Positions 1 to 54,373 are shown, numbered from the stretch's first letter. The stretch is DNA of 54,373 nt from Patescibacteria group bacterium (GCA_018061755.1 JAGOTP010000007.1:1-54373), one strand, 5' to 3'. Translations and numbers: made by a program. Notes: generated from the sequence alone by a model not told the origin.

Positions 1-77
1 TGAAGAGCGATGAACGGCTCCTTGCCAGGCGTTCGGTAGGTTTTCGTAATTTGGTTCAAGGCAACAGCAAAAGCCAT
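1..77 (-). CDS. ABC transporter ATP-binding protein, N-terminal fragment
   Basis: Reading leftward from an ATG at 77 gives 25 codons open to the window edge, beginning MAFAVALNQITKTYR and continuing TPGKEPFIAL. The 'ITKTYR...ALxx' pattern is the usual start of an ABC ATPase domain, just before Walker A. It starts 10 nt after the stop of the lipoprotein gene on the same strand and probably forms an operon with it. Only the first beta strands are visible, so the substrate is unknown. Medium-low certainty because of the short length. Confidence 0.45.
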   Translation of the reverse strand, partial: MAFAVALNQITKTYRTPGKEPFIAL

Positions 78-87
78 AGAGAAAAGG

Positions 88-1338
88 TTAGAACCAACGC
101 TGAACGTCAGGTTGAGCTAAATCCCGCCACAGAGCAAATGGCAGCTCAACGGCTGGTGGACCGGCGGCATAGGGCGCAATTTCGTAAGGCTGATAGAAAC
201 GTACTAGCTCATTTCCTGACAGGTACCATTGATCAAGCGTCTGATAGGCCGCTGTCGAAGAGGCAGCACTTCCTTTCAATGTACCAGCGGCAATTTGCTC
301 TGCCTGCTCCTTTTCAAACAACCCTTCTCCATACTCTGTTTTCAGTAACGCTTGCTCTTCACGCTGAATCCAAGTTTCTAAGCGATCTGGACGAACCAAG
401 TCTTGCAAACGCAATTCCTTCCCCGTTGTAAGATCAAACGTCTGCGAACGAGAGAAGCTGTTTGGATGCGCTCCGCCCGTGTAGAAATAGGTGAAGAAGA
501 CGAGTGAGAGCAAACCACGCTCGTTACGAGCAACTAAGACAGATGTATCGTATTCATAATCACGAGCTGCACTGAATTCCTCGTCTTGACCTTCGGAAGA
601 CATGAGCGGTTCTTCTTGCTGCAACGTGATACATTCGGCTTGATTCTTGTCTAAGAGCTGTTCAAGTGTCGTCGTTGCTGTCTCGCCCAAACCACGGCGG
701 ATCTGAAGGTTTATCTCGTCTGCTACGGCCGTTGAACTCGGGACTGTCGGCAAAATAATTGGATACTCTAAACGTGTATGACAAGAGGCTTTATCTTGTA
801 GGGTCCAGCTACGCTCAAGTTGAGCCAATGTGATTTGGACCTGACCAGGCTTGATGGAACGTTGCAAACGGACAGCCGTAGAGGTTGTTGCTGTCGGTGC
901 CTTGATGCTGCCAGTAAATACCCCTCTATCTTCATCATACTGACCAGATAGAATTTGCAATCCAACTAAATTAGAATCAAGCGATAGCTCCCAGACGTTA
1001 TTCGTTGTTGTGACTGAACCATACAGCATCCCACGCTCCTTATCAGCAACATATGTTCCCTGAATGCGTTCCGGTCGAACGATGAATGAGAGGTTCGTCG
1101 CGCCTAACGTGGGCAGCGTACCCTCTAGAAAAAACAACCGTGAACTGGTCGTCATGGCAGCCGAATCGCCAGAGTTTACTGAAATGACCGTCGAAGAAGC
1201 CGGACGAGACTCATCGGGAGGCGCCATGGGAAGCGCGATAGACTTTGTACAACCCCCACCCAAGAGAGCGGCACCGAGCAATAAAGCGGATAAGGTTCTG
1301 GAAGGACGTAAGGACATAGAGCTATTTAGATATGACAT
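88..1338 (-). CDS. Lipoprotein with DUF4163/DUF3298 (RsiV/PdaC-like) C-terminal region
   Basis: A 416-residue exported lipoprotein. A hydrophobic segment ends in LLGGGC, with Cys30 as the likely lipidated residue. Residues about 180-290 look like DUF4163 and about 290-405 like DUF3298; the family signature GGAHPN lies at 288-293 and [10 protein letters not shown] near 385-394. In other bacteria this pair of domains occurs in cell-wall deacetylases and anti-sigma factors; no catalytic deacetylase domain is seen here, so the role is open. Two starts are possible: ATG 1338, with GGAGG only 3 nt before it and overlapping the msrA stop, or ATG 1317 (MSLRPSRTL), which gives a more usual signal peptide. 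Confidence 0.75.
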
Positions 1339-1799
1339 GAACCTCCATTCTTCATGAAGTACTTCTGGTGGTATTCCTCTGCACGATAAAACGGCTGAGC
1401 TGGAACGATCTCGGTCACAATCGGCTGCTTCCAGACATGTGAAGCTTCTAGTTCAGCTTTTGCCTTTACTGCCACCTCACGCTGTTCATCGCTGTGCGTG
1501 AAGATCACAGAACGATACTGCGTTCCCACATCCGGCCCCTGGCGATTGACTGTGGTTGGATTGTGATTTTCCCAGAACACTTTGAGCAACTGCTCGTATG
1601 AGATCTGGTCTGGATCAAATTTCAGATGAACAACTTCAGCATGACCGCTCGTATCGTTGCAGACATCTTCGTAGGTTGGCTGATCTAGATGACCGCCCAT
1701 ATAACCAACTTCTGTTTCAATCACTCCAGTTAACTGTCGAAAGCGGTCTTCTACGCCCCAGAAACAACCGGCACCAAACGTAGCAAGAGATTCGGACAT
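1326..1799 (-). CDS. msrA: Peptide-methionine (S)-S-oxide reductase MsrA
   Basis: MsrA reduces the S epimer of methionine sulfoxide in oxidised proteins. The family motif GCFWG is at residues 11-15, with Cys12 the nucleophile; the conserved stretch around [15 protein letters not shown] follows. A C-terminal NGGSCHI places a candidate resolving cysteine at residue 155. The 157-residue length is normal for the short MsrA form. It begins 5 nt after the msrB stop, so the two repair enzymes for both sulfoxide epimers are almost certainly co-transcribed. Confidence 0.95.
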
Positions 1800-1804
1800 A
1801 GAGT

Positions 1805-2197
1805 TTAAGAGGATTTTTTATCTAAGCGTAAACAGACAGAATTAATACAATAACGCTGACCACCCGCTTCAGCTGGACCATCGTTAAAGACATGACCTAA
1901 ATGAGCGCCACAATTTTTACAGAGGACTTCTGTACACGGAATTCCATACTGGGAGTCCTGTTTGAATTCGACGTTCAGGGTATTAGCTGGCTCCGTGAAG
2001 CTCGGCCAACCGGTTCCAGAATCGAACTTAGTTTCGGATGAAAACAACTCGGCGTCACAGATCGCGCAACGATAGGCTCCATCTTCATGAGTATCCCAAT
2101 ATTGGCCTGTAAAGGGCATTTCTGTCCCCTTTTCTAGCGCCACTCGCCGTAATTCTGGCGAAAGATCGTCTTTTTTAAGCGAAAAATCAGGATTCAT
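1805..2197 (-). CDS. msrB: Peptide-methionine (R)-S-oxide reductase MsrB
   Basis: MsrB reduces methionine-R-sulfoxide. From ATG 2197 the protein has 130 residues with four zinc cysteines (44, 47, 93, 96), GTGWPSF at 61-67 and the catalytic Cys117 in RYCIN. The start at 2197 (MNPDFSLKK) is preferred over a 14-residue upstream extension, because MsrB proteins start near here and an extended -10 element (TGC-TACGCT) lies 8 nt upstream. First gene of an msrB-msrA unit. Confidence 0.94.
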
Positions 2198-2205
2198 AGA
2201 CTTTG

Positions 2206-2214
2206 AGCGTAGCA
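2206..2214 (-). promoter_or_regulatory. Extended -10 element of msrB
   Basis: The minus strand reads TGCTACGCT (TGn plus a TAnnnT hexamer), 8 nt before the msrB ATG, so transcription would start at or just before the initiation codon. Inferred from sequence only. Confidence 0.4.
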
Positions 2215-2222
2215 CACAAAGA

Positions 2223-2250
2223 TTGACAAAAACAGCCAAAACCGTAAGCT
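2223..2250 (+). promoter_or_regulatory. Candidate promoter of the G+C-rich gene at 2313
   Basis: A perfect -35 TTGACA (2223-2228) is followed after 16 nt by TAAGCT (2245-2250), a weak -10. It points away from msrB toward the 102-residue gene. Confidence 0.35.
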
Positions 2251-2312
2251 CTGCTGTCGGGTGAGATCTAGGAAGGTCCGAAGATCGCCCGTGTTGAGGA
2301 AGGAGCTAATCC

Positions 2313-2621
2313 ATGCTGGATACGCCAGAAGTAGATCACGTACAGCGAGAAGGCGCTCGCTTCATGTCGGGCGAGCAGTCGATCAGCCTGATCGCCTTCA
2401 CGTCGCCCGCCGGACGACCGGAATGCGCGCTCATCTTCCACAGGACGAACACCGACCCGCGCTTCGGCGTGAACTGGACGGATGAACCGATCAGCATGAA
2501 GGACCGGCTTCCGGCGCTGGGCTGCCTGACCGCGCTTCGCAGGGACCTCGGGATCCCGGAGGAGATCGCCAAGGCGCTCCTCTTCGACATCCTGGACATT
2601 CTGCCCGAGAAGTCCAACTGA
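2313..2621 (+). CDS. Hypothetical protein, G+C-rich orphan
   Basis: A 102-residue soluble protein starting MLDTPEVDHVQREGARFMSG, with no domain I recognise. The start is supported by AGGAAGGAG seven nt upstream, a clear Shine-Dalgarno sequence unlike the neighbouring genes. The coding sequence is much richer in G+C than msrB and greA on either side. It has its own candidate promoter and a strong G+C hairpin after the stop, so it is a single-gene unit, probably acquired. No membrane segment or signal peptide is visible. Confidence 0.7.
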   Translation: MLDTPEVDHVQREGARFMSGEQSISLIAFTSPAGRPECALIFHRTNTDPRFGVNWTDEPISMKDRLPALGCLTALRRDLGIPEEIAKALLFDILDILPEKSN

Positions 2622-2646
2622 CGCGACAACTTCAACCCCATCAACT

Positions 2647-2687
2647 CGGCCCGTGCTGACTACCAGCGCGGGCCGCAGTTCGTTTTT
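2647..2687 (+). terminator. Intrinsic terminator of the 2313 gene
   Basis: A 12-bp stem (2647-2658 with 2664-2675, one G-U pair) and 5-nt loop ACTAC are followed by GTTTTT. The stem is almost entirely G+C. Confidence 0.75.
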
Positions 2688-2698
2688 AGAGGATGGTA

Positions 2699-2704
2699 TA
2701 TACT
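2699..2704 (+). promoter_or_regulatory. -10 element of greA-like gene
   Basis: TATACT lies 9 nt before ATG 2714. An ATG at 2693 overlaps this element and is therefore an unlikely start. No good -35 box is visible. Confidence 0.4.
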
Positions 2705-2713
2705 CCTTGGCGT

Positions 2714-3229
2714 ATGCGTTTACCCAAGCGTCGTCACGAATTACTCAAAACGTATGAAGAGGAAAGCTTGCCCGTCTATCTTACAAAAGATGGACTACGA
2801 ACCCTTGAACGAGAATTAGAACGTTTGAAAACCAAAGATCAACCACAGGCTATCGAGGACGTCGCTCGAACGGGCGCATTTGGCGACCGTTCAGAAAACG
2901 CCGAATATCAAGAAGCCAAGCATCGCCTGTCACGAACCCATGCGCGAATTTTTTACCTACAAGAACGTTTGAAGCGCGTGGTTGTCATTCACAAGCCGCG
3001 AGCTGGCGCAAAACACATCGTCAGACTCGGCTCAACGGTCGTCGTGCAAACAGGATCAGCGCAACGCACATTTGAGATCGTTGGACCAAGCGAATCAAGT
3101 CCAGCCAAAGGACGGATCTCACACGTCTCACCACTGGGCGCTGCTCTCTTAGGCCAATCAGTCGATAGCAAGATCGAACTCCAAACGGAGAAAGGTATGA
3201 TAGAATATATTATTCTAGAGATTCGTTGA
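2714..3229 (+). CDS. GreA/GreB-family transcription elongation factor
   Basis: GreA factors enter the RNA polymerase secondary channel and stimulate cleavage of backtracked RNA. The N-terminal coiled-coil hairpin (about residues 25-90) carries the tip motif GDRSENAEY (57-65), with the acidic residues needed to hold magnesium (D58, E61). A C-terminal FKBP-like half follows, with conserved SPLGAALLGQSVDS. The 171-residue length is slightly above GreA because of a basic N-terminal extension. Start 2714 was chosen because a -10 element sits just before it. It could be a paralogue of a canonical greA elsewhere. Confidence 0.85.
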   Translation: MRLPKRRHELLKTYEEESLPVYLTKDGLRTLERELERLKTKDQPQAIEDVARTGAFGDRSENAEYQEAKHRLSRTHARIFYLQERLKRVVVIHKPRAGAKHIVRLGSTVVVQTGSAQRTFEIVGPSESSPAKGRISHVSPLGAALLGQSVDSKIELQTEKGMIEYIILEIR

Positions 3230-3239
3230 AGCAGATTTC

Positions 3240-3278
3240 AATAACAAAACCCGGACGTAATGTCGGGGTTTTGTTATT
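3240..3278. terminator. Bidirectional intrinsic terminator after the greA-like gene
   Basis: A 17-bp stem (3240-3256 with 3262-3278, one mismatch) has A-rich 5' and T-rich 3' arms, so it can serve the greA-like gene and the convergent GlsB-type gene. Confidence 0.85.
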
Positions 3279-3314
3279 CTACTTGGTTGCTATCTACCCG
3301 GTACTAACTACCAA

Positions 3315-3560
3315 CTAACGTAAGGCTTTCACAATTCCGACCAAGACAACCGCGCCCAACAGAGCCACCAAGAAACTGTAGAGATTGAAGCCTGTGACTG
3401 GAGCCTTGCCAATGAAAGACATGATCCAACCGCCGATCAAGGCACCAATGATACCGACGATAATGTTGAGCAAAGGCCCTTGCTGACCATCGGTCTTCAT
3501 TAAGAGCGACGCGACCCAACCAACGAGAGCACCGAAGATGATCCAGAGGATGATACCCAT
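3315..3560 (-). CDS. GlsB/YeaQ/YmgE-family membrane protein
   Basis: An 81-residue inner-membrane protein with three hydrophobic segments and the family glycine pattern (IIFGALVGWVASLLM, NIIVGIIGALIGGWIM). Members are called transglycosylase-associated or stress-response proteins, but their biochemistry is unknown. The coding region ends close to the terminator shared with the greA-like gene. An insertion sequence lies about 50 bp upstream of its start and may have separated it from its natural promoter or supplied a new one. Confidence 0.88.
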   Translation of the reverse strand: MGIILWIIFGALVGWVASLLMKTDGQQGPLLNIIVGIIGALIGGWIMSFIGKAPVTGFNLYSFLVALLGAVVLVGIVKALR

Positions 3561-3609
3561 AGTGAGTGGTGTTATGTGAAAGACAGAATCTGTATTTCAC
3601 GTTTCTTAA

Positions 3610-3627
3610 GAGCCCGTTCAATATCTC
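3610..3627 (+). repeat. Left terminal inverted repeat of the IS
   Basis: GAGCCCGTTCAATATCTC, perfectly repeated in inverse at the right end. Confidence 0.92.
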
Positions 3628-3651
3628 CCCGTCTCCTGCTAACATGTATGC

Positions 3652-4445
3652 ATGAGAAAATCATACCCAAGCGATGTCAGCCGCAAACAATTTGAAACAA
3701 TTCGCCCATTCCTTGAATCAGCAAGAAAGAAAACGAGACCGAGAATCGTTGATTTGTATGATGTTTTCTGTGGAGTTCTGTATCTTTTGAAAAGTGGCTG
3801 TCAGTGGCGCATGCTTCCATCAGACTTTCCCAAATGGAGAACCGTTCATGAATATTTTCAAATCTGGAGCAAACAAAAAGAAGATACACGAAAAAGTCTT
3901 CTCGAAGACCTTTTAAAAAAAAATCGGTTGGCGAGGCCCGTATCAAACTTGGACGGAAAGACAGAACGAGCTTCGCAATCGTTGATGCACAGAGCGTGAA
4001 GAATACCGATTCAACAGAAGAGAAAGGATATGATGCTGGCAAGAAAATATCAGGCATCAAACGTCATATCGCTGTTGATACGAATGGGTTCCCTCATGCC
4101 ATCACCATCACAACAGCAGATGTGAGCGATCGAGACGGGGCTCTGCAAATGTTCAGAGAAAACAAAGGAACCCTCAAGAAAGTGAAGAAAGTTTTAACAG
4201 ACGGTGGATATCGTGGAGAAACTTTTTCTCGTCATGTTCGTGATCTGTTGCGTGCAAAAGTTGAGGTCGTGAAACGAAATGAGCTTCATCGTTTTGTTGT
4301 TCTTCCAAAGAGATGGGTCGTGGAACGTTCTTTTGGTTGGTTTGAAAAATGTCGAAGACTTTGGAAAAACTGCGAACGAAAATTGAATACAAGCCTTCAA
4401 ATGGTGACGCTCGCGTTTATGCGATTATTGATGAAGAGATATTGA
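3652..4445 (+). CDS. IS5-family DDE transposase, made by -1 frameshift
   Basis: Frame 1 runs from ATG 3652 to a stop at 3999 and encodes the N-terminal DUF4096-like DNA-binding part (QFETIRPFLE, SGCQWRMLP). The second half, in the -1 frame, carries the catalytic triad: D in IVDAQSVKN, D in LTDGGYRG and E in VVERSFGW. Joining them at the A9 run gives about 264 residues, the normal size for this family. The first ATG of the second frame (3996) would miss the first Asp, so a frameshift or transcript slippage is needed for an active enzyme. The stop lies inside the right inverted repeat. Confidence 0.9.
3911..3924 (+). other. Programmed -1 frameshift site in the transposase
   Basis: TTTTAAAAAAAAAT contains nine A residues (3915-3923). 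Slipping back one base after the second AAA codon converts ...LLKKN into ...LLKKKSVGEARIK, joining the two transposase frames. Confidence 0.75.
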
Positions 4446-4453
4446 ACGGGCTC
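4436..4453 (-). repeat. Right terminal inverted repeat of the IS
   Basis: Exact inverse of 3610-3627; contains the transposase stop codon and is followed by the second copy of the TAA duplication. Confidence 0.92.
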
Positions 4454-4495
4454 TAATGAGTTAGACTTACACTCTCCCTCCATTCTTTTATTGCG

Positions 4496-5587
4496 TCAAG
4501 CAAGTTGTGCACAGGCAGATGTTTCTGGTTCAGAATAAGAAAATATTTCACCAAGATAATTTTCTACTTGATACGCCTGCATTCCGCTCTTTGTGAGGTA
4601 TTGATGTTGAAGTGGAGTCTTGCCTTTCCCGCCTGGAATATCCAACATATATTTAGGTAGCGCGATACCAGTGATACTCCCCTGCAACTCTCGCATAAGC
4701 TCGATCCCCTGCTCTAATGGGACACGAAAATGTCCGGTACCACGCGCAAGATCGAGCTGATGGAGATAATAAGGTAATACTCGAATGTTCGTGAGCGATT
4801 TGAATAACGCACGCAATACTTTCACAGAATCGTTCACACCGCGTAACAAGACTGATTGATTGCGCACGACAATCCCCGCATCAATCAATCTAGCAAGAGC
4901 TTGAATATTCTCTTTAGCTAATTCACGTGGATGATTGAAATGTGTTACGACAAAAATAGGATGCAGTTCGTCCATGTATCGACGGAATAGTTTTACCAGC
5001 TCCGGCGTGATACGTACTGGAAGATTCACAGGTACGCGCGTGTGGATGCGAATGCGAATGATGCTTGGGACTGCTCTCAACTTTTTGAGAAGGAGTTCGA
5101 GTTGTCCATCCATGAGCGTGAGCGGATCGCCACCGGTCAGAATCACTTCATCTACTTCAGGATGAGATTGGAGATAAAGACAGATCCGATCAACGTCCGA
5201 TTCACTTGGACCTGGCGTCGCTTGCCCCGTTTTGAAACGACGAAAGCAAAAACGACAGTAGGCTGAACACGAGAAAGAAGCGTAGACCAAGACTCGATCG
5301 GGATAGCGGTGCGTCAGAAAAGGAACCGGCGATTTCGACTCGTCACCAATTGGATCAACCAACTCTTCAGGTGTGATACGTAATTCTGCTTCTTGTGGAA
5401 CGGTCATAAGAAAGATGGGATCCATCGGATCAGTAAAATCGATCAACTTCAGCGTATGCGGCGTAATCGCGAGACGCATGTTTTTGATAACCTGTTTCAA
5501 AGCTTCTCGATTTGCGATGGGCAAATACCGTTCCAACTGATCTATCGTACGAACACACTGCGTCAATTCTTGTTGCCAAAGTTCCAT
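4496..5587 (-). CDS. KamA-family radical SAM aminomutase (EpmB-like)
   Basis: A PLP-dependent radical SAM enzyme of the lysine 2,3-aminomutase family; short members of this size (363 residues) are EpmB-like and make beta-lysine for elongation factor P. The [4Fe-4S] motif CSAYCRFC has Cys107, 111 and 114, and GGKGKT near 319-324 contains the likely PLP lysine. The start is taken at 5587 because an upstream extension to 5632 would be encoded by a terminator hairpin. No epmA or efp gene is in the window, so free lysine 2,3-aminomutase activity is also possible. Confidence 0.85.
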   Translation of the reverse strand: MELWQQELTQCVRTIDQLERYLPIANREALKQVIKNMRLAITPHTLKLIDFTDPMDPIFLMTVPQEAELRITPEELVDPIGDESKSPVPFLTHRYPDRVLVYASFSCSAYCRFCFRRFKTGQATPGPSESDVDRICLYLQSHPEVDEVILTGGDPLTLMDGQLELLLKKLRAVPSIIRIRIHTRVPVNLPVRITPELVKLFRRYMDELHPIFVVTHFNHPRELAKENIQALARLIDAGIVVRNQSVLLRGVNDSVKVLRALFKSLTNIRVLPYYLHQLDLARGTGHFRVPLEQGIELMRELQGSITGIALPKYMLDIPGGKGKTPLQHQYLTKSGMQAYQVENYLGEIFSYSEPETSACAQLA

Positions 5588-5606
5588 AGGTAAAAATAGG
5601 TGAACG

Positions 5607-5627
5607 AAAAAAAGCCTCGGCGAGGCT
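5607..5627 (-). terminator. Intrinsic terminator of the Nudix operon
   Basis: Stem AGCCTC/GAGGCT (5613-5627) is followed on the minus strand by seven T residues (5607-5613). It separates the operon ending with the Nudix gene from the aminomutase gene. Confidence 0.8.
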
Positions 5628-5646
5628 GACATCTTCCACGCAACTT

Positions 5647-6234
5647 TTACGGACTGGCGACTTTTGCAAGTTGTTGTGCTTTCTTAAACAAACGCTGACA
5701 ACCTGGATCAGCTGAAAGCAATGAGAGTGCCTCATTCCATGGAAACCATCGAACATCTCCAGATTCGTTTGGATCGAGAATAATCGTTTCTGTTTTTGCT
5801 AACAAAAGAAAACGGAGATCTAGATGTAAATGCTCCGGCTCTGTCGTGCGAGCTGGGATCGTATGAATATCGATATCAAACAGATACGGCGAGCCTCCGA
5901 AGTGCTCAACCTCTAGGCCAGTCTCTTCACGTGCTTCGCGTAAGGCAGTAGCAGCGATATCCCCTCCATCCGCTTCTTCGCTATGACCTCCTACCTGCAT
6001 CCAGCGTTGTAACTTTCCGTGAAAGTTTAGACACACTTGCTCATGGCTAGGATGAATCACGACGGCACTCCCCGTGAAATGCGCTTGAAGCTCCGTTCGC
6101 GACAACGGTTGCCCTAACGATTTAACAAACTCAATCATCCGGGTTTTATCAGCTCGCTCTTTGTCATCAGCCGGTTCAAAGGACTGTAAGAGCTCCAACA
6201 GCCGCATTTTAGGATTCATAGAGGACAGACTCAT
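5647..6234 (-). CDS. Nudix hydrolase
   Basis: A 195-residue pyrophosphohydrolase. The Nudix box lies at about 83-106 (GGHSEEAD then LREAREETGL), containing the metal-binding REAREE core. About 50 residues precede the Nudix fold. Substrates of this family range from oxidised nucleotides to nucleotide sugars and cannot be read from the sequence. It is the last gene of the minus-strand run M23 peptidase - HI0933-type flavoprotein - deoxyribosyltransferase-like - Nudix, and a terminator follows directly. Confidence 0.9.
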   Translation of the reverse strand: MSLSSMNPKMRLLELLQSFEPADDKERADKTRMIEFVKSLGQPLSRTELQAHFTGSAVVIHPSHEQVCLNFHGKLQRWMQVGGHSEEADGGDIAATALREAREETGLEVEHFGGSPYLFDIDIHTIPARTTEPEHLHLDLRFLLLAKTETIILDPNESGDVRWFPWNEALSLLSADPGCQRLFKKAQQLAKVASP

Positions 6235-6262
6235 GATGCCGAACTAAACGTCACGTGTACAC

Positions 6263-6682
6263 TCAAACAGACAAAGTCGCCATAAAGGCTTCAATCGTAG
6301 GGTAACGCTCTTCGAAGATGATGTAGAGAGATTCTGGTTTTTCCGGCTCACCAATGAGAATCAAATGCTTGCCAAGACCGTAAGCGATGCCCGCTTCCAT
6401 ATGAGCCGACGTACCACACGGCAACAAAAAGAGAACCGTCTGTGCTTCCTTCAACGCTTTCAGATCTTTTTCAAAAATCATTCGAAAATAAGGATCATGA
6501 AAGAAATCTTTCGTTTCTTCCCAAGCTCTCATCTGCGCCTCGGCACTAGCCGTAGGATTATTCGGATCCGAAGGAGTAATACAGAAATTATGACAGCTCT
6601 TGCCGCGCTTCACGAGTTCAGCGACTAAATATTCGCATCGTTCTTTATTTCGAAAGCGAGAAACCAAAGTATAGTCGAGCAT
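6263..6682 (-). CDS. Nucleoside 2-deoxyribosyltransferase-like protein
   Basis: A 139-residue single-domain protein. LPCGTSAHMEAGIAYGLGK (about 91-109) matches the conserved C-terminal helix of the nucleoside 2-deoxyribosyltransferase/TIR-like fold, where the Glu is catalytic. Such small proteins act in nucleotide salvage or as NAD/nucleotide hydrolases; which applies is unknown. It follows the flavoprotein gene by 9 nt and sits next to a Nudix gene, which would fit nucleotide clean-up. Confidence 0.65.
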   Translation of the reverse strand: MLDYTLVSRFRNKERCEYLVAELVKRGKSCHNFCITPSDPNNPTASAEAQMRAWEETKDFFHDPYFRMIFEKDLKALKEAQTVLFLLPCGTSAHMEAGIAYGLGKHLILIGEPEKPESLYIIFEERYPTIEAFMATLSV

Positions 6683-6691
6683 AAAGTAATA

Positions 6692-7927
6692 TTATTCTAT
6701 TACATGTTGGCCTGCTAAGCGGCCCGTTGCCCATGAAGCCTGAAGATTGAATCCGCCCGTAAAACCATCGACATCAAGAATCTCACCCGCAAAATAGAGT
6801 CCGGGACAGAGCTTTGATTCCATCGTACTTGGATTGACTTCTTTCAGATCAACTCCACCAGCTGTCACAAACTCGTCCCCTGGCCCTCTAGCAATGACCT
6901 GTAATTTGATATTCTTGAGCCAGTGCGCAACTTGCATCAGTTCTTTTTTTGAAAATTCACCCGCATGTTTCTCAAGAGACAAACCATTCTCACGACAAAG
7001 GATCTCTGTCAGCGACTTCGGAACGAGACCTGTCAGTCCATTCGGTAAATTTTTCTTAGGCGTCTCAGCAATTCGTTCAATGAGTAGACGGATGAGTTCT
7101 TCGTCTGAGGCATCGGGAAAAAGATCGATCGATACTTCCAACGGATGAGACTGATCATACGTTTCAAAAGCAACTAGACCAGAAACAGCGAAGACTGCTG
7201 GACCGCTGATGCCTTTATGCGTGAAGAGGAAAGGTCCCGTCCAAGAAAAATCCCCTTCACGCGTGGCTGTAATCTTGGCACGTTCAAAAGATAGACCTGA
7301 GATTTCGGCTGGCCATTGTTCGCGAGTAAAAAAGGCATTCAAGCTAGCCGCTAACGGCGTGATCGTATGACCGAGCGTTTGAGCAAAGGCGTAACCGTCA
7401 CCCGTAGAGCCTGTATGACGATAGGCTTGGCCACCAGTCGTCAAAACGAGACGATCAACCACCAATGGATCTGTTTGGTCTTTGAAAAATAACTGAAACT
7501 GATTCTCTGCTCTCTCGACGCGGATCACATTGGTCTTGAGACGGATACCTATCGTTGAACTGTGAAAGAGTCGTTCGAAGACACCGACTACGTCTCGGCC
7601 ATTGTTGGATTGTGGAAAGACACGCAAGTCTTCTTCGACTTTCAAGGGAACACCGTGATCCTCAAACCAAGCAAAGACTCGGTCAGGAGGAAAGGCGTAC
7701 ATAGCGGATGACAGGAACTTATTCCCGCGTGGATAACGAGTCAGAACTGTCCGCACATCAGTTATCCCTGTAGTCACATTACAACGCCCACCCCCAGAAA
7801 TAATCACTTTTTTGCCTAGTCCATCGTTTTTTTCAATCAGAAAAACTTCTGTTTCGGGAGAAACTTCCCGGATCGTAGCAGCCGTCATAAGACCAGCCGC
7901 ACCACCACCAATAATCGCAACTTTCAT
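6692..7927 (-). CDS. HI0933-family NAD(P)/FAD-dependent oxidoreductase
   Basis: A 411-residue flavoprotein of the HI0933/YhiN/BaiN family. The dinucleotide-binding GGGAAG occurs at the extreme N-terminus (MKVAIIGGGAAGLMTA), GKKVIISGGGRCN follows, and FAGEILDVDGFTGGFNLQ closes the FAD site near the C-terminus. The physiological substrate of most members is unknown. The start at 7927 forms an ATGA overlap with the M23 peptidase stop and places the Rossmann strand at residue 2, so an upstream 15-residue extension was discarded. Confidence 0.9.
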   Translation of the reverse strand: MKVAIIGGGAAGLMTAATIREVSPETEVFLIEKNDGLGKKVIISGGGRCNVTTGITDVRTVLTRYPRGNKFLSSAMYAFPPDRVFAWFEDHGVPLKVEEDLRVFPQSNNGRDVVGVFERLFHSSTIGIRLKTNVIRVERAENQFQLFFKDQTDPLVVDRLVLTTGGQAYRHTGSTGDGYAFAQTLGHTITPLAASLNAFFTREQWPAEISGLSFERAKITATREGDFSWTGPFLFTHKGISGPAVFAVSGLVAFETYDQSHPLEVSIDLFPDASDEELIRLLIERIAETPKKNLPNGLTGLVPKSLTEILCRENGLSLEKHAGEFSKKELMQVAHWLKNIKLQVIARGPGDEFVTAGGVDLKEVNPSTMESKLCPGLYFAGEILDVDGFTGGFNLQASWATGRLAGQHVIE

Positions 7928-8634
7928 GGAGCAGGTTGTAGCACAGATGAGAGCGATCGCACATCCAACCAATTCTTGAGTTCAGGCTCACGTGTGACGT
8001 AGCCCAAAATGTTCTGTGAAGAGCCTCGATGGATACCCAAGTGTAGATGTTTTCGTTCTCCACTAGTTTCAGCGCTCTCCCCTGTTCCAAGCAGTGCAAA
8101 GACCTCACCTGCTTTTAGCGTATCTCCAATACGAACTGAAATACTTGATAAGCGCAGATGACCGTAGATCACCGTGATAGCTTCACCATCAAGTTCACAG
8201 GATTGTACGAGCAGACCTCCATAACCCGTTGCTGAACGTCTCACGAGAACAGGTCCATCACATAGGGCGGAAATCGAGACATCCGTTGCTGTTTCCTCAG
8301 GAAAAACTTCAAAATCCACTCCCGTATGATATCCAACGAAACGTTCCGGCTGTACAGGCGAGTCGGACGGACTCACTTTGAGTCCGAAGGGCTTTTTTGT
8401 GATTCGCTCCAATGGACGATTGATCGGCCAAACCAATGAGCGCACAGAACTAGAGGATGGGCTCACCATTTCTTCAGAGCTAGTTACGTGAATCGGCATA
8501 GAGCTATGCTCTTGCGAAGATGACACGGAAACGACTGCTGACGACAATGGCTCAGGCGGGGAAGATGGAGTGAACCTCCAGACTACAACACCTAACAAAA
8601 GACAAATGCCTGCTCCGGCTACGAGATGCTTCAT
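7924..8634 (-). CDS. M23-family metallopeptidase, membrane-anchored
   Basis: A cell-wall endopeptidase of the LytM/M23 type. Residues 1-20 form a signal anchor, followed by a Ser/Pro-rich linker to about residue 65. The zinc site is intact: His103 and Asp107 in HTGVD, His159 in YGHL, and His196/His198 in HLHLGIH. At 236 residues it has only one catalytic domain and no LysM or SH3 wall-binding module. First gene of a four-gene minus-strand operon; a TATCAT -10 element lies 8 nt before the start. Confidence 0.87.
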   Translation of the reverse strand: MKHLVAGAGICLLLGVVVWRFTPSSPPEPLSSAVVSVSSSQEHSSMPIHVTSSEEMVSPSSSSVRSLVWPINRPLERITKKPFGLKVSPSDSPVQPERFVGYHTGVDFEVFPEETATDVSISALCDGPVLVRRSATGYGGLLVQSCELDGEAITVIYGHLRLSSISVRIGDTLKAGEVFALLGTGESAETSGERKHLHLGIHRGSSQNILGYVTREPELKNWLDVRSLSSVLQPAP

Positions 8635-8642
8635 ATTTAAAT

Positions 8643-8648
8643 ATGATA
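8643..8648 (-). promoter_or_regulatory. -10 element of the M23 operon
   Basis: TATCAT on the minus strand, 8 nt before the ATG; no clear -35 box and no Shine-Dalgarno sequence. Confidence 0.35.
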
Positions 8649-8702
8649 GCCTTTATTCCTCCTTTGTTCTAGCGACCTTTGTACGTTTTACACAAAATTG
8701 TA

Positions 8703-8731
8703 TTGACACAACCAGCCAATGAGAATTCAAT
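8703..8731 (+). promoter_or_regulatory. Promoter of the DUF883-holin-BrkB-C39 row
   Basis: TTGACA (8703-8708), 17-nt spacer, TTCAAT (8726-8731). It reads into the gene at 8771. Confidence 0.45.
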
Positions 8732-8770
8732 GAAGATTGGGTCGTCGTTTATTCTTCATGAATACCTACT

Positions 8771-9106
8771 ATGGATAACACGAACATGTCTGAGAATAAC
8801 GCTCATCAATCAAACTCATCCGGAAACACCCCTATGCAAAAAGCCAATGAAGTCGCCTCAGAGATGAAGCAGGAAGTCGAAAAGTACGTGGATGCAGCCA
8901 AACAACAATGGAATGACGTTACAGATGAAGTAAAGAAAAAGGGCGAGATGGTCAAAGAAGATCTGACAAAAGCTCGCAAATACGCTGAAGACTACGCCCG
9001 CGAGAATCCTTGGAAAGTAGTTGGCATCGCCGCAGGAATTGGTGCCTTAGCCGCCCTACTTCTTCGTGGCTGCGGTCGCACCTGTCGTCGTCATCACGAA
9101 GAATAA
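8771..9106 (+). CDS. DUF883 (ElaB/YqjD-like) membrane-anchored protein
   Basis: A 111-residue protein with a polar N-terminus, a long charged amphipathic helix (about 25-80, many Lys/Glu) and one C-terminal membrane segment (VVGIAAGIGALAALLL) ending in a basic tail. The plan ENPWKVVGIAAGIGALAALLL matches the DUF883 family, which in Escherichia coli binds ribosomes at the inner membrane in stationary phase. The following gene is a YqjE-like membrane protein, repeating the yqjD-yqjE pairing of proteobacteria. Confidence 0.75.
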   Translation: MDNTNMSENNAHQSNSSGNTPMQKANEVASEMKQEVEKYVDAAKQQWNDVTDEVKKKGEMVKEDLTKARKYAEDYARENPWKVVGIAAGIGALAALLLRGCGRTCRRHHEE

Positions 9107-9124
9107 TCCTCTTCCTTCCCCTCT

Positions 9125-9433
9125 ATGAAACTCATGAATTTACTCGTGAGTTACTTCACGAACCGGGTTCAGGGTTCTTTATTCTCAGTGCTCGCTCCGA
9201 TCGGACCCTTGGTCAAACAGCTGAGCTTAGGCTTAGGAAGTATCGTGATGGGCATCGTGTGTTTTCTCTTCACGATCTTCTTCTTGGCCTTGAGCTTCTT
9301 CTTCTTATTGATCGATAAGGCTGACTGGAGCGTGTCCGGGCTTTGGACATGTCTGGTCCTTGGCTTGATCGGACTCGTACTTACGCTTGTCGGACGCTCG
9401 ATCATCACGAACTCAAACAAGCTGATTAGTTAA
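9125..9433 (+). CDS. YqjE/holin-X-like (DUF1469-type) membrane protein
   Basis: A 102-residue protein with two strongly hydrophobic helices (about 38-62 and 72-92) after an amphipathic N-terminus (MKLMNLLVSYFTNRVQG). This layout and its position directly after a DUF883 gene fit the DUF1469/holin-X family. The '-holin' name is historical; no lysis function is implied. Eighteen nt separate it from the preceding gene, and the BrkB gene follows within 5 nt. Confidence 0.6.
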   Translation: MKLMNLLVSYFTNRVQGSLFSVLAPIGPLVKQLSLGLGSIVMGIVCFLFTIFFLALSFFFLLIDKADWSVSGLWTCLVLGLIGLVLTLVGRSIITNSNKLIS

Positions 9434-9437
9434 TCTA

Positions 9438-10283
9438 TTGAACCGTGTGGCTATCCTGCCTCTCCTGAAGCAAGCTGGACTTGCCTGGAAGCGCGATCAT
9501 GCGTCTTATTTGGCAGCTGCAATCTCATATCATGCCATCTTCTCTCTCGCGCCGCTCTTCATCATTGTATTAGCAATCACAGGAGCGATTTACGGACAGG
9601 AGTCAACACAACAACAGTTCGTCAGCGTCCTGCGAGATTTTATCGGACAGGATTCAGCTCTGCTGATTCAACAATTGCTGGAAAAAGCTGATCTAGGCTC
9701 ACGCAGTGGAAGCGCCCTTCTTATTGGAGGCGTTCTCACGGTGATTGGTTCAATCGGCGTTTTCAAGCAACTTCAAGAAGCCGTCAGCATCATCTGGAAA
9801 GCACCTATAAAACAACGCACACTCCTACACCAGGCAAGTCGCTATCTTCTTCTGTTTCTTCTCGTTCTCTTAGCGAGCGGACTCTTGATCGCGTCGCTCG
9901 TCATAAGCGCGATTATTTCCGAAGGAGGAAGAACGCTCTCAGCCTGGGTAGGAGTGGAAGCGCCATTTGTTCTGTCAGCTGCAAATAGTTTGACTTCACT
10001 CGCGTTGATTACAACTTTGTTTGCGATTCTTTTTCGAACACTCCCCGACGTTGGCAAACTCGACTGGCAAAAAATATGGCCAGCTGCATTGGTAACCGCG
10101 CTGCTCTTCAACGTCGGAAAATTTTTAATCGGCCTTTACATCGGTCATAGTACAATTAGTTCGGTCTATGGAGCTGCCGGCTCCTTGATCGCCTTACTCG
10201 TTTGGATTTTCTACGCTGCCCAGATCTTTCTCTACGGCATCGAACTGGTCAAAGTACAACATCTAAAGCCTTCTTCCCTATGA
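9438..10283 (+). CDS. YihY/BrkB-family membrane protein
   Basis: A 281-residue integral membrane protein of the UPF0761/BrkB family with about six membrane segments. Family hallmarks are LAAAISYHAIFSLAPLFIIVLAI near the N-terminus and the C-terminal YGAAGSLIALLVWIFYAAQIFLYG, given here in part. It probably starts at TTG 9438; GTG at 9447 is the alternative. The transported substrate is unknown, and the old ribonuclease BN name is wrong. It overlaps the C39 peptidase gene by ATGA, so translation is coupled. Confidence 0.88.
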   Translation: MNRVAILPLLKQAGLAWKRDHASYLAAAISYHAIFSLAPLFIIVLAITGAIYGQESTQQQFVSVLRDFIGQDSALLIQQLLEKADLGSRSGSALLIGGVLTVIGSIGVFKQLQEAVSIIWKAPIKQRTLLHQASRYLLLFLLVLLASGLLIASLVISAIISEGGRTLSAWVGVEAPFVLSAANSLTSLALITTLFAILFRTLPDVGKLDWQKIWPAALVTALLFNVGKFLIGLYIGHSTISSVYGAAGSLIALLVWIFYAAQIFLYGIELVKVQHLKPSSL

Positions 10284-10987
10284 ACCTTCCTTTCTCTCGC
10301 CGATCGTTGATAGCAGTGAGCTTGCTCACCAGCTCATTCTTCGTGACAACTCCCCTGTTCGCACAACAAGCGAGTGTAAAACTCCCCGTCCCTTATGTCA
10401 GCCAAGTACCGGATGGAACTTGGGTTGCTCCTTGGGATGAAGCCTGTGAAGAAGCCAGTCTGCTCATGGTCAACGGCTACTATCAAAAGAAAGCGGGTTT
10501 GCCTAAAAGCGAAGTAAAACGAGAAATTCAGCGCATGGTCGATTGGGAAAAAGCGACTTTTTCTACTTATACCGATACAGACGCTGAGCAAACGGTTCGC
10601 CTGATCCAAGAACAATCTGCTTTTCGTGCCTCTATTCAACGCTCACCGAGTCTTGACCAAATAAAAGAAGAGCTCAGCGCTGGTCGACCAGTCATCATCC
10701 TGGTCGACATGTTCGAGCTGTATAACGAGCCTGATCTTGGCGATTCGTATCATGTAGCCGTGTTAAGCGGTTATGATGATGCCAAGCAAGAGTTCCACCT
10801 ACTCGATCCTGCCCGCGAAGCAACGACCTATTCGTACGATCGGATCATGAACGCCCTACACGATTTCAATCCTGCCAGCGGCGAGGCCGACAAAGAAGCC
10901 ACCGTTCTTTTCACGGAAGGACCTGTCGCTCAAAACAGACCTTGGTATATCGCCTTCTTCGGCTTTTTTAAGAGGCTCTTCATTTAG
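10280..10987 (+). CDS. Secreted C39-like cysteine peptidase
   Basis: A 235-residue exported protein with a signal peptide (SRRSLIAVSLLTSSFFV, cleavage after LFAQ near residue 29). A peptidase_C39_2 domain follows: Cys56 in WDEACEEAS, His158 in SYHVAVLSGYDD and Asp176 in LLDPA form the papain-like triad. Stand-alone C39_2 proteins without ABC transporter parts are common in this kind of genome and probably cut wall or surface peptides. Start 10280 is preferred because it yields the signal peptide and overlaps the preceding stop. Confidence 0.82.
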   Translation: MNLPFSRRSLIAVSLLTSSFFVTTPLFAQQASVKLPVPYVSQVPDGTWVAPWDEACEEASLLMVNGYYQKKAGLPKSEVKREIQRMVDWEKATFSTYTDTDAEQTVRLIQEQSAFRASIQRSPSLDQIKEELSAGRPVIILVDMFELYNEPDLGDSYHVAVLSGYDDAKQEFHLLDPAREATTYSYDRIMNALHDFNPASGEADKEATVLFTEGPVAQNRPWYIAFFGFFKRLFI

Positions 10988-10994
10988 CTGAGAC

Positions 10995-11825
10995 TTAGTG
11001 AAATCTGACTGAAACAAAACGAGTCTTTGCTTTTGGCAGAAGACTTAGCAGAAATAAACTGAGTGCAACGAGGACGATCGCTCCACCGCTTGGCAGGTTG
11101 AGGTAAAAGGATAATCCAAGGCCTAGCATGACGGACAGGAGCGAACACACAACCGACCAAAGGGCTGTTTTCAAAAACCCGAGTTTGAGTTGATGAGCAG
11201 TCAGAACAGGGATAACCATCAACGCTCCAACCAAGAGCGTACCGACCATTCGAATACTCAAGGACACCGTAATCGCCGCCAAACACACCAGAATCAAATT
11301 CAACCAACGCACGGGCAATCCATTCGCTTGAGCCAACTCTTCATCATACGCAACCAGAAAGAAGCGTTTGAAACCGAGGATGAGTACGACGAGCACTATG
11401 GATCCCAAGACCAGCATCGTCCAAAGATCGCTTGAGGTAACGGTTGTGATACTCCCGAATAAGATGCTGATCAGACTCACATTCACACTTCGAGCCAGGC
11501 TAAACAGCACGATGGCTAAGGCCAAACTCCCAGACAAGACCAAGGCCAAAACAGATTCACCTGACAATTTCTTTCGTAAACGAAGCTCTTCTATGCCTAC
11601 TCCCACCAAAATCGACGTAAGCAGAGCGCCGAATAAAGGATGAATGTTACTCAGCAGGCTAAAGGCGACTCCCACCAACGAGACATGTGACAAGGTGTCT
11701 GCCAACAACGAGTAGCGTTTCGCTACAAGAAACACCCCGATCATCGGCGCGAGGACAGCAATCATCAAACCAGCCAAGACGGCTCGCTGCATGAATTCGT
11801 ATTCAAAAAAAGACAGCATACTCAA
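10995..11825 (-). CDS. znuB: Metal ABC transporter permease (ZnuB/MntB family)
   Basis: A 276-residue permease of the cluster-9 metal importers with about eight membrane helices. FEYEFMQRAVLAGLMIAVLAP at the N-terminus and KRYSLLADTLSHVSLVGVA are family hallmarks. Start and stop overlap with znuC by ATGA. The order SBP-ATPase-permease fits the zinc, manganese or iron transporters of this family, and zinc is the likeliest from the binding protein. Confidence 0.9.
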   Translation of the reverse strand: MSMLSFFEYEFMQRAVLAGLMIAVLAPMIGVFLVAKRYSLLADTLSHVSLVGVAFSLLSNIHPLFGALLTSILVGVGIEELRLRKKLSGESVLALVLSGSLALAIVLFSLARSVNVSLISILFGSITTVTSSDLWTMLVLGSIVLVVLILGFKRFFLVAYDEELAQANGLPVRWLNLILVCLAAITVSLSIRMVGTLLVGALMVIPVLTAHQLKLGFLKTALWSVVCSLLSVMLGLGLSFYLNLPSGGAIVLVALSLFLLSLLPKAKTRFVSVRFH

Positions 11826-12568
11826 GCGTGGCGGTGAATATGAGTAATCTTTTTGCCATAGATATGATCGATGACTTTTGGTTCATGTAGGAGCGCTGGA
11901 GAACCGGAACACAGCAACCCTCGATTCAAACACAGAACTGATTGAACCTCTTCGGAGATCGCATCGATATCATGCGAGACAAACAAAATGGTCAGTCCGT
12001 GCTTTTCGTTCAACTGTTTCAAGAAGGCATAAAATTCGGCCTGGGTCGTAACATCCACACCTACAAATGGTTCATCCAGGATAAGAATCTTCGGTTGGGC
12101 GGCGAGAGCACGGGCCACGTAGACACGCTGACGTTGCCCGCCTGATAAATCACTCATGAGACGCCCTTGTAATTCCTCGATGCCGGCTACTTTGAGTGCT
12201 TGCCTGATTGCCTCTTTATCTTTGGCATCCAATCGACCGAACAGACCCTTCTTCACGGTTCGCCCACTTTCAACCAATTCATAGACCGTGGCTGGAAAGG
12301 ACAGATGGTCTTGCGTCACACGTTGCGGTACATAGCCAATTTCAGCCCGTGCCGATACGGCTGGCTTCCCTGCAATCAAAACCTCTCCCGTTGTTGGTGT
12401 CAGCAATCCAACCAAGATCTTCAGGAGAGTCGTTTTTCCACCGCCATTTGGTCCAACGATGCCGACATATTCCCCTTTCTCAACAACAAATGAGACAGCT
12501 TCAAGTACAAGGTTCTGCGCGTAGGCAAATCCCAGATCTTTCACCTCAATGAGTGGAATTGGTTTCAT
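11822..12568 (-). CDS. znuC: Metal ABC transporter ATP-binding protein (ZnuC family)
   Basis: A 248-residue ATPase with Walker A GPNGGGKTT (39-47), signature LSGGQRQRVYVARAL, Walker B ILILDEPFVGVD and the H-loop VSHD. The sequence resembles ZnuC/MntA more than other importers. ATGA overlaps on both sides couple it to the binding protein and the permease. Confidence 0.92.
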   Translation of the reverse strand: MKPIPLIEVKDLGFAYAQNLVLEAVSFVVEKGEYVGIVGPNGGGKTTLLKILVGLLTPTTGEVLIAGKPAVSARAEIGYVPQRVTQDHLSFPATVYELVESGRTVKKGLFGRLDAKDKEAIRQALKVAGIEELQGRLMSDLSGGQRQRVYVARALAAQPKILILDEPFVGVDVTTQAEFYAFLKQLNEKHGLTILFVSHDIDAISEEVQSVLCLNRGLLCSGSPALLHEPKVIDHIYGKKITHIHRHA

Positions 12569-13470
12569 GTGCAGTTTAGAGCGAGACGCAGGTTACGCAG
12601 ATTGTCTCGCATCAGACTCAGATAAGACTTCCCTGATCGCATTTCTTCCTGACTCAATCCTTCCAATGGATGCAAGATAAGCGTCTCCGCACCAATTTCA
12701 CGCGCAATCGTTTCCGCGAGTTTAGGATCAATCAGACTTTCAAAGAAAATATACTTGATCCCTTTCTGTTTCGAGAGGTCAGTGATCTCAGACATCGTTT
12801 GCAACGAGGGATCACTTTCAGGCGACAGACCTTGAATGGGCAGGACGGTCAATTCATAGCGCGACGCCAAATAGCGAAACGCATCATGGGCCGTCACAAT
12901 CTCGCGACGCTCACAACGGGCGAGCCCCAGACGATACTCCTCATCTAAACGAGATAGCTCTCCCACAAACACCCCTTCACGCTCCTGGATCGTTGATTCA
13001 GCGTTTGTTAACAGAATCAACTCACGAGCAATGAATTCTGCTTCCTGTTTTACCTTATCCGGATCAAGCCAAAGATGCGGGTCATTTTCTATGACTGACA
13101 CTACATCACTCAGACGGAGGACACGAATCCCTTTCGTCTGTAGTTCTGGAACCAATTTATCCGCCCAAGCATCGACTCCCAATCCATTCAGAAGAACGAG
13201 GTCTGCTTGGTAAAGCTTCGTAAGATCCTGTGGAGTTGGTTGGAACTCGTGCGGTTCTACACCAGGCGGTGTGAGAGTTACCACATCGACCAAATCGCCT
13301 CCTACCCGTGTTGCAACTTCAGCCAAAGGATAGATACTCGCCACGACCTGCACCTTCTCTGAACCACCGTTAAGCTCCTGAGCCTTTTTCGTCCATAACC
13401 AAAGACCTGCCAAACCTAGCGCAAGTAGACAAAAAATCAGGATGAGACCACCTTTTTTAGACGTTAACAT
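12565..13470 (-). CDS. znuA: Zinc/manganese ABC transporter substrate-binding protein (ZnuA family)
   Basis: A membrane-anchored cluster-9 solute-binding protein of 301 residues. Metal-ligand histidines are visible in EPHEFQPTPQD (His74), NDPHLWLDP (His132) and VTAHDAF (His195), with the fourth acidic ligand expected in the region after FFESLIDP. A histidine-rich loop, often seen in zinc-specific members, is absent. The start is placed at 13470 because GGGAG lies 8 nt upstream; a TTG extension would start inside a -35 box. No Zur or MntR gene is in the window. Confidence 0.88.
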   Translation of the reverse strand: MLTSKKGGLILIFCLLALGLAGLWLWTKKAQELNGGSEKVQVVASIYPLAEVATRVGGDLVDVVTLTPPGVEPHEFQPTPQDLTKLYQADLVLLNGLGVDAWADKLVPELQTKGIRVLRLSDVVSVIENDPHLWLDPDKVKQEAEFIARELILLTNAESTIQEREGVFVGELSRLDEEYRLGLARCERREIVTAHDAFRYLASRYELTVLPIQGLSPESDPSLQTMSEITDLSKQKGIKYIFFESLIDPKLAETIAREIGAETLILHPLEGLSQEEMRSGKSYLSLMRDNLRNLRLALNCT

Positions 13471-13486
13471 AGCCAAATCTCCCACC

Positions 13487-13515
13487 AGCTTATTGCAAGT
13501 AATTCGCATTGTCAA
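13487..13515 (-). promoter_or_regulatory. Possible promoter of znuACB
   Basis: TTGACA (13515-13510 on the minus strand) and TAAGCT after 17 nt. The -10 is poor and would put the transcript start over the Shine-Dalgarno sequence, so the true start may lie upstream. Confidence 0.25.
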
Positions 13516-13524
13516 TCAGGGATA

Positions 13525-13553
13525 TTGACTTTTTGGAGGAGATCTGCTATCAT
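13525..13553 (+). promoter_or_regulatory. Promoter of the cold-shock gene
   Basis: TTGACT (13525-13530), 17 nt, then TATCAT (13548-13553) preceded by TGC, an extended -10. It predicts a leader of about 98 nt, long as is usual for cold-shock mRNAs, containing a 7-bp hairpin (13577-13583 with 13590-13596). Confidence 0.6.
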
Positions 13554-13657
13554 TCGGAGTTGAATATATCTAATGTTGTTTCCACATAAGGAAACAGAAG
13601 AAGAATGTCGATCTTCGCCGTAGTATATTTACACTTTACTCTTGAGTCTCACATTTT

Positions 13658-13885
13658 ATGAAAGGTATCATTAAGAAAAAGACGGAAAAGGGCTTTGGCT
13701 TTATCGGTGCCGAAGGACAAGCTAAAGACCTGTTCTTCCACAGCAAGTCCGTTGTTGGAGATGTCATCTTTGATGACATGCGTGAAGGTGAAACTGTCAC
13801 GTTCGACATCGAACAGACCCCAAAAGGTCCTAGCGCTGTGAACGTTCAGATCGCCCCAGGCGGCGACGCCCCAGTCAATCTCTAA
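13658..13885 (+). CDS. Cold-shock domain protein (CspA family)
   Basis: A 75-residue nucleic-acid-binding OB fold. The RNP1-like KGFGFIGAEG and RNP2-like DLFFHSKSV motifs are present. FGFI and FFH keep most of the aromatic surface residues used for single-stranded RNA or DNA binding. The gene stands alone with its own extended -10 promoter, a long structured leader and an intrinsic terminator, an arrangement that suggests temperature or growth-phase control at the RNA level. Confidence 0.92.
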   Translation: MKGIIKKKTEKGFGFIGAEGQAKDLFFHSKSVVGDVIFDDMREGETVTFDIEQTPKGPSAVNVQIAPGGDAPVNL

Positions 13886-13895
13886 TTGATTGCTC

Positions 13896-13926
13896 AAAAA
13901 AACTCCTCCTCGTGGGGAGTTTTTTT
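13896..13926. terminator. Intrinsic terminator of the cold-shock gene
   Basis: A-rich arm then ACTCC, loop, GGAGT and a run of T residues. Confidence 0.85.
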
Positions 13927-13933
13927 GTTGCCT

Positions 13934-13962
13934 TTGACCCATAGGAGCGATCGTTCTATTCT
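13934..13962 (+). promoter_or_regulatory. Promoter of rarA
   Basis: TTGACC (13934-13939), 17 nt, TATTCT (13957-13962). The predicted transcript start is within about 2 nt of ATG 13971, so the mRNA would be essentially leaderless. Confidence 0.5.
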
Positions 13963-13970
13963 TGTTCTAT

Positions 13971-15251
13971 ATGACAAGTCTCTTTGACGATCTAAATGCA
14001 GAACATAGGAAAAATGCAGCTCCCCTAGCCGATCGCTTACGACCACAGACCTTAGATGAAGTTGTTGGACAGCAGGCCCTGATCGGTCCGGGTGCCCCTT
14101 TACGCACGCTCATTGAAAGTGGAAATGTCCCGTCTCTCATCTTTTGGGGTCCGCCCGGCTCAGGCAAAACAACCCTAGCCAAGCTACTAGCCAACGTCAG
14201 TGGTCAAGTATTCAGCGAGTTGTCAGCTGTAACATCTGGCCTCGCAGAGGCACGTGAGCTCTTTCGCTTGGCGAGACATCGGTTGGAATTCGAGGGAAAG
14301 CGCACCATCCTTTTTATCGACGAAATCCACCGTTTCAACAAATCCCAACAAGATGCTTTTCTGCCCTACGTTGAAAATGGAACCATCACACTGATCGGAG
14401 CAACAACCGAAAATCCCAGCTTCGAAGTTAACGCGGCTTTACTGTCCCGCTCTAAAGTCTTAGTTCTGAAAAAACTTGAACCGGAAGATCTACAACGCCT
14501 CCTGGAACGAGCCCTGACCGACACCGAACGTGGGTTCGGCCATGAGTCGATTAAGGCATCGAAGGATGTTTTGGAGGCAATCGTGACGGTGGCCGATGGC
14601 GATGCACGTGCTGCCTTGAATACCCTCGAATCTTTGGTCCAAGCGAGTCTTCCGCAGAAGAAGAAAGACGGCGAAAAAAAGCCGCTTTGTTTGAACCTAG
14701 AAGACTTGCAATCCCTCCTGCAACGGTCACATCTTTTGTACGACAAAACGGGCGATGAACATTATAATATTATTTCTGCTCTGCATAAATCGCTGCGGGG
14801 ATCAGATGTGAACGCATCTCTTTACTGGCTAGGCCGAATGCTCGAGGCAGGTGATGATCCCCTGTATGTCGCGCGACGTCTCGTGAGATTTGCATCAGAG
14901 GATATTGGTCTCGCTGACCCCGGAGCACTGCTTCAGGCTGTGGCGGGATATCAAGCCGCGCATTTTCTAGGCATGCCGGAATGTAACGTACACTTGGCAC
15001 AAGTTGTGGCGTATATGGCCAAAGCCCCTAAATCAAACGCCTTGTACGCCGCCTACAATGCGGTAAAAGAAGATATTCGCACACGACCAAATGAATCCGT
15101 CCCTATGCACATCCGGAACGCTCCCACGGGCCTCATGAAAGACCTAGGTTACGCTCAAGGCTACAAATACAATCCGGACTACCAAGAACCCATCGAGCAG
15201 ACCTACTTGCCAGACAAGCTGAAAGATCGCATCTACTGGAAAGAAAACTAG
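13971..15251 (+). CDS. rarA: Replication-associated recombination protein A (AAA+ ATPase)
   Basis: RarA/MgsA/WRNIP1-type ATPase acting at stalled replication forks. Residues 1-30 contain the conserved LADRLRPQTLDEVVGQ; Walker A GPPGSGKT is at 60-67, Walker B FIDEIHRFNKSQQDAFLP, and sensor 1 IGATTENPSF. The C-terminal tetramerisation region is complete (SLRGSDVNASLYWLGRM, then YAQGYKYNPDY near the end). Length (426) is typical. Start 13971 was selected over an upstream TTG that lies in the -10 box. Confidence 0.94.
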   Translation: MTSLFDDLNAEHRKNAAPLADRLRPQTLDEVVGQQALIGPGAPLRTLIESGNVPSLIFWGPPGSGKTTLAKLLANVSGQVFSELSAVTSGLAEARELFRLARHRLEFEGKRTILFIDEIHRFNKSQQDAFLPYVENGTITLIGATTENPSFEVNAALLSRSKVLVLKKLEPEDLQRLLERALTDTERGFGHESIKASKDVLEAIVTVADGDARAALNTLESLVQASLPQKKKDGEKKPLCLNLEDLQSLLQRSHLLYDKTGDEHYNIISALHKSLRGSDVNASLYWLGRMLEAGDDPLYVARRLVRFASEDIGLADPGALLQAVAGYQAAHFLGMPECNVHLAQVVAYMAKAPKSNALYAAYNAVKEDIRTRPNESVPMHIRNAPTGLMKDLGYAQGYKYNPDYQEPIEQTYLPDKLKDRIYWKEN

Positions 15252-15254
15252 CGG

Positions 15255-16289
15255 CTAGCTCTTCCAAAAGGCTTTCGTCCATTTCCAAGCGTATTTGACG
15301 ACGACCAGCAGAATGAAGAAATAGAGGGCGTATTGCACGATCATGATGAGAATCAGTGCAAGGTTGACCGTCAAATCTTGAGCAACCTTGTTCAGATCGC
15401 GCACGAATGAGCGTACGGCTTCTCTCCAAGAGTCTTTCAATTCAACCGCATCAACGAACTTAGTTTCGAAAACATTGATAGAGAAGTAGGTATATTCCAA
15501 ACGATCTAGCTGTTCCGCTTTGGCACGCGACAAGCGATCCAATTGTTCGTTGATCGACAAACGTTCTTGGGTCAACCGTTCGATGATCTGAATCTTACTG
15601 TCAATGATTTTGGCTAGGCTCCCTGCGTCTTGGGTACGCGTGGCGAGTTGCGTAATCTCATCGTAAGCCCGAATAGCATTTTCTAGCGTTTCGTCGATCG
15701 AAATGCGCTTCTTTTCTAGGATCTCAAGTTCGCTGGTGAAATCACTGATCTGACGTTTGATCGTTTGGGTATCTTCCGTCAGGTTTTTTGGATTGAGCGC
15801 TTTGATCTTGGCTAAAATCTCTGGAACACGGTCTTTTTGAACTTTGAAGGTGAAATAACAAGTCCGCTGCTCCTGATTCGCTTGTTCGAAAATAACATAA
15901 TCCAACCGTTTCAAAGCCGTAATCTCACCACAAGTTTCGACCAAACGACGTGTTTCGATCGTTCCTTGGTAGCTACGCACCTCGAAGGCCTCCGCATCAT
16001 TGCCGGAAGTCGCCTGAGGTGAGGTTGGAGGCATGGGGGCGATATTCCGTGCCGACAGTTGAGCTGTATCGGCCATCATGCCAGGAGAACCCACTGAAGT
16101 TCCTCCTTTGGCGTAGCCATAAGAAGCGGCGCTTTCCTCACGATAAGTGTCGAGACCGACACGAGCGGTCGAAAAAGACGAACCGAGCACACGAAACAGA
16201 AAAGCCAATAAGATGACGGCAAACACAGCCACGCCAACGATCTTGAGGATCTGAAGGGGCTTCAGATTGAGTTTTGTGAAGTAATCCAT
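15255..16289 (-). CDS. DUF4349-domain membrane protein
   Basis: A 344-residue protein with an N-terminal membrane helix (about 14-33), a DUF4349 domain (VRSYQGTIETRR then coiled coil about 160-255) and a C-terminal membrane helix (about 305-330) before a basic tail. Function of the family is unknown; the extracytoplasmic coiled coil between two anchors suggests a scaffold or sensor. It converges on rarA with 3 nt between stops. An extended -10 lies 7 nt before the start. Confidence 0.8.
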   Translation of the reverse strand: MDYFTKLNLKPLQILKIVGVAVFAVILLAFLFRVLGSSFSTARVGLDTYREESAASYGYAKGGTSVGSPGMMADTAQLSARNIAPMPPTSPQATSGNDAEAFEVRSYQGTIETRRLVETCGEITALKRLDYVIFEQANQEQRTCYFTFKVQKDRVPEILAKIKALNPKNLTEDTQTIKRQISDFTSELEILEKKRISIDETLENAIRAYDEITQLATRTQDAGSLAKIIDSKIQIIERLTQERLSINEQLDRLSRAKAEQLDRLEYTYFSINVFETKFVDAVELKDSWREAVRSFVRDLNKVAQDLTVNLALILIMIVQYALYFFILLVVVKYAWKWTKAFWKS

Positions 16290-16296
16290 GGCGCAA

Positions 16297-16305
16297 AGTG
16301 TAACA
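16297..16305 (-). promoter_or_regulatory. Extended -10 element of the DUF4349 gene
   Basis: TGT-TACACT on the minus strand, 7 nt before the ATG; leaderless mRNA predicted. Confidence 0.4.
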
Positions 16306-16316
16306 CCGGAATCCTC

Positions 16317-17120
16317 TTAGCGAAATAACGCCCGGTAATTCTCATTTAGACCATCCAGATACTCCATATCTGTTTGACTTATCTCGAAATCGAAGACTTG
16401 AGCGTTCTCTTTGATACGCGCTTGGTTGCTCGATTTAGGAATCACCACCAAGCCATGTTGCAACGACCAACTGATCATGAGCTGTGCTGGTGTCTTTTGA
16501 TAACGCTTAGCTAACTGATCGATGGCAGGATCATACAAACGCTTGCCGCGCGTGAGTGGACTATAAGCCTCCAGTTGAATGTGTTGTGACTGACAGTAGT
16601 CCAACAATTCTTTCCGATAGAGGAAGGGGCTGAATTCAACCTGATTTACGGTTGGCAGGACATCAGCCGTCTTCAAGAGCTGCGTAAGATCGCGAATCGA
16701 GTAGTTACTGACGCCAATCGCTTTCACAACTCCCCTCTTATAGAGCCGTTCTAAGACGTTCCAAGCATGCCCTTTGCCAATCGGAAGAGGCCAATGAATC
16801 AGATAAAGATCAAGATATTCGAAGCCTAGTTTTTCAAGGCTAGCCTGAAAAGCCGCTTCAGCACGCCAGAAATCGGTTGGCCAAAGCTTCGTTGTCACGA
16901 ATATCTCTTCGCGTTGAATGCCGCTTTTTCGAATGGCGCGACCGACATCAGCCTCATTCCCATAAAAAGAAGCGGTATCGATATGTCGATACCCCGCTTC
17001 AAGCGCCCACAAGACCGCCTGCTCCGTTTGTAACCCTTTTGGGATCTGATAGACGCCCAAGCCGAGTGCCGGCATCTCAAGGCCATTATTTAAGGTTTTG
17101 GTTTGCGAAATGGATGACAT
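16317..17120 (-). CDS. Aldo/keto reductase
   Basis: A 267-residue NADPH-dependent oxidoreductase of the AKR superfamily, close to 2,5-diketo-gluconate reductases in size. The catalytic tetrad is complete: Asp48 and Tyr53 (HIDTASFYGNE), Lys78 (TTKLW) and His109 (LIHWPLP). The NADPH-binding signature VIPKSSNQARIKEN is near the C-terminus. The physiological substrate is unknown; detoxification of aldehydes is a common role. Confidence 0.93.
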   Translation of the reverse strand: MSSISQTKTLNNGLEMPALGLGVYQIPKGLQTEQAVLWALEAGYRHIDTASFYGNEADVGRAIRKSGIQREEIFVTTKLWPTDFWRAEAAFQASLEKLGFEYLDLYLIHWPLPIGKGHAWNVLERLYKRGVVKAIGVSNYSIRDLTQLLKTADVLPTVNQVEFSPFLYRKELLDYCQSQHIQLEAYSPLTRGKRLYDPAIDQLAKRYQKTPAQLMISWSLQHGLVVIPKSSNQARIKENAQVFDFEISQTDMEYLDGLNENYRALFR

Positions 17121-17206
17121 AGAATAGCGGGGCTATTGGAATCGAGCTGAGATGCGACAAGTGTACACGATCAAGTCTTAACTCGCCCGACAAAACAGAG
17201 ATATAG

Positions 17207-17244
17207 CAAACACCTCTGTACCGATATTGGTACAGAGGTGTTTG
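17207..17244. terminator. Hairpin after the zinc-ribbon gene
   Basis: A perfect 16-bp stem (17207-17222 with 17229-17244) and GATATT loop, A-rich on the 5' arm and T-rich on the 3' arm; probably terminates the minus-strand gene ending at 17266. Confidence 0.75.
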
Positions 17245-17265
17245 TGAGACAGAGTTCTTTTAGAC

Positions 17266-17712
17266 TTATTCCTGTGCGTCTAACTTTGCCAAGATGGCGT
17301 CGAGTTTGGCGTTGATTTCTTTCAATTGGCGATTCGTATCGTCGTTACCACCAGCTGGGCGACGGTCTTCGAATGAGCGCTCACGGAACGATCCGCCTTC
17401 ACGACGATCATCACCGAAGCGTTTTGGAGCTACGTCATCGCGCTTGAAACAGTCGCGGCAGTAGATTGGCTTGCTACCGTTTGGCAAAAAAGGCACTTCA
17501 CAGCTCTGGCCACACTTGTTACAGGTCGCTGGGTGCATTTCACGGTCAAAACTGCCACCACGGGAACCACGATCAAAGCTGCCTCCGCGAGATGGACGGT
17601 CGTTACGATCTCCACGCTCCCAAGGCTTGCCACGACCACCACCGAACCCGCCTTTGCTGCGCGTACCGGCTGAACCACTGAAACTCATGCTTTGATAAGG
17701 TCTTTTGATCAT
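17266..17712 (-). CDS. CxxC-x17-CxxC zinc-ribbon protein
   Basis: A 148-residue protein with an Arg/Gly/Ser/Asp-rich disordered first half, a zinc ribbon (CNKC then CRDC exactly 17 residues later, with VPFLPNGSKPIYC between) and a C-terminal short coiled coil (LKEINAKLDAILAKLDAQ). Small proteins with this exact spacing are, to my knowledge, characteristic of the Candidate Phyla Radiation; their role is unknown, with RNA or DNA binding suggested by the RGG-like region. An internal ATG at 17688 is an alternative start. Confidence 0.8.
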   Translation of the reverse strand: MIKRPYQSMSFSGSAGTRSKGGFGGGRGKPWERGDRNDRPSRGGSFDRGSRGGSFDREMHPATCNKCGQSCEVPFLPNGSKPIYCRDCFKRDDVAPKRFGDDRREGGSFRERSFEDRRPAGGNDDTNRQLKEINAKLDAILAKLDAQE

Positions 17713-17846
17713 AATAGAGGAAAAAGGGGGTTGATAGGGGGAGGAATAGGAATTGGCGGATGATACTATATTACAACAAAAAAAGCAATGGCTGCGCTCC
17801 TTAGGGCGAACGGGTATGCTACAGTTCTAGCCTGAATCCCCCATCT

Positions 17847-19364
17847 ATGCCCTCTGCCGCCTACACAAAGCTCCGCCACCAATTACTCGAAATTGCCCAT
17901 ATTAATGCCTGTTTAGCCCTTCTTCAGTGGGATCAGGAGATTTTGATGCCTGCGAAGGGGGTTGATCCACGCTCAAAGCTGATTGGCTCACTCAGCGTAC
18001 TGACCCATGACAAATGGCTGGCCTTAAACGAGAAGAAGGCTTTGACCGGTCTTTCCGGCTGGGCAAAGAGCCATCCAACCACGAAAGAGGCTTGCGTCAT
18101 CCGAGAAACAGCCCGAACCTACGAACGAGAACGAAAACTGCCGGTTGCATTTGTCCAAGAACTATCAGCTCTGTCATCAAAAGCTCAGCACATTTGGGCA
18201 GAAGCACGCGCACAATCAAATTTCGCTCTCTTCCTTCCCAGCTTGAAGCGCTTGGTTGAATTGAAACGTAAGGAAGCTGAGTACATTGGGTACAAGGACT
18301 CACCCTATGATGCACTGCTTGATGGGTTCGAACCCGGACTTACCAGTCAGCAACTTTCGGTTACGTTTAGTGAGTTGCGTGATTTCTTGAAACCTTTCCT
18401 ACGTCAACTGCAATCTAAAACGAAAGACTTACCGGATAAGAGTCTCGTACACGGAACATTTCCGATTGAGCAACAAACCGCCTTCAATCGAGCACTGATC
18501 AAGGAAATCGGCTTTGATTTTGAGGCAGGACGCTTGGATACCAGCACGCATCCGTTTACCACCAATTTCCATCCGCACGATGTACGCATCACCACTCGCT
18601 ACTCAGAACAAGATGCGTTGTATGCGCTCGGCAGCACGATTCATGAAATGGGTCATGCGCTGTATGAACAGGGTTTGAGTGCAAAGGAGTATGGAACGCC
18701 ACTTGGTGAAGCGTTGTCTTTGAGTATCCACGAATCACAGTCCCGTTTCTGGGAAAACACTATCGGGAAAAGTCGTGCCTTCTGGCAGCATTTCTATCCT
18801 AAGCTCCAGAAACAATTTCCTAAACCGTTCGCCCGCGTTCCTCTCGAGACGTTCTACCGTATCATCAACCGGGTCGAACCATCACTGATCCGAACTGATT
18901 CGGATGAAGTCAGCTACAATTTGCACATCATCCTGCGTTATGAGATCGAACGAGGATTGATCGAGGGAACGTTGAAAGCCAAGGATCTGCCGGATATTTG
19001 GAATGCGAAAATAAAAGAATATTTGGACATTAAAGTCCCGAATGATCGTTTGGGGGTCTTGCAAGATGTTCATTGGTCAATCGGGGCGATTGGCTACTTC
19101 CCGACGTATGCTCTGGGCAATCTTTACGCTGCTCAATTCCGACAAGCTGCCAAACGTGATCTGCCGACACTTGAGGCTAATCTGCGTACCGGTTCATTCT
19201 CTGGTTTGCGTGAATGGTTGCGAACAAATGTCCACCTTCATGGCAAGCGCTATTCAGCAGACACATTAGTGAGGCGTATCACAGGTGAACCGCTCCAAGC
19301 AAAATATTTTATCCAGTACTTGCAAGAGAAATACGCCGACGTCTACAAACTTCCAAAAAACTAG
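17847..19364 (+). CDS. M32-family metallocarboxypeptidase
   Basis: A 505-residue zinc carboxypeptidase of the Taq/Pfu type. The zinc motif HEMGH is at 266-270, followed by the family motifs GEALSLSIHESQSRFWEN and, further on, RVEPSLIRTDSDEVSYNLHI (only partly quoted). Length matches the family (about 500). The enzyme would recycle peptides in the cytoplasm. An extended -10 (TGC-TACAGT) is visible about 25 nt upstream. It converges with the PspC gene with 2 nt between stops. Confidence 0.93.
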   Translation: MPSAAYTKLRHQLLEIAHINACLALLQWDQEILMPAKGVDPRSKLIGSLSVLTHDKWLALNEKKALTGLSGWAKSHPTTKEACVIRETARTYERERKLPVAFVQELSALSSKAQHIWAEARAQSNFALFLPSLKRLVELKRKEAEYIGYKDSPYDALLDGFEPGLTSQQLSVTFSELRDFLKPFLRQLQSKTKDLPDKSLVHGTFPIEQQTAFNRALIKEIGFDFEAGRLDTSTHPFTTNFHPHDVRITTRYSEQDALYALGSTIHEMGHALYEQGLSAKEYGTPLGEALSLSIHESQSRFWENTIGKSRAFWQHFYPKLQKQFPKPFARVPLETFYRIINRVEPSLIRTDSDEVSYNLHIILRYEIERGLIEGTLKAKDLPDIWNAKIKEYLDIKVPNDRLGVLQDVHWSIGAIGYFPTYALGNLYAAQFRQAAKRDLPTLEANLRTGSFSGLREWLRTNVHLHGKRYSADTLVRRITGEPLQAKYFIQYLQEKYADVYKLPKN

Positions 19365-19366
19365 GG

Positions 19367-21097
19367 CTACTCTAGATTGAGGTTGGACAATAGATCTGTG
19401 GTTGCGGCGTCTTCTGTTTTCACGTCCTTCTCTAACACATCTAAAGCATCCGCTTCGAGACGGGAGATGTCTTTCAAGTCGGCCGTGAGCTTGGAAGCCT
19501 TCCCACGCAGTTCAGCACGACTGGCGTCACGTTGTGTTATTTGCACGATGTTGAATACATCCATATCAGCGTCTAAACGCGCGACGTCGCTGAGCGAGAT
19601 CACCAAATCATGAATCGTGCCTGTCATAACTAAACGGCCAGCGTCACGAATGGTCGAAGTGACGTTCTGCCCTTCCAGTTGGATAGTGAGACGAGCAGCG
19701 TCGCGCACGCTCAGACCGAGATCCGCTTTGAATCCATTGATCGTAGACCGAGTCGCGTCACTAGCCGTGTAGTTGAGCAAGGTCGGCATGGTCAGACTGA
19801 TTTCTAGTGGACGTGACAAGCAGAAGAGGCAAGGTCCTTGGTTCATCGCTCGGCGAGAGATGGTCAAGATTCCATCTTTTTGTACCAGAGATAAGGTCGC
19901 GACATCACGCTCTAAGCCAGTGGCTTGAATGGAATAACTCTCGCCTTGAATGACTTTTATCTGAACAGAATCAGCGGCGACGATCGAGGTAAAACCGGTC
20001 TCAGAAAATGACCGTGTAACCGTCGCTTGCTGTTCGACTTCTTGTGCGCGTTGATAGGCCCAAGGAGCGATGTCACGTAACGCCAGGGCGCTCGCGCTAG
20101 CGGCCAAGATCCAGACACCCAAGAGAACAGCCATAGGCAAGAGTCGAAAGACATTCCTTCTACGCAATAACGTTACGGCCAAGAGAATCAGACAAACCAA
20201 GGGAACGGTGAACAGCAGATAGAAACCCATGACTCCTACATGATAGAAGGGCTGCAAAGCCAGCTCCTTCAATGGAAGGTCCGAGAGAAAAAAAGGAGAA
20301 CGACTTGGGAAAAGCAACATTGTTGCGCCAATTGTCGTGAAGATGATGCCGAGAATTGTGCCAAGCAGAAGACAAACACCGATGATTGTCGTCACGATGG
20401 GCCAGACAACACGTACTACAGATTGAATGGCGGCCAAGATCGCCCCAATAATAGCAGCTGGGAGGCTAAGCATCTTTTTCCCCTCTCGCCCCATTGTTTG
20501 CGCTTTTTCTTTCACCATCTGCTCAATTTCATCAACGTTTAAGGGCTTTCCACGCATTTCAAATTTTTGTGCCTGGGTCTCCGCTAACGGCATCACGACC
20601 CAAAGAATAAGGTAGAGTAGGATCCCTAGCCCATTTACGAAAGTGAGAATGATAAAAGCGATACGGATCAATACGATACTCACACCAAAATAGGCTGCTA
20701 AACCAGAACACACGCCCGCAATCATTTGATCGTCTGAATCACGATACAAGCGTTTACGTGTGGCCGAATCCTTTTCTCGATCGTTCGTTTCAGCTACTCG
20801 CTCGCTTGCAACCGATGATGCCTCCGCCCCCTCTTCGGCCGTAAGGTCCTCTAAACGCCCCATTACACGGATGACTTCTTCAACGTCTTCTCGCGTCAAA
20901 GCTTGCTTCTGAGAGCCTAGACGGTCAGAGCACTTCTCAGCCAATCCCGTCTCGATATCGGCCATCAACTCAACTACAGAATCATCTTGTGAGTAATGTT
21001 CTTTAAGGCCATTCAGATAGGCTTCAAGTACGTGGAACCCATCCTCTTCGATCAAGAAGACACGGCCACCTAAGGTAATGGAAATGGTTTTCTTCAT
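19367..21097 (-). CDS. PspC-domain membrane protein with DUF2807-like adhesin region
   Basis: A 576-residue protein. Residues 1-100 are soluble; a PspC domain follows (RKRLYRDSDDQMIAGVCSG, then a long membrane helix and LWVVMPL), then several more membrane helices (about 215-360), and an extracytoplasmic beta-helical DUF2807-like domain (about 380-560). The PadR-PspC-DUF2807 combination is known from envelope-stress modules in which PadR represses the operon. It starts 4 nt after the padR stop; an upstream extension into padR was rejected. Confidence 0.85.
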   Translation of the reverse strand: MKKTISITLGGRVFLIEEDGFHVLEAYLNGLKEHYSQDDSVVELMADIETGLAEKCSDRLGSQKQALTREDVEEVIRVMGRLEDLTAEEGAEASSVASERVAETNDREKDSATRKRLYRDSDDQMIAGVCSGLAAYFGVSIVLIRIAFIILTFVNGLGILLYLILWVVMPLAETQAQKFEMRGKPLNVDEIEQMVKEKAQTMGREGKKMLSLPAAIIGAILAAIQSVVRVVWPIVTTIIGVCLLLGTILGIIFTTIGATMLLFPSRSPFFLSDLPLKELALQPFYHVGVMGFYLLFTVPLVCLILLAVTLLRRRNVFRLLPMAVLLGVWILAASASALALRDIAPWAYQRAQEVEQQATVTRSFSETGFTSIVAADSVQIKVIQGESYSIQATGLERDVATLSLVQKDGILTISRRAMNQGPCLFCLSRPLEISLTMPTLLNYTASDATRSTINGFKADLGLSVRDAARLTIQLEGQNVTSTIRDAGRLVMTGTIHDLVISLSDVARLDADMDVFNIVQITQRDASRAELRGKASKLTADLKDISRLEADALDVLEKDVKTEDAATTDLLSNLNLE

Positions 21098-21101
21098 AAG
21101 A

Positions 21102-21452
21102 TCAGTTAAATTTCTGGACAAGCGTCGTAATCGAAGCATCCAAAGCGCGCCACGTTCCCAGCAATTGCTTCAAAAACTGACGACCTTGTGGTGTCAGCGA
21201 ATAATACTTGCGTGGAGGTCCGCTGGTACTTTCAGACCAGTCATAGCTGAGCAAGCCTGACGTCTTCAGACGATTAAGGAGTGGGTAGACCGTTCCTTCG
21301 ACGACAATCAGATCGGCAGCGTGCAGCTCTTTTAAAATGTCGTTGGTATAGCTTTTGCCTTGCGACACAATCAGCAAGATACAAAACTCCAGAATACCTT
21401 TGCGCATCTGTGCTTTGGTATTGCTAACATCGATGGGCGGATGAAGTGGCAT
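21102..21452 (-). CDS. PadR-family transcriptional regulator
   Basis: A 116-residue winged-helix repressor. The PadR motif GTVYPLLNRLKTSGLL and the wing GPPRKYYSLTPQGRQ are present, with a short C-terminal dimerisation helix. It is the first gene of a two-gene unit with the PspC-domain membrane protein and most likely controls its own operon. A 17-bp dyad overlaps its -10 region and could be an operator. Confidence 0.9.
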   Translation of the reverse strand: MPLHPPIDVSNTKAQMRKGILEFCILLIVSQGKSYTNDILKELHAADLIVVEGTVYPLLNRLKTSGLLSYDWSESTSGPPRKYYSLTPQGRQFLKQLLGTWRALDASITTLVQKFN

Positions 21453-21472
21453 AGGGATCAGGCGATGATAAT

Positions 21473-21515
21473 ACTATAACACCAGCTACTTGGTTATGCC
21501 AAGTAGCTGGTGTTA
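21473..21515 (-). promoter_or_regulatory. padR promoter overlapped by a 17-bp perfect dyad
   Basis: The stem 21477-21493/21499-21515 with loop TTATG overlaps an extended -10 (TGT-TATAGT, 21473-21481); TTGGCA in the dyad could be a -35 at 18-nt spacing. The dyad may terminate the upstream SRPBCC gene, act as PadR operator, or both. It lacks a proper T tract. Confidence 0.5.
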
Positions 21516-21543
21516 TTCTTTCGCGAACCCTAAACGAGCTGAA

Positions 21544-21996
21544 TTAGGCTTCGGCCAATGTTTTCAATACTTCTAGACCATTCTTCCAAGCTTTTTCCAT
21601 GAACTCTGCTTCATCTTCACTTGTATCTACATCGATTGTCAGTCTGGTACCCGTCCCCTCAGTTTCGAAGGTATAGTTCTCATGTGCACCTGCCCATTTT
21701 TTTACCAGTTCACTTTCAGTATCTTCGACTCCATCAGAAATCATTCCCAAGTGTTCGATGGATACGAATTCATGGGGTCGACTTTCTGCAATTCGACTGA
21801 CCATTCCGCCTTCTTTACGGCCATCCGCAGCCGGAGCTAGAAATAAGATTTTCGATCCTTTGTCCCAACTGCCCTTGTAGTAAGACCCTGGCATAAAGAC
21901 GTTCGTCCACTGTCGGTACGTCACATCAGAAAGCATGACGTCCCAAACATGAGCAGGGGAAGCTTGAATGAAGGTAGAGAAATGAAGTTTGTGCAT
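21544..21996 (-). CDS. SRPBCC (START/AHSA1-like) domain protein
   Basis: A 150-residue helix-grip protein beginning MHKLHFSTFIQASPAHVWDV, the standard first strand and helix of the SRPBCC/AHSA1 fold, and ending with the long C-terminal helix (DEAEFMEKAWKNGLEVLKTL). These proteins bind hydrophobic ligands; none can be assigned. Start 21996 places the first strand at the N-terminus and has an extended -10 8 nt upstream; a longer form to 22062 would run into the preceding terminator. Confidence 0.82.
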   Translation of the reverse strand: MHKLHFSTFIQASPAHVWDVMLSDVTYRQWTNVFMPGSYYKGSWDKGSKILFLAPAADGRKEGGMVSRIAESRPHEFVSIEHLGMISDGVEDTESELVKKWAGAHENYTFETEGTGTRLTIDVDTSEDEAEFMEKAWKNGLEVLKTLAEA

Positions 21997-22004
21997 AGAT
22001 AAAA

Positions 22005-22013
22005 AGTGTAACA
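22005..22013 (-). promoter_or_regulatory. Extended -10 element of the SRPBCC gene
   Basis: TGT-TACACT on the minus strand, 8 nt before ATG 21996. It is the same nine bases as at the DUF4349 gene. Confidence 0.4.
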
Positions 22014-22068
22014 GACGCCACCGCCTTAGACGAATCAAGACAAATAGTCTCGATTCATTCATGAGATA

Positions 22069-22096
22069 GAAAAAACCATCTAAAGATGGTTTTTTC
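22069..22096. terminator. Intrinsic terminator of the miniprotein gene
   Basis: A 12-bp stem with A6/T6 tails and TAAA loop (22069-22080 with 22085-22096). Confidence 0.85.
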
Positions 22097-22124
22097 TAGA
22101 CGAATTCCACTCACCAACAAGTTA

Positions 22125-22226
22125 CTAACGGAAAAATAAGAAGTACAGAATGACAGCCAAGATGATACCTCCGCCAAAAAACCAGGATAAGAGCGATGCT
22201 TTGAAAAAATCTCCGATGCCAGCCAT
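22125..22226 (-). CDS. 33-residue membrane miniprotein
   Basis: A short open frame starting MAGIGDFFKASLLSWFFGGG and ending in a hydrophobic stretch and FFR. It has an amphipathic start and one membrane helix. The stop is followed 29 nt later by a strong terminator, and the space fits nothing else, which supports a real gene. Function unknown; size and design resemble small stress or membrane-regulatory peptides. No obvious Shine-Dalgarno sequence. Confidence 0.55.
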   Translation of the reverse strand: MAGIGDFFKASLLSWFFGGGIILAVILYFLFFR

Positions 22227-22306
22227 ACAATTGATCGGTTAAGATCTATCTGCCCTTTTAGCATACACATATTTGGATAAGATGTGTAGATAAAATCCCC
22301 TTGAGA

Positions 22307-22531
22307 TTATTTTTTGCCTTTAGACCAGATGAGCGTGATACCGAATAGGCACAAGACGATCCCTGCCAACATGACATAGACCGTCAAACGACGCTCGAAT
22401 AACGCCGGTGAACCAGGTGTAAGAAACGTATTTATAAACCAAATACATGCCAGCACAAATAACAAAATACCTGTTAGACAGGACCCATAGCCGATGTTCT
22501 CCTTGAGCGTAGGCGCTTGTTCCATATACAT
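22307..22531 (-). CDS. Small two-helix membrane protein
   Basis: A 74-residue protein (from ATG 22531; ATG 22525 is an alternative) with two hydrophobic helices, GILLFVLACIWFINTFL and VYVMLAGIVLCLFGITLIW, ending in SKGKK. Unknown function. A longer form from TTG 22549 would start inside a terminator hairpin and was rejected. It follows the Cys-rich secreted protein gene and precedes the 33-residue miniprotein, all on the minus strand but separated by terminators. Confidence 0.65.
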   Translation of the reverse strand: MYMEQAPTLKENIGYGSCLTGILLFVLACIWFINTFLTPGSPALFERRLTVYVMLAGIVLCLFGITLIWSKGKK

Positions 22532-22540
22532 GTGTGATTT

Positions 22541-22579
22541 GAAGAACAAAACGGCTGAAATTCAGCCGTTTTGTTCTTC
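22541..22579. terminator. Intrinsic terminator of the Cys-rich protein gene
   Basis: A 19-bp perfect stem (22541-22559 with 22561-22579), A-rich then G+C core then T-rich. Confidence 0.85.
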
Positions 22580-22598
22580 TCTTACTAAAGGATAGTGA

Positions 22599-23606
22599 TT
22601 ACGGAGTAACGCCAACGCCACCGGACAATCGCGCACTGCAACCCAAGTAACAACCTGAATATTCTGACTCACAAGCTTGGGACTGAGCCGTTGGCAAGGC
22701 CAAACAACTGGTGCGGTTATCCCCACAGCGATAGACGCATTGCGCGTAGGTTTCCGTCGTTGGTGCGACTACCGGAGCAACCACCGTCGTTGGAGCTGGC
22801 GTGACGACCGGCGCAGGAGGTGGAAGCTGTAGATTTGTATTCGTTAATGTATTAACGCTCAAACGTCCATCCTCGTTAATAAACCCACTGTTCTGCATAC
22901 GATTGAAGGTTTCCGTAGCTCGGGTTGCATTTTCGCAACGTAACATACAGAACAGATAGCCAGCATCGTTGCGGTAATTACGGTCACAATCAGACTGACA
23001 AGTGAAGGCACGATTATCAAACAAGCAAGCTGTCAGGTTAGAAGACAGGGCATTTGCATAGACACCACATAATGCCGCCTGAGTTGGAAGACGTTGGGAA
23101 CAGCTTCTTGTCATACCAGCCACAGTCTGAGCTGCTGGCAGATAATCGCCATTAACTAACACGGTCGTGGCCGTCTTATCACTATAGCGTTGCGCACATT
23201 CCAGATTTCTAAGGGTATTTGACGGACAACGACTCACACATGCCACGAATGTTCGGGTGCCAACAGCGCCAAACTCACTAGCTCCCGTTGCTGATGAAGT
23301 AAAACAAGCATTGATACAACTATTGATCTGAGCGGTTGTTACTCGGCGGGTTGCGGTTGTCGTAGTTCGACCACACGAATCGTAGATTCGCTCCAACTTA
23401 GAATCGATCGCATCAAGACGAGTGAACTGCTGAGTTCGGATCTCGTTTATCGTGACACTAACCGTTGTGAAATCGCCAAAAAATCTGTTAAGAAGGTTCA
23501 AAATGGCATTCTCACCATCTGTAGCAGCATGAACTGCACGAGGAGCGCTGACCAATAAGGCACCCAACGCTAACAATCCAATGAACAAAGAGGAGGTTCG
23601 TTTCAT
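22599..23606 (-). CDS. Secreted Cys-rich protein with three twin CX3C units
   Basis: A 335-residue exported protein with signal peptide (SLFIGLLALGALLVSAPRAV, cleavage near HAA 26-28). It has about 19 cysteines. Six CxxxC motifs occur in three pairs: 97/101 with 123/127, 203/207 with 220/224, and 290/294 with 319/323. Pairs of CX3C spaced by 12-24 residues suggest disulfide-locked helical hairpins. A Pro/Val/Thr-rich linker (about 261-285) separates the third unit. No known family recognised; a surface or extracellular role is inferred. Confidence 0.75.
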   Translation of the reverse strand: MKRTSSLFIGLLALGALLVSAPRAVHAATDGENAILNLLNRFFGDFTTVSVTINEIRTQQFTRLDAIDSKLERIYDSCGRTTTTATRRVTTAQINSCINACFTSSATGASEFGAVGTRTFVACVSRCPSNTLRNLECAQRYSDKTATTVLVNGDYLPAAQTVAGMTRSCSQRLPTQAALCGVYANALSSNLTACLFDNRAFTCQSDCDRNYRNDAGYLFCMLRCENATRATETFNRMQNSGFINEDGRLSVNTLTNTNLQLPPPAPVVTPAPTTVVAPVVAPTTETYAQCVYRCGDNRTSCLALPTAQSQACESEYSGCYLGCSARLSGGVGVTP

Positions 23607-23675
23607 AGTGATTCAAGTCTAGCAAATCGGTGCCCGTGCGACAAAACTACGATTAAGAAGCTGCATTGAAACAAG

Positions 23676-24365
23676 TCAAATCAGGATCTCTCTCACCGGA
23701 TCCCCGACATGAAAACTGTACCCATTAAATGCCTCAAGTGTATCTTGGCTCTCCTCCCAACCGCGAAGTGTTATTTCAGTTCCGTCAGCATTTAACTCAG
23801 CAACACCGAGTTTCCGCGGTTTAGCTGGAGCTGGTGGCAGGGTTTCAAATTCAAATGGATGGACGCCCAATGCAAGAGATGTGATCGGCAGGGTGACAGA
23901 GGCTACGTCTCTGGATGCCAATAGACGAAGTTCGCCTCGCCAAAGACTCTCTTGGTCCGGAGGAAGGAATACAACCCGACGAGTGATTGGCTGAACAAGA
24001 TACCTATAAGCTGGCTCACTAACATGAGATGGCGGCCTATATCTCGTCTCATTGTTTACCTTCACTCGCATGCAGTGCCCTGTTTTCAGGACAACATACA
24101 AGCTTCCAAAGGCTGTACGGAATAGATGTGAAATCCGGTCCGGTTCCGCTTGAAGCATACGCACCCATTGCTGAAGAATCTCATCTTGTTCACGAAAGCA
24201 AACTCGGAGATGAGCAATAAGCTCTTCTCCATCCGAAAGACCTGTTCTTTCTAGGTAAATTCTTTGAAATGCATCTTTCAATCGACCGTAGATAACCGAT
24301 AAATCTTCGAAGGATAGTTCTTTCCCTCTCATTTCGTAGCTGTTTTTTTGAAACGGTTCTGACAT
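23676..24365 (-). CDS. Hypothetical protein, two-part soluble
   Basis: A 229-residue protein of unknown family from ATG 24365 (MSEPFQKNSYEM). The N-terminal half is helical; the C-terminal half is beta-rich, with RRVVFLPPDQESLWRGEL and ITLRGWEESQDTL. No signal peptide. A longer form starting at 24458 would overlap the DUF2177 gene with an unlikely Cys/Ser-rich leader. It follows that gene by 23 nt and is probably co-transcribed. Confidence 0.6.
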   Translation of the reverse strand: MSEPFQKNSYEMRGKELSFEDLSVIYGRLKDAFQRIYLERTGLSDGEELIAHLRVCFREQDEILQQWVRMLQAEPDRISHLFRTAFGSLYVVLKTGHCMRVKVNNETRYRPPSHVSEPAYRYLVQPITRRVVFLPPDQESLWRGELRLLASRDVASVTLPITSLALGVHPFEFETLPPAPAKPRKLGVAELNADGTEITLRGWEESQDTLEAFNGYSFHVGDPVREILI

Positions 24366-24388
24366 ATCAAAATGATCCGTGAGAGAGA

Positions 24389-24796
24389 TCAGCCCTTCAC
24401 CGCTCGCGCTACAAGAACTCCAACGACAGCTGTTAGTGCTGCCACACATGCACCCCATGCCATATCAACGAGCGTCATACTGATTGGCCAATTCTTCAGT
24501 GTGGCTTGATTCGTTAAATCATAGGCTGCGTAGGCTACGCCTCCGAATAACGCCCCTAAGCCAAGGACTCGTAGTAAACTTGCCTGACTTTGCAAAGCAG
24601 GCTGGATCACAAAAACCAACAATGCTGTCACAAACAAAGGATAGAAGATTGCAACTGCCCACCATTGCACCTGATCACTCATCAAATGACCGATTTTCTG
24701 TCGGTAGAAACTGCGCGCAACAAACCCAATCCACAGACCATCAGCCAAGAGGAAACTGACGAGTGCCGCACACCAACCTGCAAGAAGAGCTTTCAT
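24389..24796 (-). CDS. DUF2177-family membrane protein
   Basis: A 135-residue protein with four membrane helices. The family hallmarks DGLWIGFVARSFY and AAYDLTNQATLKNWP are present, with WGACVAALTA in the last helix. The family is widespread and uncharacterised. ATG 24796 is preceded closely by GGAGG (3-nt gap), unusually short. The gene lies beside the 3' end of the G+C-rich radical SAM operon. Confidence 0.85.
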   Translation of the reverse strand: MKALLAGWCAALVSFLLADGLWIGFVARSFYRQKIGHLMSDQVQWWAVAIFYPLFVTALLVFVIQPALQSQASLLRVLGLGALFGGVAYAAYDLTNQATLKNWPISMTLVDMAWGACVAALTAVVGVLVARAVKG

Positions 24797-24877
24797 AGAC
24801 CTCCAGCATGCCAGATCGGTTGGGTTTTTTATAGGATAATCCCCTCTTGTCCTCGGCAAAGAGAACCCTAGAGGACT

Positions 24878-24934
24878 ATCGGTGGTCAGGACACCGATGA
24901 AGAGAAAGTCATGAAGAATCGCCTGACGCGATTC
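24878..24934 (-). terminator. Two hairpins after the ABC-F gene
   Basis: 7-bp stems 24916-24922/24928-24934 and 24878-24884/24892-24898 follow the ABC-F stop. Neither has a T tract, so termination is only suggested. Confidence 0.35.
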
Positions 24935-24943
24935 TATCCCTCG

Positions 24944-26626
24944 TCAGAGAAGGCGCAAGAGCTTTTGCGTGCGCGCCTCCGCGTGAGCGAGGTAGGTCGA
25001 AAAATCCTGGATCTGGCTGAGTCGCCCATCGCACAACTCGTAGAGCCTGGTCAGGCCGAGCGCCTCGATGAAGTGACGATCATGCGATACCAGAACGATC
25101 GTTCCCTTGAATGCGGTCAGCGCTTCTTCCAGCGCCTCAGCCGCTTCGAGGTCGAGATGATTGGTCGGTTCGTCGAGAACCAGCACATTCACCTGTCGCG
25201 CAGAAAACAGACCGATGAGCAAACGAGCGCGAGCGCCCGGGCTCAGAGTCGCGATCGGTTCTTCGGCTCGCTCATGCGACGTCACATGGAAGCGAGCGAG
25301 CAGATTGTAGGCGTCCATCTCGAGGAAGCCGCAGTCATCTTGCAGGAATCGCACCGGTGACAGGTCACGCGGCAGCGATTCGTGCTCCTGCATCATGTCG
25401 CCGATACGCACGTCCGCACCGATGCTCACCGTCCCCTTGAGCGGCTGAGCATAGCCCGTAAGCGTTTTGAGCAGGGTGGTTTTGCCGGTACCGTTCGTTC
25501 CCATGATCCCAAGCCGCGTACCGAGCGGGATCGACAGCGAGACGGGACCGACCGTGTGTCCCTGAGGGTATCCAGCCAAGACCGCCGAAAGATCGATGTC
25601 GCACTTCCCCTCATGGGACGAAGTACCGATGTCGATGCGCAGCGGCTCACGCAGGTGTGGACGTTCGATGCGCTCGATCTGTTCGATGCGCTGTTCGAGA
25701 GCGCTGGCGGCACGGCCAGAGCCGCCCGCACGATCACGCTTGAACCCACGCAGGAATTTGTCGTTGTCGCTGCCAGTCCAGCTTGCACCACGAACAGCGC
25801 GTGCGCGCTGGGCTTCTGCACGGGCCGTCAGACGGCCGATCTCGTCTTGTTGAGCACCATAGGCAGCGAGCTGTCCGGCGCGACGACGAGCTTGCATCTC
25901 GAGGTAGGCCGAATAGTTCCCATTCGTCACGGAAACTTTCCGGTCATGCCAGTCGAGCTCGATGATCTTGTGAGCGATCCGATCGATGAACCGACGGTCG
26001 TGGGACACGACCAGCACGGTGTGTTTCGATGCCCGCAGAAATGCTTCGAGCCAGACGACAGCCGGCAGATCGAGATTGTTGGTCGGTTCATCCAGCAACA
26101 GAACATCTGCGTCCTGCAACAGGATGTTGATCAGCCCGACCTTGTGACGCTGACCACTGCTCAGTCGCGAAACCGGCAGCAAACGTGCGGCCTCAGACAG
26201 ACCGAACCCGTCCAGCATCGTGTTGGCCCGATGTTCGAATTGGTAGCCCTGGAGACGTTCGAACGTCTCCATAACTTCTCCGTAGCGCGCGAGCGCAATC
26301 GGATCAGTTGCGAGCGCTACGGACAGCGCCTCGAGTTCGCGTTCGAGGGCGGTGATGCCCGTCGCGTCGCGCAGGAAGTCGAGCACCGGCAGATCGCTCG
26401 CCAGGCTCGTATCCTGCGGCAGATAGCCGATGCGTTCTTGGGGACCGACTTCGACCGTTCCACCGTCTGACGGGAGGAGACCCGCCAATATGCGTAGAAT
26501 GGTCGTTTTACCGGTTCCGTTGTAGCCGACGAGAGCCCCATGTTGCCCGTCACCCAGCGTGAAGGTCGCGTCCGCGAGGACGGTCGTGCCTCCATAGCTT
26601 TTCTGCAGGGCTTTGACTTTGAGCAT
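24944..26626 (-). CDS. ABC-F family ATPase (ribosome-acting, possibly protective)
   Basis: A 560-residue protein with two ABC domains and no membrane segment, the ABC-F design; members bind the ribosomal E site. Walker A motifs are GYNGTGKTT and GTNGTGKTT, and Walker B motifs are VLLLDEPTNNLD and VLVLDEPTNHLD. The first signature is LSSGQ, the second a degenerate LSPGA. An Arg/Ala-rich linker of about 80 residues corresponds to the P-site tRNA-interaction motif. G+C-rich; last gene of an operon with MTA phosphorylase and a radical SAM enzyme, which suggests self-protection or translation rescue. Start 26626 lies 7 nt after the preceding stop. Confidence 0.88.
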   Translation of the reverse strand: MLKVKALQKSYGGTTVLADATFTLGDGQHGALVGYNGTGKTTILRILAGLLPSDGGTVEVGPQERIGYLPQDTSLASDLPVLDFLRDATGITALERELEALSVALATDPIALARYGEVMETFERLQGYQFEHRANTMLDGFGLSEAARLLPVSRLSSGQRHKVGLINILLQDADVLLLDEPTNNLDLPAVVWLEAFLRASKHTVLVVSHDRRFIDRIAHKIIELDWHDRKVSVTNGNYSAYLEMQARRRAGQLAAYGAQQDEIGRLTARAEAQRARAVRGASWTGSDNDKFLRGFKRDRAGGSGRAASALEQRIEQIERIERPHLREPLRIDIGTSSHEGKCDIDLSAVLAGYPQGHTVGPVSLSIPLGTRLGIMGTNGTGKTTLLKTLTGYAQPLKGTVSIGADVRIGDMMQEHESLPRDLSPVRFLQDDCGFLEMDAYNLLARFHVTSHERAEEPIATLSPGARARLLIGLFSARQVNVLVLDEPTNHLDLEAAEALEEALTAFKGTIVLVSHDRHFIEALGLTRLYELCDGRLSQIQDFSTYLAHAEARTQKLLRLL

Positions 26627-26633
26627 AGGTCTC

Positions 26634-27458
26634 TTAGCGCTTCTTGTAGTACTCCGTGATTGTACCGGCTGCACAGTCACAGGAGAAGGTGGAGAGATGG
26701 GATCCGATCAGGTTCGTGAGGACCTGGATCATCAGAGCCGTGTTGGCATGGAAGACCTTCAGGACCTCCTCCATACCCGTCGCATCCATGCAGCAGGTCA
26801 GTCCCGTTCCGACGTCCCAGTCGGTGATGGAAGCGAAGACCGCGTAGCAGAGTCCGAGCTCGCGCGCGAACAGGCACTCCGGGTACTGCGTCATGTTGAC
26901 GATGTCCCAGCCCTGAGCGATGAACTCGCGACTTTCCGCTCGAGTCGAGAACCGTGGCCCCTGGATCACGACCGTCGTGCCGGATCCGTGAACACGGGGC
27001 ACAGAACTTGAGATCAGCGCAGCGACGCAGGCGCCCCGCAGCCTCTTGCAGTAGGGTTCCGCCATGGGCAGGTGGACGAACGATCCGTCCGGTTCGATGC
27101 TGTGGGCATCACGACCCCAGGTCCGGTTGACGAACTGATCCGGAACCACGAAGTCCCCAGGCTTGATCTCGGACTTGAGGCTGCCCGCGATGCAGGTGGC
27201 GACCACGGTTTTGACTCCAGTCCGCTTGAGCGCTGCCAGATTCGCCTTGTAGGGCACCTGGCAGGGCGCGAACTGATGCCGTGCTCCGTGGCGAGGCAGG
27301 AAGGCGACCGTCTGACTGCCCAACTCCCCGATCGTGATCCGATCCGAGGCCTGGCCGTAAACGGTCTCAGGCGTGTCGATCTGCTCCGCGTTCTTGAGGG
27401 CATCCAGCCGGTCGAGACCGGACCCTCCGATGATGCCGATGATCGGCTGTCTCTTCAT
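26634..27458 (-). CDS. mtnP: S-methyl-5'-thioadenosine phosphorylase (MTAP/PNP family)
   Basis: Cleaves methylthioadenosine, and in several MTAPs also 5'-deoxyadenosine, with phosphate. GIIGGSGLD at the N-terminus, the phosphate-site PRHGARHQFAPC, and NMTQYPECLFARELGLCYA identify the family. A C-terminal CDC pair resembles the CXC motif of thermostable archaeal MTAPs. An AAGGAG Shine-Dalgarno sequence is 7 nt before the start, and the start overlaps the radical SAM stop by ATGA. Coupling to a radical SAM enzyme makes removal of its 5'-deoxyadenosine by-product a likely job. Confidence 0.92.
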   Translation of the reverse strand: MKRQPIIGIIGGSGLDRLDALKNAEQIDTPETVYGQASDRITIGELGSQTVAFLPRHGARHQFAPCQVPYKANLAALKRTGVKTVVATCIAGSLKSEIKPGDFVVPDQFVNRTWGRDAHSIEPDGSFVHLPMAEPYCKRLRGACVAALISSSVPRVHGSGTTVVIQGPRFSTRAESREFIAQGWDIVNMTQYPECLFARELGLCYAVFASITDWDVGTGLTCCMDATGMEEVLKVFHANTALMIQVLTNLIGSHLSTFSCDCAAGTITEYYKKR

Positions 27459-28783
27459 ACTTCGTCTCCTTTCCAGTTCAGCCAGATAAGTCGTTCGAAC
27501 ATCGCCTGGGAGAATCGCGTGGTGACCTCATCCGGCGACAGGACATTTTCCCCGCAGTCGATCGCGCTCCAGGCGCAGCCCGTGCCGCTCAGCGCCTTGG
27601 TATCGTCGCCTCGAAAAACAGCGTGCTCAAGCGATGAACGGCCACGCCAGAGCTTGACGGTGTCCGTCTGCCAGACGCGGAACGTCAGGGGCAGATCACG
27701 CACCTGTCCGAAACGAGCGTTGAAGAACGGACAGTTACTGACCTGTCCATCTGCCCGGATCACCAGCTGGTTACCGTAGCAGGTGCAGTCGAGCGGAAAG
27801 AAATCCTGCTCAGCGAATGCCTTCATCTTCTTCTCGACCTGGTATTCGTATCCCCCATCCGCACACTCCTCATGACGCCGGAGAACGGCCGCCACCGAGG
27901 CCTGAGTGAAGTTAGCACGATCCGATTCAGACAGAAGCTCGAGCACAGCCCTCCCCTTCAGGAAGTTAAGGCCGAACTTGGACACTCCCACCGACTGCAG
28001 CAGTTCGCTCAGCTCACGCAGGGCGTGAAGAGAGTACGGGGTCAGGCTCGCCGAAACGGCGGTCCGCACTCCACGCGCCTGGAGCTTCTGAAGCATCCCG
28101 AGGATATCGTCGAACGTACCTCGCCCATCGGCATAGATACGGAGACGATCATTGACCCGCTTCGGGCCGTCGATGCCGAGCGCGACCAGCACGTCTCGCT
28201 CGAGACAGATCGCGATCACCTCATCGTCGATCAGCGTGCCATTGGTCGCGAGCATGAGATGCGTCCGGGTTGCCGACAGCCGACCAGCCTCTTGCAGACG
28301 ACGAATCTCTTCCAGGCTGGCGTAGAACGTCGCTTTGTTCAGAAGCGGCTCACCGCCGTAGAAGATGATGTAGTGATCCTGTTCGGGCGTCGCTGTCAGA
28401 TGCTCTGCCCAGAGACTGAGCCCTGCGCAGGCATCTTCCACTGAGAGCCTGGCCGCCTGCTCTGCTTCGGGCAGACGCGGGATCGGGCAGTAGCCGCAGG
28501 CGAAATTACAGCCCTGGGCGAGGATCAGGTAGAGCACGAGCGGAACCGACAGCTTGTCCATCAGCTGCCGCTTGACCCGAGCGAGTTCGGCATCGTCGTC
28601 TTCTGCTCCGCGCACAAGGAGCTTCCGCTCCAAGAGCTCGATCGCATAGGCGCTCACCAGAGGCTCTGATACGACTTCGATCCAGTGATCTGCACGAATG
28701 TAGAGCGGAACAGGGTGCAGCTCATGGAAAACCGCGACCCAGCCCTCTCTCACCCGAGTACAGGTGTAGCGTGACCACTCCAT
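27455..28783 (-). CDS. Radical SAM/SPASM-domain enzyme (peptide-maturase type)
   Basis: A 442-residue enzyme. An N-terminal part of about 85 residues precedes the radical SAM core with CNFACGYC (Cys92, 96, 99) and the SAM-binding YGGEPLLN. A C-terminal Cys cluster (DCTCYGNQ, SNCPFFNARFG, CAWSAIDCGEN) fits a SPASM domain holding auxiliary iron-sulfur clusters. This architecture is typical of RiPP maturases and sulfatase-activating enzymes. Start 28783 was preferred (AAAGG upstream); a longer frame to 28867 begins before a hairpin. No sulfatase gene is near, and a small Cys-containing protein is encoded just upstream. Confidence 0.88.
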   Translation of the reverse strand: MEWSRYTCTRVREGWVAVFHELHPVPLYIRADHWIEVVSEPLVSAYAIELLERKLLVRGAEDDDAELARVKRQLMDKLSVPLVLYLILAQGCNFACGYCPIPRLPEAEQAARLSVEDACAGLSLWAEHLTATPEQDHYIIFYGGEPLLNKATFYASLEEIRRLQEAGRLSATRTHLMLATNGTLIDDEVIAICLERDVLVALGIDGPKRVNDRLRIYADGRGTFDDILGMLQKLQARGVRTAVSASLTPYSLHALRELSELLQSVGVSKFGLNFLKGRAVLELLSESDRANFTQASVAAVLRRHEECADGGYEYQVEKKMKAFAEQDFFPLDCTCYGNQLVIRADGQVSNCPFFNARFGQVRDLPLTFRVWQTDTVKLWRGRSSLEHAVFRGDDTKALSGTGCAWSAIDCGENVLSPDEVTTRFSQAMFERLIWLNWKGDEV

Positions 28784-28812
28784 GGGACTCAGCCTTTCTT
28801 TGGATATGAGGA

Positions 28813-28840
28813 GGGCCCTAGCTCGAGAGAACCAGGGCCC
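28813..28840 (-). promoter_or_regulatory. Hairpin between small-protein and radical SAM genes
   Basis: GGGCCCT/AGGGCCC stem with a 14-nt loop and no T tract. It may attenuate read-through from the small gene into the enzyme gene. Confidence 0.4.
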
Positions 28841-28919
28841 GGGACGGACGCACGAATTCGCATTCATGGTCCAGTGGTGGGAGAAGCGGCGGGGAGGAAC
28901 AGGTGGAAGATCAGGCGAC

Positions 28920-29135
28920 CTAGAAGGCCACCTTCTGGAGCTGCGCGAACTGGTCCGCGCTCAGCTCGACGCGCGCGCCGTCGTCGCCGACGAGCGCGAC
29001 GCCGCCGTGCGCGAGCTCGTGGAGCGTCGGGCAGCAGCCCTGGGTGCCGCAGTCGAGGACGACCTTGCGGCCGGTCTCGGGGGCGGTGAAGGCGGGGGCG
29101 GGAACGACAGACGCGGGCGGGGGGGAGCTCATCAT
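28920..29135 (-). CDS. Small Cys-containing protein, candidate radical SAM substrate
   Basis: A 71-residue protein. The N-terminus is Pro/Ala-rich (MMSSPPPASVVPAPAF); the middle carries the cluster DCGTQGCCPTLHEL; the C-terminal part GGVALVGDDGARVELSADQF looks like a beta hairpin plus helix. GAGG 8 nt before ATG 29135 and a TTGACA-17-TACTTT promoter upstream support this start; a longer frame crosses the promoter. It is the first gene of the operon, 136 nt before the radical SAM gene. Size and position fit a RiPP-like precursor, but a free-standing metal-binding protein is equally possible. Confidence 0.6.
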   Translation of the reverse strand: MMSSPPPASVVPAPAFTAPETGRKVVLDCGTQGCCPTLHELAHGGVALVGDDGARVELSADQFAQLQKVAF

Positions 29136-29193
29136 GACGTGGGCCTCGTTGCGCAATCGGTGGCAGACGTTGCACCGTTCGCTGCGCAGAGAT

Positions 29194-29222
29194 AAAGTAA
29201 CGACCTGCCCCAATACTGTCAA
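29194..29222 (-). promoter_or_regulatory. Promoter of the radical SAM operon
   Basis: TTGACA (29222-29217), 17 nt, TACTTT (29199-29194) on the minus strand; leader of about 50 nt. The same -35, spacer length and -10 occur at 33067-33095. Confidence 0.6.
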
Positions 29223-29231
29223 TATTTCAAT

Positions 29232-29783
29232 ATGAACCTCGTCATCCTCTACGGTCCACCTGCCAGCGGAAAGCTCACCGTTGCTCAAGCCTTAGTAAAA
29301 AAGACTGGCTATGCTTTGCTGCATAATCATCTAATTGCCGACTTTGCGAGCGCCTTATTCCCGTACGGAACAGAAGCCTACGCGAATTTTTCAGAAGAAC
29401 TGCGCGTACGCGCCATTAAAAAAGCCATCGAACAAAAACTCCCCGGCCTCATCATGACCTTCGCCTATGGTTTAGAAACAAAAGATGGTCTACGCGATAA
29501 CATTGTCCTAAAAGAACTTTCGCGCATCGTTGGGAAAGCTGATGGGAAAACAACTTTTGTACGCCTCTATGCTGATCACTCGACACTCATTGAACGAATC
29601 GGGCTCCCCTCACGCCATCAGCATAAGAAACTGACAAATAAAAAGATATTAGTACGTTTGCTAAAGAACTATCGCTTGGAGGATGTGGTTCCATTTGCAG
29701 AAAGTCTGTCACTTCAAACAGATCAACGTTCCGCCTTACAGAGCACGAAAGAGATCATAAAACACCTGGGCCAGAATATTTAG
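29232..29783 (+). CDS. P-loop kinase-like protein (AAA_33/shikimate-kinase-like)
   Basis: A 183-residue soluble nucleotide-binding protein with Walker A GPPASGKLT at 8-16. The remainder is a small P-loop kinase fold (HNHLIADFASALF, then FVRLYADHSTLIERIG). The usual Ser/Thr after GK is replaced by Leu-Thr. The phosphate acceptor is unknown; small-molecule or RNA-end kinases are options. Moderate G+C like the majority genes; its ATG lies only about 10 bp from the -35 of the divergent radical SAM operon. Confidence 0.7.
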   Translation: MNLVILYGPPASGKLTVAQALVKKTGYALLHNHLIADFASALFPYGTEAYANFSEELRVRAIKKAIEQKLPGLIMTFAYGLETKDGLRDNIVLKELSRIVGKADGKTTFVRLYADHSTLIERIGLPSRHQHKKLTNKKILVRLLKNYRLEDVVPFAESLSLQTDQRSALQSTKEIIKHLGQNI

Positions 29784-29791
29784 CCACAGGC

Positions 29792-31627
29792 TCATCCGTC
29801 AATTCTCGAATACGGGCAGGCTGTATTGATCTGATCAATCACTGATCGGTCTGAGCCAAGCAAACGCGCAACGATACGGTTATAGAGCATGTTATTTGTT
29901 CGGATCATTTCTCCATCCTTAGCCAATTCTCGAATATTTTGGACGAGATCAGCGTAGTATCGATAAAGAATGTTTGGATCTTCGAGAAAACGTCGGGCAA
30001 GCAACTGAGTCTTCATCCCCTGACACCCATTAAACATCGCTGGACTGGAAGGACTGGTTGGATCATAGACAGAGTTCGTTCTTATAGCATTTAGGCTCTC
30101 TGCCGCTACTGTAGCGTTTCCCATCAAACGAGATAGTTCGGCCTGTTTCGGCTGAAAAAATGTATGGTTTGCTTCTTCGTCATTTGGGATATTTAGACAG
30201 ATATTTAACAAGTGCAGCATTTCATGATCCTCCAGAGGGGGTTCTAGATTAAAAATGGCACTCATCGCTCTGGGCTGGAATGGGATGATTCCTACGCCTC
30301 CATCATGATCCGCGCTACCCAAATGGCCGCCGGCGGGATTAGGTTCAATGCGAATTTGTATTTCTTTATAGCAGCGGCCCATCGAGTAACCACTCAAACG
30401 ATCAAGAGCCGATAAAACGACCGTTCTCTCGTTATGCAAGTACTGACGACAACGATCTTTTATCAGCTCATCCCCCTGTAGATCATCGCAGTTTGCTCGT
30501 ATGACAATCTGATCCGTAGGAATGACTTTATGAATGGAAATGGTATAGATTCCACCAACAGCATCCGCTTGAAATCGATAACGGCTCAGAGCAAAATCAT
30601 TACCGACAGGATAAATACTCGCATGCATATACCCCGTTTCATAAGTTGTCACCCCATCCGTAACTACGAATTCCGGATAGGTAGCATGACTACGCAAGCG
30701 AATCGTGTACGTTTTTCCATTTACAGGATACGTACAGGCACTTCCGACCTTCATCTCGAATAACCCATCAACCTGATTCGATGGGAGACAGGATCTGAGT
30801 GGAGATTCAAGCGGTTCAAAACGAGTCAATCGGCTGAGACCACAACTTGCATCACAATACCATTCACCATCACATTTTTCCCCCTCATTTCTCAGGCCAT
30901 TTCCACAAAAACCAGCCCTGACCGCAAAATGATCTGGAATCGAGGTAAAAGCGGGTTGTGATGGAGCTTGAGGAACTGGCTGTACAACCGGAGTCACTGT
31001 AACCGATCCAGAATTCACAGGCATCGTAGCTTCAGAGGCAGTTGTTGATGACTGATAGACTGTCGCCAATGCGGATAAATCAGCTCGGCTAGGTGCTTTT
31101 TGAGTAGAAATAAAGAAACGTTTCTCTAAACTTGGAGAAATAAACCATAGCTCTTTCCACTTGGCGTCCCAGACAAATTTTCCTTTCAGACGTTCAAACA
31201 AAGGTCGGTTCGATGTAAATGCACGATCTTTCTTTAATGGATTGTAGCCCGCAAGTATCTCTGTTCGATCATCATAGCCATCCTTGTCGCTGTCTTTGAC
31301 TTTGACATTGGTTCCATAGGCTCGTTCAAATTCATCGTCGATCCCATCACGATCAGTATCTTTAATTGGACGATGGTTCGTAAAGAGGCCAATTGGGATT
31401 TGTACTAAATCCTTTGTTGCGATCGTCTGCGCTTGTGCTTTTAGGTGTGCATACGAACGCAGCGCATCCTCGTCTATTTGTGCCGCAATCTCACCTTGCT
31501 CCGTCTGGTACCAAAGAGCTGTGTCCGTTTTAAATAATCCACGAGTAGCGGCAAAAGCACTTGAGGGCAGGATAGCAACCACCCCCACCAACACACCACA
31601 GCGTTTTAAGAAAGAAAGGGCGGTCAT
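29792..31627 (-). CDS. Secreted protein with TSP3-type Ca-binding repeats and HExxH motif
   Basis: A 611-residue exported protein. From ATG 31627 it has a signal peptide (LKRCGVLVGVVAILPSSAFA). Residues about 89-130 hold calcium-binding thrombospondin type-3-like loops (DTDRDGIDDEF, DSDKDGYDDRTE). A disordered Thr/Pro/Val linker follows, then a Cys-containing segment (CGNGLRNEGEKCDGEWYC) like DUF4215-type repeats. Near 468-472 is HEMLH with an acidic DEEANH about 13 residues later, a possible zinc metallopeptidase site. Upstream starts at 31648 or 31654 are less likely because an extended -10 overlaps them. Confidence 0.75.
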   Translation of the reverse strand: MTALSFLKRCGVLVGVVAILPSSAFAATRGLFKTDTALWYQTEQGEIAAQIDEDALRSYAHLKAQAQTIATKDLVQIPIGLFTNHRPIKDTDRDGIDDEFERAYGTNVKVKDSDKDGYDDRTEILAGYNPLKKDRAFTSNRPLFERLKGKFVWDAKWKELWFISPSLEKRFFISTQKAPSRADLSALATVYQSSTTASEATMPVNSGSVTVTPVVQPVPQAPSQPAFTSIPDHFAVRAGFCGNGLRNEGEKCDGEWYCDASCGLSRLTRFEPLESPLRSCLPSNQVDGLFEMKVGSACTYPVNGKTYTIRLRSHATYPEFVVTDGVTTYETGYMHASIYPVGNDFALSRYRFQADAVGGIYTISIHKVIPTDQIVIRANCDDLQGDELIKDRCRQYLHNERTVVLSALDRLSGYSMGRCYKEIQIRIEPNPAGGHLGSADHDGGVGIIPFQPRAMSAIFNLEPPLEDHEMLHLLNICLNIPNDEEANHTFFQPKQAELSRLMGNATVAAESLNAIRTNSVYDPTSPSSPAMFNGCQGMKTQLLARRFLEDPNILYRYYADLVQNIRELAKDGEMIRTNNMLYNRIVARLLGSDRSVIDQINTACPYSRIDG

Positions 31628-31638
31628 AGAATGTCGAA

Positions 31639-31647
31639 ATGATAGCA
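31639..31647 (-). promoter_or_regulatory. Extended -10 element of the TSP3-repeat protein gene
   Basis: TGC-TATCAT on the minus strand, 11 nt before ATG 31627. Confidence 0.4.
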
Positions 31648-31705
31648 TTTTCACCCTTCATCGCCCAGCATCTTTTGGATAGCTGTTAGCCGTATCTGTC
31701 TCGTC

Positions 31706-32230
31706 TTAAATTCTTCGACTATCGTAGGCCCAATGTAAAACAGCCTGACGCTGTCCTCGACGACAGGTCAGATCTCCCGGCAGACAGTGATTTTTGATTT
31801 GTGTGATGTGGCGTGCGATGGCTTTCCAGCGCCTAATTTGTCGCTCATCTTCTCCCGGCAGTCTTCTGCCTAAGTAATAGCGACAGTACCATTGAAACCA
31901 ACCACGCGGATCATGCTGTTCATTGATCCAGCCCGCTTTCCTCCAAATGCGCAGTGACTGACTAGCTGGAACTTGAAAAAAATTTAATTTATTATCGCGA
32001 TGATGTTTAGCGAGCTTTGCCTGCTTGAACCAGGATTCAGGAAACTCATCCAGACAATCCGTCATGTATTTTCCCCCAAATATCCCAAGAGCCAGCATCT
32101 CTTTAGGTGTGAGCTGTGGCTTAAAAAGCGGATGGAAGTTCTTGCCGATTGGTTCCACGCATTCGTAGCGATAGCCCGATTGCATTTTGTCATCTACCAC
32201 AATCACTCTCGGCTTAGCTGAACGCGTCAT
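31706..32230 (-). CDS. Conserved hypothetical protein, Trp/Arg-rich
   Basis: A 174-residue basic protein. It contains NFHPLFKPQLTPKEMLALG, then FGGKYMTDC, RGWFQWYCRYYLGRR, DERQIRRWKAIARHI and a C-terminal CRRGQRQAVLHWAYDSR. I recall similar uncharacterised proteins in bacteria and plants, but cannot name a function. The density of Arg, Lys and Trp would suit nucleic-acid binding. Start 32230 is preferred over 32248. Confidence 0.7.
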   Translation of the reverse strand: MTRSAKPRVIVVDDKMQSGYRYECVEPIGKNFHPLFKPQLTPKEMLALGIFGGKYMTDCLDEFPESWFKQAKLAKHHRDNKLNFFQVPASQSLRIWRKAGWINEQHDPRGWFQWYCRYYLGRRLPGEDERQIRRWKAIARHITQIKNHCLPGDLTCRRGQRQAVLHWAYDSRRI

Positions 32231-32310
32231 ATCCCCTATTAATAGCAAAAAAGCGAAGAATCGTCTGCTCGTGACTCACAACCGATCAAAGATAGATGGT
32301 GAGCGACGAG

Positions 32311-32336
32311 GGGGAAGCTGTAGAACAAGCTTCCCC
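32311..32336 (-). terminator. Hairpin after the 32387 gene
   Basis: GGGGAAGCT/AGCTTCCCC stem (32311-32319 with 32328-32336) without T tract; terminator-like. Confidence 0.4.
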
Positions 32337-32386
32337 AATAGGCCAGACTGGCCCGAGAAAAGAACAACTCGTCTTTGTGCGGAAGA

Positions 32387-32953
32387 CTACTGCTCACGCT
32401 CCGCCGGAAGCGGCAGGCCGGACAGCTCGAGGAGCCAGCGCTGGACGAGCGTCCGTACGGGCTGGCTCTTCAGGAACTCGGCCAGCACGCCCTCGCCGAA
32501 CTGCATCTCACGCTGAATGTCGGCGAGATCGTCCCGGGTGAGCTGCGCCCTGGCCGCCTTGAACCGGCGGCCGTACTCCCCCTGGACAGCGGACTCCCGA
32601 CGCCTCTCGAGCGAGCGGCGGGCCCGGCCCTCGATCGCGCGATACAGCCCGAGCTTGGTGCTCTGCCGAGACTGGAAGCCGAGGAGGACGGTCTGGGCCA
32701 GCTTGTATTTCTCGATCTCCTGCTCGTGCTCTTTGATCTCACGAAGGCACTGTGCGATGTCGGCGCCCTCCCCCTTGCAACGCTCATGGAGACGATGGAT
32801 GGCTCGATGGGCGACTGCCTCCTTCCGGTACCAGCCACTCGCCGCCCTGACCACCTCGGTCTCCACGGACCGCAAGTAGCGGACATGGATAGGATTGGTG
32901 ACTTCGTCCCCGAACGGAAGACCCGTATCTTGTTGTACAGCCGGAGCTGACAT
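32387..32953 (-). CDS. Hypothetical helical protein, G+C-rich
   Basis: A 188-residue protein rich in Arg, Glu and Ala, predicted almost wholly helical, with long heptad-like stretches (AQCLREIKEHEQEIEKYKLA). No signal peptide or known motif. GGAAAGG 8 nt before the start is a good Shine-Dalgarno sequence, and a TTGACG-17-TATTAT promoter lies upstream. Coding G+C is far above neighbours. Divergent from the membrane protein at 33147; the pair forms one transferred-looking unit. Confidence 0.7.
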   Translation of the reverse strand: MSAPAVQQDTGLPFGDEVTNPIHVRYLRSVETEVVRAASGWYRKEAVAHRAIHRLHERCKGEGADIAQCLREIKEHEQEIEKYKLAQTVLLGFQSRQSTKLGLYRAIEGRARRSLERRRESAVQGEYGRRFKAARAQLTRDDLADIQREMQFGEGVLAEFLKSQPVRTLVQRWLLELSGLPLPAEREQ

Positions 32954-33032
32954 GAACTAACCTTTCCTGATCACGACCATGGTGGTCTGCGATCATGTTG
33001 AGAGTTGTTGACGACCCGTGAAGGAACCAAAA

Positions 33033-33061
33033 ATAATATACTACGCAACGAAAAACGTCAA
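33033..33061 (-). promoter_or_regulatory. Promoter of the 32387-32953 gene
   Basis: TTGACG (33061-33056), 17 nt, TATTAT (33038-33033) on the minus strand. Confidence 0.6.
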
Positions 33062-33066
33062 TTTGA

Positions 33067-33095
33067 TTGACAAAATAGGCTCAGAAAGCTACTTT
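33067..33095 (+). promoter_or_regulatory. Promoter of the membrane-protein gene at 33147
   Basis: TTGACA (33067-33072), 17 nt, TACTTT (33090-33095). It starts 5 bp from the divergent promoter's -35 box. Confidence 0.55.
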
Positions 33096-33146
33096 TTTGG
33101 CACTCCAACGCGAATGGACGCGTCGGAACACACACGAGGTGATGTC

Positions 33147-34085
33147 ATGGATCGAGTCATGGTGAGCGCTCTGCTCTGCCTGATGGCTGAACTGCTCATG
33201 CCCTGGGAGTGGCGGAATGGGAACTACGGACTCCACCTGTTTCTCGACTTCTTGATCTTTCTGAGCGGCTTTCTCATTTACAAGCCCAGCATCATCCGGG
33301 ACAACCTGCGGGATTTTCGCAAACGCTGGCACTGGAACGTGGATCGGGTCAAGGTGCTGAAAGATGTCGTTGTTCTCAGCTGGATCGTGCCGCTCTTCGC
33401 CGTGATGGAGATCACGAAGAACGTGTTGCCCTCAATCTGGGGTATACGTGTAGTCATCACAGAATCCGTCCTCCTCGTGGCCGCAGCCCTGGTCATCCTG
33501 GGTCGAATCGTATTCCTGAACGATGGAGACGAGATGTGGCCAGACCACATGTGGAGCGAAGAGGATAAGCGTACGTCCCTCTGGAAGAACTTCGACACGC
33601 TCAGGTACTTCTTCCCGCTCCCGCTCATCGGGCTGGTCTATCTAATACTCAAGAACGGGCCCGGACTGATCGGGAACTGGTACAAGAACATCGCGCAGAA
33701 GATGCACGTCTTCGCTACCCTGAACGGCCTGGATCCGAAGTCGAACAAGGGCACGTACTACCGCTGGTGGCTCACAACCTTGTTGCACTGGAGCAAGAGC
33801 TGGGTCTCTTGGGTTCTGGGAGTGATGAAGACGGTCGGGATCTTTCTCCTGCACATGGGCGGCCGTCTGCTGTACTGGCTGCTCAAACCGTCAGAGGAGT
33901 TCCGGCTTCTCGTCTTCCTGTTCGACACCCTGATCTTCCTGGTCTGGGCCCAGGCGTACAAACAGAACAAGCTCTTCTATCTGCTCAGCGGCCTCCTCTT
34001 CGCCGCCGCACACGTGACGCTCGGCTACAGACTCGCAGACTGGATCGAGCGCGCGCTCGACAAGTCCGACAAGAAGGACTACTAG
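33147..34085 (+). CDS. Multi-pass membrane protein, unknown, G+C-rich
   Basis: A 312-residue protein with about six to eight hydrophobic segments (VSALLCLMAELLMPW, LFLDFLIFLSGFLIY, VITESVLLVAAALVILG, YFFPLPLIGLVYLIL, and two C-terminal helices) separated by Trp/Lys/Arg-rich loops. No family recognised. Start 33147 has a near-ideal GAGGTGAT Shine-Dalgarno sequence; a 43-codon upstream extension would translate the AT-rich promoter region and is rejected. A 62-residue Cys-rich protein gene follows 31 nt later in the same transcript. Confidence 0.72.
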   Translation: MDRVMVSALLCLMAELLMPWEWRNGNYGLHLFLDFLIFLSGFLIYKPSIIRDNLRDFRKRWHWNVDRVKVLKDVVVLSWIVPLFAVMEITKNVLPSIWGIRVVITESVLLVAAALVILGRIVFLNDGDEMWPDHMWSEEDKRTSLWKNFDTLRYFFPLPLIGLVYLILKNGPGLIGNWYKNIAQKMHVFATLNGLDPKSNKGTYYRWWLTTLLHWSKSWVSWVLGVMKTVGIFLLHMGGRLLYWLLKPSEEFRLLVFLFDTLIFLVWAQAYKQNKLFYLLSGLLFAAAHVTLGYRLADWIERALDKSDKKDY

Positions 34086-34116
34086 GGACAGAAACGCATC
34101 ACAAAAGGAACTGAAG

Positions 34117-34305
34117 ATGGCAGGACAAAACGACCTCAGCCCGCGCTTCCACATGCTGATTCGGCATGCCGCCGAAACGGCGCGGGTAGCGCTCGAGCAA
34201 GGGCATCTCCACAGAGCAACCCACACCTTCACCGGCTACGTCTGCAATCACAAGTGCGGTGCCCACTGCTCATTGGCACGCAACGGCTGCGCCTTCGCGC
34301 GGTAA
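34117..34305 (+). CDS. Small Cys/His protein, possible zinc binder
   Basis: A 62-residue basic protein. Its C-terminal half holds CNHKCGAHCSLARNGC, four cysteines with interspersed histidines that could hold zinc or form disulfides. AAAGGA 7 nt upstream of the start acts as Shine-Dalgarno sequence. It shares a transcript with the membrane protein before it and ends at a strong terminator. Function unknown. Confidence 0.6.
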   Translation: MAGQNDLSPRFHMLIRHAAETARVALEQGHLHRATHTFTGYVCNHKCGAHCSLARNGCAFAR

Positions 34306-34364
34306 GACAACTCAACCTTCAGAGAAGCTGACGCACGTGCGTCCCCACCCACTTCTCTGCCAAT

Positions 34365-34421
34365 CCCCCACGAACCACGACCTACACGTCGACCCTGCGG
34401 TTCGCGGGGGAACGTGTTTTT
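34365..34421 (+). terminator. Terminator of the 33147-34305 unit
   Basis: CCCCCACGAACC (34365-34376) pairs with GGTTCGCGGGGG (34399-34410) with one mismatch, followed by GTGTTTTT. A related sequence ends the unit at 36966-37020. Confidence 0.75.
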
Positions 34422-34424
34422 AGC

Positions 34425-34961
34425 CTACCAGCGATAATCCAATGGTCGCTCTTGCATCGTCAGTTCACGCATTTCAAAACCCGGAAGACGTTCTTTGAAT
34501 ACCGCCCAATGCATCAAATCAAAAATGGTCTTAGTCCAAACACAGCCACGAAATATCTCATCAACCGCCAGAGCTCGACCATCTTCGAGAAGAAACGCCA
34601 CACAATCCTCAAAATTCATCACAGGGTATACGAAGGACGTACCCGCAATACGATCAATATAAACCGAAGCCTGCGGTGGATCCATCCGTTGCAAGGCGGG
34701 TCCTAAACCAACCTTGAAGCCTGCGTATACGATTTGAGAACCGCCGATATCTGTTGGTTTTACCACTTTTATCTCATGAAACGATCGAAGGAAGGCTTGG
34801 GCATAGTCATGCAACACAAAACCAGGCGTACCCTCTTCGGATGGGAGAGGAGCTTGTCGTTCCTCCGTCCAACCGGCAGATCGCAATAATTCGAACAATC
34901 GAGTATGGGATCGCTGTGCCGTCTCTAGCTCGGACAGGAAAGATGCGGAGACTACCTCCAT
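34425..34961 (-). CDS. SUKH-3-like domain protein
   Basis: A 178-residue soluble protein. LFELLRSAGWTEERQ near the N-terminus, AFLRSFHEIKV in the middle and FLLEDGRALAVDEIF near residue 125-140 match the order of conserved parts in SUKH-3 immunity-type proteins. SUKH proteins usually neutralise polymorphic toxins, but no toxin gene is adjacent, so it may be an orphan antidote or have another binding role. Assignment from memory of the family pattern; moderate certainty. Confidence 0.5.
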   Translation of the reverse strand: MEVVSASFLSELETAQRSHTRLFELLRSAGWTEERQAPLPSEEGTPGFVLHDYAQAFLRSFHEIKVVKPTDIGGSQIVYAGFKVGLGPALQRMDPPQASVYIDRIAGTSFVYPVMNFEDCVAFLLEDGRALAVDEIFRGCVWTKTIFDLMHWAVFKERLPGFEMRELTMQERPLDYRW

Positions 34962-34978
34962 AGGAAATAAAAGAAAAC

Positions 34979-36427
34979 CTACTTTGTCTGAGCCAGCTCC
35001 AAACGACGGCGTGACTCTTCAAAACCAAGCAACGCGATAATTTCGATCGCTCCGCCTGGAGTAAATTGCTTCCCGGCTAAGGCGATGCGTACAGCCCAGA
35101 GCATCTGAGAAGTGCTCAAGCCCGTTTCGGCAACTCCACGCGCGAAAAATTCTCGTACCTGATCAGGGGCTAAGCTGGTAGGCAGTTCGGTGAGATGTGA
35201 AAGCGTCCATTCAATAGCTCGGGCTGAGGTTTCAAGCGTCGCCTTGGATTTGGCATGAACAAATAATTCTTTCTCGTACGCCGGTAGCTCAGCCAAGAAA
35301 TCAATCGAGGTCGGAATTTCTCCCAAAGTCGTAATACGCTCTTTCAGGACTTCCGCCACTTTCTGTCGACTCATCGTCGCTGGCAACTGAACCTTGTCGA
35401 GATAAGGTGAAGCCAACGTTTCAAACTCCTCCAATGTCATCGCCTTGAAATATTCTTTGTTCAACCATTCGAGCTTTTGCATGTCGAAAATGGCTGGGGC
35501 TTTTTGCAACGACTCCAAATCAAACAATTGCTCAAGATCTGACAACGTATAGATCTCACGATCATCCGACGGATGCCAACCCAAGAGCGCAATCGCATTC
35601 ACGACCGCCTCCTTGAGGAATCCACGATCCATGAGATCGAAGAAGGAAGCATCGCCTTCACGCTTGCTGAACTTCTTGGTCGCCGACTTCATGATCGGTG
35701 GCAGATGGACGTGGGTGGGGATCTCCCAACCGAAGGCTTGGTATAATAAAATATACTTAGGCGTTGAGGAGATATACTCAGTACCTCGAATGACATGCGA
35801 AATTTCCATCAAGTGATCATCAATCACGTTGGCGAAGTTATAGGTCGGCAAACCAGTCGATTTCATCAGCACACCCTCATCAAGCTCATTTGAAGAAACA
35901 CTGATCGGACCGAAGACGACATCGGTAAATGAAACCGTCTGATCTGCAAGAATACGCTGACGAACCACAAAAGGCAGACCTTGAGCCAACTTTTGCTCAA
36001 TGTCTTGGGCTGAGAGTGTTTTGCAAAACCCATCGTATTTTGTGGCTTGATGATTCAACGATTGCTCTTCACGTAATGCCTCCAAACGTTCTTTGGTGCA
36101 AAAACAACGATAGGCTCCGTTTTTTTCGATCAGCAGATCGATGTATTTCTGATAGATGTCTTTGCGCTCGCTTTGAACGTAGGGACCATAAGCCCCGCCA
36201 ACGTCGGGCCCTTCCTGATAACCCAACCCCACCATCTGCAAAGTGCGGTAGATCAGGTCAACCGCCTCCGGTACATACCGCTCTTGGTCGGTATCTTCGA
36301 TACGTAAGACGAACACGCCGTTTGATCGCTTAGCAAACAAATAGGCATAGAGAGCCGTCCGCAAATTTCCAATATGGATATAGCCCGTTGGACTTGGGGC
36401 AAAACGGGTTCGAATAGCCTTAGACAT
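34979..36427 (-). CDS. gltX: Glutamyl-tRNA synthetase
   Basis: Class I aminoacyl-tRNA synthetase of 482 residues. The HIGH-type motif is FAPSPTGYIHIGN (9-21) and the KMSKS-type motif KFSKR lies near residue 253. The anticodon-binding C-terminal half is complete. As many bacteria of this kind lack GlnRS, it may be non-discriminating, charging tRNA-Gln for GatCAB; the sequence alone does not decide this. The gene stands between two G+C-rich units and has no strong Shine-Dalgarno sequence. Confidence 0.96.
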   Translation of the reverse strand: MSKAIRTRFAPSPTGYIHIGNLRTALYAYLFAKRSNGVFVLRIEDTDQERYVPEAVDLIYRTLQMVGLGYQEGPDVGGAYGPYVQSERKDIYQKYIDLLIEKNGAYRCFCTKERLEALREEQSLNHQATKYDGFCKTLSAQDIEQKLAQGLPFVVRQRILADQTVSFTDVVFGPISVSSNELDEGVLMKSTGLPTYNFANVIDDHLMEISHVIRGTEYISSTPKYILLYQAFGWEIPTHVHLPPIMKSATKKFSKREGDASFFDLMDRGFLKEAVVNAIALLGWHPSDDREIYTLSDLEQLFDLESLQKAPAIFDMQKLEWLNKEYFKAMTLEEFETLASPYLDKVQLPATMSRQKVAEVLKERITTLGEIPTSIDFLAELPAYEKELFVHAKSKATLETSARAIEWTLSHLTELPTSLAPDQVREFFARGVAETGLSTSQMLWAVRIALAGKQFTPGGAIEIIALLGFEESRRRLELAQTK

Positions 36428-36553
36428 ATTCCCCTACGCTATCAGCTCCTATTCAGGCCGTAAAGTCGCTTAAGACAGATGTTTCGGGCTATTTGACGGA
36501 TCTTTTGGGACATGGTGAGTTGGTCGGACCCATCAAGAAGGAGAGACGACACC

Positions 36554-36943
36554 ATGGGAAAAATGAGCAGAGGCGACAAGATCCTTCAACTGCTACTGAC
36601 ACGTAACGAGAGGATGGATGCCGAGCGACGCAAGAGAATTCGTGAAGCAAGAAAGGCGAAACTCTGGGCGAAGGAGATCTACAATCGACTCCTGCAAGCC
36701 CTCTGCCAGGAGGATAGCTTCGACATCCACGACAACCGCTTCCTGCTCATCGGGCGACTGAACGGCGATGCGCCCGACAGTTATGAGCGTCTCCAGCTGA
36801 ACGAGCTGGGCGGACTGCTCAACATCAATCCCGAGAGGTTTCAGGCAGCAGTCGAGATCAAGCAAGAGCAGGCCGCCGCCAAGTGCTGGCACGCCGCCCA
36901 TCTGAACCTCGATGTGCTCAAAGGACTTCTCCAAGAAGCCTGA
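36554..36943 (+). CDS. Hypothetical helical protein, G+C-rich orphan
   Basis: A 129-residue soluble, mostly helical protein starting MGKMSRGDKILQLLLTRNER, rich in Arg and Leu, with no recognised domain. AAGGAGAG lies 8 nt before the ATG; a 14-codon extension to 36512 was rejected. TTGACG is visible around 36496 but the -10 is poor. It has its own terminator of the same type as the one at 34365, and is much richer in G+C than gltX and the NIF3-like gene on either side. Confidence 0.7.
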   Translation: MGKMSRGDKILQLLLTRNERMDAERRKRIREARKAKLWAKEIYNRLLQALCQEDSFDIHDNRFLLIGRLNGDAPDSYERLQLNELGGLLNINPERFQAAVEIKQEQAAAKCWHAAHLNLDVLKGLLQEA

Positions 36944-36965
36944 TCGCGACACTCCGCGACAAACA

Positions 36966-37020
36966 CCCCACGAACCGCGATACACAATCGCCCTTATGGT
37001 TCGTGGGGCGATGTGTTTTT
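36966..37020 (+). terminator. Terminator of the 36554 gene
   Basis: CCCCACGAACC (36966-36976) with GGTTCGTGGGG (36998-37008), plus inner GCGAT/ATCGC pairing, then GTGTTTTT. Related to 34365-34421. Confidence 0.85.
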
Positions 37021-37021
37021 A

Positions 37022-37339
37022 TCAAGCGGTGTACGGTTGCCAACTTGAAAGTTCGGTCACTTCTATTTTGGATTCTGCTTCAGGATAAACCGTCACGATG
37101 GTAGCCAAGATCATTTTTAGATCTTTCTTTTCGGCAACGAGTTCAATCAGCTCCCCTTCAACCTCTTCCCATTGCCCAACCGCCCCCGTCCCTGTCACCA
37201 AGCGGCTACCAGAGCCTCTTGTTGATAAGATGAATGGAGGATGCTCGATCGAATGATCTGCATAAACAACTTTCATCGCCTCACGAACTGAAACGGCAGA
37301 GGACAGAGGAGCAAAGACAGCAATTCGATAGTAGACCAT
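37022..37339 (-). CDS. Stand-alone NIF3-insert (YqfO-like) domain protein
   Basis: A 105-residue protein starting MVYYRIAVFAP. VREAMKVVYADHSIEH, then GTGAVGQWEEVEGELIEL and ILATIVTVYPEAESKIEV follow the pattern of the CutA-like domain inserted in NIF3/YqfO proteins, here without the surrounding metal-binding core. Such stand-alone versions exist in many bacteria; function unknown. Start 37339 is preferred, with an extended -10 (TGA-TACCTT) 8 nt upstream. Confidence 0.72.
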   Translation of the reverse strand: MVYYRIAVFAPLSSAVSVREAMKVVYADHSIEHPPFILSTRGSGSRLVTGTGAVGQWEEVEGELIELVAEKKDLKMILATIVTVYPEAESKIEVTELSSWQPYTA

Positions 37340-37347
37340 ATGGATAG

Positions 37348-37356
37348 AAGGTATCA
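37348..37356 (-). promoter_or_regulatory. Extended -10 element of the NIF3-insert gene
   Basis: TGA-TACCTT on the minus strand, 8 nt before ATG 37339. Confidence 0.35.
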
Positions 37357-37446
37357 TGAGGGTGATGCCTGATAAACGAGTTGTCATTTTCTAGACCTAT
37401 CACAATGCACTTGTTGATTCGTCTGTAACGTGCCATCTTCTAGGCC

Positions 37447-37869
37447 ATGAAACGTCGTCTGTTTTCTCGACCACCAGCTTTTTTACTGCGGGTCGGTAAA
37501 AGTGTGGCTGGTATGGGACTGTTCGCCGCTGAACCTATCCCAGAGGGTCGTTTTATTATCGAATACTGGGGAAAAATCGCAAACGATGAAGTGAGTAACC
37601 GGGTGGCTGGTCGCTACTTGTTTGATTTAAGCAATGGCAAAACAATTCTGGGTGGCACACGTAAAAATATTGCCCGTTATGTGAATCATGCCTGTCGACC
37701 GAATGCCGAAGCTCGTCAGTACGGAAATCGTATTCATATCTATTCAAAGAAACGGATTGAAGCCGGTCAAGAAATTACGTACAACTACGGCAAAGAATAT
37801 TTCAATGCCTACATCAAACCTCATGGGTGTGCGTGTGCAACCTGTACCAAAAAGAAGAAGGCGTCGTGA
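37447..37869 (+). CDS. SET-domain protein (lysine methyltransferase-like)
   Basis: A 140-residue protein that is essentially a bare SET domain. SVAGMGLFAAEPIPEGRFI is the SET-N strand, IARYVNHACRPNAE the NHSCxPN SAM-binding motif, EITYNYG the catalytic-Tyr motif, and GCACATC a post-SET zinc cluster. Bacterial SET proteins methylate lysines of DNA-binding or ribosomal proteins. Single gene; target unknown. Confidence 0.88.
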   Translation: MKRRLFSRPPAFLLRVGKSVAGMGLFAAEPIPEGRFIIEYWGKIANDEVSNRVAGRYLFDLSNGKTILGGTRKNIARYVNHACRPNAEARQYGNRIHIYSKKRIEAGQEITYNYGKEYFNAYIKPHGCACATCTKKKKAS

Positions 37870-37878
37870 AACTAACTC

Positions 37879-38892
37879 CTATTTACCAGAAAAGTCTGCC
37901 TTATAAATCACTAGCAATGTGTGGAGCAAGCTGACAGCCAATGGCCCAACCAGTAAGCCGACTGGACCAAGTAAGGCGATTCCTCCTAACACGGAGAACA
38001 AGATAAATAACGGAGGAATCTGCATTTTGTTTCCCACGACAAGCGGGCTGAGGAAGTTATCAACCATTCCAACCAAAAATACTGCCCAAACAGCGAGCGC
38101 AACTGCAGCCCCGATGTGACCCGTGAAGAACAAGAAAAGAATCGCTGGAATCGAAACAAAAGCGGTACCAATCGTTGGCAAGAGGGACGTAAACATCGCA
38201 ACCAGACCCCACAAAGCCGGATTCGGAACACCAAAGATAGCCAAACCGATGCCCATCAAGAGGCCTTGAACAATGGCGATAAAGAGGTAGCCACGCAAAA
38301 TACCGTGAATTGATTGACTCAATTTTGTAAGGATCCGCTCATCATCACGATCAGGCAAAGGACTTACGTGGATGACTTCACGTATCCAACGAGGACCGTC
38401 CTTGAGGAAGTAAAAAATACTGATGAACATGAGAAGGACAGCGAACAGGCTAGACAAGGTAGAAGCAAAGGCATCCGCTAGATTTGTCGCCACCAGCGAG
38501 ACTCCTCTCGTGGCTTGTTCGCGTACATCAAACGAATATCCATCTGGAATAACCGCTTGTATGGAACGGTTTACTCCATCCAACAGCGAAGAAGCCCCTC
38601 CCCCGCTCGACAGATCCTGGTACAGGCTTTGCGCCTGACGAAAGACAATGGCTCCGATCCCAACCAGGGGTACGCCCAAGGCAACGGCAAAGAGAGCTGT
38701 TACGATCAGGGCCGAGAAAACGACTGGCACGTTTTTTCTACGAAACCACTGAAAGGCGGGAGAGAGCACAACCGCAAACGAGGCTCCAATAACCAGAACC
38801 GGCAGAAATGGCCGAAAAATCAACGATACCAGTAGGGCCGTAAGAAAAAATAGCACTAGAAAGAACCATTTTTCGGCAAATGCGGATTTCAT
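37879..38892 (-). CDS. AI-2E/PerM-family transporter
   Basis: A 337-residue integral membrane protein of the AI-2E exporter (UPF0118) family with about eight helices. The N-terminal LVSLIFRPFLPVLVIGASFAV, the central FYFLKDGPRW and the C-terminal FILFSVLGGIALLGPVG are the usual landmarks; quoted in part. Members export autoinducer-2 or exchange sodium for protons. Start 38892 (MKSAFAEKW) is preferred; an ATG at 38910 overlaps a likely -10. Confidence 0.88.
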   Translation of the reverse strand: MKSAFAEKWFFLVLFFLTALLVSLIFRPFLPVLVIGASFAVVLSPAFQWFRRKNVPVVFSALIVTALFAVALGVPLVGIGAIVFRQAQSLYQDLSSGGGASSLLDGVNRSIQAVIPDGYSFDVREQATRGVSLVATNLADAFASTLSSLFAVLLMFISIFYFLKDGPRWIREVIHVSPLPDRDDERILTKLSQSIHGILRGYLFIAIVQGLLMGIGLAIFGVPNPALWGLVAMFTSLLPTIGTAFVSIPAILFLFFTGHIGAAVALAVWAVFLVGMVDNFLSPLVVGNKMQIPPLFILFSVLGGIALLGPVGLLVGPLAVSLLHTLLVIYKADFSGK

Positions 38893-38957
38893 ATGGGGTG
38901 GTGACCCCATATTACCACATCAACCCGCACAGGATTCAAAAAACACCGCGCGTTAAA

Positions 38958-39392
38958 TCATTTTGTCTTGGCACCAATCCCTTCGAAGCCTGGATGTTTT
39001 ACTGCGAGCTGAATGACCTTCTTCAGTGTCGGAAGATGAATTTCTTCGAGCTTCTTGAAACGGATACAACTCTTCCCAACGCTGGCTTTGCCTAATTCTT
39101 TCGCGAACGCTTCTGCAATGTATTTCCCATCCTGTACAGCACACACATACAAACTTACATAATTTTTCTGATTGGCAAGCGCAATGACAGGCCATTGAAT
39201 GGGTTCATTTTTATGATTCCTGTATGAAAAAGATCCATAGCCGAGCATATTGGACGCAAAATGCGACTTGAGACTCGGTGCTGACTTTTGGATGAAGTTG
39301 TGCAAAAACTCGATCAATTCCATTCGCTCAACCGGAATTGATTTGAGATATTGGGCAACCGTTTTTGCTGGCGTGGCTTTGAACATGTTCAT
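38958..39392 (-). CDS. DUF1801-family protein
   Basis: A 144-residue soluble protein of the DUF1801 (YdhG-like) fold. VAQYLKSIPVERMELIEFLH opens the domain and NYVSLYVCAV is the central strand; the C-terminal LKKVIQLAVKHPGF ends it. Function unknown. The gene beside it (39404) belongs to the same superfamily, suggesting an old duplication. Confidence 0.72.
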   Translation of the reverse strand: MNMFKATPAKTVAQYLKSIPVERMELIEFLHNFIQKSAPSLKSHFASNMLGYGSFSYRNHKNEPIQWPVIALANQKNYVSLYVCAVQDGKYIAEAFAKELGKASVGKSCIRFKKLEEIHLPTLKKVIQLAVKHPGFEGIGAKTK

Positions 39393-39403
39393 ATGAGGCT
39401 AGT

Positions 39404-39796
39404 TTAGCTTTTTTTCGTCCCTTTGCCACCCCAACGGGCTTTGATTTCTTTGGCACGTGCGGCAAGAATAGCTTTGACGATGCGCTCTGGTAACGGTTTA
39501 TCTGGCGCAAAACGGATTGTACCTAGTGCGGTATCGTAGCCATCAAGTAGTTTGCCCAACATTTTAAGGGCTGTGCCGCTCCAGACAAAGATACTTGAAT
39601 GCTTTTTAGCCGCCTGAAAACCGGCAAGAGGATGTCCCTCTAATTTGAAGAGTGGACGGCCGTAACCGATGTGCTCAGTGGCACTTGGATAGAGTTTTTT
39701 GATTTGTTCTCTCAACTTCTTGAGGACAGCGCGATGGGTAATGGGAACGGTCGCGAGGTACGCGGAGATGGTTTGAGACTTTAGGGATGTAGGCAT
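39404..39796 (-). CDS. DUF1801-family protein, second copy
   Basis: A 130-residue protein starting MPTSLKSQTISAYLATVP; HIGYGRPLFKLEGHPLAGF is the DUF1801 core, and the C-terminus is Lys/Arg-rich. Start 39796 is chosen because a longer form to 39880 would begin in a terminator hairpin. It precedes the other DUF1801 gene by 11 nt, and the two are probably co-transcribed. Confidence 0.72.
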   Translation of the reverse strand: MPTSLKSQTISAYLATVPITHRAVLKKLREQIKKLYPSATEHIGYGRPLFKLEGHPLAGFQAAKKHSSIFVWSGTALKMLGKLLDGYDTALGTIRFAPDKPLPERIVKAILAARAKEIKARWGGKGTKKS

Positions 39797-39841
39797 AGTG
39801 GTCTGCGCAATCGGATACTGAAGTGAAGAAACACAGAATAA

Positions 39842-39871
39842 AAAATCTCCTTTCTGTCGAAAGGAGATTTT
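39842..39871. terminator. Intrinsic terminator after the 39880 gene
   Basis: 13-bp perfect stem (39842-39854 with 39859-39871), A4 and T4 tails. Confidence 0.85.
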
Positions 39872-39879
39872 CTCATCCA

Positions 39880-40629
39880 CTAACGAGCGCTCACCGCAAT
39901 ACGCAACATGAATGGGTCAACCGTGGCGCTATACCCGCCCTTTGAAGAAATGGTCATAACCCAGCCTCCTGCGAGATTTACGGTCACTTGACTGTATTGT
40001 AAGGAAAATCCTCCAGAATTTTGCACGACATCTGGAACGAGAGCGAGAGAGGGACTTAGACTGACCGTTGGTAGATCCTGTGAATCGTCCGGCTGGCTAC
40101 CAGCCGTTTTTAGGGCCTTCACCTCTTGCTGCAATGCCTTGGTCTTTGACTGGATCGACCCCCTTTCAAGTGAAATCTTATATCTACGCTCCAAAGAACA
40201 GGTATAGTCTTGGATACTCGAATCAATAAAATCGAGAGCACCGACTTCAATCACTTGACTTCCTGTCATGAGATATGGACGCACCTGCTTTCCACGCAAC
40301 TTCCAGCTCGTTTGATGCGGCAGGATCATACTGACGTTTTTTCCTTTAAAGGGAATCGTATACCGATTGTAGGTACCGCCTGACTGTTCTCCTAAAAGCA
40401 TGAGATCTGTCATCCAGCGATAGGATTCGGCGCGATCCGAATCCTGTTCACTTCTTCCCGTCCAATACCCTGGACAGTACCGATAGTTTGAGGCCTGAAT
40501 CTCTTGATTTATCTGATCAATATCCGCCTGTGCAACATACTCTGCCGCAGCAGAGACAGGCGATATCCACCCAGCAGAAAAGGCAGAAAATGCGCAGAAA
40601 AGTAGAACTTCTTTCAGCATATAAATCAT
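39880..40629 (-). CDS. Secreted hypothetical protein
   Basis: A 249-residue exported protein. The signal peptide is EVLLFCAFSAFSAGWISPVS with cleavage near SAA. A coiled-coil segment (about 150-175, IQSKTKALQQEVKALK) separates an N-terminal domain with two or three cysteines from a beta-rich C-terminus (TVNLAGGWVMTISSKGG). Not recognised. ATG 40620 is an alternative start. Single gene with a terminator directly after it. Confidence 0.65.
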   Translation of the reverse strand: MIYMLKEVLLFCAFSAFSAGWISPVSAAAEYVAQADIDQINQEIQASNYRYCPGYWTGRSEQDSDRAESYRWMTDLMLLGEQSGGTYNRYTIPFKGKNVSMILPHQTSWKLRGKQVRPYLMTGSQVIEVGALDFIDSSIQDYTCSLERRYKISLERGSIQSKTKALQQEVKALKTAGSQPDDSQDLPTVSLSPSLALVPDVVQNSGGFSLQYSQVTVNLAGGWVMTISSKGGYSATVDPFMLRIAVSAR

Positions 40630-40716
40630 CTAATAAGAGCAAAGGTTCTTTCAAAAGAAGTATAACAAATAGAGCGGCTGAGAGATAGATGGCCATTTTG
40701 TTCATCCTAAGAAAAA

Positions 40717-40875
40717 ATGAGCTGGCTTCGTTCCAAATCGGTACACAAAAATAAACTATGGATCGCTATTTCCGTATCTGTTTTTCTGAAAGAACGGTCG
40801 CTAGATGAAATTGGCAGGAATACGGAACGATCAATCACTGCACTCAAATCACTCAAGCAAGTAGAAAACTACTAG
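40717..40875 (+). CDS. Small hypothetical protein (52 residues)
   Basis: An open frame beginning MSWLRSKSVHKNKLWIAIS and containing LDEIGRNTERSITALKSLKQ. It fills the gap between divergent and convergent neighbours and ends 4 nt before the stop of the gene at 40880. A helix with alternating basic and hydrophobic residues is likely. No Shine-Dalgarno sequence and no homologue known to me, so only moderate support. Confidence 0.4.
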   Translation: MSWLRSKSVHKNKLWIAISVSVFLKERSLDEIGRNTERSITALKSLKQVENY

Positions 40876-40879
40876 TGAA

Positions 40880-41338
40880 CTACTGAGCTGAGAGATACAA
40901 GACAAGCAAGAACAACCCTCCCCACCAACCCAGATCAGAAACAATGAAACTTCCGATGATTTTTCGTTGCAAAGATTGGGGGAGCAATTCGCTAGATCTC
41001 CCCTCTTTTTCGCGCTTCAGCAAAAAAGGGCTGACTACAAACGTCAGAAAACAACCGTTAGCGATAAGGATAATAGCGATGCAGAGATGGAAGAATGGAA
41101 TACCCGAAAATGCCGTCTGTCGATAAAAAATCGATCCTCCGATGATCGCAAGCGTAATCCCTATCCAAATCATCGGTTTGGTTACTTTATGCGTACGCGT
41201 CGTTGCTTCGGTCCAATAGGCCGATGTTCTGCCCAGGAAACCATGAATATCAATAACAGTTACCGCTCCCAGTCCAACAATAAAACCAGCAAGAAAAAGA
41301 AACAGGCCCACTACATTCAGCCAATCAATTGAGGACAT
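40880..41338 (-). CDS. Four-helix membrane protein, unknown
   Basis: A 152-residue integral membrane protein. Helices: LNVVGLFLFLAGFIVGLGAV, MIWIGITLAIIGGSIFY, LCIAIILIANGCFLTFVV and DLGWWGGLFLLVLYL. A loop rich in charged residues follows the first helix (DIHGFLGRTSAYW). Not assigned to a family. Its start overlaps the tspO stop by 14 nt, so the genes are co-translated. Confidence 0.65.
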   Translation of the reverse strand: MSSIDWLNVVGLFLFLAGFIVGLGAVTVIDIHGFLGRTSAYWTEATTRTHKVTKPMIWIGITLAIIGGSIFYRQTAFSGIPFFHLCIAIILIANGCFLTFVVSPFLLKREKEGRSSELLPQSLQRKIIGSFIVSDLGWWGGLFLLVLYLSAQ

Positions 41339-41807
41339 AGATCGCGTAGTTCAAATAGGTGGCGAAGCTGACCCAGCATAGATATGGCAAAAGAAGATAG
41401 GCCGCTGGTTTTGAGATTCGGTAAAAAACGATCATCGTCACGAGAATGAGCAACCAGAGCAGCAGAATATCAATCAGTGCCAGCAGTGGGTTATGTAGCC
41501 CAAAGAATAACAATGACCAAAGAGCGTTGATGACGAGCTGCAGACCGAAAACTCCAAGCGCGATCTTTACCTCTTTGCGTTGCCAACCTTGCTTCCATAC
41601 CAAAAAAGCAGCGACCCCCATCATGGCATACAATACCGTCCAGACAGGTCCAAATACCCAGCTAGGTGGATTAAGTGCTGGTTTTATGAGCCCTGCATAC
41701 CATGTTGGAATGGCTTTCGTAGTAAAAAGGGATCCGACGATGCCCGACAGCTCACACAGAAAGATACATAAGATAAGTTTTCCAAGATTACTCGTTTGCT
41801 TTTTCAT
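41325..41807 (-). CDS. tspO: TspO/MBR-family membrane protein
   Basis: A 160-residue translocator-protein homologue with five helices. PTWYAGLIKPALNPPSWVFG and GPVWTVLYAMMGVAAFLVW carry the conserved Pro/Trp pattern that lines the porphyrin pocket; ALWSLLFFGLHNPLLAL is helix 3. In bacteria TspO binds or degrades porphyrins and modulates stress responses. Confidence 0.92.
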   Translation of the reverse strand: MKKQTSNLGKLILCIFLCELSGIVGSLFTTKAIPTWYAGLIKPALNPPSWVFGPVWTVLYAMMGVAAFLVWKQGWQRKEVKIALGVFGLQLVINALWSLLFFGLHNPLLALIDILLLWLLILVTMIVFYRISKPAAYLLLPYLCWVSFATYLNYAIYVLN

Positions 41808-41823
41808 ACACTCATCTTAACGC

Positions 41824-42741
41824 TTACCGCGCTGCCACCACATCAACACGTACCGTTTCTGATTGATGTAGCAACCCACCGCTTGCATTGAGAATATACG
41901 CAATGTAAATATGGATCCCTTGAGTGAGCGCCTCGCCTCTTAACGTACCCATACAAGAGATTACATCACAGCGCTGAATCAAGGTTCCGCTATGTCCTGC
42001 AAACACTTCTTGGATCTCTAGACGGCTGCCGGCTGGCAATTGATCTGCGGAAAAATGAGCCTGCAGAACGACATTCGTCGCTTCACCAGCCGTCACGCTC
42101 GAATGCGTCGTCGTCAGTGAGAGTGTTGATTTTTGCGGAGCTTCAAGGCAACGAGGCAACGCTCCAAACGCGGTTTTCATACCAGCAGAAGGCGCATAAA
42201 CGCTCATGCCTTTCGCGGGCGTACGCATATCCAAGGTACGAAGGAGGCGGGAGAACTCTGTTGGAATATCACGCGGACAGTGAGGCCCATCAATATTCTC
42301 AAGAATCACAAGTTTCGTTCCTTCATTTCCTACAATGTCATAGCCCATCGGCTTCGTTTCTGGATCGTAGCGGAGAGAATACAGACGGCTGTAGGTGCCA
42401 TTATCCAGGTTGTACTTCCAAACAATAAACACGCCTGTCTGACCGCCTTCGGCTCGAATCGAGTGATTGGTTCCAAAATAGACAATGCTCTTGTTGACTG
42501 GATCACGCGGAGCAAATTGCTGCCTAATACCTCCTAAATCAGACACCAGATTGAAAAAATCTGGTTTTATTGTTTTCTTTTTTCCGGAAATAAGCAACGC
42601 GTTAGTCGGTACAAACCCCATTTCATCCGGGGCAATAGTCGAGGTGAGCTCAAACCCGCGATAAAACGTGGCTGCTTGAACATTGGCACCGACGAACATG
42701 AATCCACAAAAGAACACAAAAAGTGCAAGGAGTTTTTTCAT
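41824..42741 (-). CDS. Secreted hypothetical protein
   Basis: A 305-residue exported protein. The signal peptide is KLLALFVFFCGFMFVGANVQA. The mature part has a likely beta-propeller or sandwich region (YFGTNHSIRAEGGQTGVFIVW) and an Ig-like C-terminal domain (VVLQAHFSADQLPAGSRLEIQ given in part). It follows TspO closely in reverse order, but an extended -10 just before its start makes it an independent unit. Function unknown. Confidence 0.65.
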   Translation of the reverse strand: MKKLLALFVFFCGFMFVGANVQAATFYRGFELTSTIAPDEMGFVPTNALLISGKKKTIKPDFFNLVSDLGGIRQQFAPRDPVNKSIVYFGTNHSIRAEGGQTGVFIVWKYNLDNGTYSRLYSLRYDPETKPMGYDIVGNEGTKLVILENIDGPHCPRDIPTEFSRLLRTLDMRTPAKGMSVYAPSAGMKTAFGALPRCLEAPQKSTLSLTTTHSSVTAGEATNVVLQAHFSADQLPAGSRLEIQEVFAGHSGTLIQRCDVISCMGTLRGEALTQGIHIYIAYILNASGGLLHQSETVRVDVVAAR

Positions 42742-42747
42742 ACGGAG

Positions 42748-42756
42748 AGTCTAGCA
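42748..42756 (-). promoter_or_regulatory. Extended -10 element of the 41824-42741 gene
   Basis: TGC-TAGACT on the minus strand, 6 nt before the ATG. Confidence 0.4.
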
Positions 42757-42786
42757 TCATTTCTTATTTACCTCTATACGAAAAGC

Positions 42787-43140
42787 TTATTCTTTCCGTA
42801 AGACTCTCTCCATCGGCCTCCCCTTTGCCAGCTCATCGACCAGCTTATCCAAATAGCGAATTTCTCGCATAGTTGGTTCCTCAATCTCTTCCAAACGCAC
42901 ACCACAGATGACTCCAGTAATGAGCTTTCGGCTTGGATTGAGACGAGGTGCTTCTGCGATGAATGTCTCAAAGTCCGTCTGTTTCTTGAGCTGTGCGTCC
43001 AATCCTTTCTGGGTATACCCCATCAACCAACAAATCACTTCGTCGACTTCCTGCTTTGTGCGACCCTTCTTTTCTACTTTGGCGATATAAAGAGGGTAGA
43101 CACTCGCAAAACTCATGGAATAAATTCGATGTGTCGGCAT
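42787..43140 (-). CDS. DUF2200-family protein
   Basis: A 117-residue soluble protein. [20 protein letters not shown] at the N-terminus, [17 protein letters not shown] and a C-terminal [18 protein letters not shown] are the complete DUF2200 pattern. Function unknown; the family is widespread in bacteria. Confidence 0.85.
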
Positions 43141-43168
43141 AAATCAAGAAATTGAGGCAACAGTTAAG

Positions 43169-43354
43169 CTAGGCACGCTGTTCTTCCAGAGCCTGCGTGA
43201 TCAGTGAAGCGGCTATCGTGAGCGCCTTTATTCTTCGTATGAGCAGCGTGTGCTGTGAAGTACCCTCCTTCAGCTTAGGTAGAGCTTTTTCACACTTGCT
43301 AATGATCGAGGCAATTGCTCGTAGGGCTTCTTCTAATTCTTCAACCGTAAACAT
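43169..43354 (-). CDS. Small helical protein, unknown
   Basis: A 61-residue protein, almost certainly a two-helix hairpin: FTVEELEEALRAIASIISKC then LLIRRIKALTIAASLITQAL. I recall similar short proteins in other bacteria without assigned function. TATAAT lies 6 nt before the start, suggesting leaderless transcription. Confidence 0.65.
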   Translation of the reverse strand: MFTVEELEEALRAIASIISKCEKALPKLKEGTSQHTLLIRRIKALTIAASLITQALEEQRA

Positions 43355-43360
43355 ACCGAA

Positions 43361-43366
43361 ATTATA
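43361..43366 (-). promoter_or_regulatory. -10 element of the 61-residue gene
   Basis: Perfect TATAAT on the minus strand, 6 nt before the ATG. Confidence 0.45.
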
Positions 43367-43380
43367 CCCTTATTCACCGT

Positions 43381-43785
43381 TTATTCTGTCGTCTTGCCGT
43401 CGAATTCATCCGTCACATCCGCTTCTGCTTCAGCCTTCGTCGCATGGACTACGCCATCGCGATGATGAGGGGGCATGTACAGGGTATATAGCTTCATTTC
43501 CTGGCTACCGGTATTGATAATATTATGTTTTACACCAGCTGGCACGATGACGACACTTCCGTCGTGCAAATCGTGTGATTGATCATTCAAGATGGCTACT
43601 CCCTCCCCTGCTTCGACGCGTATAAATTGATCCACGTCATGGACCTCTTCTCCAATCTCTTCTTTTCCAAGTAAAGACATGAGAACTAACTGACACTTTT
43701 TGTCGGTATAGAGCACCTTTCGGAAATTCTCGTTCTTCAAAGACAGTTCTTCGATATTTGCGACGTATCCGTTCAGTGTAGGCAT
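43381..43785 (-). CDS. Cupin-domain protein
   Basis: A 134-residue small cupin. Motif 1 is near DVDQFIRVEAGEGVAIL and motif 2 near VPAGVKHNIINTGS, keeping the metal-ligand His of VKHN. A C-terminal extension (HRDGVVHATKAEAEADV) is common in a subgroup annotated as mannose-6-phosphate isomerase-like. Substrate unknown. Its start lies 9 nt after the EamA stop. Confidence 0.85.
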   Translation of the reverse strand: MPTLNGYVANIEELSLKNENFRKVLYTDKKCQLVLMSLLGKEEIGEEVHDVDQFIRVEAGEGVAILNDQSHDLHDGSVVIVPAGVKHNIINTGSQEMKLYTLYMPPHHRDGVVHATKAEAEADVTDEFDGKTTE

Positions 43786-43794
43786 AGGCAGAGT

Positions 43795-44217
43795 TTATTT
43801 GATAAAGATGGTCGCCATCACTCCCGCAGTGACAAGCAATCCACCCGTCACATTCCCTATCGTAGGCTTTTCTCCCAAAAAGACAAATGCCAAGATGACC
43901 GTTAGCAGTACACTCAACTTATCGATTGGCGCCACACGTGAAGCTTCCCCCAACTGAAGAGCTTTGTAGTAAAACAGCCAAGACAAGCCCGTAGCGATAG
44001 CCGATAGAACGATGAAGAGAAAGGAATACCTCGAAATTTTCCAGACATCTCCGGCATTTCCCTGCGCCAGAACAATTCCCCAAGCGAAGACCACGATAAT
44101 CAGCGTTCGTAGCGCTACCGCCAAGTTACTATCAACGTTCTTTATTCCGATCTTTCCGAAAATCGCTACCAGAGAGGCGAAAAGGGCAGACAGGATTGCA
44201 GCGAGGATCCAAGACAT
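43795..44217 (-). CDS. EamA/DMT-superfamily small transporter
   Basis: A 140-residue membrane protein with five helices, half of the usual 10-helix drug/metabolite exporter. KIGIKNVDSNLAVALRT and YYKALQLGEASRVAPIDKLS are EamA landmarks. Single-domain members probably dimerise. Start 44217 (MSWILAAIL) has an extended -10 9 nt upstream; a 16-residue longer form is rejected. Confidence 0.85.
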   Translation of the reverse strand: MSWILAAILSALFASLVAIFGKIGIKNVDSNLAVALRTLIIVVFAWGIVLAQGNAGDVWKISRYSFLFIVLSAIATGLSWLFYYKALQLGEASRVAPIDKLSVLLTVILAFVFLGEKPTIGNVTGGLLVTAGVMATIFIK

Positions 44218-44226
44218 ATGGCTAAG

Positions 44227-44257
44227 ACTATAGCATGCTCGCCGAGCGAGCATGCTA
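44227..44257 (-). promoter_or_regulatory. EamA extended -10 overlapped by an 11-bp dyad
   Basis: The perfect dyad TAGCATGCTCG (44231-44241) / CGAGCATGCTA (44247-44257) overlaps TGC-TATAGT (44227-44235, minus strand). It may be an operator or the terminator of the upstream gene; no T tract. Confidence 0.45.
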
Positions 44258-44340
44258 ACGCGCAACTCAACAGCATCCGCATCCCTACTGCCCTGACAAG
44301 TATCCTTTGAACCATCCGATAAACCATGAAAATACTGGAC

Positions 44341-45249
44341 TCACGAAATGGTGTGGCTAGTCCGTATTAGACTACCGATGAATGAACTTCCCGTATCAAA
44401 TAATTGATAATCGACATTCTTGAGCGATGCTTCAAGTGAAGCTTTGGTGTAACGTCGTGACTGGAACACAAGAAGTCTATCTTGAGTTTGTATGCCAACT
44501 TTTTCTAACTCGGAATTGCTATGAATAACAGTCGTCCAAGCACAGATAGTCTCGTCTGCAACGCGAGGAGTGATGTCCGTCTCAGGATCGAGTCCCAATA
44601 ATCGTAACTTTTCATCCATGGCATGACTAACATCTTCTTGATATATTTTTTGTAACACGTCCATATCGACACGATCACGTATCTGAGCCCCGATAAATGC
44701 GACTCCACCTGGCCCAGCGATTTTTTGTAGCAATTCGAGGATCACAGAAGGCTCGTAGTTTGAAAATGTCAGTCCGAGAGAAATAAATCTGGGTCTTGAA
44801 ACATCCCCTAAATGAGCTGGGAGCTCTTCAAATGAACTCTGTACTGGATTACAAGGTATGCCTTGTTTTTCAGCATGCGTTCTCGCAATACTTAGGTAGT
44901 AATCACTAATATCAACGGGAAGATAGGTGAATTTCTTTCCTTGAGATTTCAAAGCTTCAAACAAATATTGTTCTTTGTGTTCCGTGCCAGGACCAAGATC
45001 GATGTAATCAAATGAATCAGGCAGGGATGAAGCGACCTGGTCAGCGATCGTTTTCAAGTATTCATGCTCTGGTTTAGTGACTAGCTGATGATACGGGGTA
45101 TTTTCTGCCTGGAGCGATTCATAAACATCTACCCCAGATGAAACATAGATCAGAAGAGAATCAGAATAATCCCAGACTCCTTCACGGATCTTTTTCAAAG
45201 AGGAAAACGCACGTTGGGTGAACCATTGTTTGGTGTATTTTGAGGACAT
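44341..45249 (-). CDS. EgtD-like SAM-dependent methyltransferase
   Basis: A 302-residue class I methyltransferase. Motif I is YIDLGPGTEHKEQYLF and YLPVDISDYYLSIA follows, matching the histidine-specific methyltransferase (DUF2260/EgtD) family that makes trimethylhistidine for ergothioneine. Other ergothioneine genes (EgtB type) are not in the window, so the substrate is open. Single gene. Confidence 0.75.
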   Translation of the reverse strand: MSSKYTKQWFTQRAFSSLKKIREGVWDYSDSLLIYVSSGVDVYESLQAENTPYHQLVTKPEHEYLKTIADQVASSLPDSFDYIDLGPGTEHKEQYLFEALKSQGKKFTYLPVDISDYYLSIARTHAEKQGIPCNPVQSSFEELPAHLGDVSRPRFISLGLTFSNYEPSVILELLQKIAGPGGVAFIGAQIRDRVDMDVLQKIYQEDVSHAMDEKLRLLGLDPETDITPRVADETICAWTTVIHSNSELEKVGIQTQDRLLVFQSRRYTKASLEASLKNVDYQLFDTGSSFIGSLIRTSHTIS

Positions 45250-45299
45250 GAAAAAATTGGTAGGTTTTTACGTGTGGCAATATAGCTCCTAACTGAAAA

Positions 45300-45349
45300 C
45301 CGCGCTACCTGGTGGAGCTCGCAAGTAACGCGATTCCCAGGGAGCGCGG
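45300..45349 (-). terminator. Terminator of the 45392-45949 gene
   Basis: A 13-bp G+C-rich stem with one mismatch (45300-45312 with 45337-45349) is followed on the minus strand by GTTTTC. Confidence 0.65.
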
Positions 45350-45391
45350 CCGAAGCCATCTCCTTATTTTAAGTTTTCAGCAACAATCGAC

Positions 45392-45949
45392 CTACCAGCT
45401 CTTCTCGGGCCAGGGGGCTTCGCTCTGCAAGACGTTCTCTTTCCAGGTGTTGTGCTGGCGGGCGCACGTGACGCCAACCTGATCGCGCATGTCCTTCATG
45501 AGAGGGTTCTCAGCGTCCTTGTCGAAGAAGGATCCTTTGCGCCTACCCTCGTAGTAATAGCGCTGACGCGAGAAAGTACGACCATACTCGTCCGTGATCT
45601 GGAACTCGAGAAAGTGCACCTCCCAGATGTTCACGGAGTGCGTAGCGTTGAACAGACGGCAGACCGCCCGCACAAGCCGGAAGCTGGCCCGATCCTTCTG
45701 ACTCGCCTCCCACGGCTCACGAGGCAGGGGCCCCACGAAGCAGCGGATCTCGACATGCCGCTCCTCGAACTCACCCTGGCTCCTGGTACGCGTCGCTGCG
45801 CCTTCAGCCACGGGCTTGCTAGGCGGCGTGTAGAAATCAGCCTGATACACCCGAATCGTGCGACTGAAGACCGCTTCGAGCTCAGCCCGCAGGAGCTCGA
45901 GGACGATCATGCCGCAGAAGCCCACACCCGTCTCGTGCCTGTGAAACAT
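45392..45949 (-). CDS. Hypothetical protein, G+C-rich
   Basis: A 185-residue soluble protein with no recognised domain. HSVNIWEVHFLEFQITDEYG followed by FSRQRYYYEGRR suggests a mixed alpha/beta fold. The coding sequence is G+C-rich, with a GGGGAG purine stretch in the leader and its own G+C terminator. It is divergent from the gene at 46284; the two share an AT-rich intergenic region and may have arrived together. Confidence 0.65.
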   Translation of the reverse strand: MFHRHETGVGFCGMIVLELLRAELEAVFSRTIRVYQADFYTPPSKPVAEGAATRTRSQGEFEERHVEIRCFVGPLPREPWEASQKDRASFRLVRAVCRLFNATHSVNIWEVHFLEFQITDEYGRTFSRQRYYYEGRRKGSFFDKDAENPLMKDMRDQVGVTCARQHNTWKENVLQSEAPWPEKSW

Positions 45950-46137
45950 TGTCTGATCTCATTTCTCCCCGACTCGGGGAACGCTCGAGAACACTCTCAG
46001 GCGGCCACTGTCTCAGTAGCGATCACTATTCACAGAATTAAATAGTCGTCGCTAACGAGAAGCGTTCGAAAGTAACGGTTTTTGTTATCATATTTTATTA
46101 AATTGGTCAATTGATGGATCTCTATGAAATGCTTTTA

Positions 46138-46166
46138 TTGACATTTTCGCTAAAATATGCTATTAT
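46138..46166 (+). promoter_or_regulatory. Promoter of the 46284 gene
   Basis: TTGACA (46138-46143), 17 nt, TATTAT (46161-46166) preceded by TGC. The best promoter in the window; leader of about 110 nt. Confidence 0.65.
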
Positions 46167-46181
46167 TTTTTGTTCTTTCTA

Positions 46182-46250
46182 TTGATTCCGAGACCGATTT
46201 AAAGCGTTTATCTACCTAACATTGACGCTTGAAACTGGTTTCGGAATCAA
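46182..46250 (+). promoter_or_regulatory. Structured leader RNA upstream of the 46284 gene
   Basis: An outer 14-bp pairing (46182-46195 with 46237-46250, one G-U-type mismatch) encloses an inner AAGCGT/ACGCTT pairing (46202-46207 with 46225-46230). It lies between the promoter and the Shine-Dalgarno sequence; possible cis-regulatory RNA. Confidence 0.5.
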
Positions 46251-46283
46251 CAACACCTCACACAACACCGGAAGGAGGGCACT

Positions 46284-47015
46284 ATGCCCACGACTCAGAA
46301 GATGGACAAGATCAAGGTTCGCTGGCGGATCGAGAACAAGGAGGCGAAGGGAACGATCGTCGAAGATGCGGGGAACCGCACGAAGATCGTCTTCCTGGAC
46401 CACCACTTCCGCGGCCGACTGCCGCAGGCTGGCGAGGTCACCGAAGCAGAGGTCACCCGCGACACCAAGCCCGCGGAACGCGGACGAGGCGTCCTCAACG
46501 TGCGGCCCATCTACGCCCCCGACCCGAAGGCGCTCTCGCTCGACGAGGCGCGTGTGAAGCTCGAGGAGATGGCGCGCGTCGCCACGGCGAAGCAGTACGT
46601 CTTCGCCTGCGAAGTGGTCATCGAGGTCGAGAGCCTGCCGGGCTGGAAGGGCCAGCTCATCGGTCGGCGCAGCGAGAAGCTCCACCAGAACGATGGTCAA
46701 CTCTGCATGTACTGGTACTTCCAGGGACAGAACGGCCGGACAGTGACCGTCTGGGACAGCAACACGCCGTACTTCATCATCACCCCCGGCATCCAGTGGA
46801 AGAAGGGCTACGCCTACTGGGCCGTGACCAACTGGACCCAGGCCGTCGCCGACCTCGGCATGCCCGTCTCGGTCGAGCGCGAACAGCACTCGTACCGGTA
46901 CCAGATCACCTGGCGCGACCACCAAGGCCTCCGCTTCACCGCAGAAGCCAGCGAGCGCGAGGTCGAAGCCTTCAAGAACCCGCCCTTCCCCCACCAACCC
47001 CCGAAGATCGGCTAG
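46284..47015 (+). CDS. Hypothetical protein, G+C-rich
   Basis: A 243-residue soluble protein. The N-terminal 60 residues are basic and beta-rich (KIKVRWRIENKEAKGTIVED); the central part is LCMYWYFQGQNGRTVTVWD; the C-terminus repeats a beta pattern (YRYQITWRDHQGLRFTAEA). No family recognised. GGAAGGAGG 5 nt before the start is a very strong Shine-Dalgarno sequence. A strong promoter, a structured leader and a G+C terminator surround it. Confidence 0.7.
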   Translation: MPTTQKMDKIKVRWRIENKEAKGTIVEDAGNRTKIVFLDHHFRGRLPQAGEVTEAEVTRDTKPAERGRGVLNVRPIYAPDPKALSLDEARVKLEEMARVATAKQYVFACEVVIEVESLPGWKGQLIGRRSEKLHQNDGQLCMYWYFQGQNGRTVTVWDSNTPYFIITPGIQWKKGYAYWAVTNWTQAVADLGMPVSVEREQHSYRYQITWRDHQGLRFTAEASEREVEAFKNPPFPHQPPKIG

Positions 47016-47031
47016 TAGTCGATCTCCTCCC

Positions 47032-47058
47032 CGCCCCACAGCGCCTGCCTGTGGGGCG
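47032..47058 (+). terminator. Hairpin after the 46284 gene
   Basis: CGCCCCACAG (47032-47041) pairs with CTGTGGGGCG (47049-47058); a weak T-rich tail follows. Confidence 0.6.
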
Positions 47059-47073
47059 CTTCAATTTAAAAGA

Positions 47074-47469
47074 CTACCAGGAACCAATCTTCACGAGTTT
47101 CCCTTTCCTCTTCACGATATTTTTATAGTCCCATTGGATACGCTTAGCTTGCTTCAGCCAACCACGAAGTGCGGTTACTTTTATCTCTTTACTGTCTACA
47201 AAGTACGCTTCCGCGGCTTTGAATGAGCCTTCGGACGTTAATCCGCTATCGACAAATGATTGGCCACTCCAAAACAGCAATTGCACGCCGTGTTTCCGCA
47301 CGCTGTAGCCAGCAATCGGATTCCCCTCAAGGAACCAAACGGGGCTCCCATGCCAAACTTTACTCTCCGCTTTTTTGAGCTCTTGAGTCATGACCTCCTT
47401 GAGCTTTTTGCAGATTTTCTTGTACTCGCCTGATTGAGCTGCGTTATAGATTGCGATGTCGGTGGGCAT
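47074..47469 (-). CDS. DUF1801-family protein, third copy
   Basis: A 131-residue soluble protein (MPTDIAIYNAAQSGEYKKIC). The core KVWHGSPVWFLEGNPIAGYS and LLFWSGQSF match the DUF1801 superfamily. Function unknown. The start at 47469 is preferred; an extension to 47490 would touch the preceding stop. It probably shares a transcript with the DUF218 gene upstream. Confidence 0.7.
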   Translation of the reverse strand: MPTDIAIYNAAQSGEYKKICKKLKEVMTQELKKAESKVWHGSPVWFLEGNPIAGYSVRKHGVQLLFWSGQSFVDSGLTSEGSFKAAEAYFVDSKEIKVTALRGWLKQAKRIQWDYKNIVKRKGKLVKIGSW

Positions 47470-47490
47470 AGAAAAACGTATGAATATCAT

Positions 47491-48333
47491 TTACGCATCA
47501 TTAAAAGCTATTGTATTCCGAAGCTTGATGAATTCCCCAAGGACCACCCTCAATCCATCTTCATTCTTATACCACAAATGAGAAGCAAACCTTTCTCCCG
47601 TTGCGCTGTTGACTCGATGGATGGCGACATTCTCTGAGGTGTGTTTCTTCCAAACACACCAACCTCTGCGTTGGGCATAAGGTGAATTTACAATAATAAA
47701 AGATTTGTATGACATCTCCTGTGCGTCCATCCTGTTCAGAGTGCGTCGTACGTTATCAGGAATAGTAATAGATTCTTTCTCGATAATCACAGCTTCTTGT
47801 GGAATGCCCACCTTTAAAGCGAGTTCGGCATAGTGCTCGGCTTCTGTAGATGCATTTCCCTCTCCATAAAAAGGCCCTCGGCCACTCACTATTATCTTCG
47901 GAGCAAATCCTGTTTTGTAGAGCTCGATCGCTTTTTCAATTCGAAGCGGTGTCTTCGCACCAAATACAAAAATATAATCCGAAGGCTCTGGCGCATCTTC
48001 TTCCGCGAGGTACGCGTATGCATCCTTGAACAGCTTAACCTCCTCGTTCGATATCTCTTTTCCTAAAATCATTTTTACAAGACTTTCTATTTGATGGCCT
48101 CCCCTATCAAGTATGTATTGAGCAGGTAAATCCGACTTATCAAATATTTCCGTATCAAGACCATAATAGTCGTAGATTCGCTTGATTGTCTCAAAGTTTG
48201 GGAAGTGGATTGCCTGCTTCTCAGGTAAGAGAGCGCGTTTCTCTTCTGCATCCGAGATATGCATTATCTCATCCCCTTTCGGCAATTCAGTATGCGACGT
48301 TCTGGAGGTAAGCGAGCTTGGATCTAAAGTCAT
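47491..48333 (-). CDS. DUF218/YdcF-family protein
   Basis: A 280-residue protein. Residues about 115-250 form the DUF218 fold: YIFVFGAKTPLRIEKAIELY, then KIIVSGRGPFYGE, EAEHYAEL, VIIEKESITIPDNVRRTL and FIIVNSPYAQRRG. An N-terminal domain of about 110 helical residues precedes it. DUF218 proteins (SanA/YdcF) bind nucleotides or SAM, or act in envelope maintenance; no membrane anchor is seen here. Divergent from the restriction-modification cassette. Confidence 0.85.
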   Translation of the reverse strand: MTLDPSSLTSRTSHTELPKGDEIMHISDAEEKRALLPEKQAIHFPNFETIKRIYDYYGLDTEIFDKSDLPAQYILDRGGHQIESLVKMILGKEISNEEVKLFKDAYAYLAEEDAPEPSDYIFVFGAKTPLRIEKAIELYKTGFAPKIIVSGRGPFYGEGNASTEAEHYAELALKVGIPQEAVIIEKESITIPDNVRRTLNRMDAQEMSYKSFIIVNSPYAQRRGWCVWKKHTSENVAIHRVNSATGERFASHLWYKNEDGLRVVLGEFIKLRNTIAFNDA

Positions 48334-48408
48334 GCACGTTGGGTCGTGGTGGGTATGAGAAATATTCTCCCGGATGATACCTTATATCCTTAAGAAATCC
48401 AAAGGAAC

Positions 48409-48434
48409 CAAACAACAAAAAACCACCAGGTTTG
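48409..48434 (+). repeat. Left copy of 26-nt imperfect direct repeat
   Basis: Matches 53950-53975 at 24 of 26 positions. The left copy is part of a complete hairpin; the right copy has only one arm. Confidence 0.55.
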
Positions 48435-48447
48435 TGGTGGTTTTTTG
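48418..48447. terminator. Bidirectional hairpin between divergent genes
   Basis: AAAAAACCACCA (48418-48429) with TGGTGGTTTTTT (48436-48447). Its position between divergently transcribed genes is unexpected for a terminator. Confidence 0.7.
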
Positions 48448-48483
48448 AGCGACAGTGTCTGGCGACTCAGGCACTGTCGCTCA
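48448..48483. repeat. G+C-rich inverted repeat
   Basis: GAGCGACAGTG (48448-48458) and CACTGTCGCTC (48473-48483), an 11-bp perfect dyad with further CTG/CAG pairing inside; immediately follows the hairpin. Role unknown. Confidence 0.5.
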
Positions 48484-48579
48484 TAGCTTGACGGACTGGT
48501 TAGGAACTTGGTTACTAAAGGGTTTTGATGACCTTCAAGCAGGCATTTTATATACCAAAGTCCCACCATCAATCACCGA

Positions 48580-48608
48580 TTGCCGTTTTGCGAGCATTAC
48601 CCTATAAT
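48580..48608 (+). promoter_or_regulatory. Promoter of the restriction-modification cassette
   Basis: TTGCCG (48580-48585), 17 nt, perfect TATAAT (48603-48608). The predicted transcript start falls inside the operator. Confidence 0.6.
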
Positions 48609-48610
48609 CA

Positions 48611-48626
48611 TTACATTTCAATGTAA
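48611..48626 (+). promoter_or_regulatory. Palindromic operator of the XRE regulator
   Basis: TTACATT-TC-AATGTAA, a perfect 7-bp dyad three bases downstream of the -10. A bound dimer would block transcript initiation; likely an autoregulatory site. Confidence 0.6.
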
Positions 48627-48644
48627 GTCTTCGTCTTCCCATGT

Positions 48645-48845
48645 ATGCCTCCAATTGGAGAGAATATTAAGCGAATCCGCAAAGAAAAAAGTCTGTCGCA
48701 GGATAAACTGTCAAAACTAGCTGATTTATCCTTAAATACGGCCGTAAAGCTAGAACTAGATAAAAGTCCTAATCCCACACTTGAAACATTACAGACGGTG
48801 GCAAAAGCCCTTAACACAAACATTCATGAACTCGTTTCGAATTAG
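48645..48845 (+). CDS. XRE-family transcriptional regulator (controller-like)
   Basis: A 66-residue helix-turn-helix protein: IGENIKRIRKEKSLSQDKLS then LADLSLNTAVKLELDKSPNP and a short third helix. Size and position resemble controller proteins of restriction-modification systems, which bind a palindrome in their own promoter and time the nuclease. It is the first gene of the three-gene cassette, with 3 nt to the next start. The ATG at 48645 is in frame; another ATG at 48641 is not. Confidence 0.85.
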   Translation: MPPIGENIKRIRKEKSLSQDKLSKLADLSLNTAVKLELDKSPNPTLETLQTVAKALNTNIHELVSN

Positions 48846-48848
48846 CGT

Positions 48849-51800
48849 ATGAACACGAATCAGCAATCTAAAACACAGGTACATGAAACGTTTTCATACG
48901 GCATTGTTTATGTGTATTCGATTCCAGGCGACACACATAAGGGTCGATTAAAAATCGGGAGTGCAACCGTTAAAGCGGCGCATCCAACCCCTGAAGATAT
49001 TCAGCGAGCGGCTCACGAGCGTATTAAGCAACAAACGAAAACAGCGGACATTCCCTATACTCTTGAGTATACAGAGCTTGCCGTGACGAACGAGAATACC
49101 TATTTTTCTGATCACCACGTTCATGAGGTGCTTAAGCGATCTGGCTATGAACGAAAGACTGAAAGTGTAAAAAATGCACGTTCTGAATGGTTTGAAATTA
49201 ATTTAGAGGTGGCTAAAAGAGCTATTCAAGCCGTAAAAGAAGGACGCAACGCCCTCTCGTCGCAAGAAAAAGCATCTTCTCACATTACTTCGTTTCAATT
49301 TCGCCCGAACCAACTTGATGCCATAGAAAAAACCACTAAAGCGATCAAGAAAAAACGTAAGCACTTTCTTTGGAATGCAAAGATGCGCTTCGGCAAGACA
49401 TCAGCCGCTATGCAGGTAGCGAAAGTCAACAAGATGCAACGCGTACTTATCGTTACTCATCGCCCAAGCGTGAGCGTCGACTGGTACGAAGATTTTAACA
49501 AGGTGCTTGCACCATCTGGGTATCAATATTCATCCAAAGATACAGGCGAGAGCATTGGTGTGCGCTTACGCAACAAAGAACCCTTCGTCTACTTTGCTTC
49601 ACTTCAAGATCTTCGACTTTCGAAACGAGTGACCGAAGATGGCTTATCAGGGTCTCAAGCAGCAGGATTCGCAAAAAATGAAGAAATCTTTGACACCACC
49701 TGGGACATGGTCGTCATTGATGAGGCGCACGAGGGGACGCAGAGCAATCTTGGTGAAGCCACTTTCAAAAAAATACCGAGTACTTTCACTCTTCAGCTAT
49801 CCGGCACCCCATTCAATATCCTCCACAAGCACGAGGAGGAGGATGTCTATACCTGGGACTACGTCATGGAGCAGGGTGAGAAGCTTTATTGGGAGGAACG
49901 TAATCCTGGCGTGCCAAACCCCTATGCCGAACTTCCGTCGCTCAGCATCTTCACATACGACATAGATACCTTTAAGAGTCATATCGGTCACTTGAGTGAT
50001 AGCTTTCACGATTCCCTGGACGGAGCGTTTAAATTCCATGAGTTCTTTCGTGTTGAAAAAGACGACGAAGGAAATGATCAAGCGAAATTCGTTCACGAGT
50101 CAATGGTGAAAAAATTTCTCGATCTCCTTGTCGATGATTCATTGCAGACAAAATTCCCCTACGCAACCGAAGATTATCGCAGCTTCAATAAACATTCCCT
50201 CTGGCTTCTCCCGAATCGAGTCAAGGTGATCGAAGCGATGGAACATCTGCTCAAAGAGCACCGCGTATTTGGCGCTGGAAATTTTGGTATCGTGAACATC
50301 TCAGGCAATAGTCGCGATGACGATGAAGAGAAAGAAGCGAAGGCACGCGTGACCAAGACAATAAAGAGCCACGACTACACGATTACTCTTACTGGTCAGC
50401 GCCTCACCACCGGTGCCTCAGTACCCGAATGGACGGCAGTCCTTATGCTATCCGACACAAGCTCTGCTACCACGTATTTACAAACCGCTTTCCGTTGTCA
50501 GACCCCAGCAAAAATCGATGGGAAGCTCAAAACGCAAGGCTACGTATTCGACTTTGCGCCAGATCGTACACTTAAACTCATCGCCGAAGCGATCGAGCTC
50601 AACCATAAATCTGGTAAAACCAATTCTCCAGAGCAAAAAGCGGCCATGGAACAGTTCCTGAACTTCTGCCCAATCCTGGCCGCCAAGGGTGGCTCGATGA
50701 AACCTTACGACGTGGGAGAGATGCTCGGTCAGCTCAAAAAAGCGATTATCGAGCGCGTCAGTCGTAATGGCTTTGACGATCCTAGACTCTACAATGACGA
50801 GTTATTTAAACTCGATGAAGATGAGATCCTCAAGTTTAACGGACTTAAAGCAATTGTTGGAACGTCTACTACCGAGAAAATAAACGAGATCAAGGTGAAT
50901 AACCTCGGAATGGACGATCTCATCGCTCAAAAAGCGGAAGAAGCAGAGCGTAAGCAGAAGCAAAAACAATCGCTCACCGAAGAAGAAAAAGAGATACTGA
51001 GGAGACTTAACGAGGCACGCGAACAGAAACAAACGGCCATAGGTATCTTACGCGCGGTCAGTATTCGTATGCCGATGATGGTGTATGGTGCTGCAGGATC
51101 CTTCCGTGACGACATCACACTGGACGCATTTATTGATCTCGTGGACGAGGAATCCTGGCAAGAGTTCATGCCCGCGGGCTTAACCAAGGAGCAGTTTCGA
51201 GGGTTCACTAAATACTACGATGAGGACGTGTTCAGGGGCGTAACAAGGAACATCCGCACAAAGACCTACGACTGTGACAGTCTACTACCCACAGAACGCG
51301 TCCAAGCGATTGCGGAGATTTTTAGCACGTTCAAGAATCCTGATAAAGAAACTGTTCTCACACCATGGGCCGTGGTAAACAAGCATCTAACCCTCGCATT
51401 TGGTGGACATGACTTTACGAACAGCGAAAAGGACAAGGCGGGCAAACCCGTATGGATAAGCAAAGGCGTTGACACAAGCGTATGGGAAAAAGAGGATACA
51501 AAAATTCTCGAGATCAACTCGAAATCGGGTTTGTATCCCCTCCTTGTTGCGTACAATATCTATTCTCGCGAGTTAAGAAAGCTAAAAAAACCAGAAGAAA
51601 GGGTGTTCCAGGAGATTTGGAAACAGGTTCTTGAAAAGCATGTATACGTACTTTGTAAAAGCCCCATGGCAAAGAGCATCACCCAACGTACCTTAGCGGG
51701 CTACAAGCGAGATATACACACCAATATCGTGCACATAGAAAACTTGATAACAAAACTCCACGGGAAGAATGATTTCAAAAAGTACAATTTACGGGATGAA

Positions 51801-52862
51801 TTATTCAAAACATTTCATCTATACGATATATCTATGAAATTTACTGCTGTCGTAGGAAATCCGCCGTATCAGGAGACCGTAGAAGGACGTGGCGACCAGC
51901 CCCCAATCTATCACCTATTCCTCGAAGAGGCCTATAGGTTGTCGAGTCTGGTTACAATGATTCATCCAGCGCGTTTTCTCTTTAACGCCGGACTGACCCC
52001 GAAAGAATGGAACAAAAAGATGCTTCGCGATAAGAATCTTAAAGTGCTTTATTTTGAACAAAAGTCCAGCAAGATATTTCCTAATACCGATATTAAAGGC
52101 GGTGTTGCTATCACCTTAAGAGACAGTTCCAAAAATTTTGGCCCAATAGGTGTATTCACAAGCTTTCCAGAACTGAATACCATCTTATCGAAAGTTGAAA
52201 AAAAAGGAGAGCATACTCTCGATACTCAGATAACAGGTCGTGGCGTCTATCGATTGACCGATCTCGCTCTAAAGGATCATCCAGAGATTGAGAAGATACA
52301 ATCCAAAGGACATAAGAACGATGTAGGAACTGGCGCATTTAATATGCTTAAGAATATCTTATTCTTGGAATACAAACCGAAAAACAATCGGGAATACGTA
52401 AGGGTACTCGGACTTCTAGGCACAGGTAGAGCCTACTATTGGATCAATAGACAATATTTGAATTGCCCGCCAAACTTCGAAAAGTACAAGGTAATCGTAC
52501 CGAACGCGAATGGAGCTGGTGCTATCGGCGAAATCTTATCTACACCTCTCATCGGGGAACCCCTCACCGGGTACACCGAAACCTTTATTGGTATCGGTAC
52601 CTACGATACAGAAGCAGAGGCGACAGCCACATTAAAATACATAAAATCAAAATTCGCGCGGACAATGCTTGGTATATTAAAAATAACTCAACACAACTCA
52701 CGTGATAAATGGTCAAAGGTTCCGCTACAGGATTTCACCAACAAATCCGATATTGACTGGTCAAAGTCAATCGAAAACATTGACCAGCAACTCTACAAGA
52801 AATACGGCCTGGAAAAGCAAGAGATAGACTTCATCGAAACGCACGTAAAAGCCATGACGTAA
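48849..52862 (+). CDS. Restriction-modification fusion: GIY-YIG-like + SF2 helicase + NPPY methyltransferase domain
   Basis: A 1337-residue protein. Residues about 15-125 resemble the T5orf172/GIY-YIG-type domain (YGIVYVYSIPGDTHKGRLKI, RSEWFEIN). An SF2 helicase follows: Walker A-type NAKMRFGKT (176-184), DEAH (291-294), LQLSGTPFN and a motif VI-like TGQRLTTGASVPEWT region. The methyltransferase part holds NPPYQ at 1004-1008 and a long TRD-like C-terminus. No SAM-binding motif I (FxGxG type) is visible in this chain. The nuclease activity is not assigned by clear catalytic residues. Confidence 0.85.
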   Translation: MNTNQQSKTQVHETFSYGIVYVYSIPGDTHKGRLKIGSATVKAAHPTPEDIQRAAHERIKQQTKTADIPYTLEYTELAVTNENTYFSDHHVHEVLKRSGYERKTESVKNARSEWFEINLEVAKRAIQAVKEGRNALSSQEKASSHITSFQFRPNQLDAIEKTTKAIKKKRKHFLWNAKMRFGKTSAAMQVAKVNKMQRVLIVTHRPSVSVDWYEDFNKVLAPSGYQYSSKDTGESIGVRLRNKEPFVYFASLQDLRLSKRVTEDGLSGSQAAGFAKNEEIFDTTWDMVVIDEAHEGTQSNLGEATFKKIPSTFTLQLSGTPFNILHKHEEEDVYTWDYVMEQGEKLYWEERNPGVPNPYAELPSLSIFTYDIDTFKSHIGHLSDSFHDSLDGAFKFHEFFRVEKDDEGNDQAKFVHESMVKKFLDLLVDDSLQTKFPYATEDYRSFNKHSLWLLPNRVKVIEAMEHLLKEHRVFGAGNFGIVNISGNSRDDDEEKEAKARVTKTIKSHDYTITLTGQRLTTGASVPEWTAVLMLSDTSSATTYLQTAFRCQTPAKIDGKLKTQGYVFDFAPDRTLKLIAEAIELNHKSGKTNSPEQKAAMEQFLNFCPILAAKGGSMKPYDVGEMLGQLKKAIIERVSRNGFDDPRLYNDELFKLDEDEILKFNGLKAIVGTSTTEKINEIKVNNLGMDDLIAQKAEEAERKQKQKQSLTEEEKEILRRLNEAREQKQTAIGILRAVSIRMPMMVYGAAGSFRDDITLDAFIDLVDEESWQEFMPAGLTKEQFRGFTKYYDEDVFRGVTRNIRTKTYDCDSLLPTERVQAIAEIFSTFKNPDKETVLTPWAVVNKHLTLAFGGHDFTNSEKDKAGKPVWISKGVDTSVWEKEDTKILEINSKSGLYPLLVAYNIYSRELRKLKKPEERVFQEIWKQVLEKHVYVLCKSPMAKSITQRTLAGYKRDIHTNIVHIENLITKLHGKNDFKKYNLRDELFKTFHLYDISMKFTAVVGNPPYQETVEGRGDQPPIYHLFLEEAYRLSSLVTMIHPARFLFNAGLTPKEWNKKMLRDKNLKVLYFEQKSSKIFPNTDIKGGVAITLRDSSKNFGPIGVFTSFPELNTILSKVEKKGEHTLDTQITGRGVYRLTDLALKDHPEIEKIQSKGHKNDVGTGAFNMLKNILFLEYKPKNNREYVRVLGLLGTGRAYYWINRQYLNCPPNFEKYKVIVPNANGAGAIGEILSTPLIGEPLTGYTETFIGIGTYDTEAEATATLKYIKSKFARTMLGILKITQHNSRDKWSKVPLQDFTNKSDIDWSKSIENIDQQLYKKYGLEKQEIDFIETHVKAMT

Positions 52863-52865
52863 CGT

Positions 52866-53786
52866 ATGAATGCGTTGACGCAGACTATTGATGTCAAAGA
52901 AAGTCTCCTGCACCGCACGGGCGGTTTGCTTGATATTCTGCTCATCGATCAAACGACCAAGAAACATCTTCTTTGGGCTACTGACTCGTACGAACATCTT
53001 GGCGAGGAATTCTCTCCAAAAAACCACATCAAACCGGAACTCGTAACAGGCCACTATCAGCTCCTCATTCAGCCACGCGCTGTCAAAAGCCTTACCGAAC
53101 AACGCAAACGAACCAAAGAAAAGGCCGAGGTATTCACCCCGCTCAGAATCGTTGATCAAATGAATAAAGCTGTCGATACTTTGATGCCAGATGAAGACAA
53201 CTGGCAAACCTACGTACAGGAACTCAGACTTGAGATTACCTGCGGCGAAGCCCCATTTATCGTGAGTCGCTATAACCCAACCTCTTACACGGGTAAGCTC
53301 ATAGATCTCGCAAAACGCGTCGGCTTTTTAGATAGGAAGCTCAAGGTCGTTTCTCGGTATTGCGACAAGAAAGCAGATTGGCTGCTTTGGGCAAAAGAAG
53401 CCTTCAAGGCGAGCTATGGGTACGAATGGCAGGGTGATAACGTCTTACTCGCACGCGAAAACCTGCTCTATACCTTTACTGATTACTATCAAGACAAGTT
53501 CAATAAACGACCAGCTCTCAATGAGCAAGAAGAGTTTGCGGAAATCATCAGTTGGAATATTTTTCAAATGGATGGATTAAAGTACGTCATACCCATGAGC
53601 TGTCGTCATGAAAGCAGGATCATTCCATCAGAATGGACGCTTTTTGGGGAAATACCTGGAAGAGTTGAGAGGCATGAATGCGCGGGATGTGTATACAACC
53701 AACCCGACAAGCACAATGGTCGCTATGTAAAAATACAAGATTGGCAGAAGAACAAAACAGTGAGGTTTGTGGATAGTGTTCGGTAG
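52866..53786 (+). CDS. Methyltransferase subunit carrying SAM-binding motif I
   Basis: A 306-residue protein. KAEVFTP (86-92) and LEITCGEAPFIVSRYN (122-137) correspond to the region before and including motif I of N6-adenine methyltransferases of the Eco57I type; LDRKLKVVSRYC and GYEWQGDNVLLARENLLYTF follow. The catalytic NPPY motif is missing here but is present in the preceding protein, so the two probably assemble into one enzyme. I recall similar proteins annotated as 'restriction endonuclease subunit M'. Start is 3 nt after the previous stop. Confidence 0.82.
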   Translation: MNALTQTIDVKESLLHRTGGLLDILLIDQTTKKHLLWATDSYEHLGEEFSPKNHIKPELVTGHYQLLIQPRAVKSLTEQRKRTKEKAEVFTPLRIVDQMNKAVDTLMPDEDNWQTYVQELRLEITCGEAPFIVSRYNPTSYTGKLIDLAKRVGFLDRKLKVVSRYCDKKADWLLWAKEAFKASYGYEWQGDNVLLARENLLYTFTDYYQDKFNKRPALNEQEEFAEIISWNIFQMDGLKYVIPMSCRHESRIIPSEWTLFGEIPGRVERHECAGCVYNQPDKHNGRYVKIQDWQKNKTVRFVDSVR

Positions 53787-53949
53787 AATGCTCAAGAGCG
53801 GGGATGCTCAGAGCTGAACACAGAATATTATCAAAGCTGATGATGAGGATCTTAAACTCAGTCTCTTCTCTTAACTAAGACAAATTTCGTTTTAATGACT
53901 TTTCACCCTGGCTAAGAAAAGAAGTTTCTCGAACTATTGAAAGAGTCGC

Positions 53950-53975
53950 CAAACAAGAAAAAACCACCACGTTTT
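53950..53975 (+). repeat. Right copy of 26-nt imperfect direct repeat
   Basis: Matches 48409-48434 at 24 of 26 positions, but the second hairpin arm is absent. Confidence 0.55.
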
Positions 53976-54227
53976 AGACTCGAATAAGCATACGCAAAGC
54001 GACCTTATCCCCGTCCATAATCCCCTCCTTTTCCTTACCTCAAGCTTCATCGGTAAAAGATAGGATTGTGATTTCTTATCAGGAAAAATCGAGGTTTCCC
54101 ACATCGTTTTCCCTACGGTCACGAGCACAAGGATAGATCCCCGGCCCTTGCAGCCATTCCAGGATAGGGCGCCACTCTTGCACTGAACTCCAACTTATCC
54201 TTCCTCTCCTCATCCTATCAACGCCCT

Positions 54228-54256
54228 TTGACGTCGAATAGACGATGTTCTACTAT
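54228..54256 (+). promoter_or_regulatory. Promoter of the gene at 54302
   Basis: TTGACG (54228-54233), 17 nt, TACTAT (54251-54256); leader of about 39 nt to ATG 54302. Confidence 0.5.
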
Positions 54257-54301
54257 TTAAGCAATTGATTGAATACGTTAGCTCTGACGCAGACGCTTCC
54301 C

Positions 54302-54373
54302 ATGAAAAAGTACCCTCTCACGGCAAAAACAGAGAAGCTCGCTCGCCTGCTCGCGCTTGCTGGCGATCCCACA
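54302..54373 (+). CDS. Unknown protein, N-terminal fragment
   Basis: 24 codons open to the window end, beginning MKKYPLTAKTEKLARLLALA. Supported only by the promoter just upstream; no Shine-Dalgarno sequence. Family not recognisable from this piece. Confidence 0.35.
   Translation, partial: MKKYPLTAKTEKLARLLALAGDPT

Follow-up and report, generated by a model that had tools for sequence, protein, structure and literature searches.

A probable horizontally moving, RiPP-like maturation cassette with dedicated 5′-deoxyadenosine removal in reduced-genome bacteria

The window (the whole stretch of DNA analyzed, 54,373 nucleotides) lies on contig C36 of a 1.15-Mb Patescibacteria genome, whose relatives range from 0.5 to 1.6 Mb, sizes that would fit the candidate phyla radiation. 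It contains a cassette encoding a small CGxxGCCP protein, a radical SAM enzyme, an MTA phosphorylase (MTAP), and an ABC-F ATPase, in this order on the minus strand, with a hairpin between the first two genes (Table 1). The cassette is present in seven genomes from three families of the class and is probably a horizontally moving RiPP-like maturation cassette with dedicated removal of 5′-deoxyadenosine. The evidence suggests an undescribed peptide-modification system; in literature searches of incomplete coverage, no paper was found on this cassette or on any link between an ABC-F and a radical SAM peptide cassette.

Table 1. Features of the cassette in the window and Cys-rich peptides encoded upstream of related maturases at other loci.
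Feature	Position	Strand	Evidence or occurrence
Small CGxxGCCP protein, 71 aa, putative radical SAM substrate	28920..29135	-	Orthologues in 7 loci and distant G425
Hairpin, 12-bp stem, 4-nt loop, candidate attenuator/processing site	28813..28840	-	Gap folding z -3.6
Radical SAM peptide-maturase-like enzyme, 442 aa, RRE-like N-terminal region, Twitch-type C-terminal domain	27455..28783	-	PF04055 8e-16
MTA phosphorylase, 274 aa, proposed 5′-deoxyadenosine remover	26634..27458	-	PF01048 1.8e-38, TIGR01694 7e-71
ABC-F ATPase, 560 aa from likely start	24944..26626	-	NF000355, 385.4 bits versus cut-off 380
Candidate promoter TTGACA-17-TACTTT	29194..29222	-	Read in sequence; not accepted by consensus scan
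Divergent P-loop kinase-like protein, 183 aa, candidate accessory member	29232..29783	+	Orthologues beside cassette in G007, G175
Cys-rich peptide upstream of related maturase	L045 5987-6199
Cys-rich peptide upstream of related maturase	L046 1252-1449
Cys-rich peptide upstream of related maturase	L048 1136-1306
Cys-rich peptide upstream of related maturase	L049 6012-6149
Cys-rich peptide upstream of related maturase	L051 8399-8605
Cys-rich peptide upstream of related maturase	L131 3029-3196
Cys-rich peptide upstream of related maturase	L132 225-341

An earlier note, made from the sequence alone, had described a G+C-rich operon of four genes on one strand, and this layout is confirmed: all four genes are on the minus strand, the operon has a G+C content of 61.5% versus 46 to 49% in its flanks, the first gene encodes the 71-residue protein containing DCGTQGCC, and the radical SAM and phosphorylase genes overlap in ATGA, where the former stops and the latter starts. 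The radical SAM start at 28867 is replaced by the ATG at 28783, because orthologues begin with MxxSRYLRxREr and a start at 28867 would code across the intergenic hairpin. The ATG at 26626 is the more likely start of the ABC-F gene. The first reading also overlooked the divergent kinase gene adjoining the cassette. The proposed promoter combines a perfect TTGACA and a 17-nt spacer with a poor TACTTT, and it is unproven because the consensus scan does not accept it. The hairpin noticed in the window was recovered, and one is located in the same gap between the small and radical SAM genes in all seven loci (z -1.0 to -6.0). A clear T run follows it in four of the seven gaps (L040, L041, L044, and L065) but not in the window, which therefore has no canonical terminator there. 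Conservation of the position, but not the sequence, of the hairpin fits attenuation favoring the small product.

Gene content, gene order, conservation, co-occurrence, and cysteine inventory are observed features of the cassette. The full four-gene order is found in G000 (the genome containing the window), G007, G013, G020, G175, and G377, while G006 lacks only the ABC-F and retains the small, radical SAM, and MTAP genes. The small gene is directly upstream of the radical SAM gene and MTAP downstream in 7/7 loci, with the ABC-F present in 6/7. Radical SAM orthologues in G006, G007, G013, and G020 belong to the same family, and those in G175 and G377 represent two others. These orthologues share 37 to 54% identity and cassette proteins overall share 37 to 57%; recurrence of order and content in seven genomes at such divergence indicates more than chance.

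The earlier note had proposed checking whether the small gene always accompanies the radical SAM gene. It does so in all seven orthologous loci, each with the small gene adjoining a maturase gene as expected of a RiPP system, and it is convincingly alone in none of the class genomes searched. A small-protein profile searched against 381 genomes of the class recovered the seven loci and one doubtful match (an internal stop in a long frame), and a radical SAM profile searched against the same number gave seven matches at E ≤ 1e-198, with the next at 1e-93. The doubtful match aside, the two genes are therefore never apart in this sample. Profile matches were not accepted in G665, where there are three stops, or in G131, with one stop in a frame of 246 codons, and a plasmid match inside flgK was dismissed as chance. 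No relatives of the small protein were found in the viral contigs or plasmids searched, and a search of 189 genomes from one other phylum gave none at E ≤ 1e-4. Loci of Bradyrhizobium, Methylobacterium, and similar organisms were also rejected, having only the generic maturase core in common with the cassette. Neither co-occurrence nor gene order proves an enzyme-substrate pairing.

Operon G+C content exceeds that of both flanks in five of the seven genomes (45 versus 28% in G377). The kinase aside, the flanks of the seven loci have no gene in common, and among the compared loci the cassette is not consistently flanked by an exporter, a protease, or a further modifying enzyme. A tree built from the seven radical SAM proteins resolves neither the family nor the transfers; transfer is therefore argued from the G+C contrast and the patchy occurrence, which indicate that the cassette probably moves horizontally between reduced-genome bacteria.

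The small protein matches no family in Pfam, NCBIfam, PHROG, or the PDB, and a model of the protein alone is uninformative (pLDDT 55). Residues C29, C34, C35, P36, D51, V56, and L58 are invariant in all eight proteins (the seven plus that of G425, a genome of another class), with the consensus CGVxGCCPxV....VxIxDDxGGxVxLTxxQW. Mean identity is 49% in its 38-residue core, 44% in the enzyme, and 50% in the ABC-F, so that the small protein is no less conserved than its enzyme. There is no hypervariable core, which is the main reason for doubt over a classical bacteriocin, and the cysteines are mid-sequence rather than C-terminal. Conservation together with the lack of an exporter or protease argues against a simple secreted bacteriocin and, unlike variable-core precursors, the protein resembles those of systems with one fixed product.

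The radical SAM enzyme carries CX3CX2C at C92, C96, and C99, invariant in the seven orthologues. The SPASM Cys cluster of the earlier note stands for AuxI only. C333, C335, C351, and C403 are the only invariant C-terminal cysteines in the seven-way alignment and, by motif and profile alignment, match the anSME AuxI ligand positions (C255, C261, C276, and C330 in anSME [PMC6231123]). The AuxII cysteines are absent: the enzyme lacks CX2CX5C and the last Cys, in columns nearly invariant in 11 distant SPASM proteins. Retention of AuxI ligands and loss of AuxII indicate a Twitch-type rather than a full SPASM enzyme, with a single auxiliary cluster predicted from the sequence; SkfB provides a documented precedent for a Twitch enzyme carrying one such cluster (PMC6231123). 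The best NCBIfam neighbors are FibroRumin (7.7e-30) and PapB (3.6e-27), all far below cut-off, and no NCBIfam maturase or precursor cut-off for known sactipeptide or ranthipeptide families is reached (best score of 104 bits versus a cut-off of 400).

A structure model of the enzyme (mean pLDDT 62), built on an alignment of distant relatives only, which is weaker than orthologues would give, finds its best solved relatives among maturases. It matches CteB (VIA Z 22.5, rmsd 3.5, 302 aligned), TigE over its full length, including residues 1 to 80 (8vpo; Z 18.8, rmsd 6.2, 368 aligned), and ChlB, anSME, and SkfB over the core and C-terminal domain. Matches to viperin were discounted as generic domain matches. 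Residues 6 to 77 are modeled as three strands followed by helices, an RRE-like order at a pLDDT of only 50 to 65, and the N-terminal region carries a conserved FHELHPxP; searched alone, the N-terminal domain gave no sequence match.

The closest comparison is with the SPASM/Twitch radical SAM maturases SkfB and CteB, which are sactisynthases among the best structural matches, and with the epimerase EpeE. Features in common are a radical SAM core, an auxiliary cluster domain, a small Cys-bearing partner gene directly upstream, and, tentatively from the low-confidence model, an RRE-like N-terminal region. Unlike these, the window enzyme is far below every NCBIfam maturase cut-off and keeps only the AuxI ligands, in the pattern DCxCYGNQ...NCPF...GCAW; its partner is unrelated to known precursors, and MTAP and ABC-F genes are attached. 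PapB and FibroRumin-type maturases, the best profile neighbors, likewise have a Cys-containing small partner, and PapB has been called a homologue of SPASM enzymes, with two or more additional clusters (PMC9413430). In contrast to the PapB peptide, that of the window has CX3H and no repeated CX3D motifs. Spacing of the CX3D/E type (CCP-x-V-D/E) occurs in five of the eight small proteins, and PapB-type CX3D chemistry was rejected because the D/E position is not conserved.

The phosphorylase scores below the curated TIGR01694 cut-off, and its nearest solved relatives are the archaeal and human MTAPs. It contains NMTxxPE and TDWD, which includes the 6-aminopurine Asp (TDxD); the second Asp is Ala in G013. 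MTA phosphorylase is an established entry point for 5′-deoxyadenosine, which inhibits radical SAM enzymes as their product (PMC8102628, PMC10986504), and MtnP, of the same family, opens its salvage in Synechococcus (PMC8102628). MtnP has a general housekeeping role there, whereas the window MTAP is tied to a single radical SAM gene and missing from those members of its family (f1) that lack the cassette. It is the only PNP-superfamily gene found in the window genome, and PF01048 gives only distant members in a few other genomes. MTAP-grade matches within f1 occur in exactly the five cassette genomes, while radical SAM domains, mostly two to six per genome, are present in nearly every f1 genome searched, with or without the cassette. 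The MTAP is therefore not explained by radical SAM chemistry in general, and the phylogenetic profile supports a dedicated form of the by-product clearance that the earlier note had proposed, as a predicted activity. MTAP is also present in some other genomes of the class that lack the cassette. Removal of 5′-deoxyadenosine by the phosphorylase, as predicted from its family and context, is the simplest reading. The phosphorylase C terminus (26634-26700) carries a CxCA motif kept in 7/7 orthologues; a CXC motif is known in an archaeal MTAP.

The fourth protein had been called an ABC-F ATPase, and it passes the NCBIfam model ribo_prot_ABC_F. It has two ABC domains, as do YheS, YbiT, EttA, and resistance ABC-F proteins, and its nearest solved relatives are YheS, YbiT, EttA, and PoxtA. 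It differs from those proteins in being the sole ABC-F detected in these genomes at E ≤ 1e-60: among 57 relatives, none was found beyond the four cassette loci, although more divergent ABC-F proteins could fall below this threshold. PADLOC matches were set aside as generic domain matches. Self-protection and joint action at the ribosome are both candidate readings of its inferred role. The P-loop kinase is found in only 3 of the 57 relatives (the window genome, G007, and G061), being divergent from the small gene in the first two and located elsewhere in G061. It directly follows the ABC-F in G175 and is a candidate accessory gene, again with an inferred role. G245 (L130 5336-6320) contains a C-terminal 125-aa remnant of a cassette-type ABC-F (51% identity). 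The P-loop kinase follows this remnant, and a radical SAM gene accompanied by another type of Cys-rich peptide lies ∼2.7 kb further on; we read the locus as a decayed or rearranged cassette.

In a phylum-wide sample, G425 has an ABC-F, a small protein with CHIDQNCCPEV, and a radical SAM maturase in adjacent genes. This maturase belongs to another, geopeptide-like subfamily (E of 2e-48), and the locus has no MTAP; a TrpD-like phosphoribosyltransferase follows. Linkage of the small protein to the ABC-F is thus maintained with maturases of two radical SAM subfamilies. Within the class, radical SAM enzymes of lower similarity (24 to 31% identity) have a Cys-rich peptide encoded directly upstream in several loci (Table 1). 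Many of these peptides end in C(Y/Q)T(S/A)C(T/S)RC and look like a separate, undescribed peptide family, and the related maturases compared carry fuller SPASM cysteine sets than the window enzyme. The latter belongs to this broader group of small-peptide-linked maturases.

For the favored RiPP-like cassette, the proposed substrate and chemistry have good support, and the following mechanism may be put forward. The small protein would be made in excess over the enzyme, given the hairpin after its gene, and would be bound through the RRE-like N-terminal domain. With its SAM cluster and one auxiliary cluster, the enzyme would then carry out radical chemistry on the Cys motif, a thioether link or another SkfB/EpeE-type modification being the likeliest product. 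The translationally coupled phosphorylase would split inhibitory 5′-deoxyadenosine so that turnover continues, in a host cell presumed to have no other known enzyme for this compound. The ABC-F may act at the ribosome, either protecting it from the modified peptide or working with it, a step in which our confidence falls somewhat short of even. The peptide-modification pathway of the earlier note is thus retained in outline, as a conserved cassette with a dedicated phosphorylase, but without a full SPASM domain. If this is true, reduced-genome bacteria, whose biosynthetic chemistry has hardly been explored, would hold a new class of small protein modified by a radical SAM enzyme. Furthermore, disposal of an inhibitory by-product would be built into the operon, making relief of radical SAM product inhibition testable at one locus, and the linked ABC-F would provide a direct lead to the target of the product, the ribosome.

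The same conservation and lack of an adjacent exporter or protease would also fit a modified small protein with a conserved role inside the cell rather than as an antibiotic: a carrier, a precursor of a cofactor, or a small protein associated with the ribosome, working with the ABC-F in translation. The G425 locus, where ABC-F and small protein occur together despite a different radical SAM subfamily and no MTAP, favors this explanation, but a core factor would not usually have so patchy and apparently transferred a distribution, and G006 keeps the small gene, enzyme, and MTAP without the ABC-F; we consider it possible but doubtful. A transferable translation-linked module, in which the radical SAM enzyme with its one auxiliary cluster converts the conserved small protein into a modified factor acting with a dedicated ABC-F at the ribosome, and a dedicated phosphorylase from the same transcript clears the radical by-product, is unlikely.

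Alternatively, the small protein may be a helper, such as an electron or cluster carrier using CGxxGCC, with the true substrate elsewhere. Its three invariant cysteines and compact conserved sequence are compatible with such a role, as is the weak support for the RRE-like domain. However, a standard four-Cys cluster would need more than three cysteines, evident Cys-rich precursors occupy this position beside related enzymes, and no other gene common to the loci could be the substrate, making a helper quite improbable. It is very improbable that the neighborhood is accidental, or a single transfer of unrelated genes, with the MTAP serving general MTA salvage and the ABC-F general translation. 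Although MTAP in cassette-free genomes of the class would fit, gene order is kept in the seven genomes despite their divergence and different flanks, and in f1 both MTAP and ABC-F are absent outside the cassette.

Several neighboring genes deserve mention. The G425 row (L068 6890-13428) comprises the ABC-F, CCP small protein, geopeptide-like radical SAM enzyme, TrpD-like transferase, a P-loop ATPase, an autoinducer-synthase-like GNAT, and a ThiF/E1-like protein, and may be read as a second, richer version of the system. In the window, a DUF2177 membrane protein is encoded directly downstream of the cassette (24389-24859) and is absent from the other loci. A 335-aa protein that looks secreted, contains repeated Cys-rich blocks, and matches nothing in Pfam is encoded at 22599-23606, and a PspC/DUF2807 membrane protein gene overlaps that of a PadR-type regulator upstream (19367-21452). 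In addition, a small SET-domain protein (37447-37869; 1.8e-21) is 67% identical to one encoded near the G020 cassette.
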